From Methanococcus aeolicus Nankai-3 (GTDB taxonomy: Archaea; AGJL01; Methanococci; Methanococcales; Methanococcaceae), in assembly GCF_000017185.1 (NCBI RefSeq), contig NC_009635.1, forward strand, positions 1 to 64,000: DNA of 64,000 nucleotides, given 5' to 3'. Positions within the stretch are counted from its first letter, which is position 1, and every line of letters begins with the position of its first letter. Position numbers and translations under genes: made by a program. Below are positions 1 to 64,000 of the stretch, piece by piece. Below the pieces are notes generated by a model, which saw nothing but the letters and a program-made list of their open reading frames with translations, was not told where the DNA came from and did no database searches.

Positions 1-8
1 ATAATCAA

Positions 9-163
9 ATATATGGCATACTAAGAACTTTTTGCAATATTATAGAACAAATTAAATAAATATCCCTTTGGGATTTTTATTTTTATAATATAATGATTTT
101 GTTTTAATAAATCTTTGATTTATCATAATTATGAAGGAATTTGACTTTTTGAACACACTATAA
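9..163. repeat. Family B inverted-repeat element upstream of first gene
   Basis: The left end (near 9-30, ...GGCATACTAAGAACTTTTTG) and the right end (near 141-163, TTGACTTTTTGAACACACTATA) are imperfect inverted repeats matching the ends of the other family B elements. Inside lie hairpin modules TCCCTTTGGGA and AAATCTTTGATTT. It sits just before the start of the membrane-protein gene at 196 and may form its 5' leader. Assignment rests on comparison with copies near 4.2, 57.3 and 63.4 kb in this window. Confidence 0.5.
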
Positions 164-195
164 AAAACATAAAAATAATATTTAACCGTGATTAC

Positions 196-1440
196 ATGAT
201 TTCAACATTTAAAGAAATATTGGCTAAAAAAAATATAAAATATGATAATCCCGTAATTGTTATTTTATTAGGTTATTTGGCAATATTTGTCCTTGCCATA
301 CCTTATTATTATAAGTTTAATTTATTTTCTCTATTAAATATATTTTTAGTTATTTTTTTACTTATTCTTTCCTTTGCCCTGCCATTTTTGTTAAATGTGG
401 ATATAGAGGGAAATAATAAAATCTCTAATTTTTATAGACTTTACGGGTTATTATTATTTATTATTATATTTTATGGCGTATTTGTTGTTATGAATTCCAT
501 TTTATTTGCCGTTTTATGCTCACTGTTTGTTATTGGAATATCAAATTTATATGTTAAATATAAACTATACGATAACGGACAGGATATAAAAAATAAACAA
601 CATGAAAAATATTGTAAATTCAAGGAATTGCTATTTAAAAATATGGATAATATAATATTTGCCATTGGAATTATGTCATTTATGGCGTTGGTGATTATTC
701 ATAATGCTATACCGTTGTTTAATTATCCTGTTAGGATGAGTTTATCTGCGGACCCACTTAGATTAATATCTACGGGAGCTCTGGTATATGGAGGTATTAA
801 TAATATATTTTATTTTATAATTGCCTTTATTTTACTAATATTATTGGGCTATAAAATGGGCGTATTAATCGTTTTTATAGCTTTTTTAGTATATAGATAT
901 CAAACAAAAAAAATAAAAATAAAATATATATTGTTGTCAATCATAGGATTAATTGGATTATTGGCTTTAATGTCAAAAGCAATACTATATACATCAAATC
1001 AAAATTGGAATATTGGTGTATTTGGCATATTATCATATAGGGCCTATTTTGATATAATGGTGCTGGAAAAAATAATAAATTATCCATATATGTTGCTGGG
1101 GGCAATCTCTTTAAATCCTATTGGGGAAGGACTTATTGCAACCACTTTATTGGGGTATTCAAATCCACATAATATTACTTCAACAATGTTTGGACCCATA
1201 TTATTGGATTTCGGATTATGGGGAGGATTATTATTTGCATTTTTATTGGGTCTAGCAAGTAAATTAATATATGGGGGAGATAGAAAACTATATGCAATAT
1301 ATGCATCAATATTATTATCTATGTGTGAAGTTGGTATTAATTATGGTTTTTTAATTATTGTGTTTGTAATGTTATATGTGAATTCTAAATTATCGATACT
1401 AAAAAATAAAAATAGAAATAAAAATAAAAATAGAACATAA
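196..1440 (+). CDS. Multi-pass membrane protein, O-antigen polymerase-like (DUF70/PF01901 type)
   Basis: A 414-residue protein made almost entirely of hydrophobic segments, about ten to twelve membrane spans. The conserved-looking stretch around residues 295-350 (Pro-Ile-Gly-Glu-Gly, then Thr-Ser-Thr-Met-Phe-Gly-Pro) resembles oligosaccharide repeat-unit polymerases, and I recall a methanococcal family of this kind (PF01901). If right, it would polymerise surface glycan units at the cell membrane. The C-terminus is a low-complexity Lys/Asn tail encoded by AAAAATAAAAATAG-like repeats. A weak GTGA precedes the start. The next gene follows after 35 bp containing one GGAGCTCC. Membrane location is clear; function is a family-level guess. 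Confidence 0.55.
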   Translation: MISTFKEILAKKNIKYDNPVIVILLGYLAIFVLAIPYYYKFNLFSLLNIFLVIFLLILSFALPFLLNVDIEGNNKISNFYRLYGLLLFIIIFYGVFVVMNSILFAVLCSLFVIGISNLYVKYKLYDNGQDIKNKQHEKYCKFKELLFKNMDNIIFAIGIMSFMALVIIHNAIPLFNYPVRMSLSADPLRLISTGALVYGGINNIFYFIIAFILLILLGYKMGVLIVFIAFLVYRYQTKKIKIKYILLSIIGLIGLLALMSKAILYTSNQNWNIGVFGILSYRAYFDIMVLEKIINYPYMLLGAISLNPIGEGLIATTLLGYSNPHNITSTMFGPILLDFGLWGGLLFAFLLGLASKLIYGGDRKLYAIYASILLSMCEVGINYGFLIIVFVMLYVNSKLSILKNKNRNKNKNRT

Positions 1441-1475
1441 GGAGCTCCACCATAAACACCATATAATGTGATATT

Positions 1476-2579
1476 ATGGATTTTGAAAATAATAATGTTA
1501 ATGATAATATTGAAGTTAAAAAACTTGAAAAGAATATAAAATATATCGTTCTTGTTGTTGATATGGATGACGATATTGGAAGAAAAGCCAATATTAAAAC
1601 CCCGATATTAGGCAGATGTGACTGTATAGATGGAGCAATAAAATTAGGATTGGCTGACCCGGGGGATACAGATACAAACTCCATATTGGGGGGCGTAAAA
1701 TTATATGATGAGTTAAAAAAAGAAGGAAAAGATGTTGAAATTATAGTTATAGCAGGACATAAAAATGTAGAATCAGAAGAATGTGCATTAAAAATAAAAG
1801 AACAATTGGATTTTTTAAATTATCTTTATGACCCAAATTTTATATATATAGTTTCAGATGGGAAAGAAGATGAATTAGTTTTAAATTATTTGAGAAATAA
1901 TAATATTTTTGTATGGAAAAAAAGAATAGTTATAAAACAAAATGAATCATTAGAATCAACATATTATCTGGTTCAGGAATTCCTACATAAAACTATGTCC
2001 CAGTATGTTCCATTAATATTCACAGTAATAGGGTTTGTATTGGTAATGGGAGCTCTCTTAGAGGGATTAGGGTGGAGAATAATAGCAGGGTTAGCTGGAC
2101 TATATATTCTTTTAGAGGGTTCCGGATTAACTAAATCCATCAGAAAATCATTTAAAGAAGGTAAAGAAAGCATTGAGTTTGGAAAAATTACTCCAATAGG
2201 TAATATATTAAGTGTGATTATTATAATAATTGGAATATTATATTCATATAAGGTATCCAGTGGTTTAGAATATATAACAGCACTTGGAACTTTTTTATAT
2301 ACGATTGCCAATCCATTAACTTTGGGGATATTAATATACATTGTAATTAGGTTTATCGATGAGGTATTATATTCGGAAAAGGATTTAATAACTTTATTCA
2401 AAGGACTATTCTTTAAAATATTGTTAATATTTATGTCAAGAGAATTATTGCTGTTATTTTCCGGATTTCTGTATGGGGATATTTCATTTATAATAATAAG
2501 TGTGTATGTTGCAATATATATTTCCATAATAGTTTTGCTATCAGCAGTATTATTTTCCATACGACATAGTAAAAAATAA
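1476..2579 (+). CDS. DUF373 family membrane protein
   Basis: A 367-residue protein with a soluble N-terminal half (about 1-170) and a C-terminal half with about six to seven membrane spans. The N-terminal part starts with a beta strand and VVDMDDDIG, followed by a conserved ILGRCDCIDGA and GLADPGDTDTN, which I associate with the archaeal DUF373 family. The aspartate cluster suggests a metal or nucleotide site, but no function is established that I know of. It lies 35 bp behind the preceding membrane protein on the same strand, so the two are probably co-transcribed. Confidence 0.75.
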   Translation: MDFENNNVNDNIEVKKLEKNIKYIVLVVDMDDDIGRKANIKTPILGRCDCIDGAIKLGLADPGDTDTNSILGGVKLYDELKKEGKDVEIIVIAGHKNVESEECALKIKEQLDFLNYLYDPNFIYIVSDGKEDELVLNYLRNNNIFVWKKRIVIKQNESLESTYYLVQEFLHKTMSQYVPLIFTVIGFVLVMGALLEGLGWRIIAGLAGLYILLEGSGLTKSIRKSFKEGKESIEFGKITPIGNILSVIIIIIGILYSYKVSSGLEYITALGTFLYTIANPLTLGILIYIVIRFIDEVLYSEKDLITLFKGLFFKILLIFMSRELLLLFSGFLYGDISFIIISVYVAIYISIIVLLSAVLFSIRHSKK

Positions 2580-2671
2580 TGATAATAATTGATTATTAAT
2601 TTAATTAAACAAATGGATATATGATATTTATATTTTGTTATATCATATATTAATTTATATTATGGGATATT

Positions 2672-3625
2672 ATGCTAAAAATCATAGGATATGATGGAGA
2701 AGAAATAGAAACAATGGGCCCTGAGGAGATTAACAATGAGAACTACAATGTTATATGGGTGGATTGCTATGATCCATCTGATGAGGAGCTCCTACAATTG
2801 TCTAAAAATATTGGGATAGAAATAGAGGAATTAAAAGCAGGGCTCGATGAGTTGGAAGTTCCAAGGGTTGAAGAAGAGGACGACTATTATTTAATAGTTT
2901 ATAAAGCTCCGCTATTTGAAGAAGACATTACAACAACATCTTTTGGGATATTTATAAAGGATAATATTATATTAACTATTCATATTGATAAAATAAACTC
3001 CCTTGGTAAGATATACAGCCTTTTAAAGACTAAAAAACCCAAAACTTTTTTAGACCGTGGAAAAGGATTTTTTTTATATTCCCTATTAAATCAAATAACA
3101 ATTAGTTATTCAAGAATTATGTTAAATTTAGATGATGAATTGGATAGGTTGGAAGAAGTTTTATTAAAGCATCAAGACCAAAATATAACTACTGAAATAC
3201 TTCAACTTAGGAAAACCTTGGTATATTTCCATAAGGCATTGGTATCAAATAAAGATGTTCTTTCTATCTTAAAAAGAAAATATCTTCCAATAACTACCCA
3301 AGATGATAGGGAGCATATTGAGGATTTATATTATGATACATTGCAGTTGATAGACATGGAGACCACATACAGGGAGCTCCTTGTTTCTACTATGGATATG
3401 GGCATATCTCTTGAAAATATAAGAATGAATCAAAAAATGAAAATATTAACTATGATTACGGCATTATTTGCCCTGCCAGTGTGGATAACTGGTATTTATG
3501 GTATGAATTTTAAATATATGCCTTTGTTAAATAATCCATATGGTTTTTGGGTTATATTTGGTATTACAATAATGTCTATTATGTTGGTGTTGTATGTATT
3601 TTCAATTGAAAAATGGATAAAATAA
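2672..3625 (+). CDS. corA: CorA-family magnesium/divalent cation channel
   Basis: A 317-residue protein of normal CorA length. A long cytoplasmic, helix-rich N-terminal domain is followed by two C-terminal membrane helices. The diagnostic channel motif Gly-Met-Asn occurs at about residues 277-279 within TGIYGMNF, at the end of the first helix. The protein ends with basic residues after the second helix, as in the family. It would mediate Mg2+ (or Co2+/Ni2+) uptake as a homopentamer. The upstream 90 bp contain AT-rich TATA-like sequence, so it may have its own promoter. Confidence 0.93.
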   Translation: MLKIIGYDGEEIETMGPEEINNENYNVIWVDCYDPSDEELLQLSKNIGIEIEELKAGLDELEVPRVEEEDDYYLIVYKAPLFEEDITTTSFGIFIKDNIILTIHIDKINSLGKIYSLLKTKKPKTFLDRGKGFFLYSLLNQITISYSRIMLNLDDELDRLEEVLLKHQDQNITTEILQLRKTLVYFHKALVSNKDVLSILKRKYLPITTQDDREHIEDLYYDTLQLIDMETTYRELLVSTMDMGISLENIRMNQKMKILTMITALFALPVWITGIYGMNFKYMPLLNNPYGFWVIFGITIMSIMLVLYVFSIEKWIK

Positions 3626-3704
3626 TAAAAATCATACAGTAGTATAATACAGTAATATAACAATAAAGAATACAGAAAATACACATAAATATGGTGGTGA
3701 GATT

Positions 3705-3977
3705 ATGAAGGAAATAATAATTTGGTCGGCTTATTTGGATGCTGAAAAAAGTAGAAAAGAAGGAAGAAAAATACCAAAAGAATTATGTGTAAATAATCCA
3801 AAAATAAAAGATATATATAATTCATTGAGAAAACTTGGATACAATGCAGAGATTGTGAAAAATAAATGCCATCCAAAAGAATGGTGGGAAATTGTGGGAT
3901 ATATTAAAGTTAAAGTAAATGATGATATTCCTAAATTGGAAATTCTTAAAAAGATATGTGAGAATTTGAAAAAATAA
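3705..3977 (+). CDS. srp19: Signal recognition particle protein SRP19
   Basis: A 90-residue basic protein matching archaeal SRP19 in length and order: an N-terminal strand with IIWSAYLDAEKSRKEGRKIP, then the Lys-rich region and HPKEWWEIVGYIKV near residues 50-65. It binds 7S RNA and promotes assembly with SRP54 for membrane targeting of nascent proteins. The start is supported by GGTGAG 6-11 bases upstream. FtsY, the SRP receptor, is 50 kb further on. It is followed by an intergenic stretch full of repeats. Confidence 0.95.
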   Translation: MKEIIIWSAYLDAEKSRKEGRKIPKELCVNNPKIKDIYNSLRKLGYNAEIVKNKCHPKEWWEIVGYIKVKVNDDIPKLEILKKICENLKK

Positions 3978-4030
3978 AAAAATAAAAATGCAAATCGAAG
4001 ATTTGCTTTTATATCTTTTTGTGGTTATAT

Positions 4031-4152
4031 TATAGTAAGTTCAAAAACTGTCCCTTTATTGTTCCAAATAATTAAGTGCGATAAGACGAATTAATATAAT
4101 ATAATCTTATTTACAAAATATGGGGTGAAACAGTTCGAAGATTGACTATATA
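4031..4152. repeat. Family A inverted-repeat (MITE-like) element, copy A1
   Basis: The left end TATAGTAAGTTCAAAAACTG and the right end GTTCGAAGATTGACTATA (about 4133-4150) are imperfect inverted repeats. Related ends recur at 15.4, 24.2, 45.3, 46.2 and 58.4 kb. There is no open reading frame inside. Together with the next element it fills the 318-bp gap between the ends of srp19 and the convergent sugar-kinase gene. Confidence 0.65.
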
Positions 4153-4170
4153 GTATGGGAGCTCCCAATT

Positions 4171-4295
4171 ATAGCATGTTCAAAAAGTGTATTCTTTAAA
4201 TGTCCAAAAATACAATGAGCTCCCTTCCATAAATTATAAAGAATATTTATTGTATGTCATATTTTTGTGTAAAAAGTTCCTGAACATACCATATA
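4171..4295. repeat. Family B inverted-repeat element, copy B2
   Basis: The left end ATAGCATGTTCAAAAAGTG and the right end AAAAGTTCCTGAACATACCATAT (4274-4296) are inverted repeats. The right end abuts the stop codon of the convergent ADP-dependent kinase gene. A GGAGCTCC octamer lies at 4158-4165, between this element and A1. Confidence 0.6.
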
Positions 4296-5723
4296 TTATT
4301 TTTTATTAGCTTCTTTTAATAATGAAACATAACCAACAAATGCACCAGAGGATATAGTATCACCCAATCCAACAGTAGATTTTGGAACATCTACTAATCT
4401 TGATGGTGTTGCCACAATTTTATAGTTTTTATATTTTTCTTCTTTTTGTAGGTTATCCACTATTGATTTAAATAATTCATTATATTTATTGTGGGGGACA
4501 GTTAATCCCTTCAACAGGTCTGAAACTTTTGATATTTCTCCTAATTTTGCCTTTGTAGCTGCAAGTATTGTGGCCAATTCAAGAATTTTTTTAAGTTGTT
4601 TTGTAGTTAATGGATTATCCTTTTTACACATTACCAGAATATAATATAGGGTATGAACTTGCAGGAGCTCCAAGTTAGGATATGTTTCCATTATAATTTT
4701 CGATGCTTCTACCACATCTTCCATTTTACTATCTTTTATTATTTTTTGCCCTAATTCTTCATATCCCATAGTGCTAATTAAATTGCCAACTTCTGTTTCA
4801 TCCATACCCAAACAGTCCATTTTTGGAAGTATTCTATTAATTATATTTTTTCTGAGATTTATATTTTGAATAGATGCAAATTCCAAATGAATTTTTATTT
4901 TTTTATTTTTTTGCCGTAATAAATCCAAATCCTCCTCAGCCTTTGTGAAATAATATTCGTATGTCTTTCCATCGCTGTATTTTTCTTTTATGCCCTGATA
5001 TCCTGAAAATATGGCACAATCAATTTGTTCTCCTATTTCTGGAAGTTTTTCTTTTAAATCTTCTTTTATTTCTAATCTTAATTTATCTGGTCTTGACGCT
5101 ACAATAAATCTATTTGCAATAGGTGTAATTATGTGTTTGTCGCCCAATTTAAATTCTATTCCTTCTTTATATTCAAATATCCTATTTATTTTTAAAGGGT
5201 CATTTTCTTTATAAGATTCTATTGGTTTTTTTAACACTAAATTGCCATCTACAACGGAAGGATATACTAAATTATCATTATCTACAAACATTTCCGCCTG
5301 TTTCTTTGATAAAATTGGAGAATAAGCTATAACTTTTTTTGTCCTTAAAATTGATAAAAGATTTGCTATAATTCCAACCTGCCCTCCCATTCTTTCTTCA
5401 TCATATTTAAAATTGTCAAACCATTTATTTAAATTTTCATCATCTAAAAGAGGAACCTCTGCTGGTTTTCCATTGGCCATGGCATGAATTAACCTAGCAA
5501 TATAATCGATAGGATTACAGATTTTTCTAGGATATTCATTATATTTTTCAATTATATCGTCCTCCCCATATCGTTCTATGAGATTTTGAATTTCTTTTCC
5601 ACTCGTATAATATTTTATGGCATCAACATTTACATTATATGCCAAAAAAATACTTATATTTGAAAAATCCAAATAATCCATGCATTCCCTATATTCTTTA
5701 TATTCATTACAACTTGTATCCAT
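4296..5723 (-). CDS. pfkC: ADP-dependent phosphofructokinase/glucokinase
   Basis: A 475-residue ribokinase-fold kinase of the archaeal ADP-dependent type, which phosphorylates fructose-6-phosphate and/or glucose using ADP as donor. The N-terminal AYNVNVDA and GGQVGIIANLLS are sugar-binding segments; the catalytic motif GLGDTISSGAF lies near residues 452-462, with Asp455 as likely base. In M. jannaschii the homologue beside PGI is bifunctional (recalled knowledge), so glucokinase activity is plausible. It is the last of three minus-strand genes (glycogen synthase, PGI, this kinase), 86 bp after PGI, consistent with an operon for storage-sugar use. Confidence 0.92.
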   Translation of the reverse strand: MDTSCNEYKEYRECMDYLDFSNISIFLAYNVNVDAIKYYTSGKEIQNLIERYGEDDIIEKYNEYPRKICNPIDYIARLIHAMANGKPAEVPLLDDENLNKWFDNFKYDEERMGGQVGIIANLLSILRTKKVIAYSPILSKKQAEMFVDNDNLVYPSVVDGNLVLKKPIESYKENDPLKINRIFEYKEGIEFKLGDKHIITPIANRFIVASRPDKLRLEIKEDLKEKLPEIGEQIDCAIFSGYQGIKEKYSDGKTYEYYFTKAEEDLDLLRQKNKKIKIHLEFASIQNINLRKNIINRILPKMDCLGMDETEVGNLISTMGYEELGQKIIKDSKMEDVVEASKIIMETYPNLELLQVHTLYYILVMCKKDNPLTTKQLKKILELATILAATKAKLGEISKVSDLLKGLTVPHNKYNELFKSIVDNLQKEEKYKNYKIVATPSRLVDVPKSTVGLGDTISSGAFVGYVSLLKEANKK

Positions 5724-5809
5724 AATTGCACCACCAAAAAAACAGCAAATATTGATTATATCAATGCGGAATATACAAAAATACTAAAAATACATATTTA
5801 AAGGATATT

Positions 5810-7114
5810 TTATATTTCAATGCAATATTTTTTAGTAGGTTTGGACTCTTTTATTTCATCAACTGGACATTCCTCCAATAATTTCCGCGTAATTATTTTA
5901 CCTCCTTCAACTGCTGGCTGGTTAAAAGCATTAATTTCAAGGAGCTCCCCCATGAATGCCGTCTGCATCTCATATAAATATATTAATTTTCCAATAGTAT
6001 ATTCATTTAATTCATCTATATTGATACTAATATTTGGAATTTTATTATTAGTTAGTGAAATTTCAGTTCCTTTTTGCTCACTGTGTATTAGCGTTGATAA
6101 AGTCCGATTGTTTAGATAGTTGGAGCTCCGTATTTTTAAATCATATTTGAATTTATGCACGGTTATAAATGTAATAATTATATTTTTTAATCCATCCATA
6201 TATAATTGAAGCTGAGAATGCTGGTCTTTTGCACCAAGGGATATAACGGGAGTTTGTCCAATCCCATTTTTACCTATACTTTCGGCCCATAATTGCCTAT
6301 ACCATAGTCCAAATTTATGCAATCTCTCAATATATGGCATAAGCACAGAAATAGTTTTTCCCTTATTGTAGGCAATATAATGTATTGTGGCGTTCATTAA
6401 TGCAGGATTTTTAAAAATATCTTTATTCCTACATAATTTGTCCATTTCCTTTGCCCCTTCGATTAGTGCTTCAATATCTATATCCATACAGCATAGTGGG
6501 GCTAGTCCCACAGCAGAAAATACAGAAAATCTTCCTCCAACATTTTCGGGCATTCTATAAAATTTATATCCTTCCCTATCTGCAATATTTTTTAATTCGC
6601 CAGTATTTGCAACTACCACAATATTTTTTTTATAATCCTTTGTTATGCCTTTCAATTTTTCTTCAATTATCAAAAAATTTGCAAGAGTTTCAGCAGTATT
6701 TCCAGATTTGCTTATGGCAAATACCAATGTTTTTTTTAAATTAATAATATTTAAAATCTCAAAAGTTTTTTCTGGGTCAGAATTATCCAAAAAATATACC
6801 TTTTTATCATTAAGGTCATTGTAGTGTATTCCTTTTACTCCTTCATATATTGCCTGAGTTCCCAATATTGAACCCCCCATTCCAATAACTACTATATTGT
6901 CAAAATCTTTTGAATATTCTTTTAGTTCATAATATATCAATATATCATCATAAATAATCTTCATAAATCCTAATTCATCATTTTTGCATTTTTGCATAAC
7001 CTTGTCATATGCCGTATTTATTTTCTCTTTTATGTTCACAAAATCTAAGAGTGATATCCCCTCTTCATATATAATTTCATCCATGATATTTGTGTAATTT
7101 AATTCTATGTTCAT
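5810..7114 (-). CDS. pgi: Glucose-6-phosphate isomerase
   Basis: A 434-residue protein of the PGI/PMI superfamily (not the cupin PGI found in some Euryarchaeota). It interconverts glucose-6-P and fructose-6-P. Visible motifs are the phosphate-binding SKSGNTAET (near residue 134), KDQHSQLQLYMDG with the catalytic-loop His (near 296), and the C-terminal PGI signature FNQPAVEGGK (near 400). It lies between glycogen synthase and the ADP-dependent kinase, matching the route glycogen to glucose-6-P to fructose bisphosphate. A family B end lies in the 116-bp gap upstream. Confidence 0.95.
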   Translation of the reverse strand: MNIELNYTNIMDEIIYEEGISLLDFVNIKEKINTAYDKVMQKCKNDELGFMKIIYDDILIYYELKEYSKDFDNIVVIGMGGSILGTQAIYEGVKGIHYNDLNDKKVYFLDNSDPEKTFEILNIINLKKTLVFAISKSGNTAETLANFLIIEEKLKGITKDYKKNIVVVANTGELKNIADREGYKFYRMPENVGGRFSVFSAVGLAPLCCMDIDIEALIEGAKEMDKLCRNKDIFKNPALMNATIHYIAYNKGKTISVLMPYIERLHKFGLWYRQLWAESIGKNGIGQTPVISLGAKDQHSQLQLYMDGLKNIIITFITVHKFKYDLKIRSSNYLNNRTLSTLIHSEQKGTEISLTNNKIPNISINIDELNEYTIGKLIYLYEMQTAFMGELLEINAFNQPAVEGGKIITRKLLEECPVDEIKESKPTKKYCIEI

Positions 7115-7157
7115 TATTTCCCCTCTATTCTTAATTATATATCATTAATTATTTGAT

Positions 7158-7187
7158 GTAAAAAGTTCTCGAACAGACCACATATAA
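7158..7187. repeat. Family B end fragment
   Basis: AAAAAGTTCTCGAACAGACC with trailing ACATAT matches the right end of family B elements (compare 4274-4296 and 57370-57390). I found no matching partner end close by, so this looks like a solo or degraded end between glgA and pgi. Confidence 0.4.
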
Positions 7188-7230
7188 AATCCTTTAAATT
7201 TTCATATCTATACACTATATAATTTATACC

Positions 7231-8811
7231 TCATATCTTGCCATATGTGTGGGTATAAATTGCACCTCCAAATAGTGCCTTATATTTATCTGCACTGTCA
7301 TTATTTTGCCAACTCAAATTTTTAAATACATGATTATAACAATTTTTCATCATATTATTCAAAGGACTACCTTTTTCATATGGACTTTTAGGGCAATTGC
7401 CATGACTATACTCTAAAAACATGCATACTTCTTCAATACGATAATATGTCCAATTTAAGGCATGTCCAATAGCCCACATTAATCCTACTTTATCGTAATT
7501 TTTAAACAAAATTCCAGTAGCTTCATGAAAATTGGGGTTATTTAATATGTCTGGATTTAATGAAATTATGGAGTCTTTTAATCCCCCCACCTCTCTTGCG
7601 ATTACTGGTGTGCAGTGTGCCATGGATTCCATTTGAACTAATCCACATGGCTCCCATAATGAAGGTGTAATTGTCCAATCGCTACTAGCATATATGATCG
7701 AAGATAATGGCATGCAGTGTCCAATTAGTGCCATGACATTTCCATTATATGATTCGGCAAAATCAGCCAAATTTTTCTCTATTCGTTCATCTCCTTTCGC
7801 AAGTATTACTAATTGGATATCATGTTCCTCAAATAATTCGGAAAATGCTTCAATTGTTATATCGAATCCTTTCTGATGAGTTGCTCTACCAACAATTCCA
7901 AATAATGGAACATTTCGCTCTTTTTGTTTGTTATTTAATTCCCCATATATTTCAACATCTGTTCCAGATATTAACTGTTTATCCATTCCATTCCATGCTT
8001 CAACATATTTGGATATCCCCCTATCTGCCAACCATGCATATTTTATTTTAGGTTTGATAATATTTGCATCTTCTGCCCCATAATCGCAGGTGAAAGCATA
8101 TTTTTTTGGATCCAATTTATTGTTGCATAATGTATTCATCCTATTTAATATGGTCGTTGAATTAAATGTTTCAAAATCAATACCATTTATAATTCCATGA
8201 TATGGCTTAATTTTACTTTGATTGTGTATATAATCTATTAATTTTATTTCTTCGGCATGTGTTGGGCTCACGGTATTAAATGCATCACTAAAATAAATAC
8301 CCAATTCCAAAAATGGCATGACTAATCCTTTATATTCTATAATTGGCCCTTTAAATGCTTCATTGTGAATGGTCATGGTCGTAGGTAGATTGAGTTTTTC
8401 ATGACATTTTGCTATTGCAAGACCACATGCCCAGTCATGTCCTGAAACACAATCCACAGGATATTTACCCAAATATGACACAACCAAATCTGCAAATATA
8501 TCATATTTCAAAGGGTCCCAAGTGTCAAGTGCATTGAAATCTTTGTTGCTAAATACCACCATATCAATATTTGTAGTTGGGTGTTTTGTGATTATAACAT
8601 CAAATTCAAAATCAATCCCCTTATATTTGGTCTTTAATTTGTCTGTTTTTGCATGTGGTAAATTAGAGATTTTACCATTGTGGTCTGGCGTTATAATAAT
8701 AACATCATTTCCATTTCTTTTCAAAAACTTTGGCAAATCTCTCATTACATCTCCTAATCCACCGATAGAAGTTAATGGTGCTATGGTAGGCGTTAATATG
8801 GCTAACTTCAT
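7231..8811 (-). CDS. glgA: Glycogen/starch synthase, GT5 family
   Basis: A 526-residue glucosyltransferase with two Rossmann domains. The N-terminal LTPTIAPLTSIGGLGDV matches the GT5 nucleotide-sugar loop, although Ser replaces the usual Lys before the glycines. The C-terminal half has the WEPCGLVQMESM donor-site motif (E-x7-E type) and EVGGL. It elongates alpha-1,4-glucan from a nucleotide-glucose. The longest reading frame begins at GTG 8823, but that GTG overlaps the ribosome site GTGGAGG; ATG at 8811 is the better start. It is first of the minus-strand glgA-pgi-pfkC set. It has no GGAGCTCC, unusual here for its length. Confidence 0.9.
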   Translation of the reverse strand: MKLAILTPTIAPLTSIGGLGDVMRDLPKFLKRNGNDVIIITPDHNGKISNLPHAKTDKLKTKYKGIDFEFDVIITKHPTTNIDMVVFSNKDFNALDTWDPLKYDIFADLVVSYLGKYPVDCVSGHDWACGLAIAKCHEKLNLPTTMTIHNEAFKGPIIEYKGLVMPFLELGIYFSDAFNTVSPTHAEEIKLIDYIHNQSKIKPYHGIINGIDFETFNSTTILNRMNTLCNNKLDPKKYAFTCDYGAEDANIIKPKIKYAWLADRGISKYVEAWNGMDKQLISGTDVEIYGELNNKQKERNVPLFGIVGRATHQKGFDITIEAFSELFEEHDIQLVILAKGDERIEKNLADFAESYNGNVMALIGHCMPLSSIIYASSDWTITPSLWEPCGLVQMESMAHCTPVIAREVGGLKDSIISLNPDILNNPNFHEATGILFKNYDKVGLMWAIGHALNWTYYRIEEVCMFLEYSHGNCPKSPYEKGSPLNNMMKNCYNHVFKNLSWQNNDSADKYKALFGGAIYTHTYGKI

Positions 8812-9170
8812 AATATCCTCCACATAATGACATATATAATAACCATAATTATAATACTATTAATTATAATATTTTGTATTGATGGTATATATAATATATA
8901 CATTTATAAATAGTAATATAATACAGTATGGCCATAGATATAGCATATTCAAAAAGTCAAATTCTCGGGTAAAGTTCCTGAACATATTATAATATAAATT
9001 TTATATCAATAAGCCAATTGGAGGCATATATTATAGGATAATTAATCTTTTTGGATTTATCAGAACAAACTTTTCGAACACATCAAGACTATATACTATC
9101 TATAAATATGTGGTGTGAAATATATAATGGCATATAAAATTATAGAATAGATTGAGAGAAAGGGGAGATT
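8812..9170. promoter_or_regulatory. Divergent intergenic region between glgA and GT4 genes
   Basis: This 359-bp region must hold promoters for both directions. A/T-only stretches such as TATATATAATATATAC (about 8888-8903) are TATA-box candidates. A minimal family B inverted pair occupies about 8939-8992 (ATTCAAAAAGTC ... AAGTTCCTGAACATATTAT), and another B end (AAACTTTTCGAACACATC) lies near 9067-9084. I see no coding sequence or RNA gene. Confidence 0.45.
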
Positions 9171-10343
9171 ATGAAAATAGCCATGATAACTTGGGAATAC
9201 CCTCCAATAATGGTTGGAGGATTGTCGGTTCATTGTAGAGGTCTTGCTGAAGCACTTGTTAGGGCAGGGCATGAGGTAGATATAATAACTGCGGCATATG
9301 ATTTACCCGAATATGAAAATATGAATGGCGTAAATATTTACCGTGTAAATCCTATTAAACATTCTAATTTCTTAGATTGGTCATTATTCTCGGCAAATTT
9401 AATGATAAAAAAACTTGGAATGTTGGGAGCTCCTAACTACGATATAATCCACTGCCATGATTGGATGACCTATTTTGTAGGAACTGGTGTAAAACATCTA
9501 TTAAATAAACCATATGTTCAATCCATTCATAGCACAGAATATGGGCGATGCGGGGGTATCCATTCCGAGGATTCAAATGCAATAAATGAAATAGAGTGGT
9601 TAAGCACATATGAGTCAAATGCCGTAATAACAGTTAGCAATTCTATGAAACGGGAATTATGTTCTATGTTTAATGTCCCCCATGATAAAGTAAATGTAAT
9701 ATATAATGGAATAGACCCCGAAGAATTTGATATACCAATGGGAGAACATGAAAAAAACGAATTTAGAAAGAGTTTTGGCGTTCAACCTCATGAAAAAATG
9801 GTATTATTTGTGGGGAGATTGGTATATCAAAAAGGAGTAGAATATTTAATCAGGGCATTTCCAAAAATATTGGAGCAACATCCTGATTCAAAACTTGTCA
9901 TAGCTGGTGCAGGTGATATGAGAGGTTATTTAGAAGAATTGGCGTGGAATATGGGGTATGGAGATAAAGTAGTATTTTTAGGGTTTATTGATGGTATGAC
10001 ATTGAAACTACTATACAAATCTACCGATGTGGCAGTCATACCTTCGATTTATGAGCCATTTGGAATTGTGGCACTTGAAGCTATGGCAGGGGGAGCTCCT
10101 GTTGTGGTAAGTGATGTAGGGGGGCTAAGTGAAATTATTCAACATGAATATAATGGTGTTAGAGTATATATTAAAAATCCAGATTCCATTGCATGGGGCG
10201 TAAATAGAATTTTATCTGATGAAGGATTTAGAAACTGGATTGTAAATAATGCTAAACATGATGTATATACAAAATATAGCTGGGACGCCATAGCTCAAAA
10301 TACTATAAATGTATATAATGAATCCATTTTAAAACATAAATAA
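9171..10343 (+). CDS. GT4-family glycosyltransferase of the glycogen cluster
   Basis: A 390-residue GT-B glycosyltransferase. MITWEYPPIMVGGLSVHCRGLAEAL is the typical N-terminus of archaeal GT4 enzymes located near glycogen genes; the C-terminal donor motif is YEPFGIVALEAMAGGAP (E-x7-E) at about residues 286-302. The GAP tripeptide is encoded by a GGAGCTCC site. It is probably involved in glucan synthesis or glucoside transfer beside the GT5 enzyme, a gene pairing I recall from M. jannaschii. The start has GGGGAGATT just upstream. Exact acceptor and donor are unknown. Confidence 0.85.
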   Translation: MKIAMITWEYPPIMVGGLSVHCRGLAEALVRAGHEVDIITAAYDLPEYENMNGVNIYRVNPIKHSNFLDWSLFSANLMIKKLGMLGAPNYDIIHCHDWMTYFVGTGVKHLLNKPYVQSIHSTEYGRCGGIHSEDSNAINEIEWLSTYESNAVITVSNSMKRELCSMFNVPHDKVNVIYNGIDPEEFDIPMGEHEKNEFRKSFGVQPHEKMVLFVGRLVYQKGVEYLIRAFPKILEQHPDSKLVIAGAGDMRGYLEELAWNMGYGDKVVFLGFIDGMTLKLLYKSTDVAVIPSIYEPFGIVALEAMAGGAPVVVSDVGGLSEIIQHEYNGVRVYIKNPDSIAWGVNRILSDEGFRNWIVNNAKHDVYTKYSWDAIAQNTINVYNESILKHK

Positions 10344-10382
10344 TATTACAACTAAATGAATATTTTATCTAGGTGGTGGCAT

Positions 10383-10601
10383 ATGGATAATATAGTGAAT
10401 AAAATAGGAGAAATAGCCGGGGAAATATATCATATATTAAAAGAAGGCGAAAAAAATATGAGTGGATTAAAAAAACCACTTAAAGAAAAAGGATATACTG
10501 ATAGCCTTATTACAATGGCAATAGGATGGCTTGCAAGAGAAAATAAAATTGACATATATAAACAGGAAAGACAAACCATTGTAAAATTAATAGAAAAATA
10601 A
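10383..10601 (+). CDS. Small winged-helix protein (DUF2582-like)
   Basis: A 72-residue protein. An upstream ATG at 10356 is possible, but AGGTGGTGG at 10371-10379 places the start at ATG 10383. The sequence has helix-turn-helix character (EIYHILKEGEKNMSGLKKPL, then SLITMAIGWLARENKI and a strand ending in VKLIEK), like the small winged-helix DUF2582 family. It follows the GT4 gene by 39 bp and is likely in the same transcript. It might regulate the cluster, but direct DNA binding is not shown by the sequence. Confidence 0.65.
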   Translation: MDNIVNKIGEIAGEIYHILKEGEKNMSGLKKPLKEKGYTDSLITMAIGWLARENKIDIYKQERQTIVKLIEK

Positions 10602-10689
10602 GCAATAATTTGTTATTCTTGATTATAATTAAAATTACTGCCAATTGAGGAATTGTCGTAATAATGTATAACATAAAAAGATAATCCAT

Positions 10690-10730
10690 AGTTATTTATG
10701 GTAAATCTTTGGTCTTTTTCAGGCGATATA
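10690..10730 (+). repeat. Family A end fragment
   Basis: AAATCTTTGGTCTTTTTCAGGCGA at about 10702-10725 matches the left end of copy A4 (24187) and, in part, the end of A7 (58384). No clear opposite end was found before the glucoamylase start at 10806, so it is a degraded or partial copy in the 204-bp gap between the winged-helix and glucoamylase genes. Confidence 0.4.
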
Positions 10731-10805
10731 CAATATATTATTATATAGTTTATAAAATTTATTGTATCTATATTTATTTTTTTATTTAATGTATGTTGGT
10801 GTAAT

Positions 10806-12689
10806 ATGGTAGGAATTATAGGAAATAGCAAAGTTCTGGCTAAATTGGATGATATGGGCTCAATTGAATATGCCTTCTTTCCCCATTTAGGTTTTGAAAA
10901 ACATATATTTGATTCTGCATTTGCTATTTTATATGATGGCGAATTAAAATGGCATTGGGATTACTCGTGGGATATTGACCAACGGTATTTAGATGATACA
11001 AATATTTTAAAAACTACCTATTCCAATAAACATTTTTTTGTGAGCTCTGAAGATTTCGTTTCAATAGCACATAATTTATTAGTTAAAAATATAACCATAC
11101 ACAACAATTCAAACCAAAAAAAGAAATTAAAATTATTTTTCTATGAAAATATTAGGATGGGAGAAAATCCACAAAAAAACACTGTAAAATTTTTAAAAAC
11201 AAATAACTGTTTAATAAAATCCGATAAAAAATATATGTTCGGTATTGGGGGCGGTAAAAAGATATCTTCATACCAGTGTGGTGTTAGGGCATCAGAAAGT
11301 AGTGCATATAAAGATATTGAAAACGGACTTTTAAAGGAACAAATTACTGCTACTGGGGATATTACAGACAGTGCTTTGTGCTGGGATATTGAACTAGGAC
11401 CCAATCAAAAAAGCAATATTCCGATATATATTATAATGGAAGAATATGATGATTATCATAGTAATATGATTGATGTTGTGAATAATCTAAACCAGATTTC
11501 AAATAATATCGACAATATATATAAATTAACATATAATTACTGGATAGATGCAGTTAAAAGTTTTTCAAATTTAAATATATCAAATAATTTAAATATCAAT
11601 AAAAAACAGTGGAAAAATTATGTGGATATATGTAAAAGAGTTATTTTAACAATATTGTTATTAAAAAATTACGATGGTGGAATAATAGCTTCACCCTCAA
11701 TTTATCCCGATTATAGGTATGTATGGAATAGGGATGCAAGTTATGTATCAATTGCTATGGATTTATATGGTATACCCAGAGTATCTGAAAAATTTTTTGA
11801 ATGGTGCAAAAAAGCTCAAAACGAAGATGGCTCTTGGGTTCAAAATTATTTCATAGATGGAAAACCCCGTTTAACAGCAATGCAAAATGACCAAGTAGGC
11901 ACTACAATATATGCCCTCCTTATACACTATAAAATTACAAAAGATAAATCATATTTGAAAAGATATTGGAACATGGTCAAAAAAGCGGGGGATTATATGA
12001 CCAATGTTATAGTTTCGTCTTCTTCTTGCTATGATTTGTGGGAAGAAACCGTAGGTATATTTTCATATACTCTCGGAGCCCTATATGGCGGTTTAAAATC
12101 TGCTATAAAAATAGCCGAAATTTTAAATACAAATGATTTCGAAAGCATCGAAAAATGGGATAATGCCGTGAAATTAATTGAAGATAATATGTATAAGTTT
12201 TATTCGGAGAAGGAAAACAGATTTTTAAAATCTATAAATCCGATAGATAAAACAATTGATGCCAGTATTTTGGGGCTGAGTTTTCCATATAATTTAATTC
12301 CCGCAGATGACCCACGAATGATTAGCACAGCTGAACAAATTGAGTCAGCATTTAATTACAAAGTTGGAGGTATTGGGCGGTATCCAGAAGATGTTTATTT
12401 TGGGGGCAATCCTTGGATAATTACTACAATATGGTTGTATTTATATTATGTTCAATTAATTGAAGTATTATCTTCTAAAAATGCACCATCGGAAGTAATT
12501 GAAAAATATAAAAATAAATGCGATAAACTGTTAAAATGGTCATTGAAATATCAATTTAATGGATTATTCCCAGAGCAAATTCATAAAGATATGGGAGCTC
12601 CCATATCAGCAATTCCTTTGGGCTGGTCTCATGCCATGGTATTAATAGCATTACATAATGATGCTATTTCAAAATTACAAATCGAATAA
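10806..12689 (+). CDS. Glucoamylase-like glycoside hydrolase, GH15
   Basis: A 627-residue protein with an N-terminal beta-sandwich domain (about 1-260) and an (alpha/alpha)6 barrel. Family marks are RYVWNRDASY (about residue 302), the catalytic-acid segment LWEETVG (about 411-417), the second glutamate in GLFPEQIH (about 585) and GWSHAM near the end. It releases glucose from alpha-glucans; no signal peptide is visible, so it likely acts on cytoplasmic glycogen. GTTGGTGTAAT precedes the ATG. A 20-bp perfect palindrome centred on GGAGCTCC lies at 12588-12607 within the gene. The GH57 gene follows 77 bp later. Confidence 0.9.
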   Translation: MVGIIGNSKVLAKLDDMGSIEYAFFPHLGFEKHIFDSAFAILYDGELKWHWDYSWDIDQRYLDDTNILKTTYSNKHFFVSSEDFVSIAHNLLVKNITIHNNSNQKKKLKLFFYENIRMGENPQKNTVKFLKTNNCLIKSDKKYMFGIGGGKKISSYQCGVRASESSAYKDIENGLLKEQITATGDITDSALCWDIELGPNQKSNIPIYIIMEEYDDYHSNMIDVVNNLNQISNNIDNIYKLTYNYWIDAVKSFSNLNISNNLNINKKQWKNYVDICKRVILTILLLKNYDGGIIASPSIYPDYRYVWNRDASYVSIAMDLYGIPRVSEKFFEWCKKAQNEDGSWVQNYFIDGKPRLTAMQNDQVGTTIYALLIHYKITKDKSYLKRYWNMVKKAGDYMTNVIVSSSSCYDLWEETVGIFSYTLGALYGGLKSAIKIAEILNTNDFESIEKWDNAVKLIEDNMYKFYSEKENRFLKSINPIDKTIDASILGLSFPYNLIPADDPRMISTAEQIESAFNYKVGGIGRYPEDVYFGGNPWIITTIWLYLYYVQLIEVLSSKNAPSEVIEKYKNKCDKLLKWSLKYQFNGLFPEQIHKDMGAPISAIPLGWSHAMVLIALHNDAISKLQIE

Positions 12690-12766
12690 GCAATATAAAA
12701 GCCAATATAAAATATAAAATATAAAATATAAAATAATAAATATAAAATATAATAGCGGGGGATATT
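12690..12766 (+). repeat. AAAATAT tandem low-complexity leader
   Basis: The gap before the GH57 gene consists of imperfect tandem copies of ATAAAAT (about 12712-12751), then a GGGG ribosome site (12756-12759). It could act as a weak promoter or an unstructured leader; I see nothing else. Confidence 0.5.
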
Positions 12767-14509
12767 ATGCTAATTTCATTTAATTTTGAGGTCCATCAAC
12801 CTCATAGATTGAATAAATATATTAAAAATGGGATTAATATTGACAAAATTAAAAATACTAACAATAACAACCATAATTTATGGGATAGATATATTGATGT
12901 GCCATTAAATAAAGAAGTATTTAATAAAGTTGCAAATAAATGCTATATTCCTACAAATCGAATTATGCTTGATTTAATAGATAAACATGATATTAAAATA
13001 GCATACAGCATAACGGGGGTATTTTTAGAACAGGCAATGGAATTTAATGATGAGGTGCTGGACTTATTTAAAGACCTTGTGAAAACTGGCAATGTTGAAT
13101 TAATTGGGGAAACATACCACCATTCATTATCGTCTTTGTTTGAAACTCATGATGAATTTAAAGAAGACATATTAAGACATAAAAAGCTTATAAAGGACTT
13201 ATTTAATTATAAAACAGAGGTATTTAGAAATACTGAATTAATATATCATAATAGCATAGCTAAAACTGTAAAGGACATAGGAGGATTTAAAGGTATATTT
13301 ACAGAGGGCGCAGATAGATTGCTTGATTGGAGGTCTCCAAATTATGTATATGATTCACTTTGTGGTTTAAATGTTCTTTTAAGGAATTATCAATTAAGTG
13401 ATGATGTTGGTTTTAGATTTTCGTGTTGTGGTTGGGAAGATTATCCATTATACGCCGATAAATATGCAAAATGGCTTGCAAATACTCCTGGAGACTGTAT
13501 AAATATTTATGTGGATTATGAAACATTTGGAGAACATCAATGGAAAGAAACAGGGATTTTTGAATTTTTGAAGGAGCTCCCCAATGAAATTGAAAAATAC
13601 TCCCATCTTGAATATGCAAAACCTACTGAAATATTGGATAAATGTAGGCCAAAGGGGGAAATTGATGTATTTGAGTTTTCTGCATTATCTTGGGCAGATA
13701 CTGAACGAGATATTAGTGCATGGCTTGGCAACAGATTACAAAAGACATCATTTGATAAATTAAAATCCATTAGAGAACCTCTGGGAAGATATATTCAAAC
13801 CAATAATAAAAATAGTAAAAATAATAACTCCAATACAACAGATACGGCAACACTCGATAACGATTTATATGACGAAATTATGGAATATAGAATTTATAAA
13901 AATCTTCAAACAAGTGATAACTTTTATTATCAATGTACAAAAGGATTCAATGATATGGATGTCCATGCTTATTTCAGTCATTTCGAAACTCCTTATGATG
14001 CATTTGTGGCTTATATGGATATAGTATATGATTTTAAAACTCACCTAACAATTTCTCAGATTTTGGAAATATATAAAGAAAAATTAAATCGATTAAATAA
14101 TGAGCTAAATGAATTAAAAGAATTAAATAAAAAAGAAAACGAAGATACCTCAGAATTAAATAATATCATAAATGATTTAAAAGATAAGATTAAAAACATG
14201 GAGCTCCAATTAAACTTAAAAGATGAAAATATTCAAAAGTTAAAAGAGGAAGGTGTAAATTTAGTCAATAAATTAAAACAATACGAAAAAGAAATAATCT
14301 CAAAAACTGAGAATGTAAAAAAAGAAATAATGAATTTAAAAAAAGAGCACGAGCAAGAAATTAAAAAAAAAGAAAATAAACTAGGAAATAACTCATATAA
14401 TATAAGAAATAATGATATACAAAAAGATAACAATAAAAATAATAAAAATAATAAAAATAATAGCAATAATAAGAATAATAAGAATAGTGATTTTATTATA
14501 GGCTCTTAA
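12767..14509 (+). CDS. GH57 alpha-amylase/4-alpha-glucanotransferase-type enzyme with coiled-coil tail
   Basis: A 580-residue protein. GH57 motifs are in order: FNFEVHQPHR near the N-terminus, GETYHHS (about residue 110), NTEL with the nucleophile Glu near 158, and DYETFGEHQW with the acid Asp near 250. It hydrolyses or transfers alpha-glucan in the cytoplasm. Residues about 435-545 are a Leu/Glu/Lys coiled coil, and the last 35 are Asn/Lys-rich low complexity encoded by AATAAAAATAAT repeats. I recall the M. jannaschii homologue as about 110 residues shorter, so the tail may be lineage specific. EngB begins 11 bp downstream. Confidence 0.9.
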   Translation: MLISFNFEVHQPHRLNKYIKNGINIDKIKNTNNNNHNLWDRYIDVPLNKEVFNKVANKCYIPTNRIMLDLIDKHDIKIAYSITGVFLEQAMEFNDEVLDLFKDLVKTGNVELIGETYHHSLSSLFETHDEFKEDILRHKKLIKDLFNYKTEVFRNTELIYHNSIAKTVKDIGGFKGIFTEGADRLLDWRSPNYVYDSLCGLNVLLRNYQLSDDVGFRFSCCGWEDYPLYADKYAKWLANTPGDCINIYVDYETFGEHQWKETGIFEFLKELPNEIEKYSHLEYAKPTEILDKCRPKGEIDVFEFSALSWADTERDISAWLGNRLQKTSFDKLKSIREPLGRYIQTNNKNSKNNNSNTTDTATLDNDLYDEIMEYRIYKNLQTSDNFYYQCTKGFNDMDVHAYFSHFETPYDAFVAYMDIVYDFKTHLTISQILEIYKEKLNRLNNELNELKELNKKENEDTSELNNIINDLKDKIKNMELQLNLKDENIQKLKEEGVNLVNKLKQYEKEIISKTENVKKEIMNLKKEHEQEIKKKENKLGNNSYNIRNNDIQKDNNKNNKNNKNNSNNKNNKNSDFIIGS

Positions 14510-14520
14510 TCGGGGAAATT

Positions 14521-15204
14521 ATGAACGAAGAAACAAATAATGAATTTAAAAAAAACCTTGAAAAATTTAAAAAAATGGCAAAACGAGGAAAAGAAACTAA
14601 GATGGACAAAAAACCACAAATAATTGTGGTTGGTCGTTCCAATGTTGGAAAATCTACGCTAGTAAGACTTATCACAAAAAAAGATGTGAGAGTTGGAAAA
14701 AAACCAGGAGTTACTTTAAAAATAAATAAATATGATGTTGGAAACTTTATTCTTGTGGATTTGCCTGGTTTTGGATTTATGACTGGACTTGAAGAAAAAG
14801 TTCAAAATAAAATAAAAAAAGAAATTGTTCAATATATTGAAGATAATAAAGACCAAATTGTGGGCTCCATAATATTAATTGACGTCAAAGCATTTCCGGG
14901 CATTGTAGAAAGATGGGATAGTAAAGACGAAATACCGATTGATATAGAAATGTTTGAGTTTTTGGAAGAATTGGAGTTAAATCCATCAATATTTATAAAT
15001 AAAATGGACAAAATAAAAAAGAACGACCAAGACAAAACACTTGATAAAATTGTAGCAATATTTGGTTGTCCTGCTCCGTGGAGACAGTGGATTAATGATA
15101 TAATCACAATAGGAATTTTGAAAGAAGGAATCGGACTAAATGAAGTAATGGTCAAAATAAATAAAAATGTCAATGAATACAATCGGGTAAAAAATAAAAA
15201 ATAA
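14521..15204 (+). CDS. engB: EngB-type GTP-binding protein
   Basis: A 227-residue TrmE-Era-EngA-EngB superfamily GTPase. The P-loop GRSNVGKS is at residues 38-45, the G3 motif DLPGFGF at about 79-85, and G4 NKMDK near 160. Bacterial EngB works in large-subunit ribosome assembly; the archaeal role is inferred. The start follows GGGGAAATT and lies 11 bp from the GH57 stop, implying co-transcription. Codon use and composition match the neighbours. Confidence 0.88.
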   Translation: MNEETNNEFKKNLEKFKKMAKRGKETKMDKKPQIIVVGRSNVGKSTLVRLITKKDVRVGKKPGVTLKINKYDVGNFILVDLPGFGFMTGLEEKVQNKIKKEIVQYIEDNKDQIVGSIILIDVKAFPGIVERWDSKDEIPIDIEMFEFLEELELNPSIFINKMDKIKKNDQDKTLDKIVAIFGCPAPWRQWINDIITIGILKEGIGLNEVMVKINKNVNEYNRVKNKK

Positions 15205-15430
15205 AAAAATAAAATAAAATTTTCGAGTATGTCGATAGGAGCTCCATAAAAAACTTTATATATTATATTACATTATATGGGATAAGCAACTTATAATATT
15301 TCATATTATAATTTTAAGAAATAACATTTTATATTTTTTGGAAATGTCTGTCGACTATTGCTATAATTATTGGATATGTTTTAAAAATATATTTGGGACA
15401 TATAGTAATAGCGAATATTTTAATATTTAG

Positions 15431-15557
15431 CCATAGTCAATCTTCGGACTGTTTCACTCATAAGAGTAAAAATAAAACTGTATTATGTGTGTAGTATCCC
15501 ACATTAAATTAATTGTTTAGAACAGTAAAAAGAGACAGTTTTGAAGATTAACTATAA
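15431..15557. repeat. Family A inverted-repeat element, copy A2, in L10e leader
   Basis: The left end CATAGTCAATCTTCGGACTG (15432-15451) pairs with the right end CAGTTTTGAAGATTAACTATA (15537-15557). The right end is 29 bp from the L10e start codon, so the element forms the immediate leader. The preceding part of the gap (15205-15430) has one GGAGCTCC and a TATA-like CTTTATATATT near 15253. Confidence 0.7.
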
Positions 15558-15585
15558 AACACGATTTACTAAGAGAGGAGAAATT

Positions 15586-16107
15586 ATGGCACTAAGACCA
15601 AGTAAATGTTATAGAGAAATTAATAAACCAGCATACACAAGAAAAAAATATATTAGGGCTGTTCCACAACCAAAAGTTGTTCATTATGTTAATGGAAACA
15701 AAGGTGGAGATTTCCCTGTGGAAGTTCATTTAGTTGTTAAAGATGATATTCAAATAAGACATAATGCATTGGAATCAGCAAGGATTGTAGGAAATAAATA
15801 CACTCAAAATAAATGCGGTAGATTGGGATACAAATTCCAAATAAGAGTATATCCTCACCAAGTATTGAGGGAAAATAAAATGGCATCAGGAGCTGGTGCA
15901 GATAGGATTTCCGATGGAATGAGATTATCATTCGGAAAAGCTGTTGGAACAGCTGCAAGAGTTAGAAAAGGGCAAAAAATTATTACAATTTCAACAACTC
16001 CTGAAAATGTAATACACGCAAAAGAAGCTTTAAGAAGATGCAACATGAAAATGCCTGTAAAATGTAAAATAGTAATTGGAAAGGGAGCAGAATTAGTAAA
16101 AAATTAA
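15586..16107 (+). CDS. rpl10e: 50S ribosomal protein L10e (L16 family)
   Basis: A 173-residue protein beginning MALRPSKCYREINKPAYTRK, the standard archaeal L10e N-terminus; the reading frame is open further upstream to TTG 15541, but that lies in a repeat element and GAGAGGAG at 15573-15580 fixes ATG 15586. It is the archaeal/eukaryotic counterpart of bacterial L16, near the A-site and CCA-end of tRNA in the large subunit. Conserved SGAGADRISDGMR near residue 100 is visible. A monocistronic unit is likely, with a T-rich terminator after it. Confidence 0.96.
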   Translation: MALRPSKCYREINKPAYTRKKYIRAVPQPKVVHYVNGNKGGDFPVEVHLVVKDDIQIRHNALESARIVGNKYTQNKCGRLGYKFQIRVYPHQVLRENKMASGAGADRISDGMRLSFGKAVGTAARVRKGQKIITISTTPENVIHAKEALRRCNMKMPVKCKIVIGKGAELVKN

Positions 16108-16180
16108 ATTAATTTCTTTTTTTATTTTTATTATATTTTATTTTTGTTATATTTTTTTTTAAAAATAATATTTAATGGTA
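16108..16180 (+). terminator. T-rich transcription terminator after L10e
   Basis: Runs of T (TTTCTTTTTTTATTTTTATT and a later run of nine or more T) follow the L10e stop directly. Archaeal intrinsic and FttA-assisted termination uses such U-rich tracts. The next gene is convergent, so terminators in both directions are expected here. Confidence 0.6.
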
Positions 16181-16196
16181 TATTATATTAATTATA

Positions 16197-17474
16197 TTAT
16201 TTTATATCTGGTATTTCTGCCCTAATGTATTCTTCTTTATTTCCTTTTCTTAAACTTATGGTGGCATCTATTCCCATTTTTGCCGTTAATTTATTTTTAT
16301 GGTCTCCTGATGGGTCTAATGAAGAACCTTTTGTATCACTTATAATTACCACATCTTTATCGGCCTGAACTCGTGTAGCTATGGCAAATTCTACATCACT
16401 GGGGTTGTGTATGTTTATGTCATCATCAACAATCACAACATGTTTTAAACTTGGATGTGATGCAAGTGCCGCAAGTATGGCATTTTTACCATCTCCTTCG
16501 GTTTTCTTTTCGATAGATACAACGGCATGAAGCCAACAACATCCTCCTTCTGTTAGTGAAACCTGTTTAACTGATGGAACTGTGTTTCTAATTCCTTTAT
16601 ACATTCGTGGCTCTTGTGGCAATCCCATTAAAATTTTATGTTCTATTCCCCCTGGGAGAAGGGCATGGAATATTGGTTCTTTTTTTCTTTTTAAAGCTGT
16701 TATTTCTATTACTGGTTGCTGTCTAATTGTATCGTATGTTCCAGTAATATCTACGAAAGGTCCTTCTTCTTCCATTTTATTTGTTATTTTTCCTTCGATA
16801 ATAAATTCCCCTGCTGGAACTTCCAAATCAACAGTATCACATTTTATCAATTTTAAGGGAGCTCCCATTAGTGCAGAGGCATATTTTAATTCATTAAATG
16901 TAACATCTCCCGATGTAGAGGATGCCAACAATAGGGCAGGATGCACTCCTATTACTATTGCTACATCTACCTCTCCATCTTTGATATTTTTGTTGTATAT
17001 GTAGTGTAAATGTCTTTGTTCAACCATTCTAATTATTAATTTGCCATCTTTTACTAAAATTCTGTGAATTGAGGAATTTATGCCATGGTCTTTATCTTTT
17101 ACAATTACTATGCCTGAGGTTAAATAAGCCCCCGCATCTTTTTCATAGTAAGTAGGTATTGGGTATTGACTTATTTTGCTTACTTCATCAGATACATATT
17201 CTTTTTTTAATTCGTTATCAACAATTAATTCCCCATTTTTTTCATTATCTAGGGCATTTATCATATATTCTACTAAGTCGCTTACTTCGATACCTAAACT
17301 TTTTGCTATTATTTCCCTGTTGCATAAATTTCCTATTACTTCATATCCATTTACATCTTTTATATAAGTCGGAGCTCCATCATTTTCAGCCAATATTTTT
17401 GTAATTTCAAATTTTTTGTTGGCTTTTTCTACTACTTTTAAATTATCTATTGAGTTAATTAAATCTCTTATCAT
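16197..17474 (-). CDS. UbiD-family prenyl-FMN decarboxylase
   Basis: A 425-residue UbiD-like decarboxylase. Visible features are SSIHRILVKDG (about 130), HPALLLASS (about 180), MGLPQEPRMYKGIR (about 285) and EGGCCWLHAVVS. In archaea that use the phosphomevalonate-dehydratase route, a UbiD homologue decarboxylates trans-anhydromevalonate 5-phosphate; the presence of HMG-CoA synthase and thiolase 5-6 kb away suits that role, but substrate cannot be read from sequence. It would need prenylated FMN from a UbiX partner not in this window. No strong ribosome site is visible at the ATG. Confidence 0.85.
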   Translation of the reverse strand: MIRDLINSIDNLKVVEKANKKFEITKILAENDGAPTYIKDVNGYEVIGNLCNREIIAKSLGIEVSDLVEYMINALDNEKNGELIVDNELKKEYVSDEVSKISQYPIPTYYEKDAGAYLTSGIVIVKDKDHGINSSIHRILVKDGKLIIRMVEQRHLHYIYNKNIKDGEVDVAIVIGVHPALLLASSTSGDVTFNELKYASALMGAPLKLIKCDTVDLEVPAGEFIIEGKITNKMEEEGPFVDITGTYDTIRQQPVIEITALKRKKEPIFHALLPGGIEHKILMGLPQEPRMYKGIRNTVPSVKQVSLTEGGCCWLHAVVSIEKKTEGDGKNAILAALASHPSLKHVVIVDDDINIHNPSDVEFAIATRVQADKDVVIISDTKGSSLDPSGDHKNKLTAKMGIDATISLRKGNKEEYIRAEIPDIK

Positions 17475-17572
17475 ATTTTATACCTCTATATTTGTTATTA
17501 TTTTATTTACTGCTGTCATATTTTATTTTTTATTAATTTTATTTTTTATTATTTTATCGAGGATTTTACAAA

Positions 17573-18211
17573 TTAAACTCTTTCATTTTTACTAAGTGCA
17601 ATAATTCCATTGGCAATTGATACTGCAACAGGAGTTCCTCCCTTTGCCCCTACTGTGCTTATTGATGGTATATTTGTATTTCTCAATTCTTCTTTTGATT
17701 CACTTGCCTTTACAAATCCAACGGGAGCTCCCACAACTAACTTTGGTTTTATGCCTTCTTCATTAATTAATCTTATAACTTCAAATAGTGCCGTTGGAGC
17801 ATTGCCTATTACCACAACTCCACCATCAATATATTCTTTTGCCATTCTCATTGAAGCTACTGCCCTTGTTATTTGTTCTTCTTTTGCTATTTTATGGGTT
17901 TTTTCATGATTTATAAAATTATGAATATTGTTGTATCTAATCCCTGCTTCAACCATGCTAATATCTACTACAATCGGTTTATTGGAGGCAATTGCCTCAA
18001 TTCCATTTTTTAATGGTTCATTTCTAAAATCCATAAGTTTTGCATATTCTTCATCTGCTGTTGCATGAACAACCCTTTCAATTATTCCCATCTCATTTAC
18101 TGAATATTTATTTATTTTGTCGCCCAATATATTTTTTATCTTTTCTTTTACAATCAATCTTGACTTTTCGGCTATGTCCATTCCGTCTTTTGTAGAGGCT
18201 CCCATAAACAT
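17573..18211 (-). CDS. cbiC: Cobalt-precorrin-8X methylmutase
   Basis: A 212-residue CobH/CbiC protein. The methyl-shifting active-site His lies in RVVHATADEEY near residue 45; KPIVVDISMVEAGI and GNAPTALFEVIRLI are also typical. It converts cobalt-precorrin-8 to cobyrinate in cobamide synthesis. The frame extends to GTG 18220, but that GTG is part of the AGGTGA ribosome site, so ATG 18211 is chosen. cbiG and cbiD occur in the 40-45 kb region, so the pathway is scattered rather than in one operon. Confidence 0.92.
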   Translation of the reverse strand: MFMGASTKDGMDIAEKSRLIVKEKIKNILGDKINKYSVNEMGIIERVVHATADEEYAKLMDFRNEPLKNGIEAIASNKPIVVDISMVEAGIRYNNIHNFINHEKTHKIAKEEQITRAVASMRMAKEYIDGGVVVIGNAPTALFEVIRLINEEGIKPKLVVGAPVGFVKASESKEELRNTNIPSISTVGAKGGTPVAVSIANGIIALSKNERV

Positions 18212-18301
18212 AAATTTCACCTAAATATTTTTTATTTTTACTATTATTTTACTGTTTTATTTTATCGCAATACTTTATTTATTTTTATTTTTATTTTTTT
18301 A

Positions 18302-18342
18302 TTTATAGTCAATCTTCGAACTTCTTCGCGTAATATCTTCAA
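18302..18342 (+). repeat. Family A end fragment
   Basis: TATAGTCAATCTTCGAACTTC at 18304-18324 is a clear family A end, cut off by the stop codon of the DUF63 gene at 18343. No opposite end is apparent. The preceding 80 bp are T-rich. Confidence 0.5.
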
Positions 18343-19161
18343 TTAAACCCCCATAACTATTCTAAATAAATTTCTAAGTCCTGGTGCAAATCCTAATGCC
18401 ATTATTGTTATTTTAATTATATTTCTTAAATTTTTATTATCTACCTCATGATTTAGCACATATAATACAGAAAATACCAAAGCTAATTTTAAAGGTATCA
18501 TGCTGTAAGCTCCAAATGTATCCATAAAAAACCGAGGAATTGGATGCTGTTCCCAATAACCATGGGAGGCTATACCCACGGCCGTGGCTGATGCGTCTGT
18601 CAATTGTCCCAATATTGCATATTTATCTATTTTATCAAATTTCAATTTATTTTTTATATATTCTACATTATTTAATAGATATGATATTATGCCGTATATT
18701 ATTGCAATTATTAACAATATCTGTAATAGCGTTCCGAAATATACAATATTTGTTAAAAATATGGCTCCAAAATACAGCATTGGTAAAACTGCCATAATTA
18801 TTGAATATTTGTAGTATTTTTCTTTGAAAAAGTATCCTGTTAATATTATTGAAAATATGTAGTATATCCCTAAAACTACAACAATTCCGGGGGTAACCGT
18901 ATAAAAGGTATGGGGCAAAACTCCTGCATCAGTCATTGACCTTAGTAGAGATATTAAAATTACATAAAATACCGTAGTTAGTGCAAATTTGCTGTCTATC
19001 TCTATTTTTAAGGATTTGCATGCCCTATAAAATATATAAACCATTACAAAAAGAAGTATCCCATAGGTAATTTCCTGAATAATGGTATATCCTGATTGAT
19101 TATATATTGGATTAATATAATATTTATTAATAAATCCCGAAATATAAGCTGCAATATCCAT
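18343..19161 (-). CDS. DUF63 family integral membrane protein
   Basis: A 272-residue hydrophobic protein with about seven membrane spans. The polar motif RSMTDAGVLPHTFY (about residue 90) and the C-terminal QLTDASATAVGIASHGYWEQHP with ALGFAPGLRNLFR are hallmarks I associate with archaeal DUF63. The repeated Asp and His in membrane-adjacent motifs suggest an enzyme or transporter core, but function is unknown to me. ACTGGTGAGT precedes the ATG. The 258-bp region upstream holds one GGAGCTCC, AT-rich TAATTATAATTA repeats and a family A end. Confidence 0.8.
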   Translation of the reverse strand: MDIAAYISGFINKYYINPIYNQSGYTIIQEITYGILLFVMVYIFYRACKSLKIEIDSKFALTTVFYVILISLLRSMTDAGVLPHTFYTVTPGIVVVLGIYYIFSIILTGYFFKEKYYKYSIIMAVLPMLYFGAIFLTNIVYFGTLLQILLIIAIIYGIISYLLNNVEYIKNKLKFDKIDKYAILGQLTDASATAVGIASHGYWEQHPIPRFFMDTFGAYSMIPLKLALVFSVLYVLNHEVDNKNLRNIIKITIMALGFAPGLRNLFRIVMGV

Positions 19162-19334
19162 TTACTCACCAGTTTTATTTTAATATATTTTAATATATTT
19201 AATTATAATTAATATAATTATCGTATTGTATTATCGTAATTATGGGGAGCTCCCAAACTACCATAATTACCCATAATTAATTATAATTAATTATAATTAT
19301 ATTATCATATACAACATAAATTGCTCTGAAAAAT

Positions 19335-19405
19335 TTATATTATCGTAAAAATCGCTTTGCGATTTTGAGACGGTTTAGTGAAAAAGTCCGAAGATTGACC
19401 ATATA
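19335..19405. repeat. Partial family A element, copy A3, upstream of DUF190 gene
   Basis: Sequence from TCTGAAAAATTTAT (about 19324) through the hairpin AAAAATCGCTTTGCGATTTT, GAGACGGTTTAGTGAAAAAG and the end CGAAGATTGACCATATA is nearly identical to the right part of copy A5 (45405-45509). It ends 15 bp before the DUF190 start codon. The left end is missing or too diverged to recognise. Confidence 0.65.
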
Positions 19406-19420
19406 AAAAAGAGGGACAAT

Positions 19421-19747
19421 ATGAGTGTAAATTTAAAAAATGCAAAAATGATTAGAATATATATAAAAGAACAAGACGAACATGCCCACATGAAATTATA
19501 TAAATATATAGTGGAAAAACTTAAAGAATATAATATTTCTGGTGCCACAATATTTAAAGGAATAAATGGCTATGGGGAGAGGGGAACTGCAAATATTGAT
19601 ATAATAAGGTTATCCATGGATTTACCTGTTGTTATTGAATGTATCGACGAGATAGAAAAAATAGATAAAATATTGGGGGAATTGGTTGAGATAATAGGAG
19701 ATAATGGATTAATTGCCGTTGTTGATGTGAATATAGTTTCCAAATAA
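19421..19747 (+). CDS. DUF190 family PII-like protein
   Basis: A 108-residue protein with the PII-like ferredoxin fold of DUF190. Typical segments are RIYIKEQDEHAHMKLYKYIVEKL and ISGATIFKGINGYGERG, then a C-terminal strand IAVVDVNIV. Such proteins are thought to bind a small ligand and regulate a partner, often an ion transporter; no partner is evident here. GAGGGAC precedes the ATG. The NurA gene follows 50 bp later. Confidence 0.85.
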   Translation: MSVNLKNAKMIRIYIKEQDEHAHMKLYKYIVEKLKEYNISGATIFKGINGYGERGTANIDIIRLSMDLPVVIECIDEIEKIDKILGELVEIIGDNGLIAVVDVNIVSK

Positions 19748-19797
19748 TAATAGGGCAATTAAAACAATCATATATAATTAAATAAGTGGGTGAAATT

Positions 19798-20844
19798 GTG
19801 GATTTTTCATATATATTAAATAAAAAAGCTAGAATACAGGAAAAAATAAATTCTATCAATAAAACTATGGATATTGGAGAATATTGGATACATGATAATT
19901 TTGAAAATTCTTCAAATTGCATATTTGCAGGGGGAGACGGCAGTTTTAATAAAATAGATTATATTGATTATTGTTTATATTCGGTTGGAACAATATCATA
20001 TATAAATGAAACAGGGGGCAAAATAGAAGAATCAATAAAACAATGGGATATTGATATAATGTTGCCATATAAATATGTATCTAACAGATTACGGCTTTAT
20101 ATGATAAATATGGAGTTAAAAACCATATTGTGGAATTTTATAAATAAAGATATTGATTATTATTTATTTGATGGTTCTTTATATTCCTTATTAATTCAAA
20201 CCCATACATACGGAGCTCCACGAAATTTAGAACAAAATTCCGATTTAACTTATTGTTATAATTCTCACAAAAAAGAATTAATGGAAAAAATATATGCCCA
20301 ATTAAATAATAATGATTTATCTCCGATATATGATTATAATGAGGACGAAAAGATATTATTTGAGCAGTTGGAATATATTGTCCTATTGGTAGAGATTTTA
20401 AAAAATTATAAAAATAAAATAATAGGAATATCCAAAACTTCTAAAATGAGTATTTATTTTGAAAACTCAAATATGCCAGATATGGGGATTTTTTCAAAAG
20501 GAGTAAAAAAAACAGGATATTCTAAACCTATAAATCTTGTGGAAAAACAATTTAATGAGGGCATAAATTATACCATAAATAATTTTAAAAAATTGTATCC
20601 TTTGGAAAATTTATATTATGGATTTTTAAAATTGGACAATAATTCAGGATTAACAAATATTACTTCCTTTTGTAAGTTGGATAATGAAGTTTTTTCAAAT
20701 TTAAAAGAAATATCGGTCTCTGGTTATCCATATGTGTTAAAAAAATCTCATGAAACCGTAAAAATTAGTAATAAATCTATGGAGCTCTGCGGTAAATTGT
20801 TGGGAATTAATAAAAAACGAGATAGGGATATTATACTTGATTGA
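19798..20844 (+). CDS. nurA: NurA-like DNA repair nuclease
   Basis: A 348-residue protein with GTG start chosen because GGTGAAATT (19789-19797) precedes it, rather than GTG 19786. Its N-terminal AGGDGSFN (Asp47) matches the first metal-binding Asp of NurA; YYLFDGSLYS, IGISKTSKMS and DMGIFSKG further on fit the NurA nuclease core. NurA normally resects double-strand breaks with HerA, Mre11 and Rad50, none of which are in this window. One GGAGCTCC encodes part of TYGAPR. Confidence 0.8.
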   Translation: MDFSYILNKKARIQEKINSINKTMDIGEYWIHDNFENSSNCIFAGGDGSFNKIDYIDYCLYSVGTISYINETGGKIEESIKQWDIDIMLPYKYVSNRLRLYMINMELKTILWNFINKDIDYYLFDGSLYSLLIQTHTYGAPRNLEQNSDLTYCYNSHKKELMEKIYAQLNNNDLSPIYDYNEDEKILFEQLEYIVLLVEILKNYKNKIIGISKTSKMSIYFENSNMPDMGIFSKGVKKTGYSKPINLVEKQFNEGINYTINNFKKLYPLENLYYGFLKLDNNSGLTNITSFCKLDNEVFSNLKEISVSGYPYVLKKSHETVKISNKSMELCGKLLGINKKRDRDIILD

Positions 20845-20968
20845 ATTATAATAAATATACTTCGTAATGTATTTTACTTCGGGAGTTTTACTTCGGGAGC
20901 TCCCAAACACATTAACAAACCATATAATTGTTATATCGTCATATGACGAATTAATATTCATTTTAAAT

Positions 20969-20983
20969 CGAAACTTTTATATA
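20969..20983 (+). promoter_or_regulatory. BRE-TATA promoter of the HTH regulator, probably leaderless
   Basis: CGAAAC followed by TTTTATATA is a near-consensus archaeal BRE and TATA box. Its centre is about 26 bp before the ATG at 21005, and no Shine-Dalgarno precedes that ATG, so transcription probably begins at or next to the start codon. This is an inference from spacing. Confidence 0.6.
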
Positions 20984-21004
20984 ATATATTTTTGTAGTAT
21001 AATT

Positions 21005-21694
21005 ATGGATAAAATAAAATTGCACATTATCGGAGATGTAGTATTATCTGATGATATTGGAAAAAGTATGAAGAAGTGGAGGGATATGTTTGGCATATCT
21101 CAAATAGATGTTTCGAGATACTTAGGGTTATCTCCATCTGTTATAAGTGATTATGAATCAGGACGGCGAAAAAACCCTGGTGTAGTTGTTATAAGAAGAT
21201 ATATTGAAACCCTAATCAATATAGACAGGGAAAAGGGCGGACACACTATAAAAGCACTTCAAAGAGTAATAAATCCTCCATCAATGAATGCTATTTTACA
21301 GATAAAAGAGTATGGAGCTCCCATATCAATAGAGGAATTTCTAAAAATAATTGATGGAAAAATAGTTCGAGACAATAAAAATAATAATTCCATTGAAACT
21401 AATATTTTTGGGCATACTGTTGTAGATAGTGTAAAGGCAATATTGGAAATGGATGGCCAAGATTTTATAAATCTTTATGGTTGGACAACGGAAAGAGCAC
21501 TAATATTTACCAATGTTTCAACTGGTAGGAGTCCAATGGTGGCAATTAGGGTTAGTTCTATAAAACCACGAGTTGTGGTATTTCAAGGATATACTAAATT
21601 AGATACATTGGCTCTAAAAATAGCCGAAATTGAAGGTATTACGCTAATTACAACAGACCTTGAACTTGATGAATTATTAAAACGATTAAAATAG
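21005..21694 (+). CDS. HTH transcriptional regulator next to HMG-CoA synthase
   Basis: A 229-residue protein with a Cro/CI helix-turn-helix at about residues 18-60 (KWRDMFGISQIDVSRYLGLS, then SDYESGRRKNPG). The rest is a conserved archaeal C-terminal domain ending in a strand-helix unit (IEGITLITTDLELDEL) with no recognised ligand motif. The frame stays open upstream to 20867, but that region contains repeats and the promoter. It lies immediately upstream of the isoprenoid genes in the order I recall from M. jannaschii, so it may control them. Confidence 0.82.
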   Translation: MDKIKLHIIGDVVLSDDIGKSMKKWRDMFGISQIDVSRYLGLSPSVISDYESGRRKNPGVVVIRRYIETLINIDREKGGHTIKALQRVINPPSMNAILQIKEYGAPISIEEFLKIIDGKIVRDNKNNNSIETNIFGHTVVDSVKAILEMDGQDFINLYGWTTERALIFTNVSTGRSPMVAIRVSSIKPRVVVFQGYTKLDTLALKIAEIEGITLITTDLELDELLKRLK

Positions 21695-21795
21695 CATAAT
21701 ATCAAATATAATATATTAAATACAATAATATACAATAAAATAAGATATTTTTGTTTTTGTTTTTTGAATTATACAATTATATAAAAGGTGATTAA

Positions 21796-22842
21796 ATGAC
21801 AGTAGGTATTGTAGGCTATGGTAGTCATATTCCAAAATATAGAATTAAAGTAGAAGAAATAGCAGCCGTATGGGGGAAAAATCCAGAATCCATAAAAAAC
21901 GGATTAATTGTAAATGAAAAAAGTCTTCCTGGTCCAGACGAGGATACGGCAACCATAGCAGTTGAATCAAGTAGGAGGGCTTTAAAAAGAGCAGGAATTG
22001 ATGCAAAAGATATTGGGGCTGTTTATGTTGGTAGTGAAAGTCATCCATATGCCGTGAAACCTACTTCTTCAATAGTGGCGGAGGCAATAGGTGCTACGCC
22101 TGATTTAACAGCCGCAGATTTGGAATTCGCCTGTAAAGCTGGAACCGCAGGAATTCAAATGTGCATGGGGCTTGTAGGTAGTGGAATGATAGATTATGGT
22201 ATGGCAGTTGGTGCAGATACAGCTCAGGGAGCTCCGGGTGATGCACTTGAATACACCGCAGCAGCAGGCGGTGCCTCATATATTATAGGAAATAAAAAAC
22301 AAGAATTAATTGCAGAAATAAACAAAACATATTCATTTACCACAGATACGCCTGATTTTTGGAGAAGAGAGGGACAATCATATCCAAAACATGGCGGTAG
22401 ATTTACAGGAGAACCGGCTTTCTTTAAGCATGTTATAAGTGCAGCAAAAGGTATGATGGAAAAAATGGATACTACGGCAAAAGACTACGATTATTGTGTA
22501 TTCCACCAACCAAATGGAAAATTCTATATAAGGGCGGCAAAAATGTTAGGATTTAGCGAAGAACAATATAAATACGGACTTTTAACACCATATTTAGGAA
22601 ATACCTATTCGGGAGCTGTTCCATTGGGATTATCTAATGTGTTGGACAATGCAAAGGACGGGGATAAAATATTTGTAGTATCTTATGGTAGTGGTTCTGG
22701 TAGTGATGCCTTTGATATGACTGTAAAGGATAGAATTGAAGAGGTAAAGGATAAAGCTCTTAAAACCATGGAAATACTTGGAAATAAAAAATATGTAAAT
22801 TATTCGGTTTATTTAAAATACAGAGGAGGAATTAAACTTTAA
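21796..22842 (+). CDS. Hydroxymethylglutaryl-CoA synthase (archaeal)
   Basis: A 348-residue thiolase-fold enzyme that condenses acetyl-CoA with acetoacetyl-CoA to HMG-CoA. The nucleophile Cys is in [11 protein letters not shown] (about residue 113); the general base Glu is in VGSESHPYA (about 80) and the His in FHQPNGKF (about 235). AAAGGTGATTA precedes the ATG. It is followed by the thiolase, CooT and DUF35 genes. In a related Methanothermococcus the thiolase, HMG-CoA synthase and DUF35 protein form one channelling complex, which this gene order supports. Confidence 0.95.
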
Positions 22843-22935
22843 TTAAAGAAATTAGAAATATATCTTAATACAACAATATAATAATATAATAATCTAACAT
22901 ATAGGGATAGCAATATATAACAATATTAAAATTAA

Positions 22936-24129
<1,194 letters not shown>

Positions 24130-24186
24130 ACTAAGAATGATAAATCATATTATAAATTATATGGGGAAATAATAAAGAAAAGAGTA

Positions 24187-24304
24187 TATAGTCAATCTTC
24201 GGTCTTTTTCAGGCGACATACAATAAACTCAAATTATTAGGCCATTAAAATTAGATTAATAAATAATTTAGGACAGATAAGGACGGTTATTGAACTTACT
24301 ATAT
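24187..24304. repeat. Family A inverted-repeat element, copy A4
   Basis: The left end TATAGTCAATCTTCGGTC and the right end GGTTATTGAACTTACTATAT (24285-24304) are shared almost exactly with copy A6 (46187-46303), including an internal AATAATTTAGGACAG. The right end supplies an ATG at 24303, in frame with the small CooT gene whose real start is probably 24318. Confidence 0.7.
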
Positions 24305-24317
24305 GTTAGGTGTAATT

Positions 24318-24509
24318 ATGTGTAATATTAATCTTTATTTAAACGATAAAATTGTAATGGAAGATATAATGTCCATTGAAAAAAAGCCCGATGCAGTAAA
24401 TACACTTGTAGCAATTGATTTATTTGGGGATAAAAAAGAATTTGAAAATTCTGAAATAATTAAAGTGGATTTAAACGAAAATAAAATAATAATACGAGAA
24501 ATAAAATAA
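24318..24509 (+). CDS. CooT-family small nickel-binding-type protein
   Basis: A 63-residue protein starting MCNINLYLN; the Met-Cys start is characteristic of the CooT family, where Cys2 of each subunit binds nickel. The start at 24318 is preferred over ATG 24303 because AGGTG lies at 24308-24312. Its position between thiolase and DUF35 genes is puzzling: nickel binding has no obvious role in HMG-CoA synthesis, so it may be a small ligand-binding partner. hypA, a true nickel gene, is 600 bp downstream. Confidence 0.75.
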   Translation: MCNINLYLNDKIVMEDIMSIEKKPDAVNTLVAIDLFGDKKEFENSEIIKVDLNENKIIIREIK

Positions 24510-24548
24510 TATGGAATAAATGGATAAATAAAAAAATAAGTAGGTGAT

Positions 24549-24944
24549 ATGATGGTAGTAAGAACTTGGAGGCATTTTGACGAAAGATATAATTTAATAG
24601 GCACAAAATGTAAAACCTGTGGAACTGTTTATTTTCCTGCAAGAAATGTATGTGCAAATTGTAGGAGAAAAGGGGAAATAGAACCATATAAATTAAGCGG
24701 AAAAGGTAAAATATATACATATTCTTTAATATCTGCTCCACCAAAAGAGTTTGAATTGGGAGCTCCCTATGTTATAGGTATTATTGAGTTGGAAGAAGGG
24801 GCAAAAATAACTGCACAAATCGATGACGAAATTGAAAATATAGAAATTGGCATGCCTGTTGAAGCTACATTCAGAAGAATAAGCGAAGAGGGAAAAGATG
24901 GAGTTATAAAATACGGATATAAATTTAAACCTGTTGGAAAATAA
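24549..24944 (+). CDS. DUF35 zinc-ribbon/OB-fold protein, scaffold for thiolase-HMG-CoA synthase
   Basis: A 131-residue protein. The N-terminal rubredoxin-like zinc ribbon is visible as CKTCG near residue 20 and CANCRRKG near 36; the OB fold follows with SGKGKIYTYSLIS and PYVIGIIELEEG. In archaea such proteins hold the CoA pantetheine arm between thiolase and HMG-CoA synthase. The start is one of two adjacent ATGs (24549 or 24552) after AGGTGAT. A GGAGCTCC site encodes Gly-Ala-Pro at LGAPYV. Confidence 0.9.
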   Translation: MMVVRTWRHFDERYNLIGTKCKTCGTVYFPARNVCANCRRKGEIEPYKLSGKGKIYTYSLISAPPKEFELGAPYVIGIIELEEGAKITAQIDDEIENIEIGMPVEATFRRISEEGKDGVIKYGYKFKPVGK

Positions 24945-25118
24945 TATAAATAAATTATTATTCTATTTTTTTTAGTATATATAAAAATGGTAAAAGTTCT
25001 TGGACCTAATAAAATAGAGCACAATACAAAAAACTTTGAAAAAACACACAATATATTATATAGATTATATGCATTATATGTGTGTATAATATTTTTTATT
25101 AAATTTTAAGGTGTTAAG

Positions 25119-25490
25119 ATGCATGAATTATCTTATGCCACTTCCATAGTAAATGCCATAATGGAGCATATTACAAACATGGAACAGGCTAATAAAGTTA
25201 AAAAAGTATCCAAAATAAATTTGGAAATCGGAGAACTTACTTTTATTAATTTTGAGCAGTTGAAATTTGCCTTTGAAGTGGCATCAGAGGGAACACTATG
25301 TAAAGATGCCAAACTTGAAGCAGAATTCTTAAAACCACATATTGCATGTAATAATTGCGGATATAGGGGAGAATTAACGGCAAATGATGAATTTGAAGTA
25401 AAATGTCCAGAATGTGGAAGTTTATCTCTAAAAATAAGTGGCGGAAAAGAATTCAATATTAAAAATGCTATTTTGGAATCTGATGAATAA
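25119..25490 (+). CDS. hypA: Hydrogenase nickel-insertion protein HypA
   Basis: A 123-residue protein starting MHEL; His2 is the nickel ligand of HypA. The zinc site is formed by CNNCGYRG (about residue 74) and CPECGS (about 95). With HypB it delivers nickel to [NiFe]-hydrogenases, essential for methanogenesis from H2. AAGGTGTTAAG precedes the ATG. The 175-bp gap upstream is T-rich near 24960-24975 (likely terminator of the isoprenoid operon), and the gene ends in another T-rich stretch facing a convergent gene. Confidence 0.95.
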   Translation: MHELSYATSIVNAIMEHITNMEQANKVKKVSKINLEIGELTFINFEQLKFAFEVASEGTLCKDAKLEAEFLKPHIACNNCGYRGELTANDEFEVKCPECGSLSLKISGGKEFNIKNAILESDE

Positions 25491-25551
25491 TAATATTATT
25501 TTGTTTATATTATATTTTTTTATATTTTTTTATATTTGATTGTATCTCTAA

Positions 25552-26850
25552 TTATATTTTTAATTTATCCCCTAATCGCGGAGTAATCGTATTAAATCCA
25601 TTTTCAATTGCCCATTCTTTAAATAACATTATACTTTCTTCCTCCCCGTGCTGTATTATGAGATTTTCAGGATTTGCTTTTTTTACAATTGTTCTTAATT
25701 CATCCATGTCGGCATGTGCCGAAAATTCATACTGTGCCACTTCAAATTTAGGTTTTATAAATAACTCTCCTATTGGGAATTTTCCAGTATCGAGGAGAAT
25801 TCGTCCCGCCGTATTTTTCACTTGATAACCTGTCAATATCAGGGAGCTCCGTGGGTCATTCCAAAAGTTATCTATATAATTTAATACTGGTCCTCCACTG
25901 AGCATTCCAGCCGTGCTAACAATTATTCCGCCATTTTCCCTTAAATCTTCAATTACATATTTTCGGTCTTCTTTAACTTTATGCGTACTTAGAAACGCAC
26001 TTTTAAGTTTTGCATGATTTTCAAGATATGACGGATTTTGATTTAACATAATTTTTGTTATTTTTATACCTAATCCATCAAAATAAATTGGAACGCTCCA
26101 ATTTACTTCATTGAGCATCAATAGTATTTCCTGACTTCTATCTACTGCAAAAACTGGTATTATAGCAACTCCCCCTCTTTCCACTGTTTCCTTTACCTTA
26201 TTTAGAAACTCTTTTTCAAGGAGCTCCCTATCAGGGTGATTTTCTCCACCATAGGTAGATTCAATTATTAGGGCATTTATATCATTATCACAATAACTTA
26301 AATCTGCCCCATTTACTAATCTGGTTTTTGAAACTCTTGTATCTCCTGTATAAACTATTCTTTTGCCATTTTCATAATTTAAATCTATTGTGGCACTTCC
26401 TGGAATATGTCCAGCATCATAATATGTAAATTCAAAGTCTCTGAATTGTTCCATATTTTTATATTCTATATCTTTATGGTGTCGTATTTCTTTTTTAAGG
26501 TCTCCTTTATTAAATGGAACTTGACCATGCTCCATTAATCCTATTTTTAATGAATCTTTTAGGAGCTCCTTAGTTAAATCCTGTGTCATAGGGGTTGAAT
26601 ATATTGGACAATTGATTTTCATATGGGGAAGCACAGGTAAAGCACCGGTATGGTCAAGATGGGCATGAGATATAAAAACTGCATTAGGATATAATTTATT
26701 AAATACAGGATATTCGGGATTATTATTCTTATTATTATCCTCTTCCAATAGTTTTACTCCACAATCCAATAATATAATGCTGTTATCGCTTCTGACTTCA
26801 ATACAACTTCTACCTACTTCCATTGCTCCGCCCCTAAATAATATTTTCAT
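25552..26850 (-). CDS. Beta-CASP metallo-beta-lactamase nuclease (aCPSF2-like)
   Basis: A 432-residue protein without KH domains. Metal-binding motif 2 is SHAHLDHTGALP (about residue 60); GHIPGSA (about 147), the motif-4 Asp in YTGDTRVSKT, and the beta-CASP motifs in FSAHADMDE (about 380) and IQHGEEE follow. It resembles M. jannaschii MJ0047, an archaeal CPSF-like RNA exo/endonuclease. GGGGTGATAAT precedes the ATG. Four GGAGCTCC-type sites lie in or near it. The longer aCPSF1 is at 55 kb. Confidence 0.88.
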   Translation of the reverse strand: MKILFRGGAMEVGRSCIEVRSDNSIILLDCGVKLLEEDNNKNNNPEYPVFNKLYPNAVFISHAHLDHTGALPVLPHMKINCPIYSTPMTQDLTKELLKDSLKIGLMEHGQVPFNKGDLKKEIRHHKDIEYKNMEQFRDFEFTYYDAGHIPGSATIDLNYENGKRIVYTGDTRVSKTRLVNGADLSYCDNDINALIIESTYGGENHPDRELLEKEFLNKVKETVERGGVAIIPVFAVDRSQEILLMLNEVNWSVPIYFDGLGIKITKIMLNQNPSYLENHAKLKSAFLSTHKVKEDRKYVIEDLRENGGIIVSTAGMLSGGPVLNYIDNFWNDPRSSLILTGYQVKNTAGRILLDTGKFPIGELFIKPKFEVAQYEFSAHADMDELRTIVKKANPENLIIQHGEEESIMLFKEWAIENGFNTITPRLGDKLKI

Positions 26851-27043
26851 ATATTATCACCCCTTTTATTTATATGATATATAATGTAGAGAGAGAATTA
26901 CATATAATTTAATGTAAATTCTAATTAATTATATATACATTTATTTTTATACTACATATTATTTATTATGGGAGCATATTTGGGAGCTCCCGCCGAGATA
27001 AATCTAAATTATAATTATATAATATATTATAAATAGTGAAACC

Positions 27044-29605
27044 ATGACTGATTTAATAATCTGCGAAAAACCGAATGTATCAAAAAAAATAGCCGATGCT
27101 CTTGGAAAACCTAAAAAGAAATCAAATGATGGGGTTCCATATTATGAAATAGAACGAAATGGAAAAAAAATAATTGTAGCATCTGCTGTTGGTCATTTAT
27201 ATACATTAGAGGAGAAAAAATCCGACGAAAAAGGAAAAAATAAAGGAAGAAATAGCTTTGGGAGATATCCTATTTTTGATATAAGGTGGGTGCCAGCTTC
27301 TACAATAAAAGGAAAGGAATATGTTCAAAAATACATAAATACATTAAATAAATTATCTAAGAAATCAAATGATTATTATATTGCTTCGGATTGGGATATT
27401 GAGGGGGAATTAATAGGTTATCATGCACTACGATATTGTTGTAATGAGGATAACGCAAAAAGAATGAGATTTTCATCACTTACTAAAAAGGATATTATTA
27501 AAGCATATGAGCAACCCGATAATATAGATTTTGGGCTTGTTGATGCAGGGGATACAAGGCATAGATTAGATTGGTATTATGGTATCAATATGTCTGTGGC
27601 ACTGATGCAATGTATAAGGTCAGTCAATAGATGGCATACAATGAGTACAGGGAGGGTTCAAGGTCCAGCATTATCTTTTTTAGTGGATAGGGAGCTTGAA
27701 ATAAGAAAATTTGTGCCTGTGCCATACTGGGTAATAGATGCAAATTTAAAAGATGGATTGATAGCAATACATGAAAAAGATAAATTTTGGGACGAAAAGG
27801 AAGCTAACACAATTTACAACAAAATAAAAGACGAGAAGGAAGCAATTGTAGCAAATGTTAAAAAAACTAAAAAAACAATTAAACCTAATCCGCCATTTGA
27901 TTTGGGGGCTCTCCAAAGAGAGGCACATAGAATATTTAAATTCTCACCAAAGAAAACTCAGGAAATCGCTCAGAAATTGTATGAAAAGGCAATTTGTTCA
28001 TATCCAAGAACAAGCTCCCAAAAACTTCCAAAAGATGATAATTATATTAATGACATATTAAATAAAGTTGTAAATCATAATATATATGGAAAATACGCAA
28101 AATCTATAATTGAGGAAGGAAGGAAACCTATTGAGGGGAAAAAGGACGACCCAGCTCACCCCGCAATTCATTTTGTGGATACTCCAAAAGAGGAGCTCCC
28201 ACCAGAGGAACAAAAATTATATGATTTAATTGTAAGAAGAACTCTTGCCGTATTTTGGGATAATGCTGAAAGAGAATATAGCAATATATCGTTGGACATA
28301 GGAGGGGAGATTTTTAAACTTAGTGGCTCACGAACCATTAAAGAAGGTTGGCATGAAATATATTATTTCACTAAATTTGATGAGACGGAGCTCCCTGCCC
28401 TAAGAAAAAATAATAAAATTGTCGTAGAAAAAATCAATATTGAGGAAAAGGAGACCAAACCGCCAAAAAGATATACAATGTCTTCAATTATTAAAGAGCT
28501 TGAAAATAGGGAGCTTGGAACAAAATCCACCCGAGCTGACATTGTAGAAAAATTGGTAAAAAGAGGCTACTTAATAGAGGATAATTCTTTAACTGTGACG
28601 GATTTAGGTATTGGAGTAATAGAAGTTCTTAAAAAATACTGTCCCGAGATTATAGACGAGCAAATGACAAGAGAGCTTGAAAAGAAATTGGATAGATTGC
28701 AAAAAAGAACCATAAAAAAAGAAACAGTTTTAAAGGATGCCGAAAAGAAATTAACGGCGATACTTAATGAAGTTAAGAAAAAGGAAAAAGAAATAGGGGC
28801 TGAATTGGTTGAAAAAGTAGATGCCACAAATAAAACACTTCAAACCATAGGTAAATGTGAATGTGGAGGGGATTTGGGAATAATCAGAATAAAAAATAAA
28901 AGAAGATTTGTAGGTTGCTCTAACTATCCAGAATGCACCATTGCATACCCATTACCTGCCAAGGGAAGAATTAAAATACCAAATGAAGTTTGTGAGGTTT
29001 GTGGAAAACCTATGTTATTAATTGATAATCAAAAACTTTGTGTAAATACAGATTGTCCTTCAAAAATATCCGAAGAAGATAAAAAAGAATTGGAAAAATT
29101 GGAGAAAAGCGAAAAACCATGCCCAAAATGTGATGGAACACTTACAGTGAAAAAAGGAGTTTATGGTGTATTTTTAGGTTGCTCTAACTATCCAAAATGT
29201 AAATACACTGAAAAATTACATAGTAAGAAAGAAGATTCCGAAATTACTGTTGTTGGTGAATGTCCAGACTGTGGAGGGGATTTGGTGATTAAAAAAGGTA
29301 GATTTGGAGAATTTATAGCCTGTTCCAACTATCCAAAATGTAAGCACACTGAAAAGATTAAAAAAGATGGTAAAAGCAATGCCAAAGCCACCAAAACAGA
29401 AAAAACAGAAACTAAAACCACCAAAAAGAAATCCACAAAAGGAAGCACAACAAAGGAAAAGAAAAAACCAGATAATTCAAACGAAGTTGGTGAATGTCCA
29501 GACTGTGGAGGGGATTTGGTGATTAAAAAAGGTAGATTTGGAGAATTTATAGCCTGTTCCAACTATCCAAAATGTAAGCACACTGAAAAGATTAAAAAAG
29601 ATTAA
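27044..29605 (+). CDS. topA: DNA topoisomerase I (type IA) with repeated zinc ribbons
   Basis: An 853-residue type IA topoisomerase. The Toprim domain begins ICEKPNVSKKIADAL and has SDWDIEGELIGYH near residue 112; the catalytic Tyr is about residue 320 in SYPRTSSQKLP. The C-terminal 250 residues carry about five tetra-Cys zinc ribbons (CPKCDG, CSNYPKC types). Two of these, at 29252-29368 and 29486-29602, are identical over 117 bp and separated by exactly 39 codons rich in Lys/Thr. The protein ends directly after the second copy. It relaxes negative supercoils. The divergent aCPSF2-like gene lies 193 bp upstream. Confidence 0.95.
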   Translation: MTDLIICEKPNVSKKIADALGKPKKKSNDGVPYYEIERNGKKIIVASAVGHLYTLEEKKSDEKGKNKGRNSFGRYPIFDIRWVPASTIKGKEYVQKYINTLNKLSKKSNDYYIASDWDIEGELIGYHALRYCCNEDNAKRMRFSSLTKKDIIKAYEQPDNIDFGLVDAGDTRHRLDWYYGINMSVALMQCIRSVNRWHTMSTGRVQGPALSFLVDRELEIRKFVPVPYWVIDANLKDGLIAIHEKDKFWDEKEANTIYNKIKDEKEAIVANVKKTKKTIKPNPPFDLGALQREAHRIFKFSPKKTQEIAQKLYEKAICSYPRTSSQKLPKDDNYINDILNKVVNHNIYGKYAKSIIEEGRKPIEGKKDDPAHPAIHFVDTPKEELPPEEQKLYDLIVRRTLAVFWDNAEREYSNISLDIGGEIFKLSGSRTIKEGWHEIYYFTKFDETELPALRKNNKIVVEKINIEEKETKPPKRYTMSSIIKELENRELGTKSTRADIVEKLVKRGYLIEDNSLTVTDLGIGVIEVLKKYCPEIIDEQMTRELEKKLDRLQKRTIKKETVLKDAEKKLTAILNEVKKKEKEIGAELVEKVDATNKTLQTIGKCECGGDLGIIRIKNKRRFVGCSNYPECTIAYPLPAKGRIKIPNEVCEVCGKPMLLIDNQKLCVNTDCPSKISEEDKKELEKLEKSEKPCPKCDGTLTVKKGVYGVFLGCSNYPKCKYTEKLHSKKEDSEITVVGECPDCGGDLVIKKGRFGEFIACSNYPKCKHTEKIKKDGKSNAKATKTEKTETKTTKKKSTKGSTTKEKKKPDNSNEVGECPDCGGDLVIKKGRFGEFIACSNYPKCKHTEKIKKD
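29252..29368 (+). repeat. 117-bp perfect direct repeat in topA, copy 1
   Basis: Encodes the zinc ribbon beginning VGECPDCGG and ending EKIKKD. Base-for-base identical by my reading to 29486-29602, offset 234 bp (78 codons). See the topA entry. Confidence 0.9.
29486..29602 (+). repeat. 117-bp perfect direct repeat in topA, copy 2
   Basis: Identical partner of 29252-29368; it ends with the last sense codon of topA. Lack of synonymous differences points to a recent duplication or gene conversion. Confidence 0.9.
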
Positions 29606-29700
29606 ACAATTTATATTATGGGACCTCCAAAATGTTCTGAAATAAAATTAGTTTAGAATTTTAAGATTTACGAATTATTAATATATATGGATATGATATT

Positions 29701-30714
29701 ATGAAAGATTTAAGACCTATAATATGGGATAATGAAAAAAATCAATTGATATTAATTGACCAGAGAAAACTACCAAATAGTTTGGAATATTTTGTATGTA
29801 AAACCTATGAAGATGTTGCATTTGCAATTAAAGATATGGTTGTTAGGGGAGCTCCTGCAATAGGCGTATCTGCGGCTTATGGAATGGCACTTGCTGAATT
29901 AAATAACAACAATATCGCTTGCGGTAGCAAGCGAGCAACGAAAACCAAAGGTTTTCGTCTAATAGAAAAAGCACACAATGAGTTAAAAAACACAAGACCA
30001 ACAGCCGTAAATTTATTTTGGGCTTTGGATAGATGTATGGAAGCATACAAAAACAATAAATCAATATTAAACGAAGCAAAAGAAATACATAATGAAGACA
30101 TAGAAATATGTAAAAAAATAGGGCAAATAGGGGAAAAAATAATAAATGACGGAGATACAATTTTAACACATTGCAATGCGGGAGCTTTGGCAACTTCGGC
30201 ATATGGAACAGCTTTAAGTGTGATTAGATTTGCCCACTATAACAACAAAAAAATCAGCGTCATAGCAGATGAAACCAGGCCCCGATTACAGGGGGCAAAT
30301 CTAACGGCTTATGAGTTAAATTATGAAAATATACCTGTTAAAGTAATAACTGATAATACCGCAGGATTTTTAATGAAAATGGGAAAAATAGATAAAATAA
30401 TTGTAGGGGCAGATAGAATATTAAAAGATTATACGGTATTTAATAAAATTGGGACATATTCTCTTGCAGTGTTGGCAAAATATCATAATGTGCCTTTTTA
30501 TGTGGGAGCTCCCTACTCTACATTTGATTATGAAAATAGCATTGAAGATATTATAATTGAAGAAAGAGACGAAAAAGAAGTAAAATATATAAACAATATA
30601 AATATTATGCCAGAAGGCGTTTCTGTGTATAATTATGCTTTTGATAGCACACCTGCGGAATTAATTACTGGAATAATCACAGAAAAAGAAATAATTTATC
30701 CAAATAAAAAATAA
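29701..30714 (+). CDS. mtnA: Methylthioribose/deoxyribose-1-phosphate isomerase family protein
   Basis: A 337-residue eIF2B-like aldose-ketose isomerase. Key motifs are VVRGAPAIGVSAAYG (about residue 45; Gly-Ala-Pro encoded by GGAGCTCC), the catalytic Cys in THCNAGALATSAYGTAL (about 157), the Asp/Glu region ETRPRLQGANLTAYEL and VGADRI. In methanogens it is linked to salvage of S-adenosylmethionine by-products. Residues about 72-86 (ACGSKRATKTKGFR) are encoded by two hairpin modules (29915-29934 and 29939-29957) not expected in the family, so this loop looks like an in-frame insertion. A GATATT precedes the ATG; no strong ribosome site. Confidence 0.9.
   Translation: MKDLRPIIWDNEKNQLILIDQRKLPNSLEYFVCKTYEDVAFAIKDMVVRGAPAIGVSAAYGMALAELNNNNIACGSKRATKTKGFRLIEKAHNELKNTRPTAVNLFWALDRCMEAYKNNKSILNEAKEIHNEDIEICKKIGQIGEKIINDGDTILTHCNAGALATSAYGTALSVIRFAHYNNKKISVIADETRPRLQGANLTAYELNYENIPVKVITDNTAGFLMKMGKIDKIIVGADRILKDYTVFNKIGTYSLAVLAKYHNVPFYVGAPYSTFDYENSIEDIIIEERDEKEVKYINNINIMPEGVSVYNYAFDSTPAELITGIITEKEIIYPNKK
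29915..29957 (+). repeat. Two hairpin modules inserted in frame in mtnA
   Basis: Module one (29915-29934) has 8-bp arms TCGCTTGC/GCAAGCGA. Module two (29939-29957) has arms CGAAAACC/GGTTTTCG and matches the module at 42618-42637 at the end of the tnpB element. Both are in the coding strand and preserve the frame. Confidence 0.75.
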
Positions 30715-30800
30715 TAAATATATAAATAATAAATATATAATACAAATATCAAAATATAAAATTATTATAAAATTATAAAAACTAAATAAGGAGATATAAA

Positions 30801-32117
30801 ATGTATGCATTAGGCGATTGGAGAAGAACACATTATTCATCAGAAGTAAATTCAGAAATGGACGGTCAAGAAATTATAATTATGGGCTGGAATCATTCTA
30901 TAAGAAAATTAGGAAAATTAGTATTTATTATATTGAGAGATAGGGAAGGAACTATACAAATAGTAGCACCAAAACAGAAAGTATCAGAAGAAACATTTGC
31001 AACGGCGAAATCACTTGGAAAAGAAGATGTAATGGCAATTAAAGGAAAAGTTGTAGCAAATGAAAAGGCACCTGCTGGATTTGAAGTAATTCCTATTGAA
31101 ATAAAAATATTAAACAAAGCAGATACTCCTCTTCCATTGGACCCATCGGAAAAGGTTTCCGCAGATATTGATACAAGATTGGATAAAAGATTTTTAGATT
31201 TAAGAAGACCAAAAATACAATCATTATTTAAATTAAGGTCTGAGGTATTAAAATCTATTAGAAATACTTTTCATGACAACGGATTTATTGATGTAGATAC
31301 CCCAAAACTTGTAGCAAGTGCAACAGAGGGAGGAACAGAATTATTCCCAATATCATACTTTGATAAAGAGGCGTTTTTAGGACAAAGCCCACAGTTATAT
31401 AAACAAATGATGATGGCAGCAGGATTTGACAGAGTATTTGAAATTGGACCAATATTTAGGGCAGAAGAGCACAACACAAGAAGACATTTAAATGAGGCAA
31501 TCTCAATTGACTGTGAAATGTCATTTGCAGACGAAAAAGATGCTATGGAAATACTTGAAAAGGTTATTAATAACGCATTTACCGATATCTATAATAATAA
31601 TCAGAAGGAGCTCCAAACACTTGGTATTGATTTAAAAGTTCAAGAAACACCATTCCCAAGAATAGAATATACCGAAGCTGTTGATATGGTAAATGCAAAA
31701 GGTGTTGAAATGGAATGGGGAGAAGACTTCTCCAGACCAGCAGAGGCGGCATTGGGAGAAATGATGGATGGATTTTACTTTATAACCGATTGGCCAACTG
31801 AAATAAGACCATTTTATACATTGCCAAATGAGGACAACCCAAAATTATGTAAGGCTTTTGACTTAATGTATAAAGATTTGGAAATATCCTCAGGAGCTCA
31901 AAGAAATCATAAATATGATTTACTTGTGGAGGGAATAAAAAGAATGGGACTTAATCCAGAAGGATTTGGAACATACTTAGAGGCATTTAAATATGGTATG
32001 CCCCCACACTCTGGTTGGGGAGTAGGTATTGAAAGACTTATGATGATTATGGCATGCCAGCAAAATATTAGGGAGTGTGTTTTATTCCCAAGAGATAGGC
32101 AAAGATTAACACCATAA
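30801..32117 (+). CDS. aspS: Aspartyl-tRNA synthetase (archaeal type)
   Basis: A 438-residue class II synthetase with an N-terminal OB fold (about 1-105) for the anticodon and no bacterial GAD insert. Motif 2 is [14 protein letters not shown] (about 214), and motif 3 is [11 protein letters not shown] near the C-terminus. It charges tRNA-Asp and, in many archaea lacking AsnRS, also tRNA-Asn; discrimination cannot be judged here. AAGGAGATATA precedes the ATG. The MIP18-like gene follows 85 bp later on the same strand. Confidence 0.95.
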
Positions 32118-32202
32118 AAACCAAAACACATAAATGAAATAATAAAAATAATAAATATTAAATTATAAATGAAATAATAAAATTTTGCAAGTGGTGAATA
32201 AT

Positions 32203-32505
32203 ATGGTTTCAAAAGAGGACATAATCGAAGCATTAAAAAAAGTAGCAGACCCACATATGGGAATAAGTATTGTTGAGATGGGATTAGTTCATAATATAGA
32301 AATTGACGATGAGGACAATGTTTCATTTGAATTTATGCCAACAAATCCCGGATGTATGAGTGTTATGATGATGGCAGCAGATGCTAAGGAAGTAACCAAA
32401 GCAGTTGAAGGAGTAAAATCTGTTAAAGTAACTGTAAAAGGACATATGATGGAAGAAGATATAAATGAAATATTAAATGAAGAAGTTAAAGAAGAGAATA
32501 AATAA
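32203..32505 (+). CDS. MIP18/DUF59 family Fe-S assembly protein
   Basis: A 100-residue protein. The frame opens at TTG 32185, but GTGGTGAAT just before ATG 32203 fixes the start. It has the DUF59 core: an N-terminal helix ending ADPHMGISIVEMGLV, and the conserved Cys in PTNPGCMSVMMMAADA. Relatives (SufT, CIA2/MIP18) help insert or transfer iron-sulfur clusters. It lies downstream of aspS and may be co-transcribed. The T-rich sequence after it (32519-32590) suggests termination. Confidence 0.85.
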   Translation: MVSKEDIIEALKKVADPHMGISIVEMGLVHNIEIDDEDNVSFEFMPTNPGCMSVMMMAADAKEVTKAVEGVKSVKVTVKGHMMEEDINEILNEEVKEENK

Positions 32506-32624
32506 AATATGATTAAGATAAAATATTTATTATTCTATTTTAAATTATTTTTTTAGAAATTTTCTATATTTTTTATATTATATTGTTGTTATTATATTTG
32601 GATATTACTATTGGGTAAGTTACC

Positions 32625-32679
32625 ATAATTTCCTTCGGAAATTATCTAATTCCTACGGAATTCACAAATCTTTGATTTG
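32625..32679 (+). repeat. Cluster of three hairpin modules upstream of hisS
   Basis: Three short palindromes lie in a row: ATAATTTCCTTCGGAAATTAT (32625-32645, arms of nine), AATTCCTACGGAATT (32648-32662) and CAAATCTTTGATTTG (32665-32679). The last type is also found at 60.5 and 61.0 kb inside a gene. The cluster is flanked by GGGTAAGTTA and GGGTAGGTTA and sits in the hisS leader, 70 bp before the start. Confidence 0.65.
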
Positions 32680-32748
32680 GGTAGGTTATTTTATATATTT
32701 ATTTTATATATTTTATTTTTTATCATATCAAACCGAACAGGTGGAATA

Positions 32749-34005
32749 ATGTTTAACAGACCAAAAGGAACAAGAGATTTTGCACCAAGTGAAATGAAAA
32801 AAAGAAAAATAATTGAAAATAAATTAAAAAGCGTATTTATGGCATATAATTTCAATGAGATAAACACCCCCACATTTGAATATTTTGAATTATTATCTAA
32901 AAAAACAGGGGAAGACATAAGAAAACAATTATTTGTATTTAAAGACCATGGAAATAGGGAAATGGGACTTAGACCAGAAATAACCTCCTCAGTGGTTAGA
33001 TTTTATATAAATGAGCTCAAAAATCTCCCGAAACCTCAAAAATTATTTTATTTTGCCAACTGTTTTAGGTATGAACAGCCACAGGCAGGAAGATATAGGG
33101 AATTTTGGCAAATGGGATGCGAGTTATTGGGTAGTAAAAATCCCATAGCAGATGCAGAAGTTATAAATTTAGCTATGGACGGATTGAATAAAATAAATAT
33201 GGATTATGAAATACACATAGGACATTTGGGAGTTTTAAAAGGTGTATTTGAAGAATTTGGGCTTACAGAAGATGAAGAATTAAAAATAAGGCGATTAATC
33301 GATAAAGAAGATTATGAGAATTTAGAAAAATGTTTAATTGAATTGGAGGAAAACAAAAATATAATTATAAAAGATATTATATTCTCTGTTTTAAACTCAA
33401 AGGGGACTGTGGAGGAAGTAATTGGTAATTTAAAAGAAATATTGAAAAATTACCCAAAATCAATTGAGGCACTGAATAATTTAGAAGAAATTATGGAATT
33501 TGTAAAACGAAATAACTATATTATAAATTTAGGAATAGCAAGGGGATTGGACTATTATACTGGAATGGTATTTGAAGTATATGGTAAAAAAGAAGGAGCT
33601 CGGCAGGTATGCGGTGGCGGTAGATATGACAATTTAATAGAATTATTTGAGGGAGCTCCCACGCCTGCGGTAGGTTTTGCCTACGGATTTGATAGAATTA
33701 TGTTAAATATTGACGATTTTGAAGTTGAAGATAAACGAATATTGATAGTACCAATTAAAAAAGATAAAAAACTTTTAAAGGAATGTTTAATCATTGCCGA
33801 TAAATTAAGAGAAATGGAAAAAATTGTAGAAGTAGATTTAATGAATAGAAAATTAAATAAAGCTTTGAATTATGCCAATACCGTTGGAATTAGTAAGGTA
33901 ATAATGATAGGGGAAAAAGAATTAAATGAACGAAAAATTTCCATAAAAGATATGGAAACAGGAGAACAAAAATTGATTGATTTGGAGGAATTAAGCAATA
34001 TTTAA
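32749..34005 (+). CDS. hisS: Histidyl-tRNA synthetase
   Basis: A 418-residue class II synthetase. The start at ATG 32749 is set by CAGGTGGAATA; the longer frame from 32677 would add a hydrophobic peptide encoded by the AT-rich leader. It begins [16 protein letters not shown], as usual. Motif 2 is [16 protein letters not shown] (about 105), the HisA box is [13 protein letters not shown] (about 262), and motif 3 is [12 protein letters not shown] (about 310). The C-terminal anticodon-binding domain is present. A T-rich tract follows the stop. Confidence 0.95.
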
Positions 34006-34084
34006 TTTTTTTTATTTTTTTATTTCACTTTTGTATTTTAGTAGATAAGTATGTCAAAACTGTATATCTATATAGTATGTGTAC

Positions 34085-34612
34085 TTATAGTCCAAGTTCT
34101 TTTTGTATGGCATCTGCATCGATATCGCTTATTGGAGTTAAACTATTTCGTAAATGGTAGGATACAATTATTTTACCAGTGTCAACTCTTTTAATCTCTA
34201 AATCTTGCAAATTTTTTAAACTTAATGTATTATGGGATACTCCAAGAAGTTTGGTTTCAACCCTTACAGGATATGTTTCGGGAAGCCCATCATTCCATTC
34301 TTCAATTACTGTATTGTCAATATATGGCTTATCAATGGCCACTACAATCTTTCTTATACCAATCCCTTTATAATAGATAAACAATCGCGTACCTTTATCA
34401 ATATATTCTCGAGCGATTTTCTCTGCTTTTAGAGGCACGCCAATAAGTCTGCTGTAAATATCATTTTTATCATGTTCTTTTGTCATACATACTATCACAG
34501 CATCCTCAGTAAATTGTATGGGATCATCTACTATAATTTTAAGTGTGTCTTTTTTACTCTTTTTATCGGACTTTTTCTTATTTTTTTCATTGGTATTCAT
34601 AATTGTGTCCAT
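34085..34612 (-). CDS. Conserved-looking protein of unknown function
   Basis: A 175-residue soluble protein I do not recognise. The first 25 residues are Lys/Ser/Asn-rich and probably disordered; residues 26-175 alternate strands and helices (DDPIQFTEDAVIVCM, RLFIYYKGIGIRKIVVAI, VETKLLGVSHNTLSL). There are no Cys pairs, membrane segments or nucleotide motifs. GGGGGAAG lies before the ATG. Codon use resembles neighbours. The upstream region holds a 7-bp-arm inverted repeat (34652-34669) that could be an operator. Confidence 0.6.
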   Translation of the reverse strand: MDTIMNTNEKNKKKSDKKSKKDTLKIIVDDPIQFTEDAVIVCMTKEHDKNDIYSRLIGVPLKAEKIAREYIDKGTRLFIYYKGIGIRKIVVAIDKPYIDNTVIEEWNDGLPETYPVRVETKLLGVSHNTLSLKNLQDLEIKRVDTGKIIVSYHLRNSLTPISDIDADAIQKELGL

Positions 34613-34945
34613 TATTACTTCCCCCTATAGTATTGCGGTTAATCTGAAAGTACTTTGTAGTCACAAAGTGATTACACTACTAATTCTAAAGTAGATTATA
34701 CAAGTATATATAATTTACCTTTCCAATCGCGATTAATTTTGCTTAAAACATGCCATGGCGGTGGAGAGATAACACTTATTTACAAAAAAGTAGTAGGATT
34801 GTAAGATATTTAAGTAACAAGCATATATTTTGATTAAATGACAGTGTAGGTTATAGACTTAATATAATCAAATTTAATAGCATACTTTGGTTCGATGAAG
34901 ATTAAAACTGTTAAATATATAGAATATTTATGATTATCTATTCAA
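34613..34945. promoter_or_regulatory. Intergenic region with candidate operator
   Basis: A 333-bp non-coding stretch upstream of the unknown gene and downstream of the phosphohexomutase gene. The inverted repeat ACTTTGT-AGTC-ACAAAGT is at 34652-34669, overlapped by a longer GTAGT...ACTAC pair. The reverse-strand sequence AAATTATATATACTTG (about 34695-34712) is a TATA candidate for the unknown gene. The half nearest the phosphohexomutase shows no feature I can name. Confidence 0.4.
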
Positions 34946-36265
34946 CTATTCAATAATTCCTTTAACTTCTTCAATTTTTTCATTCATGAGCTCTTTACTA
35001 TCTGCTTCTAAATTTAACCTTAAAAGTGGCTCTGTATTGGATAACCTAACATTGAACCACCAGTTATCGCAATATATAGATAATCCGTCTATTTTTTCAA
35101 TTTTACAATTTTTATATTTATTTTCAATTTTATTTAATATTTCTTGCTGGTCTTTTACTTTAAAGTTTATCTCTCCGCTGTGGAAGTATTTTTTATATTC
35201 CTTTGATAGTTCAGAAAGTGTTTTTCCCATATCCTCCATAGCAGACAATATATAATTTAGTGCCAACAATGGACTTTCAACATATCCAACTTCTTTAAAA
35301 TAGAAATGATTTGACAGTTCCCCTGCAAATTCTGCATCTACTTCATGCATAAGTTTTTTTATAAAATAGTGACCCACCCTGGTTTTTAAGGGAGCTCCCC
35401 CATATTCATTAATTACTTCTTCAACTATTTTACTACATCTTAAATCATAAACTATTTTTAATTTTTCATTTTTTTCTTTTAGGAGCTCCATAGCTATAAG
35501 GAGCGTTAAAATGTCCCCCTGTAAAACTTCCCCTTTTTCGTCAATTATTCCAATTCTATCTCCATCTCCATCGAAAATAACCCCCATATCACAGTTGTTA
35601 TGTTTAACTGTGTTTATTATGTCCATTAGGCATTCTTTTTTTAGTGTGTCGGGTTCATGGGCGGGAAATGTTCCATCTGGGAAATCATTTATTAATATGC
35701 CGTTTATTAATAATTTAGATAATACTTCTTTTTCAGCTATTGCTGTGCTACCATTTGCAAAATCTACGGCTATTTTTTTGTTGCTGGTATTGCATCTATT
35801 TAAAAAGAAGTCCATATATTTAGATTTTATATCTACGACAATATCTTTTAAATCCATTTTTTTAATTTTTTCTTTTGTTTCTTCTGTTAATTCATATTCA
35901 TTAAATATTTTTATTAATTCTTCTGTTGGGGATATTGGTATTACATTTTTATCACACATTTTAAATCCTGTGTATTTTGCAGGGTTGTGTGATGCCGTTA
36001 ATATTACTCCTAAATCATAATTATCTTTTGTTCCAAAATATATTGTTGGTGTGGATATTGTACCACAATAGGATACCTTTACCCCCTCCTCCATTAGTCC
36101 ATAAATAAATGGCTTTACTAATTCCTTTGAGCCAATTCTTACATCATTTCCAACCAATACGGTATTGTATCGTTTTCCGATCGATTTCCCCAATGAATAG
36201 GCAAATTTTTCGTCAATTTGTTCTTGATATACTCCCCTAATATCATACGCCTTAAATACTGTCAT
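34946..36265 (-). CDS. Phosphomannomutase/phosphoglucomutase family enzyme
   Basis: A 439-residue alpha-D-phosphohexomutase. The phosphoserine loop is TASHNPAKYTGFKM (Ser near residue 91), the metal loop DGDGDRIG near 235, the sugar loop GELSNHFYF near 315, and the C-terminal phosphate-binding segment SNTEPLLRLNLEAD. It interconverts hexose 1- and 6-phosphates for glycogen and surface-glycan sugar nucleotides. Substrate choice (Man, Glc or GlcN) cannot be decided from these motifs. The gene stands alone on the minus strand, divergent from purA. Confidence 0.9.
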   Translation of the reverse strand: MTVFKAYDIRGVYQEQIDEKFAYSLGKSIGKRYNTVLVGNDVRIGSKELVKPFIYGLMEEGVKVSYCGTISTPTIYFGTKDNYDLGVILTASHNPAKYTGFKMCDKNVIPISPTEELIKIFNEYELTEETKEKIKKMDLKDIVVDIKSKYMDFFLNRCNTSNKKIAVDFANGSTAIAEKEVLSKLLINGILINDFPDGTFPAHEPDTLKKECLMDIINTVKHNNCDMGVIFDGDGDRIGIIDEKGEVLQGDILTLLIAMELLKEKNEKLKIVYDLRCSKIVEEVINEYGGAPLKTRVGHYFIKKLMHEVDAEFAGELSNHFYFKEVGYVESPLLALNYILSAMEDMGKTLSELSKEYKKYFHSGEINFKVKDQQEILNKIENKYKNCKIEKIDGLSIYCDNWWFNVRLSNTEPLLRLNLEADSKELMNEKIEEVKGIIE

Positions 36266-36411
36266 ATTCTATTACCTCATATTCTCGTTTTTAATAAAAA
36301 TAAATTAATAATTAGTGTATATTAAAAGTAGGCACACATTAATTATATACTATAAGGTATTTTGATGTATTGGGATATTATAATAATAGAAATATTTAAA
36401 TATCGTCGTGT

Positions 36412-36476
36412 TAAACCTATTAGAGGTTAAATATAATAAAAATCGACAAACATCGTTATAAATAAAGTTGTCGATT
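36412..36476 (+). promoter_or_regulatory. Structured leader of purA
   Basis: Two inverted repeats precede the purA ribosome site: AAACCT/AGGTT around 36413-36428 and the 9-bp arms AATCGACAA (36441-36449) / TTGTCGATT (36468-36476) with an 18-base loop. GGAGGT at 36486-36491 follows ten bases later. TATA-like AAATATTTAAATAT lies near 36391. The hairpin could be an operator or an RNA element for purine control. Confidence 0.45.
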
Positions 36477-36499
36477 GACTCTATAAGGAGGTCTAATAT

Positions 36500-37510
36500 A
36501 TGACATGCACCATAGTAGTCGGCGGTCAGTGGGGCGACGAAGGAAAAGGAAAAATAATTAGTTATATATGTGAAAAAGATAAGCCATCAGTAGTGGCAAG
36601 GGGCGGAGTAGGTCCCAATGCAGGGCATAGTGTAGAAGTTGATGGTAAAAAATACGGAATAAGAATGGTTCCAACAGGATTTCCAAACAGGAGCTCCAAA
36701 CTTGCAGTAGGTGCAGGTGTATTAGTTGATGTTGATGTTTTATTAAAAGAAGTTGAAATGTTAAAGGAATTTAATATCAAAGATAGGGTAATCATTGATT
36801 ACAATTGTGGAGTGATTGAGGAAAAACATAAAGAAATGGATAAATCAAACTCCCATTTATCAAAAGAAATAGGCTCCACAGGAACAGGATGCGGTCCTGC
36901 AAATGTAGATAGGGCAATGAGAACGCTGAGATTGGCAAAAGAATTTGATGCTTTAAAACCTTTTTTAGGGGATGTTTCAGACCTAGTAAATGAAGCCCTT
37001 GAAAATGGAGAAAATGTATTGATTGAGGGAACACAGGGAACATTATTATCCTTATATTATGGTAGTTATCCATATGTTACCTCAAATGACACCTCTGCAT
37101 CAGCATTTGCTTCTGATGTGGGTATTGGACCTACAAAAGTTGATGAAGTAATAGTTGTATTCAAATCATACCCTACAAGAGTTGGAGAAGGTCCATTCCC
37201 TACTGAAATGGATGTAGAAGAGGCTGAAAAATTAGGACTTGTAGAATATGGAACTGTTACAGGTAGAAGAAGGAGAATAGGATATTTTGATTATGATTTA
37301 GCAAAAAAAGTATGTAGACTAAATGGAGCTACGGCAATTGCTTTAACATGCCTTGATAAATATGATGAAGAATGTCATGGACTTACTAACTATGACGACA
37401 TCACGGAAAAAGGATTGGCATTTATAAAAGAAATTGAAGAAAAAGTTGGAGTTCCAGTTAAAATTATCTCAACAGGTCCAGAACTTCATCAAACTATTGA
37501 TATAAGATAA
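36500..37510 (+). CDS. purA: Adenylosuccinate synthetase
   Basis: A 336-residue GTP-dependent ligase joining IMP and aspartate in AMP synthesis. The phosphate loop [11 protein letters not shown] is at residues 8-18, with Asp13 as the catalytic base; [19 protein letters not shown] (about 180) and [11 protein letters not shown] follow. It is about 90 residues shorter than bacterial PurA, as I recall for the archaeal form, which lacks some C-terminal elements. A strong GGAGGT ribosome site precedes the ATG. A long T-rich stretch (37530-37620) follows the gene. Confidence 0.95.
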
Positions 37511-37627
37511 TTAAGACAATAATTTTAATATATTTTTATTTTTTATCTGTTTTTTATTATTTTTATTATAATATTATTTTTTAATTTTTGCTCAATTTTC
37601 CCATTTTAATTATATTTTTATATCTTT

Positions 37628-39772
37628 ATGCCCATATATTTATCAACAAACAATGAGGGTAAAAAAGTGCTTGATAAAATTTTTAATCCAAAATCCATAG
37701 CAGTTATAGGAGCTCCCCGTGAAGAGGGAAAAGTTGGTTATGCCATAATGAAAAATTTAATGGTATTCAAGGAACAAAATAAAGAACGAAAAATATATCC
37801 TATAAATCCAAAATATGAAGAAGTATTTGGGCTAAAATGCTATAAATCTGTTTTAGATGTTGAAAATAATATTGATTTGGCTGTAATTGCAATTCCTTCT
37901 AAATTTGTGCCAATGGCATTGGAGGAGTGCGGGAAAAAAGGAATAAAAGGGGCAATAATTATTACAGCAGGTTTTTCAGAAGTGGGGAACAACAAATTAG
38001 AGGAGGAATTAAAAGAAATAGCAAAAAAATATAATATTAGAATAATAGGTCCAAATTGTTTGGGAATAATAAACATGCACAATAAATTAAATGCTTCATT
38101 CTCTAAGGAATATTTTAAAGAAGGAACCGTAGCATTTATATCTCAAAGTGGGGCAATTTTAACGGCAATATTGGATATATCCCCATTAATTAATGTTGGA
38201 TTTTCCAAAATCGTAAGTACGGGAAATAAAATGGATATTCAAGAAAGCGATTTAATGGAGTATTTAGCAAATGATGATAATACCTCCGTTATTGTGATGT
38301 ATATTGAGGGATTGAAGGATAAAAAATTCATAGAATCGGCAAAAAAACTTTCAAAAACCAAACCAATAATAATATTAAAAAGTGGAAAATCAGAAAAAGG
38401 GAAAAAAGCCGTATCCTCACATACTGGAAGTTTGGCAGGGGATAATCAAATATATGATGCAGTATTTAAGAAAAGCAATGTTATAGAGGCTGAAACCTTT
38501 GAGGAATTGGTGAATATGATGCATATATTTTCCACACAACCGCCTATGAAAAGCAACAATATAGGAATTATAACTAACGCGGGAGGATTTGGGGTATTGG
38601 CAACAGATAGCTGTGAAAAATACAATTTAAATGTGGTGGAATTTGAGGAAAACACAAAAACAACCTTAAAAAAATATTTACCCTCTACTTCGTCAATTTC
38701 AAATCCACTTGATTTAATTGGGGATGCCACCACAGAACGATATAAAAATGCCATGGCAATATTAAAGGAGGATAAAAATATTGATGGATTATTAATTATA
38801 TTAACTCCGCAGGAAATGACTAAACCGCTGGAAGTTGCGGAAATTATAGGGCAATTGAATAAAGAAATAGATAAACCAGTTGTGGCATCATTTGTAGGTG
38901 GTAAGGAGGTAAAAGGGGCAAAAAGCTATATGCGGAAAATGGGGGTTCCGTCATATATATCTCCTGAAAATGGCGTAGATGCACTATCGAGTCTTTATAA
39001 ATATGAAAATATAAAAAATAATGAAGAAAATTATGAGTTATATAACAACATAAAACAGGAGCTCCTAAATATAAAAAATAATCCAGAACGAAAAAATATT
39101 ATTGATAATTTGTTTGATAATCCAAATGAATACAATGCAAAGGAATTTTTAAAAATAAATGGAATATCTGTTCCAAAAAAGTATTTGGCAACCACCGTTG
39201 AGGAGGCAAAACAATATGCCAGTAAATTAAACAATAAGGTTGTTCTTAAAATATCCTCTCCAAATATATTGCATAAATCCGATGCAGGTTGTGTAATAAT
39301 CAATCCAAAAGATATTAAAACGGCATTCAATGAAATAATGGAAAATGGAAGAAAATTTTTAAATGCAAATGCACCAAATGGGGTTATTGATGGTGTTCTG
39401 GTAGAGGAGCTCCTTGAAGGAACTGAAATAATAATAGGTGGAAAAAAGGACAATATATTTGGCGGTGTTGTAATGGTGGGTTTAGGCGGTATATTTGTAG
39501 AGGTTTTAAAAGATGTGGCGTTTGCCATTAGTCCTATATCCAAAAATTATGGAAGTAGTATTTTAAAGGAATTAAAATCCTATAAAATTTTAGAGGGAGC
39601 TCGGGGGCAGTTGAAAAGAGATATTGATTATATTATAAATACAATGATTAGATTGGATATATTGATGGATATTTATCCAAATATAAAAGAAATAGATATA
39701 AATCCTTTATTTGTAAAAGAAGAAGGAAAAGGAGGCTTTGCAGGAGATGCCTTAATAATTGTGGATAAATAA
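37628..39772 (+). CDS. ADP-forming acyl-/acetyl-CoA synthetase, fused alpha-beta
   Basis: A 714-residue fused NDP-forming acyl-CoA synthetase. The N-terminal CoA-binding Rossmann domain begins PKSIAVIGAPREEGKVGY; the phosphohistidine lies in SSHTGSLAGD (about residue 260). The C-terminal ATP-grasp domain has KISSPNILHKSDAGCV (about 540) and EIDINPLFV. It makes ATP from acetyl-CoA or other acyl-CoAs, or activates acids in reverse. No clear ribosome site precedes the ATG, and the upstream region is T-rich, so it may be translated from a leaderless or short-leader message. Confidence 0.92.
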   Translation: MPIYLSTNNEGKKVLDKIFNPKSIAVIGAPREEGKVGYAIMKNLMVFKEQNKERKIYPINPKYEEVFGLKCYKSVLDVENNIDLAVIAIPSKFVPMALEECGKKGIKGAIIITAGFSEVGNNKLEEELKEIAKKYNIRIIGPNCLGIINMHNKLNASFSKEYFKEGTVAFISQSGAILTAILDISPLINVGFSKIVSTGNKMDIQESDLMEYLANDDNTSVIVMYIEGLKDKKFIESAKKLSKTKPIIILKSGKSEKGKKAVSSHTGSLAGDNQIYDAVFKKSNVIEAETFEELVNMMHIFSTQPPMKSNNIGIITNAGGFGVLATDSCEKYNLNVVEFEENTKTTLKKYLPSTSSISNPLDLIGDATTERYKNAMAILKEDKNIDGLLIILTPQEMTKPLEVAEIIGQLNKEIDKPVVASFVGGKEVKGAKSYMRKMGVPSYISPENGVDALSSLYKYENIKNNEENYELYNNIKQELLNIKNNPERKNIIDNLFDNPNEYNAKEFLKINGISVPKKYLATTVEEAKQYASKLNNKVVLKISSPNILHKSDAGCVIINPKDIKTAFNEIMENGRKFLNANAPNGVIDGVLVEELLEGTEIIIGGKKDNIFGGVVMVGLGGIFVEVLKDVAFAISPISKNYGSSILKELKSYKILEGARGQLKRDIDYIINTMIRLDILMDIYPNIKEIDINPLFVKEEGKGGFAGDALIIVDK

Positions 39773-39804
39773 TATAATTATACAATTGCTTTGCAAATTG
39801 TAAT

Positions 39805-40473
39805 TTATAATATATCAAATAATTCCATATTTTTCAATAAAATCTCTTTTTTTAGATTATATATGTCACATACCAAAAAACAATTTTGAGATGGATTTAC
39901 TATATAACTATCATTGATTTTATCAATGCATCTGCTTTCGTGGATATGTCCACAAATTGTCAATATTGGTCGATATTCCTCAATTATTTTTCTTATGGCG
40001 GAGCTCCCAAAATTTTCATTTCCAACTCTATCTGCCATTGTATTTTTCGGTGGGGCATGACATACCAATATAAAATTATTAACTAACTCCTCTTTATTTT
40101 GATTTTTTACGGTTTCTTTGAAATTATTATATAATTCCTCTTCGGTATATTCATTTGGGGTGTTAAATGGTGTGGTATTACTTCCCCCCAATCCTATGAA
40201 CTTAATTTTATTTATTTCAATAATTTTTTTATCTATATTTATATTATATTTATTTAATTCCTCTATTGCCTCATTATTATCACAATTTCCAGGAATTACC
40301 ATTATTTTTATATTTTTTTCCTCTAATTCTTTCAGCTGTTTTATTATCTTTAAATCTCTACCAAAATGAGTAATATCTCCCGAAACTATTAAAATATCTG
40401 GTTCATATTCTATTATTCTATTTATGTTTTTTAGTGGTTTTCCGTGTAAATCTGTTAAACTTATTATTCTCAT
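39805..40473 (-). CDS. Calcineurin-like metallophosphoesterase
   Basis: A 222-residue binuclear-metal phosphoesterase with all block motifs: LTDLHGKP (residue 6), VSGDITHFG (about 31), GNCDN (about 61), CHAPP (about 139) and CGHIHESR (about 174). Substrate is unknown. GGTGGAAAAAT precedes the ATG. It is convergent with the acyl-CoA synthetase gene, and the short gap includes the palindrome CAATTGCTTTGCAAATTG. Confidence 0.88.
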   Translation of the reverse strand: MRIISLTDLHGKPLKNINRIIEYEPDILIVSGDITHFGRDLKIIKQLKELEEKNIKIMVIPGNCDNNEAIEELNKYNINIDKKIIEINKIKFIGLGGSNTTPFNTPNEYTEEELYNNFKETVKNQNKEELVNNFILVCHAPPKNTMADRVGNENFGSSAIRKIIEEYRPILTICGHIHESRCIDKINDSYIVNPSQNCFLVCDIYNLKKEILLKNMELFDIL

Positions 40474-40669
40474 ATTTTTCCACCGTATATGTATATAGTA
40501 TATGTTATTATATTACATAATTAATATTTTATAGGATATAATATTTTATGGGGTTGGTATTGTTGGGATAGGGTATTGTTGGGAGCTCCCAAATATTAAG
40601 TATATTATGTATAGTAAGTATATTAAATATATTAAATATTATATAACCAGAATATAAATTGGTAAAACG

Positions 40670-41659
40670 ATGATAAAAATAATTTATATAATGGAAAATG
40701 GCAAAATACTTGCAAATAAAATTAAAAATATTTTGGATTATCATTTTTATGATAATAATATATTTACTTCTAAAAATTTGGAGATAGAAGGCAACGAAAA
40801 AGGATTTATTTTTATAATGGCGTCTGGAATTGTTTTAAGAAAATATTTGGACCAAATAAAAATAAACAATGATAAAACAAAAGATGGGTTTGTAATAATT
40901 ATTGATGAATTTGGAAAAAACATAATACCAATATTATCAAACCACATTGGAGGGGGAAACTATTTTTCTAACTTAATCGGAAGGGAATTAAACTCCAATG
41001 TAGCTATTACTACTGCCACAGATGTAAATAATAAAATAGGAATTGATGAACTGGCAACTAAATATTTTTTAGAGATGCCCAACAAAAAAGATATTTTAAA
41101 AATAAATAAAAAGGTTTTAACTGAAAAAGTTGATTTAATATTGCCTAATGAATGGAAACCAATTAAAAATATGGTGAATACCTATAATGTAAATTATCAC
41201 GATAAAAATTATGTTGTTATTGATGACAATATATTATTAAATCCAAAAAAAATAGCCGTTGGTATCGGAGCTCGGAAAAATATCAAATCCCATAAGGTAT
41301 ATTGGGCAGTTAAAAAAGCACTGTATTTAAGGGATATACCATTATGGAGGGTTGACTGTTTTGCCACAGTCGATGTAAAAAAAGATGAAAAAGGACTTAT
41401 TGAAACAGTAAAAACGATTAATAAAGAATTATTTATTTTTAATAGGCAGGATATAAATGAAGTATATAGTAACAGAAATGATTTAGCAAAATCGGATTTT
41501 GTTTATAAAACTATTGGAGTTTATGGTGTGGCTGAACCTGTTTCAATATTGGGGGTAAAAAAAATTAGTAATAACATAAATATTGATATAAATGATATTG
41601 AATTAATTTTAAGGAAATTTAAAAATAAGGGGGTTTCTATTGCTATTGCCGTTGGATAG
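40670..41659 (+). CDS. cbiG: Cobalt-precorrin-5A hydrolase
   Basis: A 329-residue CbiG. The N-terminal domain has FIMASGIVLRKYLD (about 45) and PILSNHIGGGNYFSNLI (about 85); the C-terminal domain begins with AVGIGARKN (about 198). It opens the delta-lactone in anaerobic cobalamin synthesis and releases acetaldehyde. The start follows GGTAAAACG. cbiD, whose product acts in the next step, is 2.5 kb away across a tnpB insertion and a PP-loop gene; cbiC is at 17.6 kb. Confidence 0.92.
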   Translation: MIKIIYIMENGKILANKIKNILDYHFYDNNIFTSKNLEIEGNEKGFIFIMASGIVLRKYLDQIKINNDKTKDGFVIIIDEFGKNIIPILSNHIGGGNYFSNLIGRELNSNVAITTATDVNNKIGIDELATKYFLEMPNKKDILKINKKVLTEKVDLILPNEWKPIKNMVNTYNVNYHDKNYVVIDDNILLNPKKIAVGIGARKNIKSHKVYWAVKKALYLRDIPLWRVDCFATVDVKKDEKGLIETVKTINKELFIFNRQDINEVYSNRNDLAKSDFVYKTIGVYGVAEPVSILGVKKISNNINIDINDIELILRKFKNKGVSIAIAVG

Positions 41660-41706
41660 TTATATAATTATATTGGTAATAAATAGTAAAAATAATAATA
41701 AAATTT

Positions 41707-41745
41707 AATCAGGAAGCCCCTTCCACAAGGGAGGGGTAATTCACA
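41707..41745 (-). mobile_element. Solo right end of an IS605/IS1341-type element
   Basis: Read on the minus strand, GGAAGCCCCTTCCACAAGGG through GAGGGGTAATTCAC (here shown in plus-strand order 41712-41744) carries the same terminal hairpin and tip GAGGGGTAATTCAC as the tnpB element end at 42585-42600, in the opposite orientation. There is no transposase between. The tip supplies the TGA stop codon of the PP-loop gene. Confidence 0.6.
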
Positions 41746-42514
41746 TATCTAACACTTCTAAAATATTATTTAAACCTTCTTCCTTATCTATGACTTGCGC
41801 CCTAACTTCTCTTAATATTCTTTGAATGGTAAATTTTCTATTATGATTAAATGCATGGGATTTTTTTAACAAAGAACAACCATATTTTTGAGAAATAACT
41901 ATATTATTTTTCTTTAATATTTCTCTACTTTCGTTTTTTGTGAGACATAAAAATGAGGGCATATTTATTCTAACTATATTATTTTTATTTCTAATTATGG
42001 ATAATTGACCCACGGAAAGCATATCTCCATAAATAATATATTTAATATTATTTTCTAGGGCATAATTTAAAACAGCAGATTCCACTGTTGTATGGCATCT
42101 ACCACATGGGTGGTATTTTCCATTAACTGTACCCTTTAATACTTCATTTAAATCAATGTCTAAAAATTCATGGCGTATTTTTAATTTCTTTGCTAAATTT
42201 GATATATTTTTTTTATTGTCTGGGTGCATAATTATATCAGAATATGCTGTAATCCCGATTATATTAAAAAGTTTACTTGCTATTACTGTGGATGCTGTGC
42301 TATCAACACCACCACTAAATGCAACAATTGCGGTTTGTTTTGTATTATTGGTTATGTTATCATATTCGTAATCATTATCAATTCCATTAATTCTGTTGTC
42401 CAATAACCTTTTCAAATTTAAATATGTATTTTTATCAACCGTTCCTTCATTATATAAATTTATTAAATTATCCATTGCAGATATTAATCTAATTTCTTTT
42501 ATTTTTGGGTGCAT
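41741..42514 (-). CDS. PP-loop ATPase of unknown substrate
   Basis: A 257-residue protein with the ATP-pyrophosphatase P-loop VAFSGGVDSTAST near residue 70. The segment CGRCHTTVE (about 137) gives two Cys resembling thiolation or QueC-like enzymes. Residues 1-55 are helical. Relatives modify tRNA bases or nickel-pincer cofactors (LarE), so several substrates are possible. Its TGA stop lies inside the tip of an IS605-like end (41741-41745), so the original C-terminus may have been changed by insertion. Confidence 0.75.
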   Translation of the reverse strand: MHPKIKEIRLISAMDNLINLYNEGTVDKNTYLNLKRLLDNRINGIDNDYEYDNITNNTKQTAIVAFSGGVDSTASTVIASKLFNIIGITAYSDIIMHPDNKKNISNLAKKLKIRHEFLDIDLNEVLKGTVNGKYHPCGRCHTTVESAVLNYALENNIKYIIYGDMLSVGQLSIIRNKNNIVRINMPSFLCLTKNESREILKKNNIVISQKYGCSLLKKSHAFNHNRKFTIQRILREVRAQVIDKEEGLNNILEVLDM

Positions 42515-42584
42515 AATATCCTCTAATATTTTATGGTCATATTTATATTATATTAATTTATATTATATTAATGGTGAATTGATA

Positions 42585-42720
42585 GTGAATTACCCCTCCC
42601 TTACGGACGGGGTTGAACGAAAACCTTTCGGTTTTCGTAGCCCTCGCCCTTCGGGCAAGGTTTCCTGACTCATAGGGGATACTTGCCCAGAGATTACCTT
42701 TATATAAGGTATAACTCTGA
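42585..42720 (-). ncRNA. Candidate omegaRNA (TnpB guide RNA) at the element right end
   Basis: In IS605-family elements the guide RNA overlaps the 3' part of tnpB and runs through the right end into flanking DNA. Here the right end holds three GC-rich hairpins on the minus strand (arms CCTTGCCC/GGGCGAGG, CGAAAACC/GGTTTTCG, and CCCCGTCC...GGGAGGGG), unusual against the AT-rich background. The guide would be flank sequence just below 42585. Prediction from family knowledge; scaffold limits are not defined. Confidence 0.45.
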
Positions 42721-43837
42721 GTAGAGGTCTCCCCTCCGCAGGCACAACGGACTCTCCTAGCCCTGACTTTAATATATTCAAGGATGCGTTGTAATCCCTA
42801 TCAATATTCCAACCGCAGTTTGGACAGAAAAAGATTCTATCAGACAATTTTAAACTACTAACTACACAACCGCAATTGAAACACATTTTTTAGATGTATA
42901 AGCAGGATTTATAAGTATTACTTCTCTATCAGCACCCTCCGCCTTATAGATGAGTAAGTTTATGAATTTTTTCCAAGAACCGTCAAGAATATGACGGTTT
43001 AAGGTCTTCTGACCTTTTTTGTTTTTGACCATTGATTTTATACTTATATCTTCTAAAACTATTTTATCATAGTTATTTATGTAATATCTTGATAATTTAT
43101 GTAGAAAATCATTTTTCTGATTGTTCAATTTATCATAAACCTTGATAAGTTTTAATTTGGTCTTTTTGTAGTTATTAGAACCTTTAGCCTTTTTAGATAG
43201 GTTCTTTTGGACTTTCTTTATTTTATCTAATGTTTTATCTATAAATTTAGGATTTTCAAACTTATTTCCTTCTGAATCTATGGCGTAGGCATTAATTCCT
43301 AAATCAATACCTATAACCTTATTAGTTTTAGGTAATGGTTTAGGTTCTTCATCCACTTGGAAGAATGAAACCACTTACCTGTTGGTTCTTTTTTATAATT
43401 ATTCCTTTAATTTCTCCTTTGATTTTTCTATGTAGTTTTATAGAAATTTTTCCTATTTTAGATAGGTAAAGTTTGCTATCCTTAATCTTAAAACCTGATT
43501 GATTGTATTCTATCGTTTTATAGTGATTTTTAGATGATTTGAATCTTAATCTACCTACTTTATATCCATTCCGTTTTAGTTTTCCTAATGCTTTGAGACT
43601 GCCCCAAAGTTTAGTATTCACAAGTTGAAGGACTTTGGAATGGACTTTTTTAAGTTCAGGATTCTCTTTTTTATGTAGTGTGATTAGTTTTTGGGTGTCT
43701 CCCTTGTTTAGTTTCGGATTTTTGGTTTTTTGTTCCAAAAGATAGTTATAGAGGTATCTACAAATATTTAGATGCTCTTCTATTGTTTCTCTGATTTTCT
43801 TGGAGGGGTAAATCCTGAATTTATAAGTTCTCATCAT
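42585..43837 (-). pseudogene. tnpB: Decayed IS605/IS1341-type tnpB with right end
   Basis: Three overlapping frames together make a TnpB of about 415 residues: 43349-43837 (MRTYKFRIYPSKK start), 42862-43374 (RuvC Asp in GIDLGINAYA and Glu in LEDISIKS) and 42590-42886 (zinc ribbon CFNCG...CPNCG, then DRDYNAS). Frame breaks occur at the T6 run 43389-43394, between about 43360 and 43375, and at the T6 run 42886-42891. Catalytic residues remain. No tnpA is nearby. The transcript would run into the right end, where a TnpB guide RNA (omegaRNA) is normally encoded, ending at the tip 42585. Confidence 0.85.
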
Positions 43838-44143
43838 GTGTAGTTACACCATTGTTCATCAACATGTTTAAGAAAACTTATTATATTATCATTTTTATAT
43901 ATTTTTCTTTGGTCTAACTAAATAATATTTGCTCACATTTCCGAGCGAAGCGAGGGAAATATATAAAAACTAAAAGTTTTTACCATAATTCATCCCCCCG
44001 TAGCGAAGCGAAGACCTAAAACCTAACGGTTTTAAGTTTTCCTCACTATTGTTCGGAAATGCTACAAAATCCGAAGGATTTTGTTTAATCCCTTACGGAA
44101 GGGGACTTCTTATGGAATAAGTTAAAAAACATATGGGCAAACT
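43838..44143. repeat. Hairpin-module-rich region between tnpB and cbiD
   Basis: This 306-bp gap carries many short inverted repeats: AAAAACTAAAAGTTTTT (43970s), GTAGCGAAGCGAAG, AAAACCTAACGGTTTT (about 44015-44030), AAAATCCGAAGGATTTT (about 44068-44084) and CCCTTACGGAAGGG (about 44090-44103, like the IS end hairpin). The left end of the tnpB element should lie near 43840-43900 but I cannot place its tip. The cbiD promoter must be here too. Confidence 0.55.
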
Positions 44144-45280
44144 ATGATATATGATTTCTTGAAAGAAAAAAAATTTGGATATACAACAGGTTCTTGTGTT
44201 GTAGCCGGTGCATACTGTGGAATATATTATTTAAAACATAGTGTAAAATTAAATATCGTAGAATTGGAAAATTCAAAAAATGATAAATTAATAATTCCCA
44301 TTGAAGATGTAAAACTGGGTAAAATTGCAACCATCAAAAACATCAATAACACTGGCAAAATAAAGCCAAACAGGGCAACTACAATAGTTAAAAAGTTTTC
44401 AGGAGAAGACATTGACATCACAAATGGCATTGATATTGTAGTGGATGTGGAATTATTAAAAATGGAAAAAGATAAACCAAAAATAGAAATAGTAGGTGGA
44501 AATGGTGTAGGAATAGTTACAAAAGATGGATTACAGATAAAAAAAGGAGAATATGCTATAAATCCAAAACCGCGAGAAATGATTAAAAATAATATTATAA
44601 ATTTGCTTGATGACGATGAAAGGGCAATAATAAAAATAACAATTCCAAAAGGGGAGGAATTAGCTAAAAAAACATTAAATCCAAAATTGGGAATAATTGG
44701 GGGGATTTCCATATTGGGGACTACTGGAATAGTTAGACCCATGTCAAATGAAGCATATAAAGAATCACTTGCACCACAAATTGATGTAGCTCTTGCAAAT
44801 AATTATAAAAAATTAATATTCACACCGGGAAATATTGGCACAAAGTACGCAAAAATAAAATATGGTGTAGATGATGACAATATTGTTGAAGTATCAAATT
44901 TTTGGAGTTTTATGCTCGATAAAGCTGTGGAAAAAGGAGTTAAAGATATATTGATATTTGGACATTCTGGAAAAATTATAAAACTTGCAGGAGGCATATA
45001 TGATACCCATTCAAAAGTTGCAGATGCTAGAAATGAAATATTGACGGCATATAGTTCTCCGTTTATTAATGATAAGCAGATTTTAAAAAATATATTATAC
45101 AGCAATACTACCGAAGAAATAGTTAAAATACTTGAAAAAGAAAATATATTGCATGAGGTATTTAATTTAATTGCTGAGCGAGTAGTTGAGCGAGTAAGTA
45201 GTAGATGGGAAGGTATAAAATTCTCCTGTGTTATAATTGATATGAAAGGTGATATATTGGGAAGCCATATTTATAGTTAA
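44144..45280 (+). CDS. cbiD: Cobalt-precorrin-5B C1-methyltransferase
   Basis: A 378-residue CbiD. The N-terminal KFGYTTGSCVVAGAYCG is the family signature; GNGVGIVTKDGL (about 113), TIPKGEELAKKTLNPKLGI (about 170) and FGHSGKIIKLAGGI (about 270) follow. It adds the C1 methyl group from SAM in anaerobic cobamide synthesis. The last two codons and the TAA stop lie in the terminal inverted repeat of copy A5 (from 45272), so the C-terminus has been set by that insertion. Only a weak GGG precedes the ATG. Confidence 0.93.
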   Translation: MIYDFLKEKKFGYTTGSCVVAGAYCGIYYLKHSVKLNIVELENSKNDKLIIPIEDVKLGKIATIKNINNTGKIKPNRATTIVKKFSGEDIDITNGIDIVVDVELLKMEKDKPKIEIVGGNGVGIVTKDGLQIKKGEYAINPKPREMIKNNIINLLDDDERAIIKITIPKGEELAKKTLNPKLGIIGGISILGTTGIVRPMSNEAYKESLAPQIDVALANNYKKLIFTPGNIGTKYAKIKYGVDDDNIVEVSNFWSFMLDKAVEKGVKDILIFGHSGKIIKLAGGIYDTHSKVADARNEILTAYSSPFINDKQILKNILYSNTTEEIVKILEKENILHEVFNLIAERVVERVSSRWEGIKFSCVIIDMKGDILGSHIYS

Positions 45281-45509
45281 TCTTCAATAACTGTCCCTTA
45301 TACGGCTTATTATTAAACAAAATCCTTCTAGGATTTTGTAAACAAATTTTCATTTATTGGTAATATAGAGATTTTAGCTTTTAATGGGATCTCTAAATTT
45401 TTCTCTGAAAAATTTATACGACCTTAAAAATTCCTCCGGAATTTTGGGTCGTAAAAATCGCTTTGCGATTTTGAGACGGTTTAGTGAAAAAGACCAAAGA
45501 TTGACTATG
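45272..45509. repeat. Family A inverted-repeat element, copy A5, with nested hairpins
   Basis: The left end TATAGTTAATCTTCAATAACTG and right end CCAAAGATTGACTATGG are inverted repeats. The element is a near copy, in reverse orientation, of A7 (58384-58628). Nested modules are AAAATCCTTCTAGGATTTT, AAATTTTTCTCTGAAAAATTT, AAAATTCCTCCGGAATTTT and AAAATCGCTTTGCGATTTT. The third is absent from A7, which has an extra AAAATCTCGAAGAGATTTT instead. Confidence 0.75.
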
Positions 45510-45577
45510 GAAGATAATTTTAAATAAATATGTGCAACAAAACATATAAAGAGATATTTAATTTTGAAGGTTATATT

Positions 45578-46168
45578 ATGGATTATATTTTATTATTGTT
45601 AATTATATTGATGTTGCTTATGTCGGTAGTTTTATTTTATACTATTAACACATTTAAAAAAGTAAATAAATTGGTGCAACGAATAAATAAATTGATTATA
45701 TCTAACATTGCCATTCGCAATAATGGCGACAATAAAGTAATAGAGATATTAAATGATGAAAAATATTATTATTTTGTTCTTAATCAAATATCAAATGCCG
45801 AAAAGGAGCTTAATATTGTAATGTTTTCAATATATCAATGTAAAAAAACACAGGAAATAATCGATGAAGTAATAAATGCTAGAAAAAGAGGAGTTATGGT
45901 TAGGATAATTCTTGATGGAGAAATAGAATCAAATAAAATAGTAAATAAGTCATTTAGTAGTGAAAAAATACCTGTTAAATTAACAAAAACTCAACGGATA
46001 CACAATAAATTAATAATCGTAGATGATAAATCAATAATAATTGGTAGTCATAATTGGACTGATAAAGCACTTTTTGAGAATAGGGAGTCCAGCGTGGCAA
46101 TCACTGATATAAATATAATAAATGAAGAAAAGGAATATTTTGAATCTTTATGGAGCTCCATAAAATAA
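45578..46168 (+). CDS. Membrane-anchored phospholipase D-like protein
   Basis: A 196-residue protein with an N-terminal membrane helix (about 2-25) and one HKD motif, HNKLIIVDDKSIIIGSHNWTDKAL (H about 143). The single-HKD form resembles Nuc-type endonucleases that act as dimers. The frame is open to ATG 45530, but the helix begins at ATG 45578, which I prefer; neither has a strong ribosome site. It sits between two family A elements (45272-45509 and 46187-46303). Substrate, nucleic acid or lipid, is unknown. Confidence 0.8.
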   Translation: MDYILLLLIILMLLMSVVLFYTINTFKKVNKLVQRINKLIISNIAIRNNGDNKVIEILNDEKYYYFVLNQISNAEKELNIVMFSIYQCKKTQEIIDEVINARKRGVMVRIILDGEIESNKIVNKSFSSEKIPVKLTKTQRIHNKLIIVDDKSIIIGSHNWTDKALFENRESSVAITDINIINEEKEYFESLWSSIK

Positions 46169-46186
46169 ATAAAATAATTTCGATAT

Positions 46187-46303
46187 TATAGTTAATCTTC
46201 GGTATTTTTCAGAAAATATACCATAATAAAGTAAATATATTATTACTAACACTTAACATAAATAGGCGTAATAATTTAGGACAGTTATTGAACTTACTAT
46301 ATG
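46187..46303. repeat. Family A inverted-repeat element, copy A6
   Basis: The left end TATAGTTAATCTTCGGTATT and right end AGTTATTGAACTTACTATAT are nearly the same as those of A4. The right end creates an ATG at 46301, in frame with pyrI, 21 bp upstream of its likely start. Confidence 0.7.
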
Positions 46304-46321
46304 AACCATTTAGGCGATATT

Positions 46322-46768
46322 ATGAAAAATAGTTTGAAAGTTGAACCAATTGAAAACGGAACTGTTATAGACCATATTAAGCAGGGCAAGGCTTTGAATG
46401 TATATAATGCTTTAGACATAAAAAAAGATAAAACCATAACTATTGCTATGAATGTTCCTTCGGGCAAAAACCATAAAAAAGACATTTTAAAAATTGAAGG
46501 TATAGAACTGTCTAAATATGATGTGGATAAAATAAGCCTTATTAGTCCAAATGCCACTATAAATATCATAAAAAATAAAATTGTAATAAATAAATTTAAA
46601 GTGGAAATACCAAATACAATTGAGGGAATTCTCAAATGCACAAACCCAAATTGTATAACCAATATAGAAAATGTGGCAGGTAAATTTGATGTAGAGGGAA
46701 GGGAACCTTTAAAAATAAGATGTTTTTATTGCGAGAAATTTTTAAATTCTATTGAAGTATATAAATAA
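46322..46768 (+). CDS. pyrI: Aspartate carbamoyltransferase regulatory chain
   Basis: A 148-residue PyrI. It starts at ATG 46322 after AGGCGAT; the in-frame ATG 46301 comes from a repeat-element end. The allosteric nucleotide domain begins KVEPIENGTVIDHI; the C-terminal zinc domain has CTNPNC (about 109) and CFYC (about 138). It pairs with PyrB, not in this window, for pyrimidine synthesis; the carB genes 2-6 kb downstream belong to the same pathway. Confidence 0.95.
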   Translation: MKNSLKVEPIENGTVIDHIKQGKALNVYNALDIKKDKTITIAMNVPSGKNHKKDILKIEGIELSKYDVDKISLISPNATINIIKNKIVINKFKVEIPNTIEGILKCTNPNCITNIENVAGKFDVEGREPLKIRCFYCEKFLNSIEVYK

Positions 46769-47243
46769 TCTTTTTATTTAATATATATGATATTATCATT
46801 TTTTTAGGATAAATAATAAATAGTAGATAATTATATTATATCATAGAACCATCGTAAATCTATGAAGATAATTATTCTTATATAATATGGATATAGGATT
46901 TAATCCGCTAATTTTTCTGCTTATTGATGGAAGTTTTTTAAACATGATATATATCAGTTTAATATTTTTTTTAACAGGTCTTTTAAAACCTTAATTTAAA
47001 TAATTTAAACCTTAAAAGGTTAAAAAAATATGCTGGGGAAGATACAGTATAAAATAAAATAATATTTTAACCATCTTCTCTATGTGCGTATTTATTGTAG
47101 TGGATTACAATTAAACGGCTTTATCGTTTATAGTATTTAAGCATATGATGATAATATTTTCATTAAGCACAATATGTCCATCGATTTACTTATTATAATA
47201 TCCAAATGTCATAGTAGTATTATTATTTATTTAGGTGATTTGC
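46769..47243. other. 475-bp intergenic region, no confident gene
   Basis: A very AT-rich gap between pyrI and sucC. It contains a 35-codon hydrophobic reading frame at 46887-46994 (MDIGFNPLIFLLIDG...) without a ribosome site, the inverted repeat AACCTTAAAAGGTT near 47009-47022, and TAAACGGCTTTATCGTTTA near 47113-47131. The sucC promoter should lie toward its right side. No RNA gene is recognised. Confidence 0.4.
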
Positions 47244-48326
47244 ATGAAATTACACGAATACGAAGCAAAGGAAATATTTAAAAAATATAAAATCCCCGTT
47301 CCAAATGGGTTTGTTGCATCAAAACCAATTAAAGAGCTTAAAACACCATCTGTGATAAAAGCTCAGGTTTTAGTAGGTGGAAGAGGTAAGGCCGGAGGAA
47401 TATTATTTGCAGATACCACAAAAGAGGCCAATCAACATATAAAAAAATTAATTGGTAAAAAAATTAAGGGAGAAAAAGTAAATAAAGTATTAATAGAAGA
47501 AAAATTACCTATAAAATACGAATATTATCTTGGAATTACAATTGACAGGGCAGAAAAAAAACCTGTTATAATATTTTCTACCGAAGGGGGCGTAGATATT
47601 GAAGAAATAGCAAAAAATACGCCCGAAAAAATAATTAAATATTATATAGACCCGCAAAATGAATTTTTACCATATATGGCAAGAAATCTATTAAAAGAAG
47701 CAGGACTTCCATCAAACAGAATTTCAAAAGTTGCAGACATTATATATAAATTATACAATGTATTCAAAGACATGGACGGAACGCTAGTTGAGATAAATCC
47801 TTTGGTAATTACAAAAGATAAAAAAGTGCTTGCAGCAGATGGTGTTTTAAATGTGGATGATGATGCAGAATATAGGCATGATTATGCACAATTTGAGTCT
47901 TACTCTGAAAAAGATAAATCTGAATTTGCATATGTGGAATTAGATGGAGATATTGCTGTAATTGGAAATGGTGCAGGTCTAACACTTGCAAGTATGGATA
48001 TTGTAAAAGAATATGGGGGAGCTCCTGCATGTTTCCTTGATATAGGTGGCGGTTCAGATAAAGAAACTGTTGAAAAAGCACTTGAAAAAGCACTTGAAAA
48101 AGATATAAAAGGAGTATTTATTAATATATTGGGCGGTATTACCCGATGTGATGAAGTGGCAATGGGTATTGTAAAAGCATATTATGAACACCCAGAAATA
48201 AAATTCTCAGTTAGAATGATGGGCACTAATGAGGAAGAAGGCAGAAAAATATTAACTAAAAACGGAATTCCATTTGAATCTTCCATGGAGTATGCCGTTG
48301 AAAAATTAATCGACATGCTAAAATAA
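47244..48326 (+). CDS. sucC: Succinyl-CoA synthetase beta subunit (ADP-forming)
   Basis: A 360-residue ATP-grasp protein starting MKLHEYEAKEIFKKYKIPVPNG; AGGTGATT fixes ATG 47244 over GTG 47235. VGGRGKAGGI (about 45), EINPLVIT (about 190) and GAGLTLASMDIVKEYGGAPACFLDIGGG (about 235) are typical. In methanogens it works in the incomplete reductive TCA branch. The alpha subunit sucD is not adjacent. Gly-Ala-Pro here is encoded by GGAGCTCC. The tandem KALEKALEKD arises from a 15-bp direct repeat. Confidence 0.95.
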   Translation: MKLHEYEAKEIFKKYKIPVPNGFVASKPIKELKTPSVIKAQVLVGGRGKAGGILFADTTKEANQHIKKLIGKKIKGEKVNKVLIEEKLPIKYEYYLGITIDRAEKKPVIIFSTEGGVDIEEIAKNTPEKIIKYYIDPQNEFLPYMARNLLKEAGLPSNRISKVADIIYKLYNVFKDMDGTLVEINPLVITKDKKVLAADGVLNVDDDAEYRHDYAQFESYSEKDKSEFAYVELDGDIAVIGNGAGLTLASMDIVKEYGGAPACFLDIGGGSDKETVEKALEKALEKDIKGVFINILGGITRCDEVAMGIVKAYYEHPEIKFSVRMMGTNEEEGRKILTKNGIPFESSMEYAVEKLIDMLK

Positions 48327-48700
48327 ATAAAATACATGAAGATATATTGTTTTTGATATACAATATATCAAATCAAATCTCTTCGAGATTTTAGCCATTA
48401 ATCTTGTAAAATAGCATAATGCACTAAAACAAGCTTTGAAATCTATTAAATAGTATGAATATTTGCGGTTTTTAATAATGCACTAAAACAAGCTTTGAAA
48501 CAAGCTTACCGTAAATAATCCCTCCGAATACAACATATTCCCTAATTTATTTATTTCTATTTATAACCTACAATAAAATAATATATAATATAGAACACTT
48601 TTTTATATGATTTACCCATATAATATTTATATATAATTCTGATGAAAACTTTTTTTTATACAATTTATCTTATACAATTATTAAGTTAATAGGTGGAATT
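48327..48700. other. Intergenic region with two-copy 26-bp repeat
   Basis: The 374-bp gap before carB holds a hairpin module AAATCTCTTCGAGATTT (about 48375-48391), two identical 26-bp repeats (next entry), and AT-rich promoter-like sequence such as AATATTTATATATAATT near 48622-48638. No gene was seen. Confidence 0.5.
48416..48500 (+). repeat. Two identical 26-bp direct repeats separated by 33 bp (CRISPR-like)
   Basis: ATAATGCACTAAAACAAGCT plus TTGAAA occurs at 48416-48441 and 48475-48500, separated by a unique 33-bp sequence. Repeat length, spacer length and the GAAA end are CRISPR-like, but there are only two copies and no cas gene in the window. A degenerate leader-less remnant or an unrelated duplication are both possible. 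Confidence 0.35.
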
Positions 48701-50140
48701 TTGAAACAGGACAACATAAAAAAGGTTATGATTTTAGGTTCTGGTCCTATCGTAATAGGGCAGGCGGCAGAGTTTGATTTTTCTGGTTCTCAGGCATGTA
48801 AATCTTTGAGAGAGGAAGGGATATACACCATTTTAGTAAATTCAAATCCTGCAACAATTCAAACTGATAAGGATATTGCAGACAAGGTTTATCTTGAACC
48901 ATTGAACCCAAAAATAGTGGAGAAAATTATAGAAAAAGAAAGACCTGATGCAATACTACCTACAATGGGCGGGCAGACAGGTTTAAATCTTGCCGTAGAT
49001 TTGCATAGAATGGGAATATTGGAAAAATATGGAGTAAAATTACTTGGTTCAACTGTTGATGTGATTGAAACTAGTGAAGATAGAGAATTATTTAATAAAG
49101 CAATGGATGAAATTGGAGAGCCTGTCACAAAATCTTATGCAGTTGAATCAATTGAGAAAGCTCTTGAAGCTGTGGAAGAATTGGGCTACCCCGTAATAGT
49201 TAGACCCGCCTTTACACTTGGCGGAACTGGTGGGGGTATTCCATATACAGAAGAAGAATTAAGAGATATCGTAGAAAAAGGACTTAACTATTCTATGATT
49301 AACCAAGTTTTGATTGACGAAAGTGTGCTTGGCTGGAAGGAGTATGAATATGAAGTAATGAGAGACGCAAAAGATAACTGTATAATTGTATGTAATATGG
49401 AAAATATCGACCCTATGGGAATACATACAGGAGAAAGTATTGTTGTAGCGCCATCTCAAACTCTTAGCGATAAAATGCACCAAAGGCTTAGAAATGCGGC
49501 TTTAAAAATAATTAGGCACTTAAACATTATCGGTGGCTGTAATGTTCAGTTTTCAGTGAGCCCAGATGATAGCGAATATAGAGTAATTGAGGTAAATCCG
49601 CGAGTTAGTAGGAGCTCCGCATTAGCAAGTAAGGCAACAGGTTATTCAATTGCTAAAATTGCAGCTAAAATTGCCATCGGTAAAACACTTAATGAGATTA
49701 AAAATGATATTACAGCAGAAACCACGGCCGCATTTGAGCCGACTTTGGATTATGTGATTGTAAAAATACCAAGATGGCCATTTGATAAATTTAAAACTGT
49801 TGATAAACATCTTGGAACAAGCATGAAATCAACAGGGGAAGTTATGGCAATAGGTAGGACATTAGAGGAAGCACTTCAAAAAGCATGCAGGAGCCTTGAT
49901 TTGGGGAGACAAGGTTTAATTGGAGATGGCAATGATATATCCCATACCAACGAAGAAATTAACGATATATTAAAAAATCCGACCGATGAAAGAATATTTG
50001 TAATAGCTGAGGCACTTGATAAGGGCTGGACAGTTGAGGAAATTTGTGAAATTACAAAAATTAATGAATTTTTCATTAAAAAAATAAAAAATATTGTAGA
50101 TACCAAAAAAGAATTGGAAATATTATCTAAATTGATTTAA
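48701..50140 (+). CDS. carB: Carbamoyl-phosphate synthase large chain, N-terminal part
   Basis: A 479-residue protein equal to the first ATP-grasp half of bacterial CarB. It starts at TTG after AGGTGGAA. Features: [17 protein letters not shown] (about 12), ATP-grasp [16 protein letters not shown] (about 172) and [19 protein letters not shown] (about 300). It makes carboxyphosphate and carbamate for pyrimidine and arginine synthesis. The remaining half is a separate gene 88 bp downstream; a split CarB is known in methanococci, so this is not a local frameshift. Confidence 0.95.
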
Positions 50141-50243
50141 TTATTAAGTTAATTATTAGTATTAAGAATATTGGTATTACTAATTATTAACATTACTATA
50201 TTTTATTATATTTTTATTATTAGCATGTTTGTCGGTGAATAAT

Positions 50244-52058
50244 ATGATGGAAACAGAAAAACTAAAAGAAATAATATTTAATGCCAAAAAAATGGGTTTT
50301 TCAGATGCCCAGTTATCTAATTTATTGAATAAAAGCGAATCAGAGATAAAAAACCTTAGAAAAGAATTAAATGTAATGCCTGTTTTTAAAATGGTGGATA
50401 CCTGCGCAGCAGAATTTGAGGCAAAAACTCCATATTATTATTCTTGCTACGAAAATTTATTTTATGATGAACAAAATGAAAGCATACCAACAAAAAGAAA
50501 AAAGGTAATAATATTGGGTTCTGGACCTATCAGAATTGGACAAGGTGTAGAATTTGATTATTCCACCGTTCATGCCATATATGCTTTAAAAGATATGGGT
50601 ATTGAAGCAATAATTGTAAATAACAATCCTGAAACTGTATCCACTGATTACGATACCTCCGATAAATTATATTTTGAGCCATTAACCTATGAGGAAATTA
50701 TGAATATCGTTGAAAATGAAAATAAAAATGGCGATTTATTGGGAGTAATAGTTCAATTTGGAGGGCAGACTGCAATAAACCTTGCTATGAGATTATATGA
50801 TTCTGGTGTAAATATATTGGGAACTTCTCCAAAATCTATTGATTTAGCTGAGGATAGGGAGCAATTTTCAGAGATATTAAATAAAATAGGTATTCCACAG
50901 GCTGAGGGTGCTACTGTATATAATGAAAAAGATGCACTTGTTGTAGCTAAAAAAATTGGATATCCTGTTCTTGTTCGACCTTCCTATGTTTTGGGGGGTA
51001 GGGCTATGGAAATTGTATATAATGAAGAGGAATTAAAGAACTACATGAAAGAAGCCGTAAAAGTATCATCTGAACATCCCATATTAATCGATAAGTTTTT
51101 AGATGAGGCTACGGAGGTTGATGTAGATGCTATTTGCGATGGGGACGATGTATTTATTGGGGGAATTATGGAGCATATCGAGGAAGCTGGAATTCACAGT
51201 GGAGATAGTGCCTGTGTAATACCATCTCAAACTTTATCTCCACAAGTAATAGATACCATTATTGACCATACCACCAATCTTGCAAAGGAATTGGGTGTAA
51301 TTGGACTGTTGAATATACAGTATGCCGTTAAAGATGGTGTAGTTTATATTATTGAAGCAAATCCACGGGCAAGTAGGACCATACCATATGTAAGTAAATC
51401 TGTGGGAGCTCCCCTTGCCAAAATTGCTACAAAGGTAATCATGGGGCAAAAATTAAAAGATATGGGATATATTGGATTAGCTCAATCAAAATATGTGAGC
51501 ATTAAAGAAGCCGTATTCCCATTCCAAAAGCTAACCGGAGTAGACCCAGTGCTTAGTCCAGAAATGAAATCCACAGGAGAGGCTATTGGAATAGATACAG
51601 ATTTTGGTAGGGCATTTTATAAAGCTCAACTGTCTGCCAACATGGAGCTCCCAATGTCTGGAACTGTGTTCATAAGTGTTAAGAAAAAGGATAGAAAACA
51701 TTTAGAAAAAATGGCAAAAGAATTTAATAAATTTGGATTTAATATTATTGCAACAGATGGAACAGCTGAGGAAATTAGAAGTAATGGAGTAGATGCTACA
51801 ATAGTCAAAAAAATATCCGAAGGTATAAAAGGTAGCATATTGGAAGAAATACAAAAAGGAAATGTTGATTTAATCATAAATACCTCTTCTGGAAGTAGGG
51901 CAAAATCTGATGGATACTACATAAGACGAGCCGCCGTTGAATTTAATATACCATATATTACAACAATACAGGGAGCACTATCCACTATAAAGGCAATAAA
52001 ATCTGTTAAAGAAGGAGATTTGGGGGTTTATTCTTTAAATGACCTTGAAAATAAATAA
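50244..52058 (+). CDS. carB: Carbamoyl-phosphate synthase large chain, C-terminal part
   Basis: A 604-residue protein. GTCGGTGAAT before ATG 50244 sets the start. The first 90 residues are the oligomerisation domain; then GSGPIRIGQGVEFDYS (about 90), the second ATP-grasp VLGGRAMEIVYNEEEL, ANPRASRTIPYVSKS, and the C-terminal MGS-like domain (about 470-604) with GTAEEIRSNG. It phosphorylates carbamate; the MGS domain is the usual allosteric site. It forms the full enzyme with the upstream half and CarA (not in the window). Confidence 0.95.
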   Translation: MMETEKLKEIIFNAKKMGFSDAQLSNLLNKSESEIKNLRKELNVMPVFKMVDTCAAEFEAKTPYYYSCYENLFYDEQNESIPTKRKKVIILGSGPIRIGQGVEFDYSTVHAIYALKDMGIEAIIVNNNPETVSTDYDTSDKLYFEPLTYEEIMNIVENENKNGDLLGVIVQFGGQTAINLAMRLYDSGVNILGTSPKSIDLAEDREQFSEILNKIGIPQAEGATVYNEKDALVVAKKIGYPVLVRPSYVLGGRAMEIVYNEEELKNYMKEAVKVSSEHPILIDKFLDEATEVDVDAICDGDDVFIGGIMEHIEEAGIHSGDSACVIPSQTLSPQVIDTIIDHTTNLAKELGVIGLLNIQYAVKDGVVYIIEANPRASRTIPYVSKSVGAPLAKIATKVIMGQKLKDMGYIGLAQSKYVSIKEAVFPFQKLTGVDPVLSPEMKSTGEAIGIDTDFGRAFYKAQLSANMELPMSGTVFISVKKKDRKHLEKMAKEFNKFGFNIIATDGTAEEIRSNGVDATIVKKISEGIKGSILEEIQKGNVDLIINTSSGSRAKSDGYYIRRAAVEFNIPYITTIQGALSTIKAIKSVKEGDLGVYSLNDLENK

Positions 52059-52088
52059 TAAATATAATAGTAAAATACTAGTGATACA

Positions 52089-53165
52089 ATGGAAAAATAC
52101 TTAAAAGAATTAAGAAATAGGCACCTAAAAAAAAGAAAAGAAAAAAATCCTGACCGCCCAATTGCTACCTGGGTACAGGACGATATTTTTAGGGATAAAA
52201 CCAATGGAAAAAGCATAACAATAATATTGCGAACTGTTGGCTGTAAATATGCCTATGATACAGGCGGTTGCACTATGTGTAGTTATTTAATGGATAGCTC
52301 CCCCATAAAAATTACCAGCGAAAATATAATCAATCAATTCAATGGAGTATTGGACAAATACAAAGAGGAATTAGAAAATAATAGTAAGAATTATTCAATT
52401 AAATTATTTACTTCTGGTAGCTTTTTAGATGAGTTCGAAGTTCCAAACGATGCAATGGAGCATATTTTTAAAACCATTGGGGAATTGAATGTAAAAGAGG
52501 TTGCAATTGAATCCAGACCAGAATATATAACCAATGAAACAATGGAATTAATCCGAAAACATATAAATAATGATATTAATGTGGAAATCGGAGTGGGAAT
52601 TGAAACTGCAAATGAGGAAATAAGAAATATCTCAATACATAAAGGAATATCCAATAAAGATATTGAAGATGCCATAACTACTGCAAATAAATACGCCGTA
52701 GGTATTAAGGCGTATTTATTAATAAAGCCACCATTTATAACTGAAAAACAGGCAATGGAAGATTCAATTAATTCCGCAAATAAATATATTGAAATGGGAG
52801 TTAGTAGAATATCATTCTGCCCGTCCTCAATTCATAAGGGAAGTTTGGTGGAGCTCCTATGGAAAAAAAATCAATATAGGCCACCATTTTTATGGACGGT
52901 AATAGAAATATTAAAAGAAGTAAAATCTAAAAATCCCGATAAACTTATAATGTGCGATACCTCAGGAATACCATCAAATAGGGGAGCACATAATAAAATA
53001 GACTGTGAGTGCAACTATAAAATAAAAGAAGCTTTGGGGGATTATACCCTTACACAGGATTTATCTTTAATTGAAAATATAGACTGCGAATGTAAGACCT
53101 ATTGGGCTGAATTTATGAAATATGAGGAAAAAAATATAGTACCTTTGGGGGATTATGAAAGATAA
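52089..53165 (+). CDS. Archaeosine-synthesis radical SAM protein RaSEA
   Basis: A 358-residue Elp3-like radical SAM protein. The family segment PDRPIATWVQDDIFRD (about 20) precedes the cluster motif TVGCKYAYDTGGCTMCSY, a C-x8-C-x2-C spacing (about 55-66). With ArcS it converts lysine-modified preQ0 to archaeosine in tRNA D-loops. A second Cys-rich area (DCECNYK, DCECKTY) near the C-terminus may bind a metal. It starts 30 bp after carB with a GTGATACA leader. Confidence 0.88.
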   Translation: MEKYLKELRNRHLKKRKEKNPDRPIATWVQDDIFRDKTNGKSITIILRTVGCKYAYDTGGCTMCSYLMDSSPIKITSENIINQFNGVLDKYKEELENNSKNYSIKLFTSGSFLDEFEVPNDAMEHIFKTIGELNVKEVAIESRPEYITNETMELIRKHINNDINVEIGVGIETANEEIRNISIHKGISNKDIEDAITTANKYAVGIKAYLLIKPPFITEKQAMEDSINSANKYIEMGVSRISFCPSSIHKGSLVELLWKKNQYRPPFLWTVIEILKEVKSKNPDKLIMCDTSGIPSNRGAHNKIDCECNYKIKEALGDYTLTQDLSLIENIDCECKTYWAEFMKYEEKNIVPLGDYER

Positions 53166-53256
53166 AAATAATAATATAATAATTAAAATAATACAAAAAA
53201 ATAGTAAAATAATATATGTAGTAAAAATAAATTAATTATTAATTATTAATTATTAT

Positions 53257-53703
53257 TTATTCAATATCTATTCCTTTTTTAATTGATATTTCACTTTTTG
53301 GCAATTCTACTATAAGAATACCATTTTCATATTTTGCCTTAGCACTATCTTCTTTTACTGTTGCAGGTAATTTTATGGTTCTGTAAATTTCTTCGTCTTC
53401 TGGGATTTCTGAATAAATTATTCTTTCTGATTCTGTAATCATTAATGGTGTTCTTTTTGCCCTAATTTCTAATGTATCGCCGATTGCATTTATTACAATA
53501 TCTTCTTTGGCAATTCCCGGAACCATGGCAATTATTTTTATGTGGTTATCTCCTTCAATCAGCGTTATTGGCATTTGTCCTTTTCCAGATATCTCAACAC
53601 CTGAACCCATGGAGCTCATTGATGTCATGGTTGTCATACTCATAGGAGCTCCCCCTAAAAATTCAGATAATATTTTTTCAAAAAATGGATCTTTTCCTAT
53701 CAT
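53257..53703 (-). CDS. Hsp20/alpha-crystallin small heat-shock protein
   Basis: A 148-residue protein with N-terminal Met/Gly/Ser-rich arm ([16 protein letters not shown]), an alpha-crystallin domain (about 50-140: [49 protein letters not shown]) and a C-terminal SIKKGIDI tail with an I-x-I-like anchor. GGGGTGATAATT fixes the start at 53703. It keeps unfolding proteins soluble as a large oligomer. Two GGAGCTC-type sites lie in the N-terminal arm. Confidence 0.9.
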
Positions 53704-53849
53704 AATTATCACCCCAATATTCAATATTATTTCTATATAATATACCGTTGTAATTCAATATAAATATTTCGGTTTTGTGTATTGTTATGACATAATTATG
53801 CACAATACAAATATATAATATATTATCGTAAACATATCAAACGATAAAA

Positions 53850-53912
53850 TATATGGGGTATGTTAGGGAGCTCCGTTAATATGGAGCAAACTTTTTAAAC
53901 ATACCATATTTG
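53850..53912. repeat. Short family B-like inverted repeat in the ftsY leader
   Basis: TATGGGGTATGTTAGGGAGC and CAAACTTTTTAAACATACCATA are inverted-repeat ends of the B type enclosing a GGAGCTCC and about 20 bp more. The right end is nine bases from the ftsY ATG, so it forms the leader, with TTGGTGATTAA as the ribosome site. Confidence 0.5.
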
Positions 53913-53920
53913 GTGATTAA

Positions 53921-55072
53921 ATGTTCGGGAAACTTAAAGAAAAATTAAATAAAACAGTTTCAAAAATAACTGAAAAAATATACAATAAAGGAGAAGTGAA
54001 GGAACAAGAAGAAAAAGAAAAAGAAAAAGAATCAGAGATTATAACAACCGAAAAACCGCATAAAGAAGAAACTAAGGAAACCAAACCACAAACAGAAGAA
54101 CCAAAAAAAGTTGGATTTTTCGATAAATTAAAAATAACAAAAGTCGTTAAAAAAACGCTTGGTTATGATGTAGTATTAACAGAAGACGATATTGAGGAAG
54201 TTTTAGAAGAGTTGGAGATGGAGCTCCTTGAAGCTGATGTAGCTTATGAAGTAGTTGAGAAGTTAATAGAATCTTTAAGAAATCAATTAATAGGTATAAA
54301 AATATCGGCAAAGGATGACCCTGAGGAAATTACCATAAATGCACTAAGAAATGCCATTAAAGAGGTATTATCTCAAAAAGAAATAGACATATATAAACTC
54401 ATTGAGGAAAAAAAAAGTAATGGGGAACCCACTGTTATTGTTGTTGTAGGTATTAATGGAACTGGAAAAACTACGACAATATCCAAATTAGCATATAAAC
54501 TTATGAACAATGGCTATTCTGTTGTTTTAGCTGCGGGAGATACATTTAGAGCAGGGGCAATTGAACAGTTGGAGGAACATGCTAAAAATATAGGGGCTAA
54601 AGTAATTAAACACCAAAAAGGCTCTGATGGTGCAGCTGTAATATATGATGCTATAAATCATGCAAAAGCCAGAGGTATATCCGTAGTTTTAGCCGATACA
54701 GCAGGACGACAAACTACAAATATCAATTTAATGGCTGAAATTAAAAAAGTAGTGAGGGTATCAAATCCAGATTTAGTGGTATTTGTTGGGGATTCCCTTG
54801 CTGGAAATGATGCAATTACACAGGCAGAAGAGTTTAACAACATGGTAAATATTGATGGAGTAATACTCACAAAAACAGATGCAGACGCAAAAGGAGGGGC
54901 TGCTTTATCTATTGCCCATGCCATTGGAAAACCTATTTTATTTTTAGGTGTTGGTCAAAGATATGAGGATTTAATGGAATTTAATGTTAATTGGATGATA
55001 AACAAATTATTTGGGGACGAAAACGACGACAAAATAATTGAAGAAAAAGAGAATATAATAAGAGAATTTTAA
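53921..55072 (+). CDS. ftsY: Signal recognition particle receptor FtsY
   Basis: A 383-residue SRP GTPase. Residues 1-75 are a charged Lys/Glu linker (A domain) for membrane contact; the N domain follows; the G domain has [10 protein letters not shown] (about 178), [18 protein letters not shown] and [12 protein letters not shown]. It docks ribosome-SRP complexes at the membrane with SRP54; srp19 is also in this window. GGTGATTAA precedes the ATG. Confidence 0.95.
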
Positions 55073-55172
55073 ATATTTTTATTTTTAGTATTCAAAAGCT
55101 CTGCTTTTGAACAAAATCATTTGGATTTTGTATTGCAAAATATGGGAGCTCCAAAGCATATATTCATATTTT

Positions 55173-57080
55173 TTATTTTAATCTAACGGCATCTAAATTC
55201 ATCGGAGCTCTTGTTTCTTTTTTAAATAATTTATATGCGGCACTAGCTAAATCTATACATTTAGAGGATTCCCCATGAACTGTTAATATTCTATCGGGCA
55301 TAGGTTTTAACTTTCTTAAATATTTTATAAGCTGTCTTCTATCGCTATGTCCTGAAAATCCTTCAAATGTATGAACACTTAAATTTACTTTTACAGCTCT
55401 TGATTTTCCATTTCTATTCATTACTGGGATTTCATTCCAGCCTCTTTGGATTTTTCTTCCCATAGTTCCTTCTGATTGATAACCAACAAATACAATTGCG
55501 TTTCTTTCATCATGAGCCAATGATTTAAAGTATTCTACACTTGGACCGCCGCTAAGCATTCCAGATGTGGTCAATATAATACAGGGCTCATCGCTATCAA
55601 TTATGTTTCGTCTATTGTTGGTATTTCTTACTTTTTTAAATACTTCCGAAAGGAATGGATTATCTCCTTCGTGGAATATCCTATTTCTCATATTTTTTGA
55701 TAAATATTCAGGATATGCTGTATGTATTGCCGTAGCTTCCCAAATCATACCATCTAAATAAACAGGGGCATTAAATATGCCTTGATTATATCCTTCTTCT
55801 AATACCAACATTAATTCCTGTGCCCTACCAATTCCAAATACAGGAATTATAATTTTTCCTTTTCTTTTAATTGTTTCAGCAATTACTTTTAAAAAGTTCT
55901 GTTCTGTTTCTCCTTTATCCGGTAAAACATCATCATAAGCCCCATAGGTAGATTCTATAATTAAAGTTTCTAATCTTGGGAAATTGCATACGGCCGGTTC
56001 CAATAATCGGGAGGCTTCAAATTTTATGTCTCCTGTATATGCTATATTATATAATCCATCTCCGATATGGCAGTGAGCTATTGCTGAACCAAGTATATGC
56101 CCTGCATTATGCATGGTTAATTTTATGGCAGGTGCAACATCGGTTGTTACTCCATAATCAATAGGAATAATATGTTTAACACATTTTTTAATATCTTTTG
56201 AAGAATATGGAACAACTTTTCCTTCTTTTTCAGCAATATCAATATAATCTTTTTGTAAAAGAGTCATTAAATCTCTGGTTGGTTTGGAACAATAAATTGG
56301 ACCATCATATCCATACCTAAAAAGCCCCGGGACAAAACCGCAATGGTCTAAATGAGCGTGAGTAACTACTACGGCATCAATTTCTTCAACTGCAAATTCA
56401 GGAGCATCGAAATGTGGAAAAGCTCTGTCTCCATCCATTGCCACATTTATACCGCAATCAATTAATATTCTACTTTCAGGGGTTTGTAGATAATTACAAG
56501 TTCTACCTACTTCTCGAGCCCCACCTAAAAAAGACATTCTTATCCATGAATCTTCTCTTAATTTAACATCTCTATGTATTACCTTTCCAACTCTCCTAAG
56601 AATTTCTTTTACATCCATTCGTTCCCTGTATAATGTTGCCCTTATGGCATTAACAGTTTCGGATGAAATTGGAGGGGTTCGAACTGGCTTAGGTGCCCAT
56701 TTTATTTCTTTTTTCAATTCTTCTAATGTGCTACCTTCTTTTCCGATTACCAACCCTGGTTTTTTTGATTCTATAATTATTTCTCCAGTATTTGCATCAA
56801 ATATGCAGTTTGTAATTTCGGCATCATCAGGTATAATTTCTAAAATTTTCTTTTTTGCTATTTCTGGCTCCATTAAAACAGAAGGGTCTGGTCTTATGGC
56901 TATCCTTTTTCTAAATAATTTTGCCAATTCTCTTACAAATGTGTTGGAAAAAATCTCTGGATTTTTGGCATATATTACTACTTCGGGTCCTTCAAATTGC
57001 ACATCTGTAATTGCAGCATTTCCTGGTGCTGTTTTCATTACATGATTTTTTATTTCATTTAAAATATCTTCGGCTGACAA
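55173..57080 (-). CDS. fttA: aCPSF1/FttA, KH-domain beta-CASP ribonuclease
   Basis: A 635-residue protein. Two N-terminal KH domains cover about 1-145 (VIGKEGSTLEELKKEI is the second GXXG-type loop); the metallo-beta-lactamase core has FLGGAREVGRTCNY, VVTHAHLDHCGFVP (about 240), AGHILGSA and YTGDIKFE; beta-CASP has FSGHSDRRQ (about 585) and VHGESSKC. In archaea this conserved protein cleaves nascent RNA and terminates transcription at U-rich 3' ends. The start follows AGGAGTTT on the minus strand. It is among the best conserved genes here. Confidence 0.96.
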   Translation of the reverse strand: MSAEDILNEIKNHVMKTAPGNAAITDVQFEGPEVVIYAKNPEIFSNTFVRELAKLFRKRIAIRPDPSVLMEPEIAKKKILEIIPDDAEITNCIFDANTGEIIIESKKPGLVIGKEGSTLEELKKEIKWAPKPVRTPPISSETVNAIRATLYRERMDVKEILRRVGKVIHRDVKLREDSWIRMSFLGGAREVGRTCNYLQTPESRILIDCGINVAMDGDRAFPHFDAPEFAVEEIDAVVVTHAHLDHCGFVPGLFRYGYDGPIYCSKPTRDLMTLLQKDYIDIAEKEGKVVPYSSKDIKKCVKHIIPIDYGVTTDVAPAIKLTMHNAGHILGSAIAHCHIGDGLYNIAYTGDIKFEASRLLEPAVCNFPRLETLIIESTYGAYDDVLPDKGETEQNFLKVIAETIKRKGKIIIPVFGIGRAQELMLVLEEGYNQGIFNAPVYLDGMIWEATAIHTAYPEYLSKNMRNRIFHEGDNPFLSEVFKKVRNTNNRRNIIDSDEPCIILTTSGMLSGGPSVEYFKSLAHDERNAIVFVGYQSEGTMGRKIQRGWNEIPVMNRNGKSRAVKVNLSVHTFEGFSGHSDRRQLIKYLRKLKPMPDRILTVHGESSKCIDLASAAYKLFKKETRAPMNLDAVRLK

Positions 57081-57228
57081 AATAAACTCCTCTATTAAAT
57101 TTATTAAATTATAATCTTGATATAAAATATATATGTTGATATATGTGGTATAAAATATAGGTTAAATTGTAAAATAATAGGTTAATATGTGTATATGTAT
57201 CCATACTTTAATGTAAAATTTAGTATTG

Positions 57229-57390
57229 TAGTATGTTCGAAAAGTTTGTTTATTATATATTACAAAACCGTAGCGAAGGCTATAAAAACTAGAAAAGTTT
57301 TTATTCAAATTTAGTGGTATAAATTTAAATATCCTGTTTATATTGCCTATTGCAATTTATTACTGCAAAGGATTCTCGAACATACCATAT
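57229..57390. repeat. Family B inverted-repeat element, copy in psmB-aCPSF1 gap
   Basis: The left end TAGTATGTTCGAAAAGTTTG and right end GGATTCTCGAACATACCATA are inverted repeats. Inside are modules CCGTAGCGAAGG and AAAAACTAGAAAAGTTTTT, as near 43.97 kb. It lies in the 444-bp gap (57081-57524) upstream of aCPSF1 and downstream of psmB; the rest of the gap is AT-rich with TATA candidates and no gene. Confidence 0.65.
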
Positions 57391-57524
57391 ATTATTATTT
57401 TTTATAATGGTGGTGGTGATAATGCAACAATAGCGCATTATAATATAATAAAAACATAATAAAATGAAAAATAAAATTTTATTTTCTTATTTATGCTTAG
57501 CCTATCTGTTTTATTTTTATTTTC

Positions 57525-58178
57525 TTATTTATATAATATATTGGAGAGCTCCTCTATCTCTTCATCAGAGTATATCTTTACTCCATTTTTGTCAATTACT
57601 GCAAGAGATATGCCATTTCCTGAAAAAGCATCTCTTTTCATGGCAGCAGTTAAAGATTTAATGGCAAGTAATTTTCCCTTATTTATTGTCATATCTTTTT
57701 TATATTCTTCTTCTAACACACCAAATGCCGTAGGCGAACCAGAACCTGTTGCTGTGAATGAGGTTTCCTCATTTAATCCGCCCACTGCATCAAGGGAGAA
57801 TAACTTAGCACCATGAATAGTATCATATCCTCCGATTATTAACTGAATTAAAAAAGGAAAATGTCTGCTACCATGAAGCACATTACTTAAAAGCATAGCA
57901 CATGAATGAGGGGGAATGTTATTTCCAGTTCTTAATTTATATAAATTTGCTTCTGCTGATATTATTCTTACTAAGGACTGAGCATCCCCCACACTTCCAG
58001 CTATTGTCATTGCCATATAGTCATCTATCTTATATAACTTTTTTGCTTCTTTATCGGCAATAAGATTCCCCATGGTTGCTCTTTTATCTGTTGCCAATAC
58101 TATTCCATCATTACAAACTATCCCCACAGTTGTAGTTCCTTTCATGTATTCTTTATATTGGTCGTTATTTGCTATCAT
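57525..58178 (-). CDS. psmB: 20S proteasome beta subunit
   Basis: A 217-residue precursor. Autocleavage is expected between Gly14 and Thr15 (KG/TTTVG), exposing the nucleophile Thr; Asp31 and Lys47 fall at the positions of the catalytic Asp17 and Lys33 of the mature family. GSVGDAQ and ATGSGSP further on are typical. It forms the proteolytic rings inside the alpha rings. TTGAGGGATTAA precedes the ATG. Confidence 0.96.
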
Positions 58179-58383
58179 TTAATCCCTCAAAATAGTGTTC
58201 TTATTTATTTAATTTATAAAATAGTCATCAGAATAATGTTAAAAATAGGCATAATTTATCTACAATATATGCTTAAATTAATTATAGCTCTTTTATTTCT
58301 TTTACAATATATAACATAATACTCAATATTATTCAATCCTTATCATTTATATACTTTAAGATTTTAGGCGAATCTATATTTAT
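58179..58383. promoter_or_regulatory. psmB upstream region
   Basis: About 200 bp of AT-rich sequence upstream of psmB. On the minus strand, TATAAATGATAAGG and TATATTGTAAAAG-like stretches are TATA candidates, but no single promoter stands out. It merges with repeat copy A7. Confidence 0.35.
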
Positions 58384-58628
58384 CCATAGTCAATCTTTGG
58401 TCTTTTTCAATAAACCGTCTCAAAATCGCAAAGCGATTTTTACGATCGTATAAATTTTTCAGAGAAAAATTTAGAGATGCTATGACGAAAAGCTAAAATC
58501 TCTCCATATTTATCAATAATGAAGAAATTCGTTTACAAAATCTCGAAGAGATTTTATTTACAAAATCCTAAAAGGATTTTGTTTAATAATAAGCCGTATA
58601 AGGGACAGTTATTGAAGATTAACTATAA
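58384..58628. repeat. Family A inverted-repeat element, copy A7, with nested hairpins
   Basis: The ends CCATAGTCAATCTTTGGTC and GTTATTGAAGATTAACTATA are inverted repeats. Nested palindromes are AAAATCGCAAAGCGATTTT, AAATTTTTCAGAGAAAAATTT, AAAATCTCGAAGAGATTTT and AAAATCCTAAAAGGATTTT. It is the reverse-orientation counterpart of A5 (45272-45509), with a different module set. It lies between psmB and hisI. Confidence 0.75.
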
Positions 58629-58722
58629 TGTCGGCGGGAGCTCCCTGTCAATTAAGGCAGGGCACTTCACGGTTTTTCAACATATCCAAATTATTTATCT
58701 ATATTAATATTTAATATAATAT

Positions 58723-59115
58723 TTAATATTTATTTACCATATTTTCCCCCACTATTTCTATATCATTATTTTTAAGATTTAATTTATAATGGAAGCAAGT
58801 ATAATAATTCTCATGACAAGCCCAACCTTTCTGTTCAACCACAAATAATAAAGCGTCTTTATCACAATCGGCATATATTTCTTTTACTTTTTGAACATTT
58901 CCGCTTTCTTCTCCTTTTCTCCAAATTTTATCTCTGCTGGTGGAATAATAATGCATATATCCAGTTTCTAATGTGGTTTTCAATGCTTCTTCATCCATAA
59001 ATGCAGTCATAAGAACGGTTTTATCCTCATCAATGGCAATTGCTATTAATAATTTTTTACCGTCTATATTTCTGAATTTTGGATTTAATTGTTTTATCAT
59101 TTTTTCTATTTCCAT
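58723..59115 (-). CDS. hisI: Phosphoribosyl-AMP cyclohydrolase
   Basis: A 130-residue HisI without the HisE fusion. Motifs: [17 protein letters not shown] (about 36), [18 protein letters not shown] (about 56), and the metal site [10 protein letters not shown] with [10 protein letters not shown] (Cys about 101 and 108). It carries out the third step of histidine synthesis. The start follows GGTAAA on the minus strand. It lies 11 bp downstream of hemA, so the two are co-transcribed though unrelated in pathway. Confidence 0.95.
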
Positions 59116-59126
59116 TTTACCACGAT

Positions 59127-60278
59127 TTATATTTTATTTTTATTTAATTTATTTACAACTCGTTCAATATCTCCTATTGTATCATCATTAACTATATTTA
59201 CAAAATCTGAAATTAGTTTATTGGCAAAAACTTTGGAAAACTTTTCCAATACTACGGTTGGGTCTTTTCCATTTTCTATCATGTTTAGGGCTTTATTCAT
59301 TTCCCTTTTTCTTAGATTTTCGATATATAAATCATAATTTTTAATAGTATTTTCAAATTTAAGTTTTCGTAGTTGTTTTGTTAATACAGACAGTTCCTCT
59401 TCAATAATTTTTTCAACACGGGGTATTTCGTCCTTTCTTTTTTTTAGATTCTCCTCAGATACCATTTTTAAATCGTCAATGGTGTATAATTTAATATTCG
59501 GGAGCTCCATAACATCATCGCTAACATCTCGGGGATTTGCTATATCTATTAATACTTTATATCCTTTGATATTTTTTAATCTATCCTTATCTATTATTGC
59601 ATGGGGAGCTCCTGTGGCACATATAATTATATCGTTGTAATTTATAGCCTCTCCCAATTTGTCAAAATGCACGGCCATACCATTTAATTTTTTTGCAAGG
59701 AGCTCCGCCCGTTCATAGGTTCTATTTGATACCACAATAGCCCGTATATTTTTCTCAATAAGTGCCTTAGCCACCAGCGTAGCTATTTCTCCCGCTCCAA
59801 CTACAAGGATATTTTTATTATTTAATCCTACGGTTTTTTCAGCTAATTGAACGGCGGCACTACCGATGGAGACACAGCCTTTATTTATTTTGGTATTATT
59901 TCTAACTTTTTGCCCTGTGTGTATTGCCTTTAAAAAAATTGTATCCAAATATTTCGTGGTTTTTTTAAGCTCCTTTGCTTTACGATGGCTATTTTTTATT
60001 TGCCCGATTATTTGGTCTTCCCCCACTATCATAGAGTTTAATCCTGACGCCGTTCTTAATAGGTGTTTTATTGCATTGTTAGATTTTATCATTTCAAATT
60101 CAGCAAATTCATTTATATCTATAATTTTGGCATTTTTATCGAAATAAATTTCTATCCTATTACAGGTTTGAACCAATACACAATTATCATATTTTTTATA
60201 AAATTCGTCTTCATCGAACCTTAATTTTTGGAGCTCCGATACAGCATAGTTATTATAATCCGCCCTAAATAAAAGCAT
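59127..60278 (-). CDS. hemA: Glutamyl-tRNA reductase
   Basis: A 383-residue HemA. The catalytic Cys is in [12 protein letters not shown] (about residue 36); [17 protein letters not shown] (about 82), the NADPH-binding [17 protein letters not shown] (about 165) and the C-terminal dimerisation helices follow. It produces glutamate-1-semialdehyde, first committed step to F430, cobamides and siroheme. The frame opens at GTG 60287, but GGTGTG marks ATG 60278 as start. The precorrin-2 dehydrogenase gene is 77 bp upstream on the same strand, separated by (ATT)n. Four GGAGCTCC sites lie within it. Confidence 0.95.
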
Positions 60279-60329
60279 TATACACACCGTAGTTTATTTT
60301 ATTCCTTACTATTCATCATATTTTCATAT

Positions 60330-60353
60330 ATTATTATTATTATTATTATTATT
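60330..60353. repeat. (ATT)n microsatellite
   Basis: About eight copies of ATT lie just after the stop of the precorrin-2 dehydrogenase gene (minus strand) and before hemA. Such runs may vary by slippage; on the transcript they give a U-rich stretch. Confidence 0.7.
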
Positions 60354-60355
60354 TT

Positions 60356-61279
60356 TTATTTAGTATATTTATCAATTAATTCCTTAAATTCTTTTTTAAA
60401 ATTCTCATTTTTTAATAATTTTTCAAATATTTTTTTTCTATCTTTTTGAGATTTTAAATTTATATTATTTTTATTATCAAATCTTTGATTCTTCAAAATG
60501 GCTTTGCCATTTTTACAGTCGTAAAACTTTTCCTCTGGAAAAGTTTGAGATGGTTCAAAAGACGAAGTCTTTTGTGTATCAAATCTTTGATTTGGTTCAA
60601 AAGACGAAGTCTTTTGTGTATCTTTATCCTTTAAAATATCCCTTATTTGTTGCATCATAAAAATATTGTTATCGTTTAAATAATTTTCAACAATTTTCCT
60701 TATTTCTTTTGCGATAAGGGGACTTTTACCTTTTGTATATATTGAAAAATAAACACCATTATTTTCATAACAGGCAGGAATTATGATATTTATATCACTT
60801 TCAAAAGTAGAGGAATTTATTAATTTATTTAGATTTTTTGAAATATTCACAATTCTTTTATTATTTTTTTCATCAATTGCCGTAATAATAATATCATAAT
60901 TTTTTATAATATTTTCTAATTCTTCATTTGATAAATTATTTATGTCTTGTTGTATGAAGTTAATATTTTTAATATCTTTTGTATTATTTAAATTAATGGT
61001 GTCAAATCTTTGATTTCCTGCTCTTTGATTCTTCAAAATGGCTTTGCCATTTTTACAGTCGTAAAACTTTCCCTCTGGAAAAGTTTGAGATGATTCAAAA
61101 GACGAAGTATTTTGTACCCCTATGTGTTTGCATTTATCGTAGATAGTTATTTTTTTAGGAGCTCCTTTTAATATTTTATTAAATCGTCTTTGCCCAACTT
61201 CGCCAAATCCAAAAATACAAACCTTAAAATTATCTAATTTAATGTATAATGGTATAAACGAAGTGTTACCTGTCATCAT
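60356..61279 (-). CDS. Precorrin-2 dehydrogenase/sirohydrochlorin chelatase-like protein with in-frame palindromic insertions
   Basis: A 307-residue CysG(N)/Met8-type protein. The NAD site is FGFGEVGQRRFNKIL (about 21); ITAIDEKNNKR and IIIPACYENNGVYFSIYTKGKSPLIAKEIRK (about 165-195) match the family, which I recall as about 220-230 residues in methanogens. The excess comes from two inserts: residues about 55-92 and 220-266, each with TSSFE...QTFPE-KFYDCKNGKAILKNQR. They are encoded by palindromic repeat DNA at 61001-61116 and 60477-60622. It converts precorrin-2 to sirohydrochlorin, supplying F430 and cobamide synthesis with hemA next door. Confidence 0.88.
   Translation of the reverse strand: MMTGNTSFIPLYIKLDNFKVCIFGFGEVGQRRFNKILKGAPKKITIYDKCKHIGVQNTSSFESSQTFPEGKFYDCKNGKAILKNQRAGNQRFDTINLNNTKDIKNINFIQQDINNLSNEELENIIKNYDIIITAIDEKNNKRIVNISKNLNKLINSSTFESDINIIIPACYENNGVYFSIYTKGKSPLIAKEIRKIVENYLNDNNIFMMQQIRDILKDKDTQKTSSFEPNQRFDTQKTSSFEPSQTFPEEKFYDCKNGKAILKNQRFDNKNNINLKSQKDRKKIFEKLLKNENFKKEFKELIDKYTK
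60477..60622 (-). repeat. Palindromic repeat inserted in frame, copy 1
   Basis: A string of hairpin modules: AAATCTTTGATT, AAAATGGCTTTGCCATTTT, AAAACTTTTCCTCTGGAAAAGTTT and CAAAAGACGAAGTCTTTTG, followed by a duplicate of AAATCTTTGATTTGGTTC plus the last module. The part 60483-60574 matches 61023-61114 with about three differences. Confidence 0.85.
61001..61116 (-). repeat. Palindromic repeat inserted in frame, copy 2
   Basis: Second copy, displaced by exactly 540 bp (180 codons), so both copies are read in the same frame and give nearly the same peptide. It has the same module order as copy 1. Confidence 0.85.
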
Positions 61280-61343
61280 TTTATCCCTGTTATAATTATG
61301 GTATGTACATATTTTATATCCAATTTATTAAAATACACACATA

Positions 61344-62438
61344 TTATTTAAAAGAATTATATAATTTATGAACTTCTTTTGCCGTATTTTTCCAATCAAA
61401 CGATTTTGAAAATATTTCCCCATTTGTTCCCAATTCTTTTCTTAATTTTTTACCGTTGGTTTCATCAATTAGAAATTTTATTCTTAATTTTAATTCATCG
61501 GGGTTATTTGGTTCAATTAAAAATCCATTGTAATTATTTTTTATTAATTCAGGTATGCCTCCAACTTTTGTTCCAATTACTGGTTTTCCACATGCCATGG
61601 CTTCAATGATGGTCATACCTAAACCTTCTGAAATAGATGGAAGTATTAAAAAACTACTATTTTTTATATATTGTGCCACCATTTGCGGATTTTGCCTTCC
61701 CAATAGCTCGATATGTCCTATATTTTCGTTTTTAATTTTATTTTCTATACTGTTGAATAACGGCCCATCACCAATAAATTTAAAATTATAGTCAATATCT
61801 TTTATTACATCAACCAATAAATTTAGTCCTTTCTGGGGAACAAAAGAACCTACAAATATGCCGTAATTGTGGTCTTTATTATTTTCTGTATTGAATAAAT
61901 CAAAATCCACACCATTATAAATTACCGTTGATTTATTTTGATGTTGGGCAGGGAGCTCCTGCTTTAAAAAATTACTAACACATATTAATTTATCTGTATT
62001 ATTTAAAGAATAATTAAAAAAAAGATTTCCAACTGGATTTTTTGAAAGTTTTAAAACATCGCTTCCATGAAGAGTTAATATATTTGGTATATTATATTTT
62101 TTAGATAATTTTGCCCCCAATACGCCTTGCGGGAAAGCATAATGGGGGTGTATTAAATCTATATTATGTTTTTCTATTATATTTTTTCCAATTTTATATC
62201 CTTGTTTTAAATAGGATAATCCTCTAATTTTTTTAATATATGGCACATCTATAACTGTTATATTTAAATCGAGATTTTGGGAAATATTTGTATTTTTATT
62301 TGGCATATCTGATTTGTAATTTAAAATATAAAATTCATAATTACTATCAATATCATTTAAATTTTTTATTAAATTATCTATATGTATAGTTATTCCCCCG
62401 ATAAATGGGTGATATATTGTGGGCAATAATATTTTCAT
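61344..62438 (-). CDS. GT4-family glycosyltransferase
   Basis: A 364-residue GT-B enzyme. The start at ATG 62438 follows CTGGTGTAA; the frame is open to 62477. HPFIGGITIHIDNLIKNL is the N-terminal loop; LHGSDVLKLSKNP (about 125) and the C-terminal SISEGLGMTIIEAMACGKPVIGTKVGGIPELI (about 264-295) with E-x7-E are typical. It probably transfers a sugar to a lipid or glycan carrier for S-layer or pilin glycans; substrates are unknown. It does not share an obvious pathway with its neighbours. Confidence 0.87.
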   Translation of the reverse strand: MKILLPTIYHPFIGGITIHIDNLIKNLNDIDSNYEFYILNYKSDMPNKNTNISQNLDLNITVIDVPYIKKIRGLSYLKQGYKIGKNIIEKHNIDLIHPHYAFPQGVLGAKLSKKYNIPNILTLHGSDVLKLSKNPVGNLFFNYSLNNTDKLICVSNFLKQELPAQHQNKSTVIYNGVDFDLFNTENNKDHNYGIFVGSFVPQKGLNLLVDVIKDIDYNFKFIGDGPLFNSIENKIKNENIGHIELLGRQNPQMVAQYIKNSSFLILPSISEGLGMTIIEAMACGKPVIGTKVGGIPELIKNNYNGFLIEPNNPDELKLRIKFLIDETNGKKLRKELGTNGEIFSKSFDWKNTAKEVHKLYNSFK

Positions 62439-62539
62439 TAAATTACACCAGTGTATGATATATAATGTATATAACAATCATATAATATTGTATAGTTATA
62501 TTTATTTATATTTATTTATAAATATTTAGTTATATATTA

Positions 62540-63148
62540 TTAATTGTAATCCAAATGGTGCTCTTTCCATTCTACAAATAAATAATATTTTTGAGGTTCT
62601 TTTAATTCGGCTTCTATTCTTCTTGCTATTGCATCCATTACATTTCTATGAACTCTCCCCTCTATTTCTTCAAATGTTTTAAATGGTCGGAGCTCCCTTT
62701 CTTCAATTATTTTCCACATTACTGTTTTACCTATTCCAGGGAGTAATTGTAGCATATGCATTCTGTTTGTTATCGGTCCGCAATTATTAATAAATTCTAC
62801 AAATCTATTCTCATTTCTTTTAACTGCTTCTTTGATGACATAAAATAATTCTGTTTTTGCCGTTGGAGTTAATTCTTCGTATTTTATCATTTTTGCTACG
62901 AAATCTACTTTATCTCTTTTATCTTTCCCAATATAAACTCTTTCTGCCAATTCAACTGGACAATCATCTTTTAATATTAATTCCATTAATACAAATTGTT
63001 TTTCTCCAAATGCCTGTGCCAATGGTTTTTTTTGGTGTGCCGGCCTTATATCGTCTGAATACCCATATTCGAGATAATCCAAAATATAGGCATAATCTTC
63101 AAATTTTCGTTTTTTATCCTTTTTATGTCCATAGTTGGTTTTTTTCAT
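62540..63148 (-). CDS. DUF655 family protein
   Basis: A 202-residue basic protein. It has an N-terminal strand-rich part (DYAYILDYLEYGYSDD) and a C-terminal helix-hairpin-helix-like segment (MHMLQLLPGIGKTVMWKIIEEREL, about 133-156), suggesting nucleic-acid binding. In archaea the usual order is L21e, rpoF, DUF655, then a KsgA-type methyltransferase, and rpoF is indeed next upstream here. AATGGTGTCATT precedes the ATG. Confidence 0.88.
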   Translation of the reverse strand: MKKTNYGHKKDKKRKFEDYAYILDYLEYGYSDDIRPAHQKKPLAQAFGEKQFVLMELILKDDCPVELAERVYIGKDKRDKVDFVAKMIKYEELTPTAKTELFYVIKEAVKRNENRFVEFINNCGPITNRMHMLQLLPGIGKTVMWKIIEERELRPFKTFEEIEGRVHRNVMDAIARRIEAELKEPQKYYLFVEWKEHHLDYN

Positions 63149-63219
63149 AATGACACCATTTAAATTTATTAAAGTGGAATATTTATTTTATAATACTGAA
63201 TAGTGTAATTTTCTTAAAA

Positions 63220-63530
63220 TATAGTCCGTTCGAGAACTCTTTGTAGAGATAATATCCCATAATAACAAATTCCTGTATGCCGAATAGTTCAAATATACTA
63301 AATTTTAAATATACTAATCTTTCACGCCCTCAGTATGAACAAATTTGGTAAAAACTTAGGTAATAACTTCGGTTTTTACTACTTTTTGTGATTTGGTAAT
63401 TTTTAATTGCTTAACCTGTTGTGTTTGGCAAATTTTATTGGCCCAACCTTTGGTTTAGCTAATCTATGATTAGCTTAACAAATTCATGTGGGATTCGACT
63501 TTAGAATTTGACTTTTTTGAACACAATATA
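63220..63530. repeat. Family B element, longest copy, between rpoF and DUF655
   Basis: The left end ATAGTCCGTTCGAGAACTCTTTG and the right end TTGACTTTTTTGAACACAATATA are inverted repeats of the B type. The 260 bp between hold modules such as AACCTTTGGTTTAGCTAA and AATCTATGATTAGCTTA. There is no gene in the whole 450-bp gap 63149-63598. Confidence 0.6.
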
Positions 63531-63598
63531 ATTGTAAATTGTAAAAATATAATAAAAAAATAGTATGTAATTATGGTATTTAATCATATTCAATAATA

Positions 63599-63922
63599 TT
63601 ATCTAAATTTAGCACATAAATCCAATATATCTTCCGAGCATTTTGGAATATCGGATTTATAGAATATTAATTTTAAATCTTCGTTATCTTCTGGGAGTAT
63701 GTCTATTATCTTTACTATGGTTTTTTCGTCCAATTCAAGCTTTTTTAACTCCTCAGTGAGCTTTTCTACATCTTCGGCATTTAGTTTTGCAAATCTTTGA
63801 AGATAATCTAATGCACATCCATTTTCATAGGATAATTCATCATCACTTGATTTATTAGACATAAGTTCTTCTGCACTTGATAGTGTAATGTATTTTTGAG
63901 ATATTAACTCATTTCCAATCAT
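63599..63922 (-). CDS. rpoF: RNA polymerase subunit F (Rpb4 homologue)
   Basis: A 107-residue helical protein matching archaeal RpoF: the N-terminal ITLSSAEELMSNK, the tip GCALDYLQRFAKLNAEDVEKLTEELKKL, and a C-terminal HRDC-like segment KTIVKIIDILPEDNEDLKLIF. It pairs with RpoE (Rpb7) as the stalk of RNA polymerase. AGGATGAAATT precedes the ATG. The upstream neighbour, expected to be L21e, lies past the window edge; 63923-64000 shows only AT-rich sequence. Confidence 0.92.
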   Translation of the reverse strand: MIGNELISQKYITLSSAEELMSNKSSDDELSYENGCALDYLQRFAKLNAEDVEKLTEELKKLELDEKTIVKIIDILPEDNEDLKLIFYKSDIPKCSEDILDLCAKFR

Positions 63923-64000
63923 AATTTCATCCTAAAATAAAAATATAGTTAAAATAATATAGCGATAATTAAAATAAACAATATGTCAATCTAATTAATT

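Follow-up and report, generated by a model that had tools for sequence, protein, structure and literature searches.

Short palindromic elements dispersed in the genome, some of them intergenic and others in frame within conserved genes that are unrelated to one another, are known from Rickettsia (the Rickettsia palindromic elements or RPEs; Ogata et al. 2000, 2002) and from Wolbachia, and in both cases the inserts are tolerated by the host protein. RPEs are about 105–150 bp in length and carry terminal inverted repeats (PMC2229807, PMC10969869). For the archaeon Methanocaldococcus jannaschii, palindromic repeats with coding potential in genes are credited to Suyama, Lathe and Bork (2005, FEBS Lett 579:5281) by PMC2229807 and PMC2996958, and a passage of PMC2996958 names coding elements integrated in genes of Rickettsia, Wolbachia and M. 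jannaschii. A preliminary description of the DNA studied here, from Methanococcus aeolicus, had compared it with the RPEs and taken the archaeal host to be new; the comparison holds, as the M. aeolicus elements are dispersed, mostly intergenic and in frame in several unrelated conserved genes, whereas the claim of novelty gives way to the 2005 report as it is cited. Unlike the RPEs, the M. aeolicus core is a 60–64-bp double hairpin strung with further hairpins, and its gene copies are a small minority. The likeness is one of description, and common descent with the RPEs would be unlikely given the phylogenetic distance. The M. jannaschii elements, in the terms used by the citing papers, share with those of M. 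aeolicus the archaeal order and the position of palindromic repeats inside genes. When 400 kb of genome G028 (1,664,970 bp, presumed M. jannaschii) were searched with R1, the covariance model of the M. aeolicus unit (see below), nothing matched at E=1 or better. The phenomenon is already known from Rickettsia, Wolbachia and M. jannaschii, and the M. aeolicus unit may be a separate and independent sequence family, as judged from R1 against this partial sample of G028.

Mitochondrial elements of Allomyces have a double-hairpin architecture. The M. aeolicus element is like those of Allomyces and sponges (PMC2800124) in being a hairpin mobile unit that is mostly intergenic, occasionally lies in protein genes and encodes no transposase, but the latter are mitochondrial and the likeness is one of architecture. 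The coding palindromes of Nematomorpha mitochondria (PMC6649704) are also perfect inverted repeats inside protein genes, apparently actively maintained; there, however, the host coding sequence itself forms palindromes of up to 284 bp, whereas in M. aeolicus the palindromes belong to an inserted dispersed repeat. The evidence presented below argues that two inserts in a met8-like gene belong to a non-autonomous family of multi-hairpin palindromic repeats, copies of which entered the gene at two loop positions, a reading to which we assign a probability of about 0.87.

Two inserts in a met8-like gene

The features of the window, i.e. the whole 64-kb stretch of DNA that was analysed, are collected in Table 1 together with related hairpins of sister species. 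The product of the host gene is predicted to be an NAD-binding protein of Met8/SirC type. The ORF matches Pfam PF13241 (E=2.9e-10) and, weakly, the precorrin-2 dehydrogenase of PDB 3dfz. Of 41 genomes searched at the protein level, 37 had matches to this protein, and M. aeolicus (G000) had one full-length copy; the matches of the relatives span only query residues ~7–50, 100–220 and 272–307.

Table 1. Coordinates of the host gene, the inserts and related hairpins (positions of the window unless a locus is named)
Feature	Position	Strand	Remarks
Host gene, Met8/SirC-like (precorrin-2 dehydrogenase-like) protein	60356..61279	(-)	307 aa, directly upstream of hemA
Insert 1	61002..61132	(-)	~residues 50-89, peptide CKHIGVQNTSSFESSQTFPEGKFYDCKNGKAILKNQRAGNQRFD; 40-column gap in all seven named orthologues
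Insert 2	60461..60625	(-)	~residues 219-273, peptide DTQKTSSFEPNQRFDTQKTSSFEPSQTFPEEKFYDCKNGKAILKNQRFDNKNNIN; 55-column gap in orthologues
Double-hairpin unit, copy in insert 2	60488..60551	(+)	AAAATGGC..GCCATTTT, linker TACAGTCGTA, AAACTTTTCC..GGAAAAGTTT, then TTTGAGAT
Double-hairpin unit, copy in insert 1	61028..61091	(+)	R1 73.6 bits (training-set member)
Hairpin module C, CAAAAGACGAAGTCTTTTG	60556..60574	.	reads QKTSSF on gene strand
42-bp tandem unit, 14 codons	60581..60622	.	hairpin D CAAATCTTTGATTTG + second module C; family D2
Second hairpin module C in insert 2	60598..60616	.	module match
Hairpin module C in insert 1	61096..61114	.	one mismatch, CAAAAGACGAAGTATTTTG
Intergenic double-hairpin unit within larger repeat	58415..58478	(+)	R1 65.5 bits
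Second window copy of larger intergenic repeat, overlapping double-hairpin units	45389..45477	(-)	R1 57.6 and 51.1 bits
Two hairpins in frame in mtnA (29701-30714)	29915..29958	(+)	peptide NNIACGSKRATKTKGFR; weak case
CRISPR-embedded double hairpins (sister species)	L242, L245, L246, L247 around 1489-1567; also L245 about 2085		

Within the gene, two 107-nt strings (60469-60575 and 61009-61115) with a start-to-start spacing of 540 bp were 92% identical and shared the same codon phase, which bears out the two near-identical strings of the preliminary description, given there as ~92 bp. Both inserts are open in frame and their lengths are multiples of three. They consist of the double-hairpin unit and the modules CAAATCTTTGATT and CAAAAGACGAAGTCTTTTG, the last two in a 42-bp tandem in insert 2, which reaches ~60625 because of this extra tandem unit. 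Their hairpins are AAAATGGC TTT GCCATTTT, AAACTTTTCC TCT GGAAAAGTTT and CAAAAGAC GAA GTCTTTTG. Compared with dinucleotide shuffles, a 146-nt block in insert 2 folded with z = -6.1 as DNA and -5.3 as RNA, and copy 1 alone folded less strongly (z = -1.8).

The preliminary description had proposed an alignment with orthologues and a search of the genome for the repeat. The protein was aligned with 14 orthologues and, separately, with seven named Methanothermococcus sequences. The results showed that both inserts are missing in every aligned orthologue, insert 1 being absent from all of the 14 further sequences as well, and that gaps of ~40 and ~55 columns fall exactly at the repeat DNA, with 49–61% identity across the aligned remainder. 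The M. aeolicus protein thus has 307 aa compared to about 205–225 aa in the orthologues, an excess of about 95–97 residues instead of the ~75 estimated earlier, of which insert 1 adds about 40 and insert 2 about 55. No orthologue bearing the insert peptides without palindromic DNA was found among those aligned, and a DNA search of 11 other species of the genus gave no match to the element. Because the same DNA sits untranslated between genes elsewhere in the genome (99% identical over 102 bp), the met8 inserts are repeat DNA and not enzyme domains.

Insert 1 lies between the beta strand ending in ITIYDK and the following conserved segment, and insert 2 in the C-terminal part between two helices (low-confidence secondary structure). 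AlphaFold models of the protein, run on eight sequences, were poor and unreliable (mean pLDDT 38), and the putative placement of the inserts in loops therefore comes only from the alignment and the low-confidence secondary structure.

Could the inserts have acquired a function in the enzyme, such as docking to HemA or to some other enzyme of the tetrapyrrole pathway, for which selection keeps them? The gene holds two copies that share their orientation and reading frame, and the met8-hemA gene order is conserved (it is retained in the relatives' loci L176, L038, L037, L044 and L053), both of which would suit such a role. However, the inserts are missing from all relatives, the same peptides occur in unrelated proteins, and the untranslated copy at 720401 is equally well preserved. 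Furthermore, in the stretch over which the two met8 copies were compared, every codon difference is nonsynonymous, implying no visible protein-level selection on the insert peptides. Adoption is accordingly very unlikely. Two large insertions in one gene might also mark the loss of a decaying met8-like pseudogene, but the gene is single-copy, its frame is unbroken across 307 codons, the motifs GFGEVG, NNKRIV, NSSTFE and GKSPLIA are retained, and hemA is its neighbour as in the relatives, leaving hardly any room for decay.

A repeat family between genes and in frame

The core double-hairpin unit consists of TCTCAAAA, a hairpin, TTTTACGATCGTAAAA, a second hairpin and TTTGAGA. The covariance model R1 was built from 14 units, and those training copies match it by construction. 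Searching the 1.57-Mb genome with R1 gave 138 two-strand matches at about 80 distinct places; the top match (74.0 bits) was the unit of insert 2, itself a training-set member. Among the places whose context was examined, 56/65 were intergenic and 9/65 in ORFs, two of these ORFs (at 94864 and 1248992, overlapping weak R1 matches) being judged doubtful. Coding sequence makes up about 84% of the sampled DNA, yet the R1 places are mostly intergenic, indicating either that genes are avoided by the element or that selection removes most insertions in genes. The copy at 720401-720502, between a ribosomal-protein-like gene and the next gene, is 99% identical over 102 bp, and a second copy at 760696-760778 is 95% identical; both lie outside ORFs of at least 60 aa.

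Hairpins with a stem of 8 or more were counted in 464 kb of this genome and compared with the expectation from Markov-shuffled sequence. The result showed 107 intergenic hairpins vs about 4 expected and 34 hairpins in coding DNA vs 25 expected, in line with the earlier remark that modules of this style are frequent between genes. Equal 400-kb samples contained 95 intergenic hairpins in M. aeolicus, 42 in G028 and 7 in G011, suggesting that this lineage carries many such hairpins and its nearest sampled relative (G011) few. No copy of the element was found in IMG/VR contigs (exact 20-mer) or in plasmids. No Rfam family matched the elements, and the only Rfam match in the window was a CRISPR repeat (CRISPR-DR65, 48406-48442 on the minus strand, within 48375-48500), with a second partial repeat near 48480 and a hairpin, AAATCTCTTCGAGATTT, just outside the repeats of this interval.

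Two further kinds of repeat were observed in the window. At 45280-45500 and 58380-58620 lie two copies of a larger intergenic repeat, which exceeds 200 bp and has ATCTTCAATAACTGTCCCTTAT and CCAAAGATTGAC at its borders; the arm of its hairpin, AAAATCGCTTTGCGATTTT, is present 34 times as an exact copy across the genome. The octamer GGAGCTCC has 58 sites in the window (e.g. 61158, 60230, 12594 and 24759) vs about 0.08 expected from base composition, and the 400-kb samples hold 338 in M. aeolicus, 63 in the close relative G011 and 6 in G028. It is similar to HIP1, the highly iterated palindrome of cyanobacteria; no paper on such palindromes in methanococci came up in a text search of the literature.

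The unit or its companion hairpins were found in frame in at least seven genes besides the met8-like gene. Insertion was established against orthologues or a solved structure for the met8-like, WecB, TrmG10-like and biotin-ligase-like proteins. In WecB, 26 residues between positions 25 and 52 have no counterpart in the M. jannaschii enzyme of known structure (4neq); the TrmG10-like methylase has exactly 20 extra residues compared to its orthologues, equal to 60 bp or one unit; and the biotin-ligase-like protein has ~20 extra residues, with a 33-bp tandem hairpin repeat just before IKFPND. By sequence match alone, repeat peptides were assigned to a GMC-type oxidoreductase, to a 659-aa membrane protein (two copies) and to the N-termini of a pyridine-nucleotide oxidoreductase and a PIN-domain protein. 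Module C also lies within ORFs at 184793, 428453 and 428900. The 33-bp tandem units (11 codons) of the biotin-ligase-like gene (L171:17762-18571; G000 1057762-1058571) form a second hairpin family, and a similar 33-bp tandem is in frame in the unrelated ORF 359115-359735. The mtnA gene was rejected as a clear insertion, since alignment to 1t9k showed a variable loop roughly 10 aa longer and no clean insertion; its hairpins are probably a short insertion in that loop. Taken together, orthologues in the family and order without the elements, intergenic copies and other genes with in-frame copies uphold the earlier proposal that palindromic elements were inserted in frame.

Five genes carry a full unit, and all of them read the linker as F-Y-x-x-K, on either element strand; the linker TTTTACRRYYGTAAAA is itself palindromic and gives this reading from both strands. 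The FY frame was open in 41/58 intergenic readings vs 49/116 for the other two frames; since it is so often open in intergenic copies too, the use of the FY frame in genes filters only mildly.

The in-frame copies also bear on whether the inserts are present in the mature protein. Archaeal introns are excised at hairpin-like motifs, and the inserts form strong mRNA hairpins (weaker for copy 1), as would be expected if they were removed before or during translation, by way of a bulge-helix-bulge intron or ribosome bypassing, to leave a protein of normal size. Against this, both inserts are open in frame and multiples of three, which introns do not need, the same modules are in frame in several unrelated genes, and near-identical copies lie between genes, making removal very unlikely. 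Translated inserts would be expected to give tryptic peptides such as TSSFEPSQTFPEEK.

Proposed maintenance and mobility of the palindromes

The covariation alignment comprised 14 related copies only, several of them recent. The result showed that 94% of pair cells were standard pairs, that two-sided changes occurred in 10/15 stem pairs, and that the covariation score was unmatched by any shuffle. Strong folding, stem covariation and the position of most units between genes could be taken to mean that the hairpins are retained for regulation at the RNA level, as attenuators or processing sites, and are not selfish DNA. However, the stem changes comprised 34 two-sided Watson-Crick changes vs 2 one-sided, and G-U intermediates, which selection on RNA usually leaves, were almost absent. 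In addition, both orientations occur, and the elements have no Rfam match and were not found in most relatives. An RNA role is thus quite unlikely, and the near absence of G-U intermediates points to maintenance of the palindromes at the DNA level, where one arm would be rewritten from the other. Rewriting might proceed by template switching or quasipalindrome correction, so that the stems would stay palindromic while their sequence drifts.

For the preferred reading, a repeat family with copies inserted in genes, the following course may be proposed. A multi-hairpin repeat family would have expanded in this methanogen, spreading by copying, and the element would readily fold as single-stranded DNA. 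A landing in a gene would survive only where the number of inserted bases is divisible by three, the read strand is free of stops and the site is a solvent-exposed loop; the insert would then be translated as a flexible loop, with the Rossmann core and the C-terminal domain staying intact.

No transposase or target-site duplication attributable to the element was found. The genome has a single match to a Y1 transposase (IS200/IS605 TnpA), broken into two pieces that differ in frame, and for a reading of the element as a MITE of IS200/IS605 type there are only this split match and hairpins of related style at the 3′ end of two tnpB genes. The IS605-type tnpB of the window (42590-43837) is split over three ORFs, and the other copy lies at G000 317881-319464; the hairpin ACGAAAACC..GGTTTTCGT at the 3′ end of both resembles the mtnA hairpin at 29938-29958. 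In the sister species G007 and G008, a related double hairpin, CTCAAAATTCCTTCGGAATTTTTACGATTTACTCGCTTCGCTCGTAAAT, is embedded in single CRISPR repeats. It is flanked there by GTTTCCATCCCACAAT and GGTCTGATTTTAAC, takes one and the same internal position in several arrays, and is often found in the terminal repeat beside an A/T-rich flank.

A bolder and more tentative possibility is that the elements are single-strand hairpin DNAs with recent mobility and a preference for sites that are flexible or prone to hairpins, and that their palindromes are kept even in genes by rewriting of the arms at the DNA level; the related double hairpin of the sister species has one fixed position within CRISPR repeats. 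If this were true, the elements would supply new protein loops whose evolution follows a rule of DNA structure and not protein selection.

For annotators, the finding is a warning that ~95 residues of the met8-like enzyme are repeat DNA. Protein-coding palindromes have so far been discussed mainly for Rickettsia and Wolbachia, and M. aeolicus is here a second methanogen. Near-identical copies in one genome, some predicted to be translated and others untranslated, together with relatives free of the inserts, allow the origin of the insertions, their cost to the enzyme and the upkeep of the palindromes to be tested.
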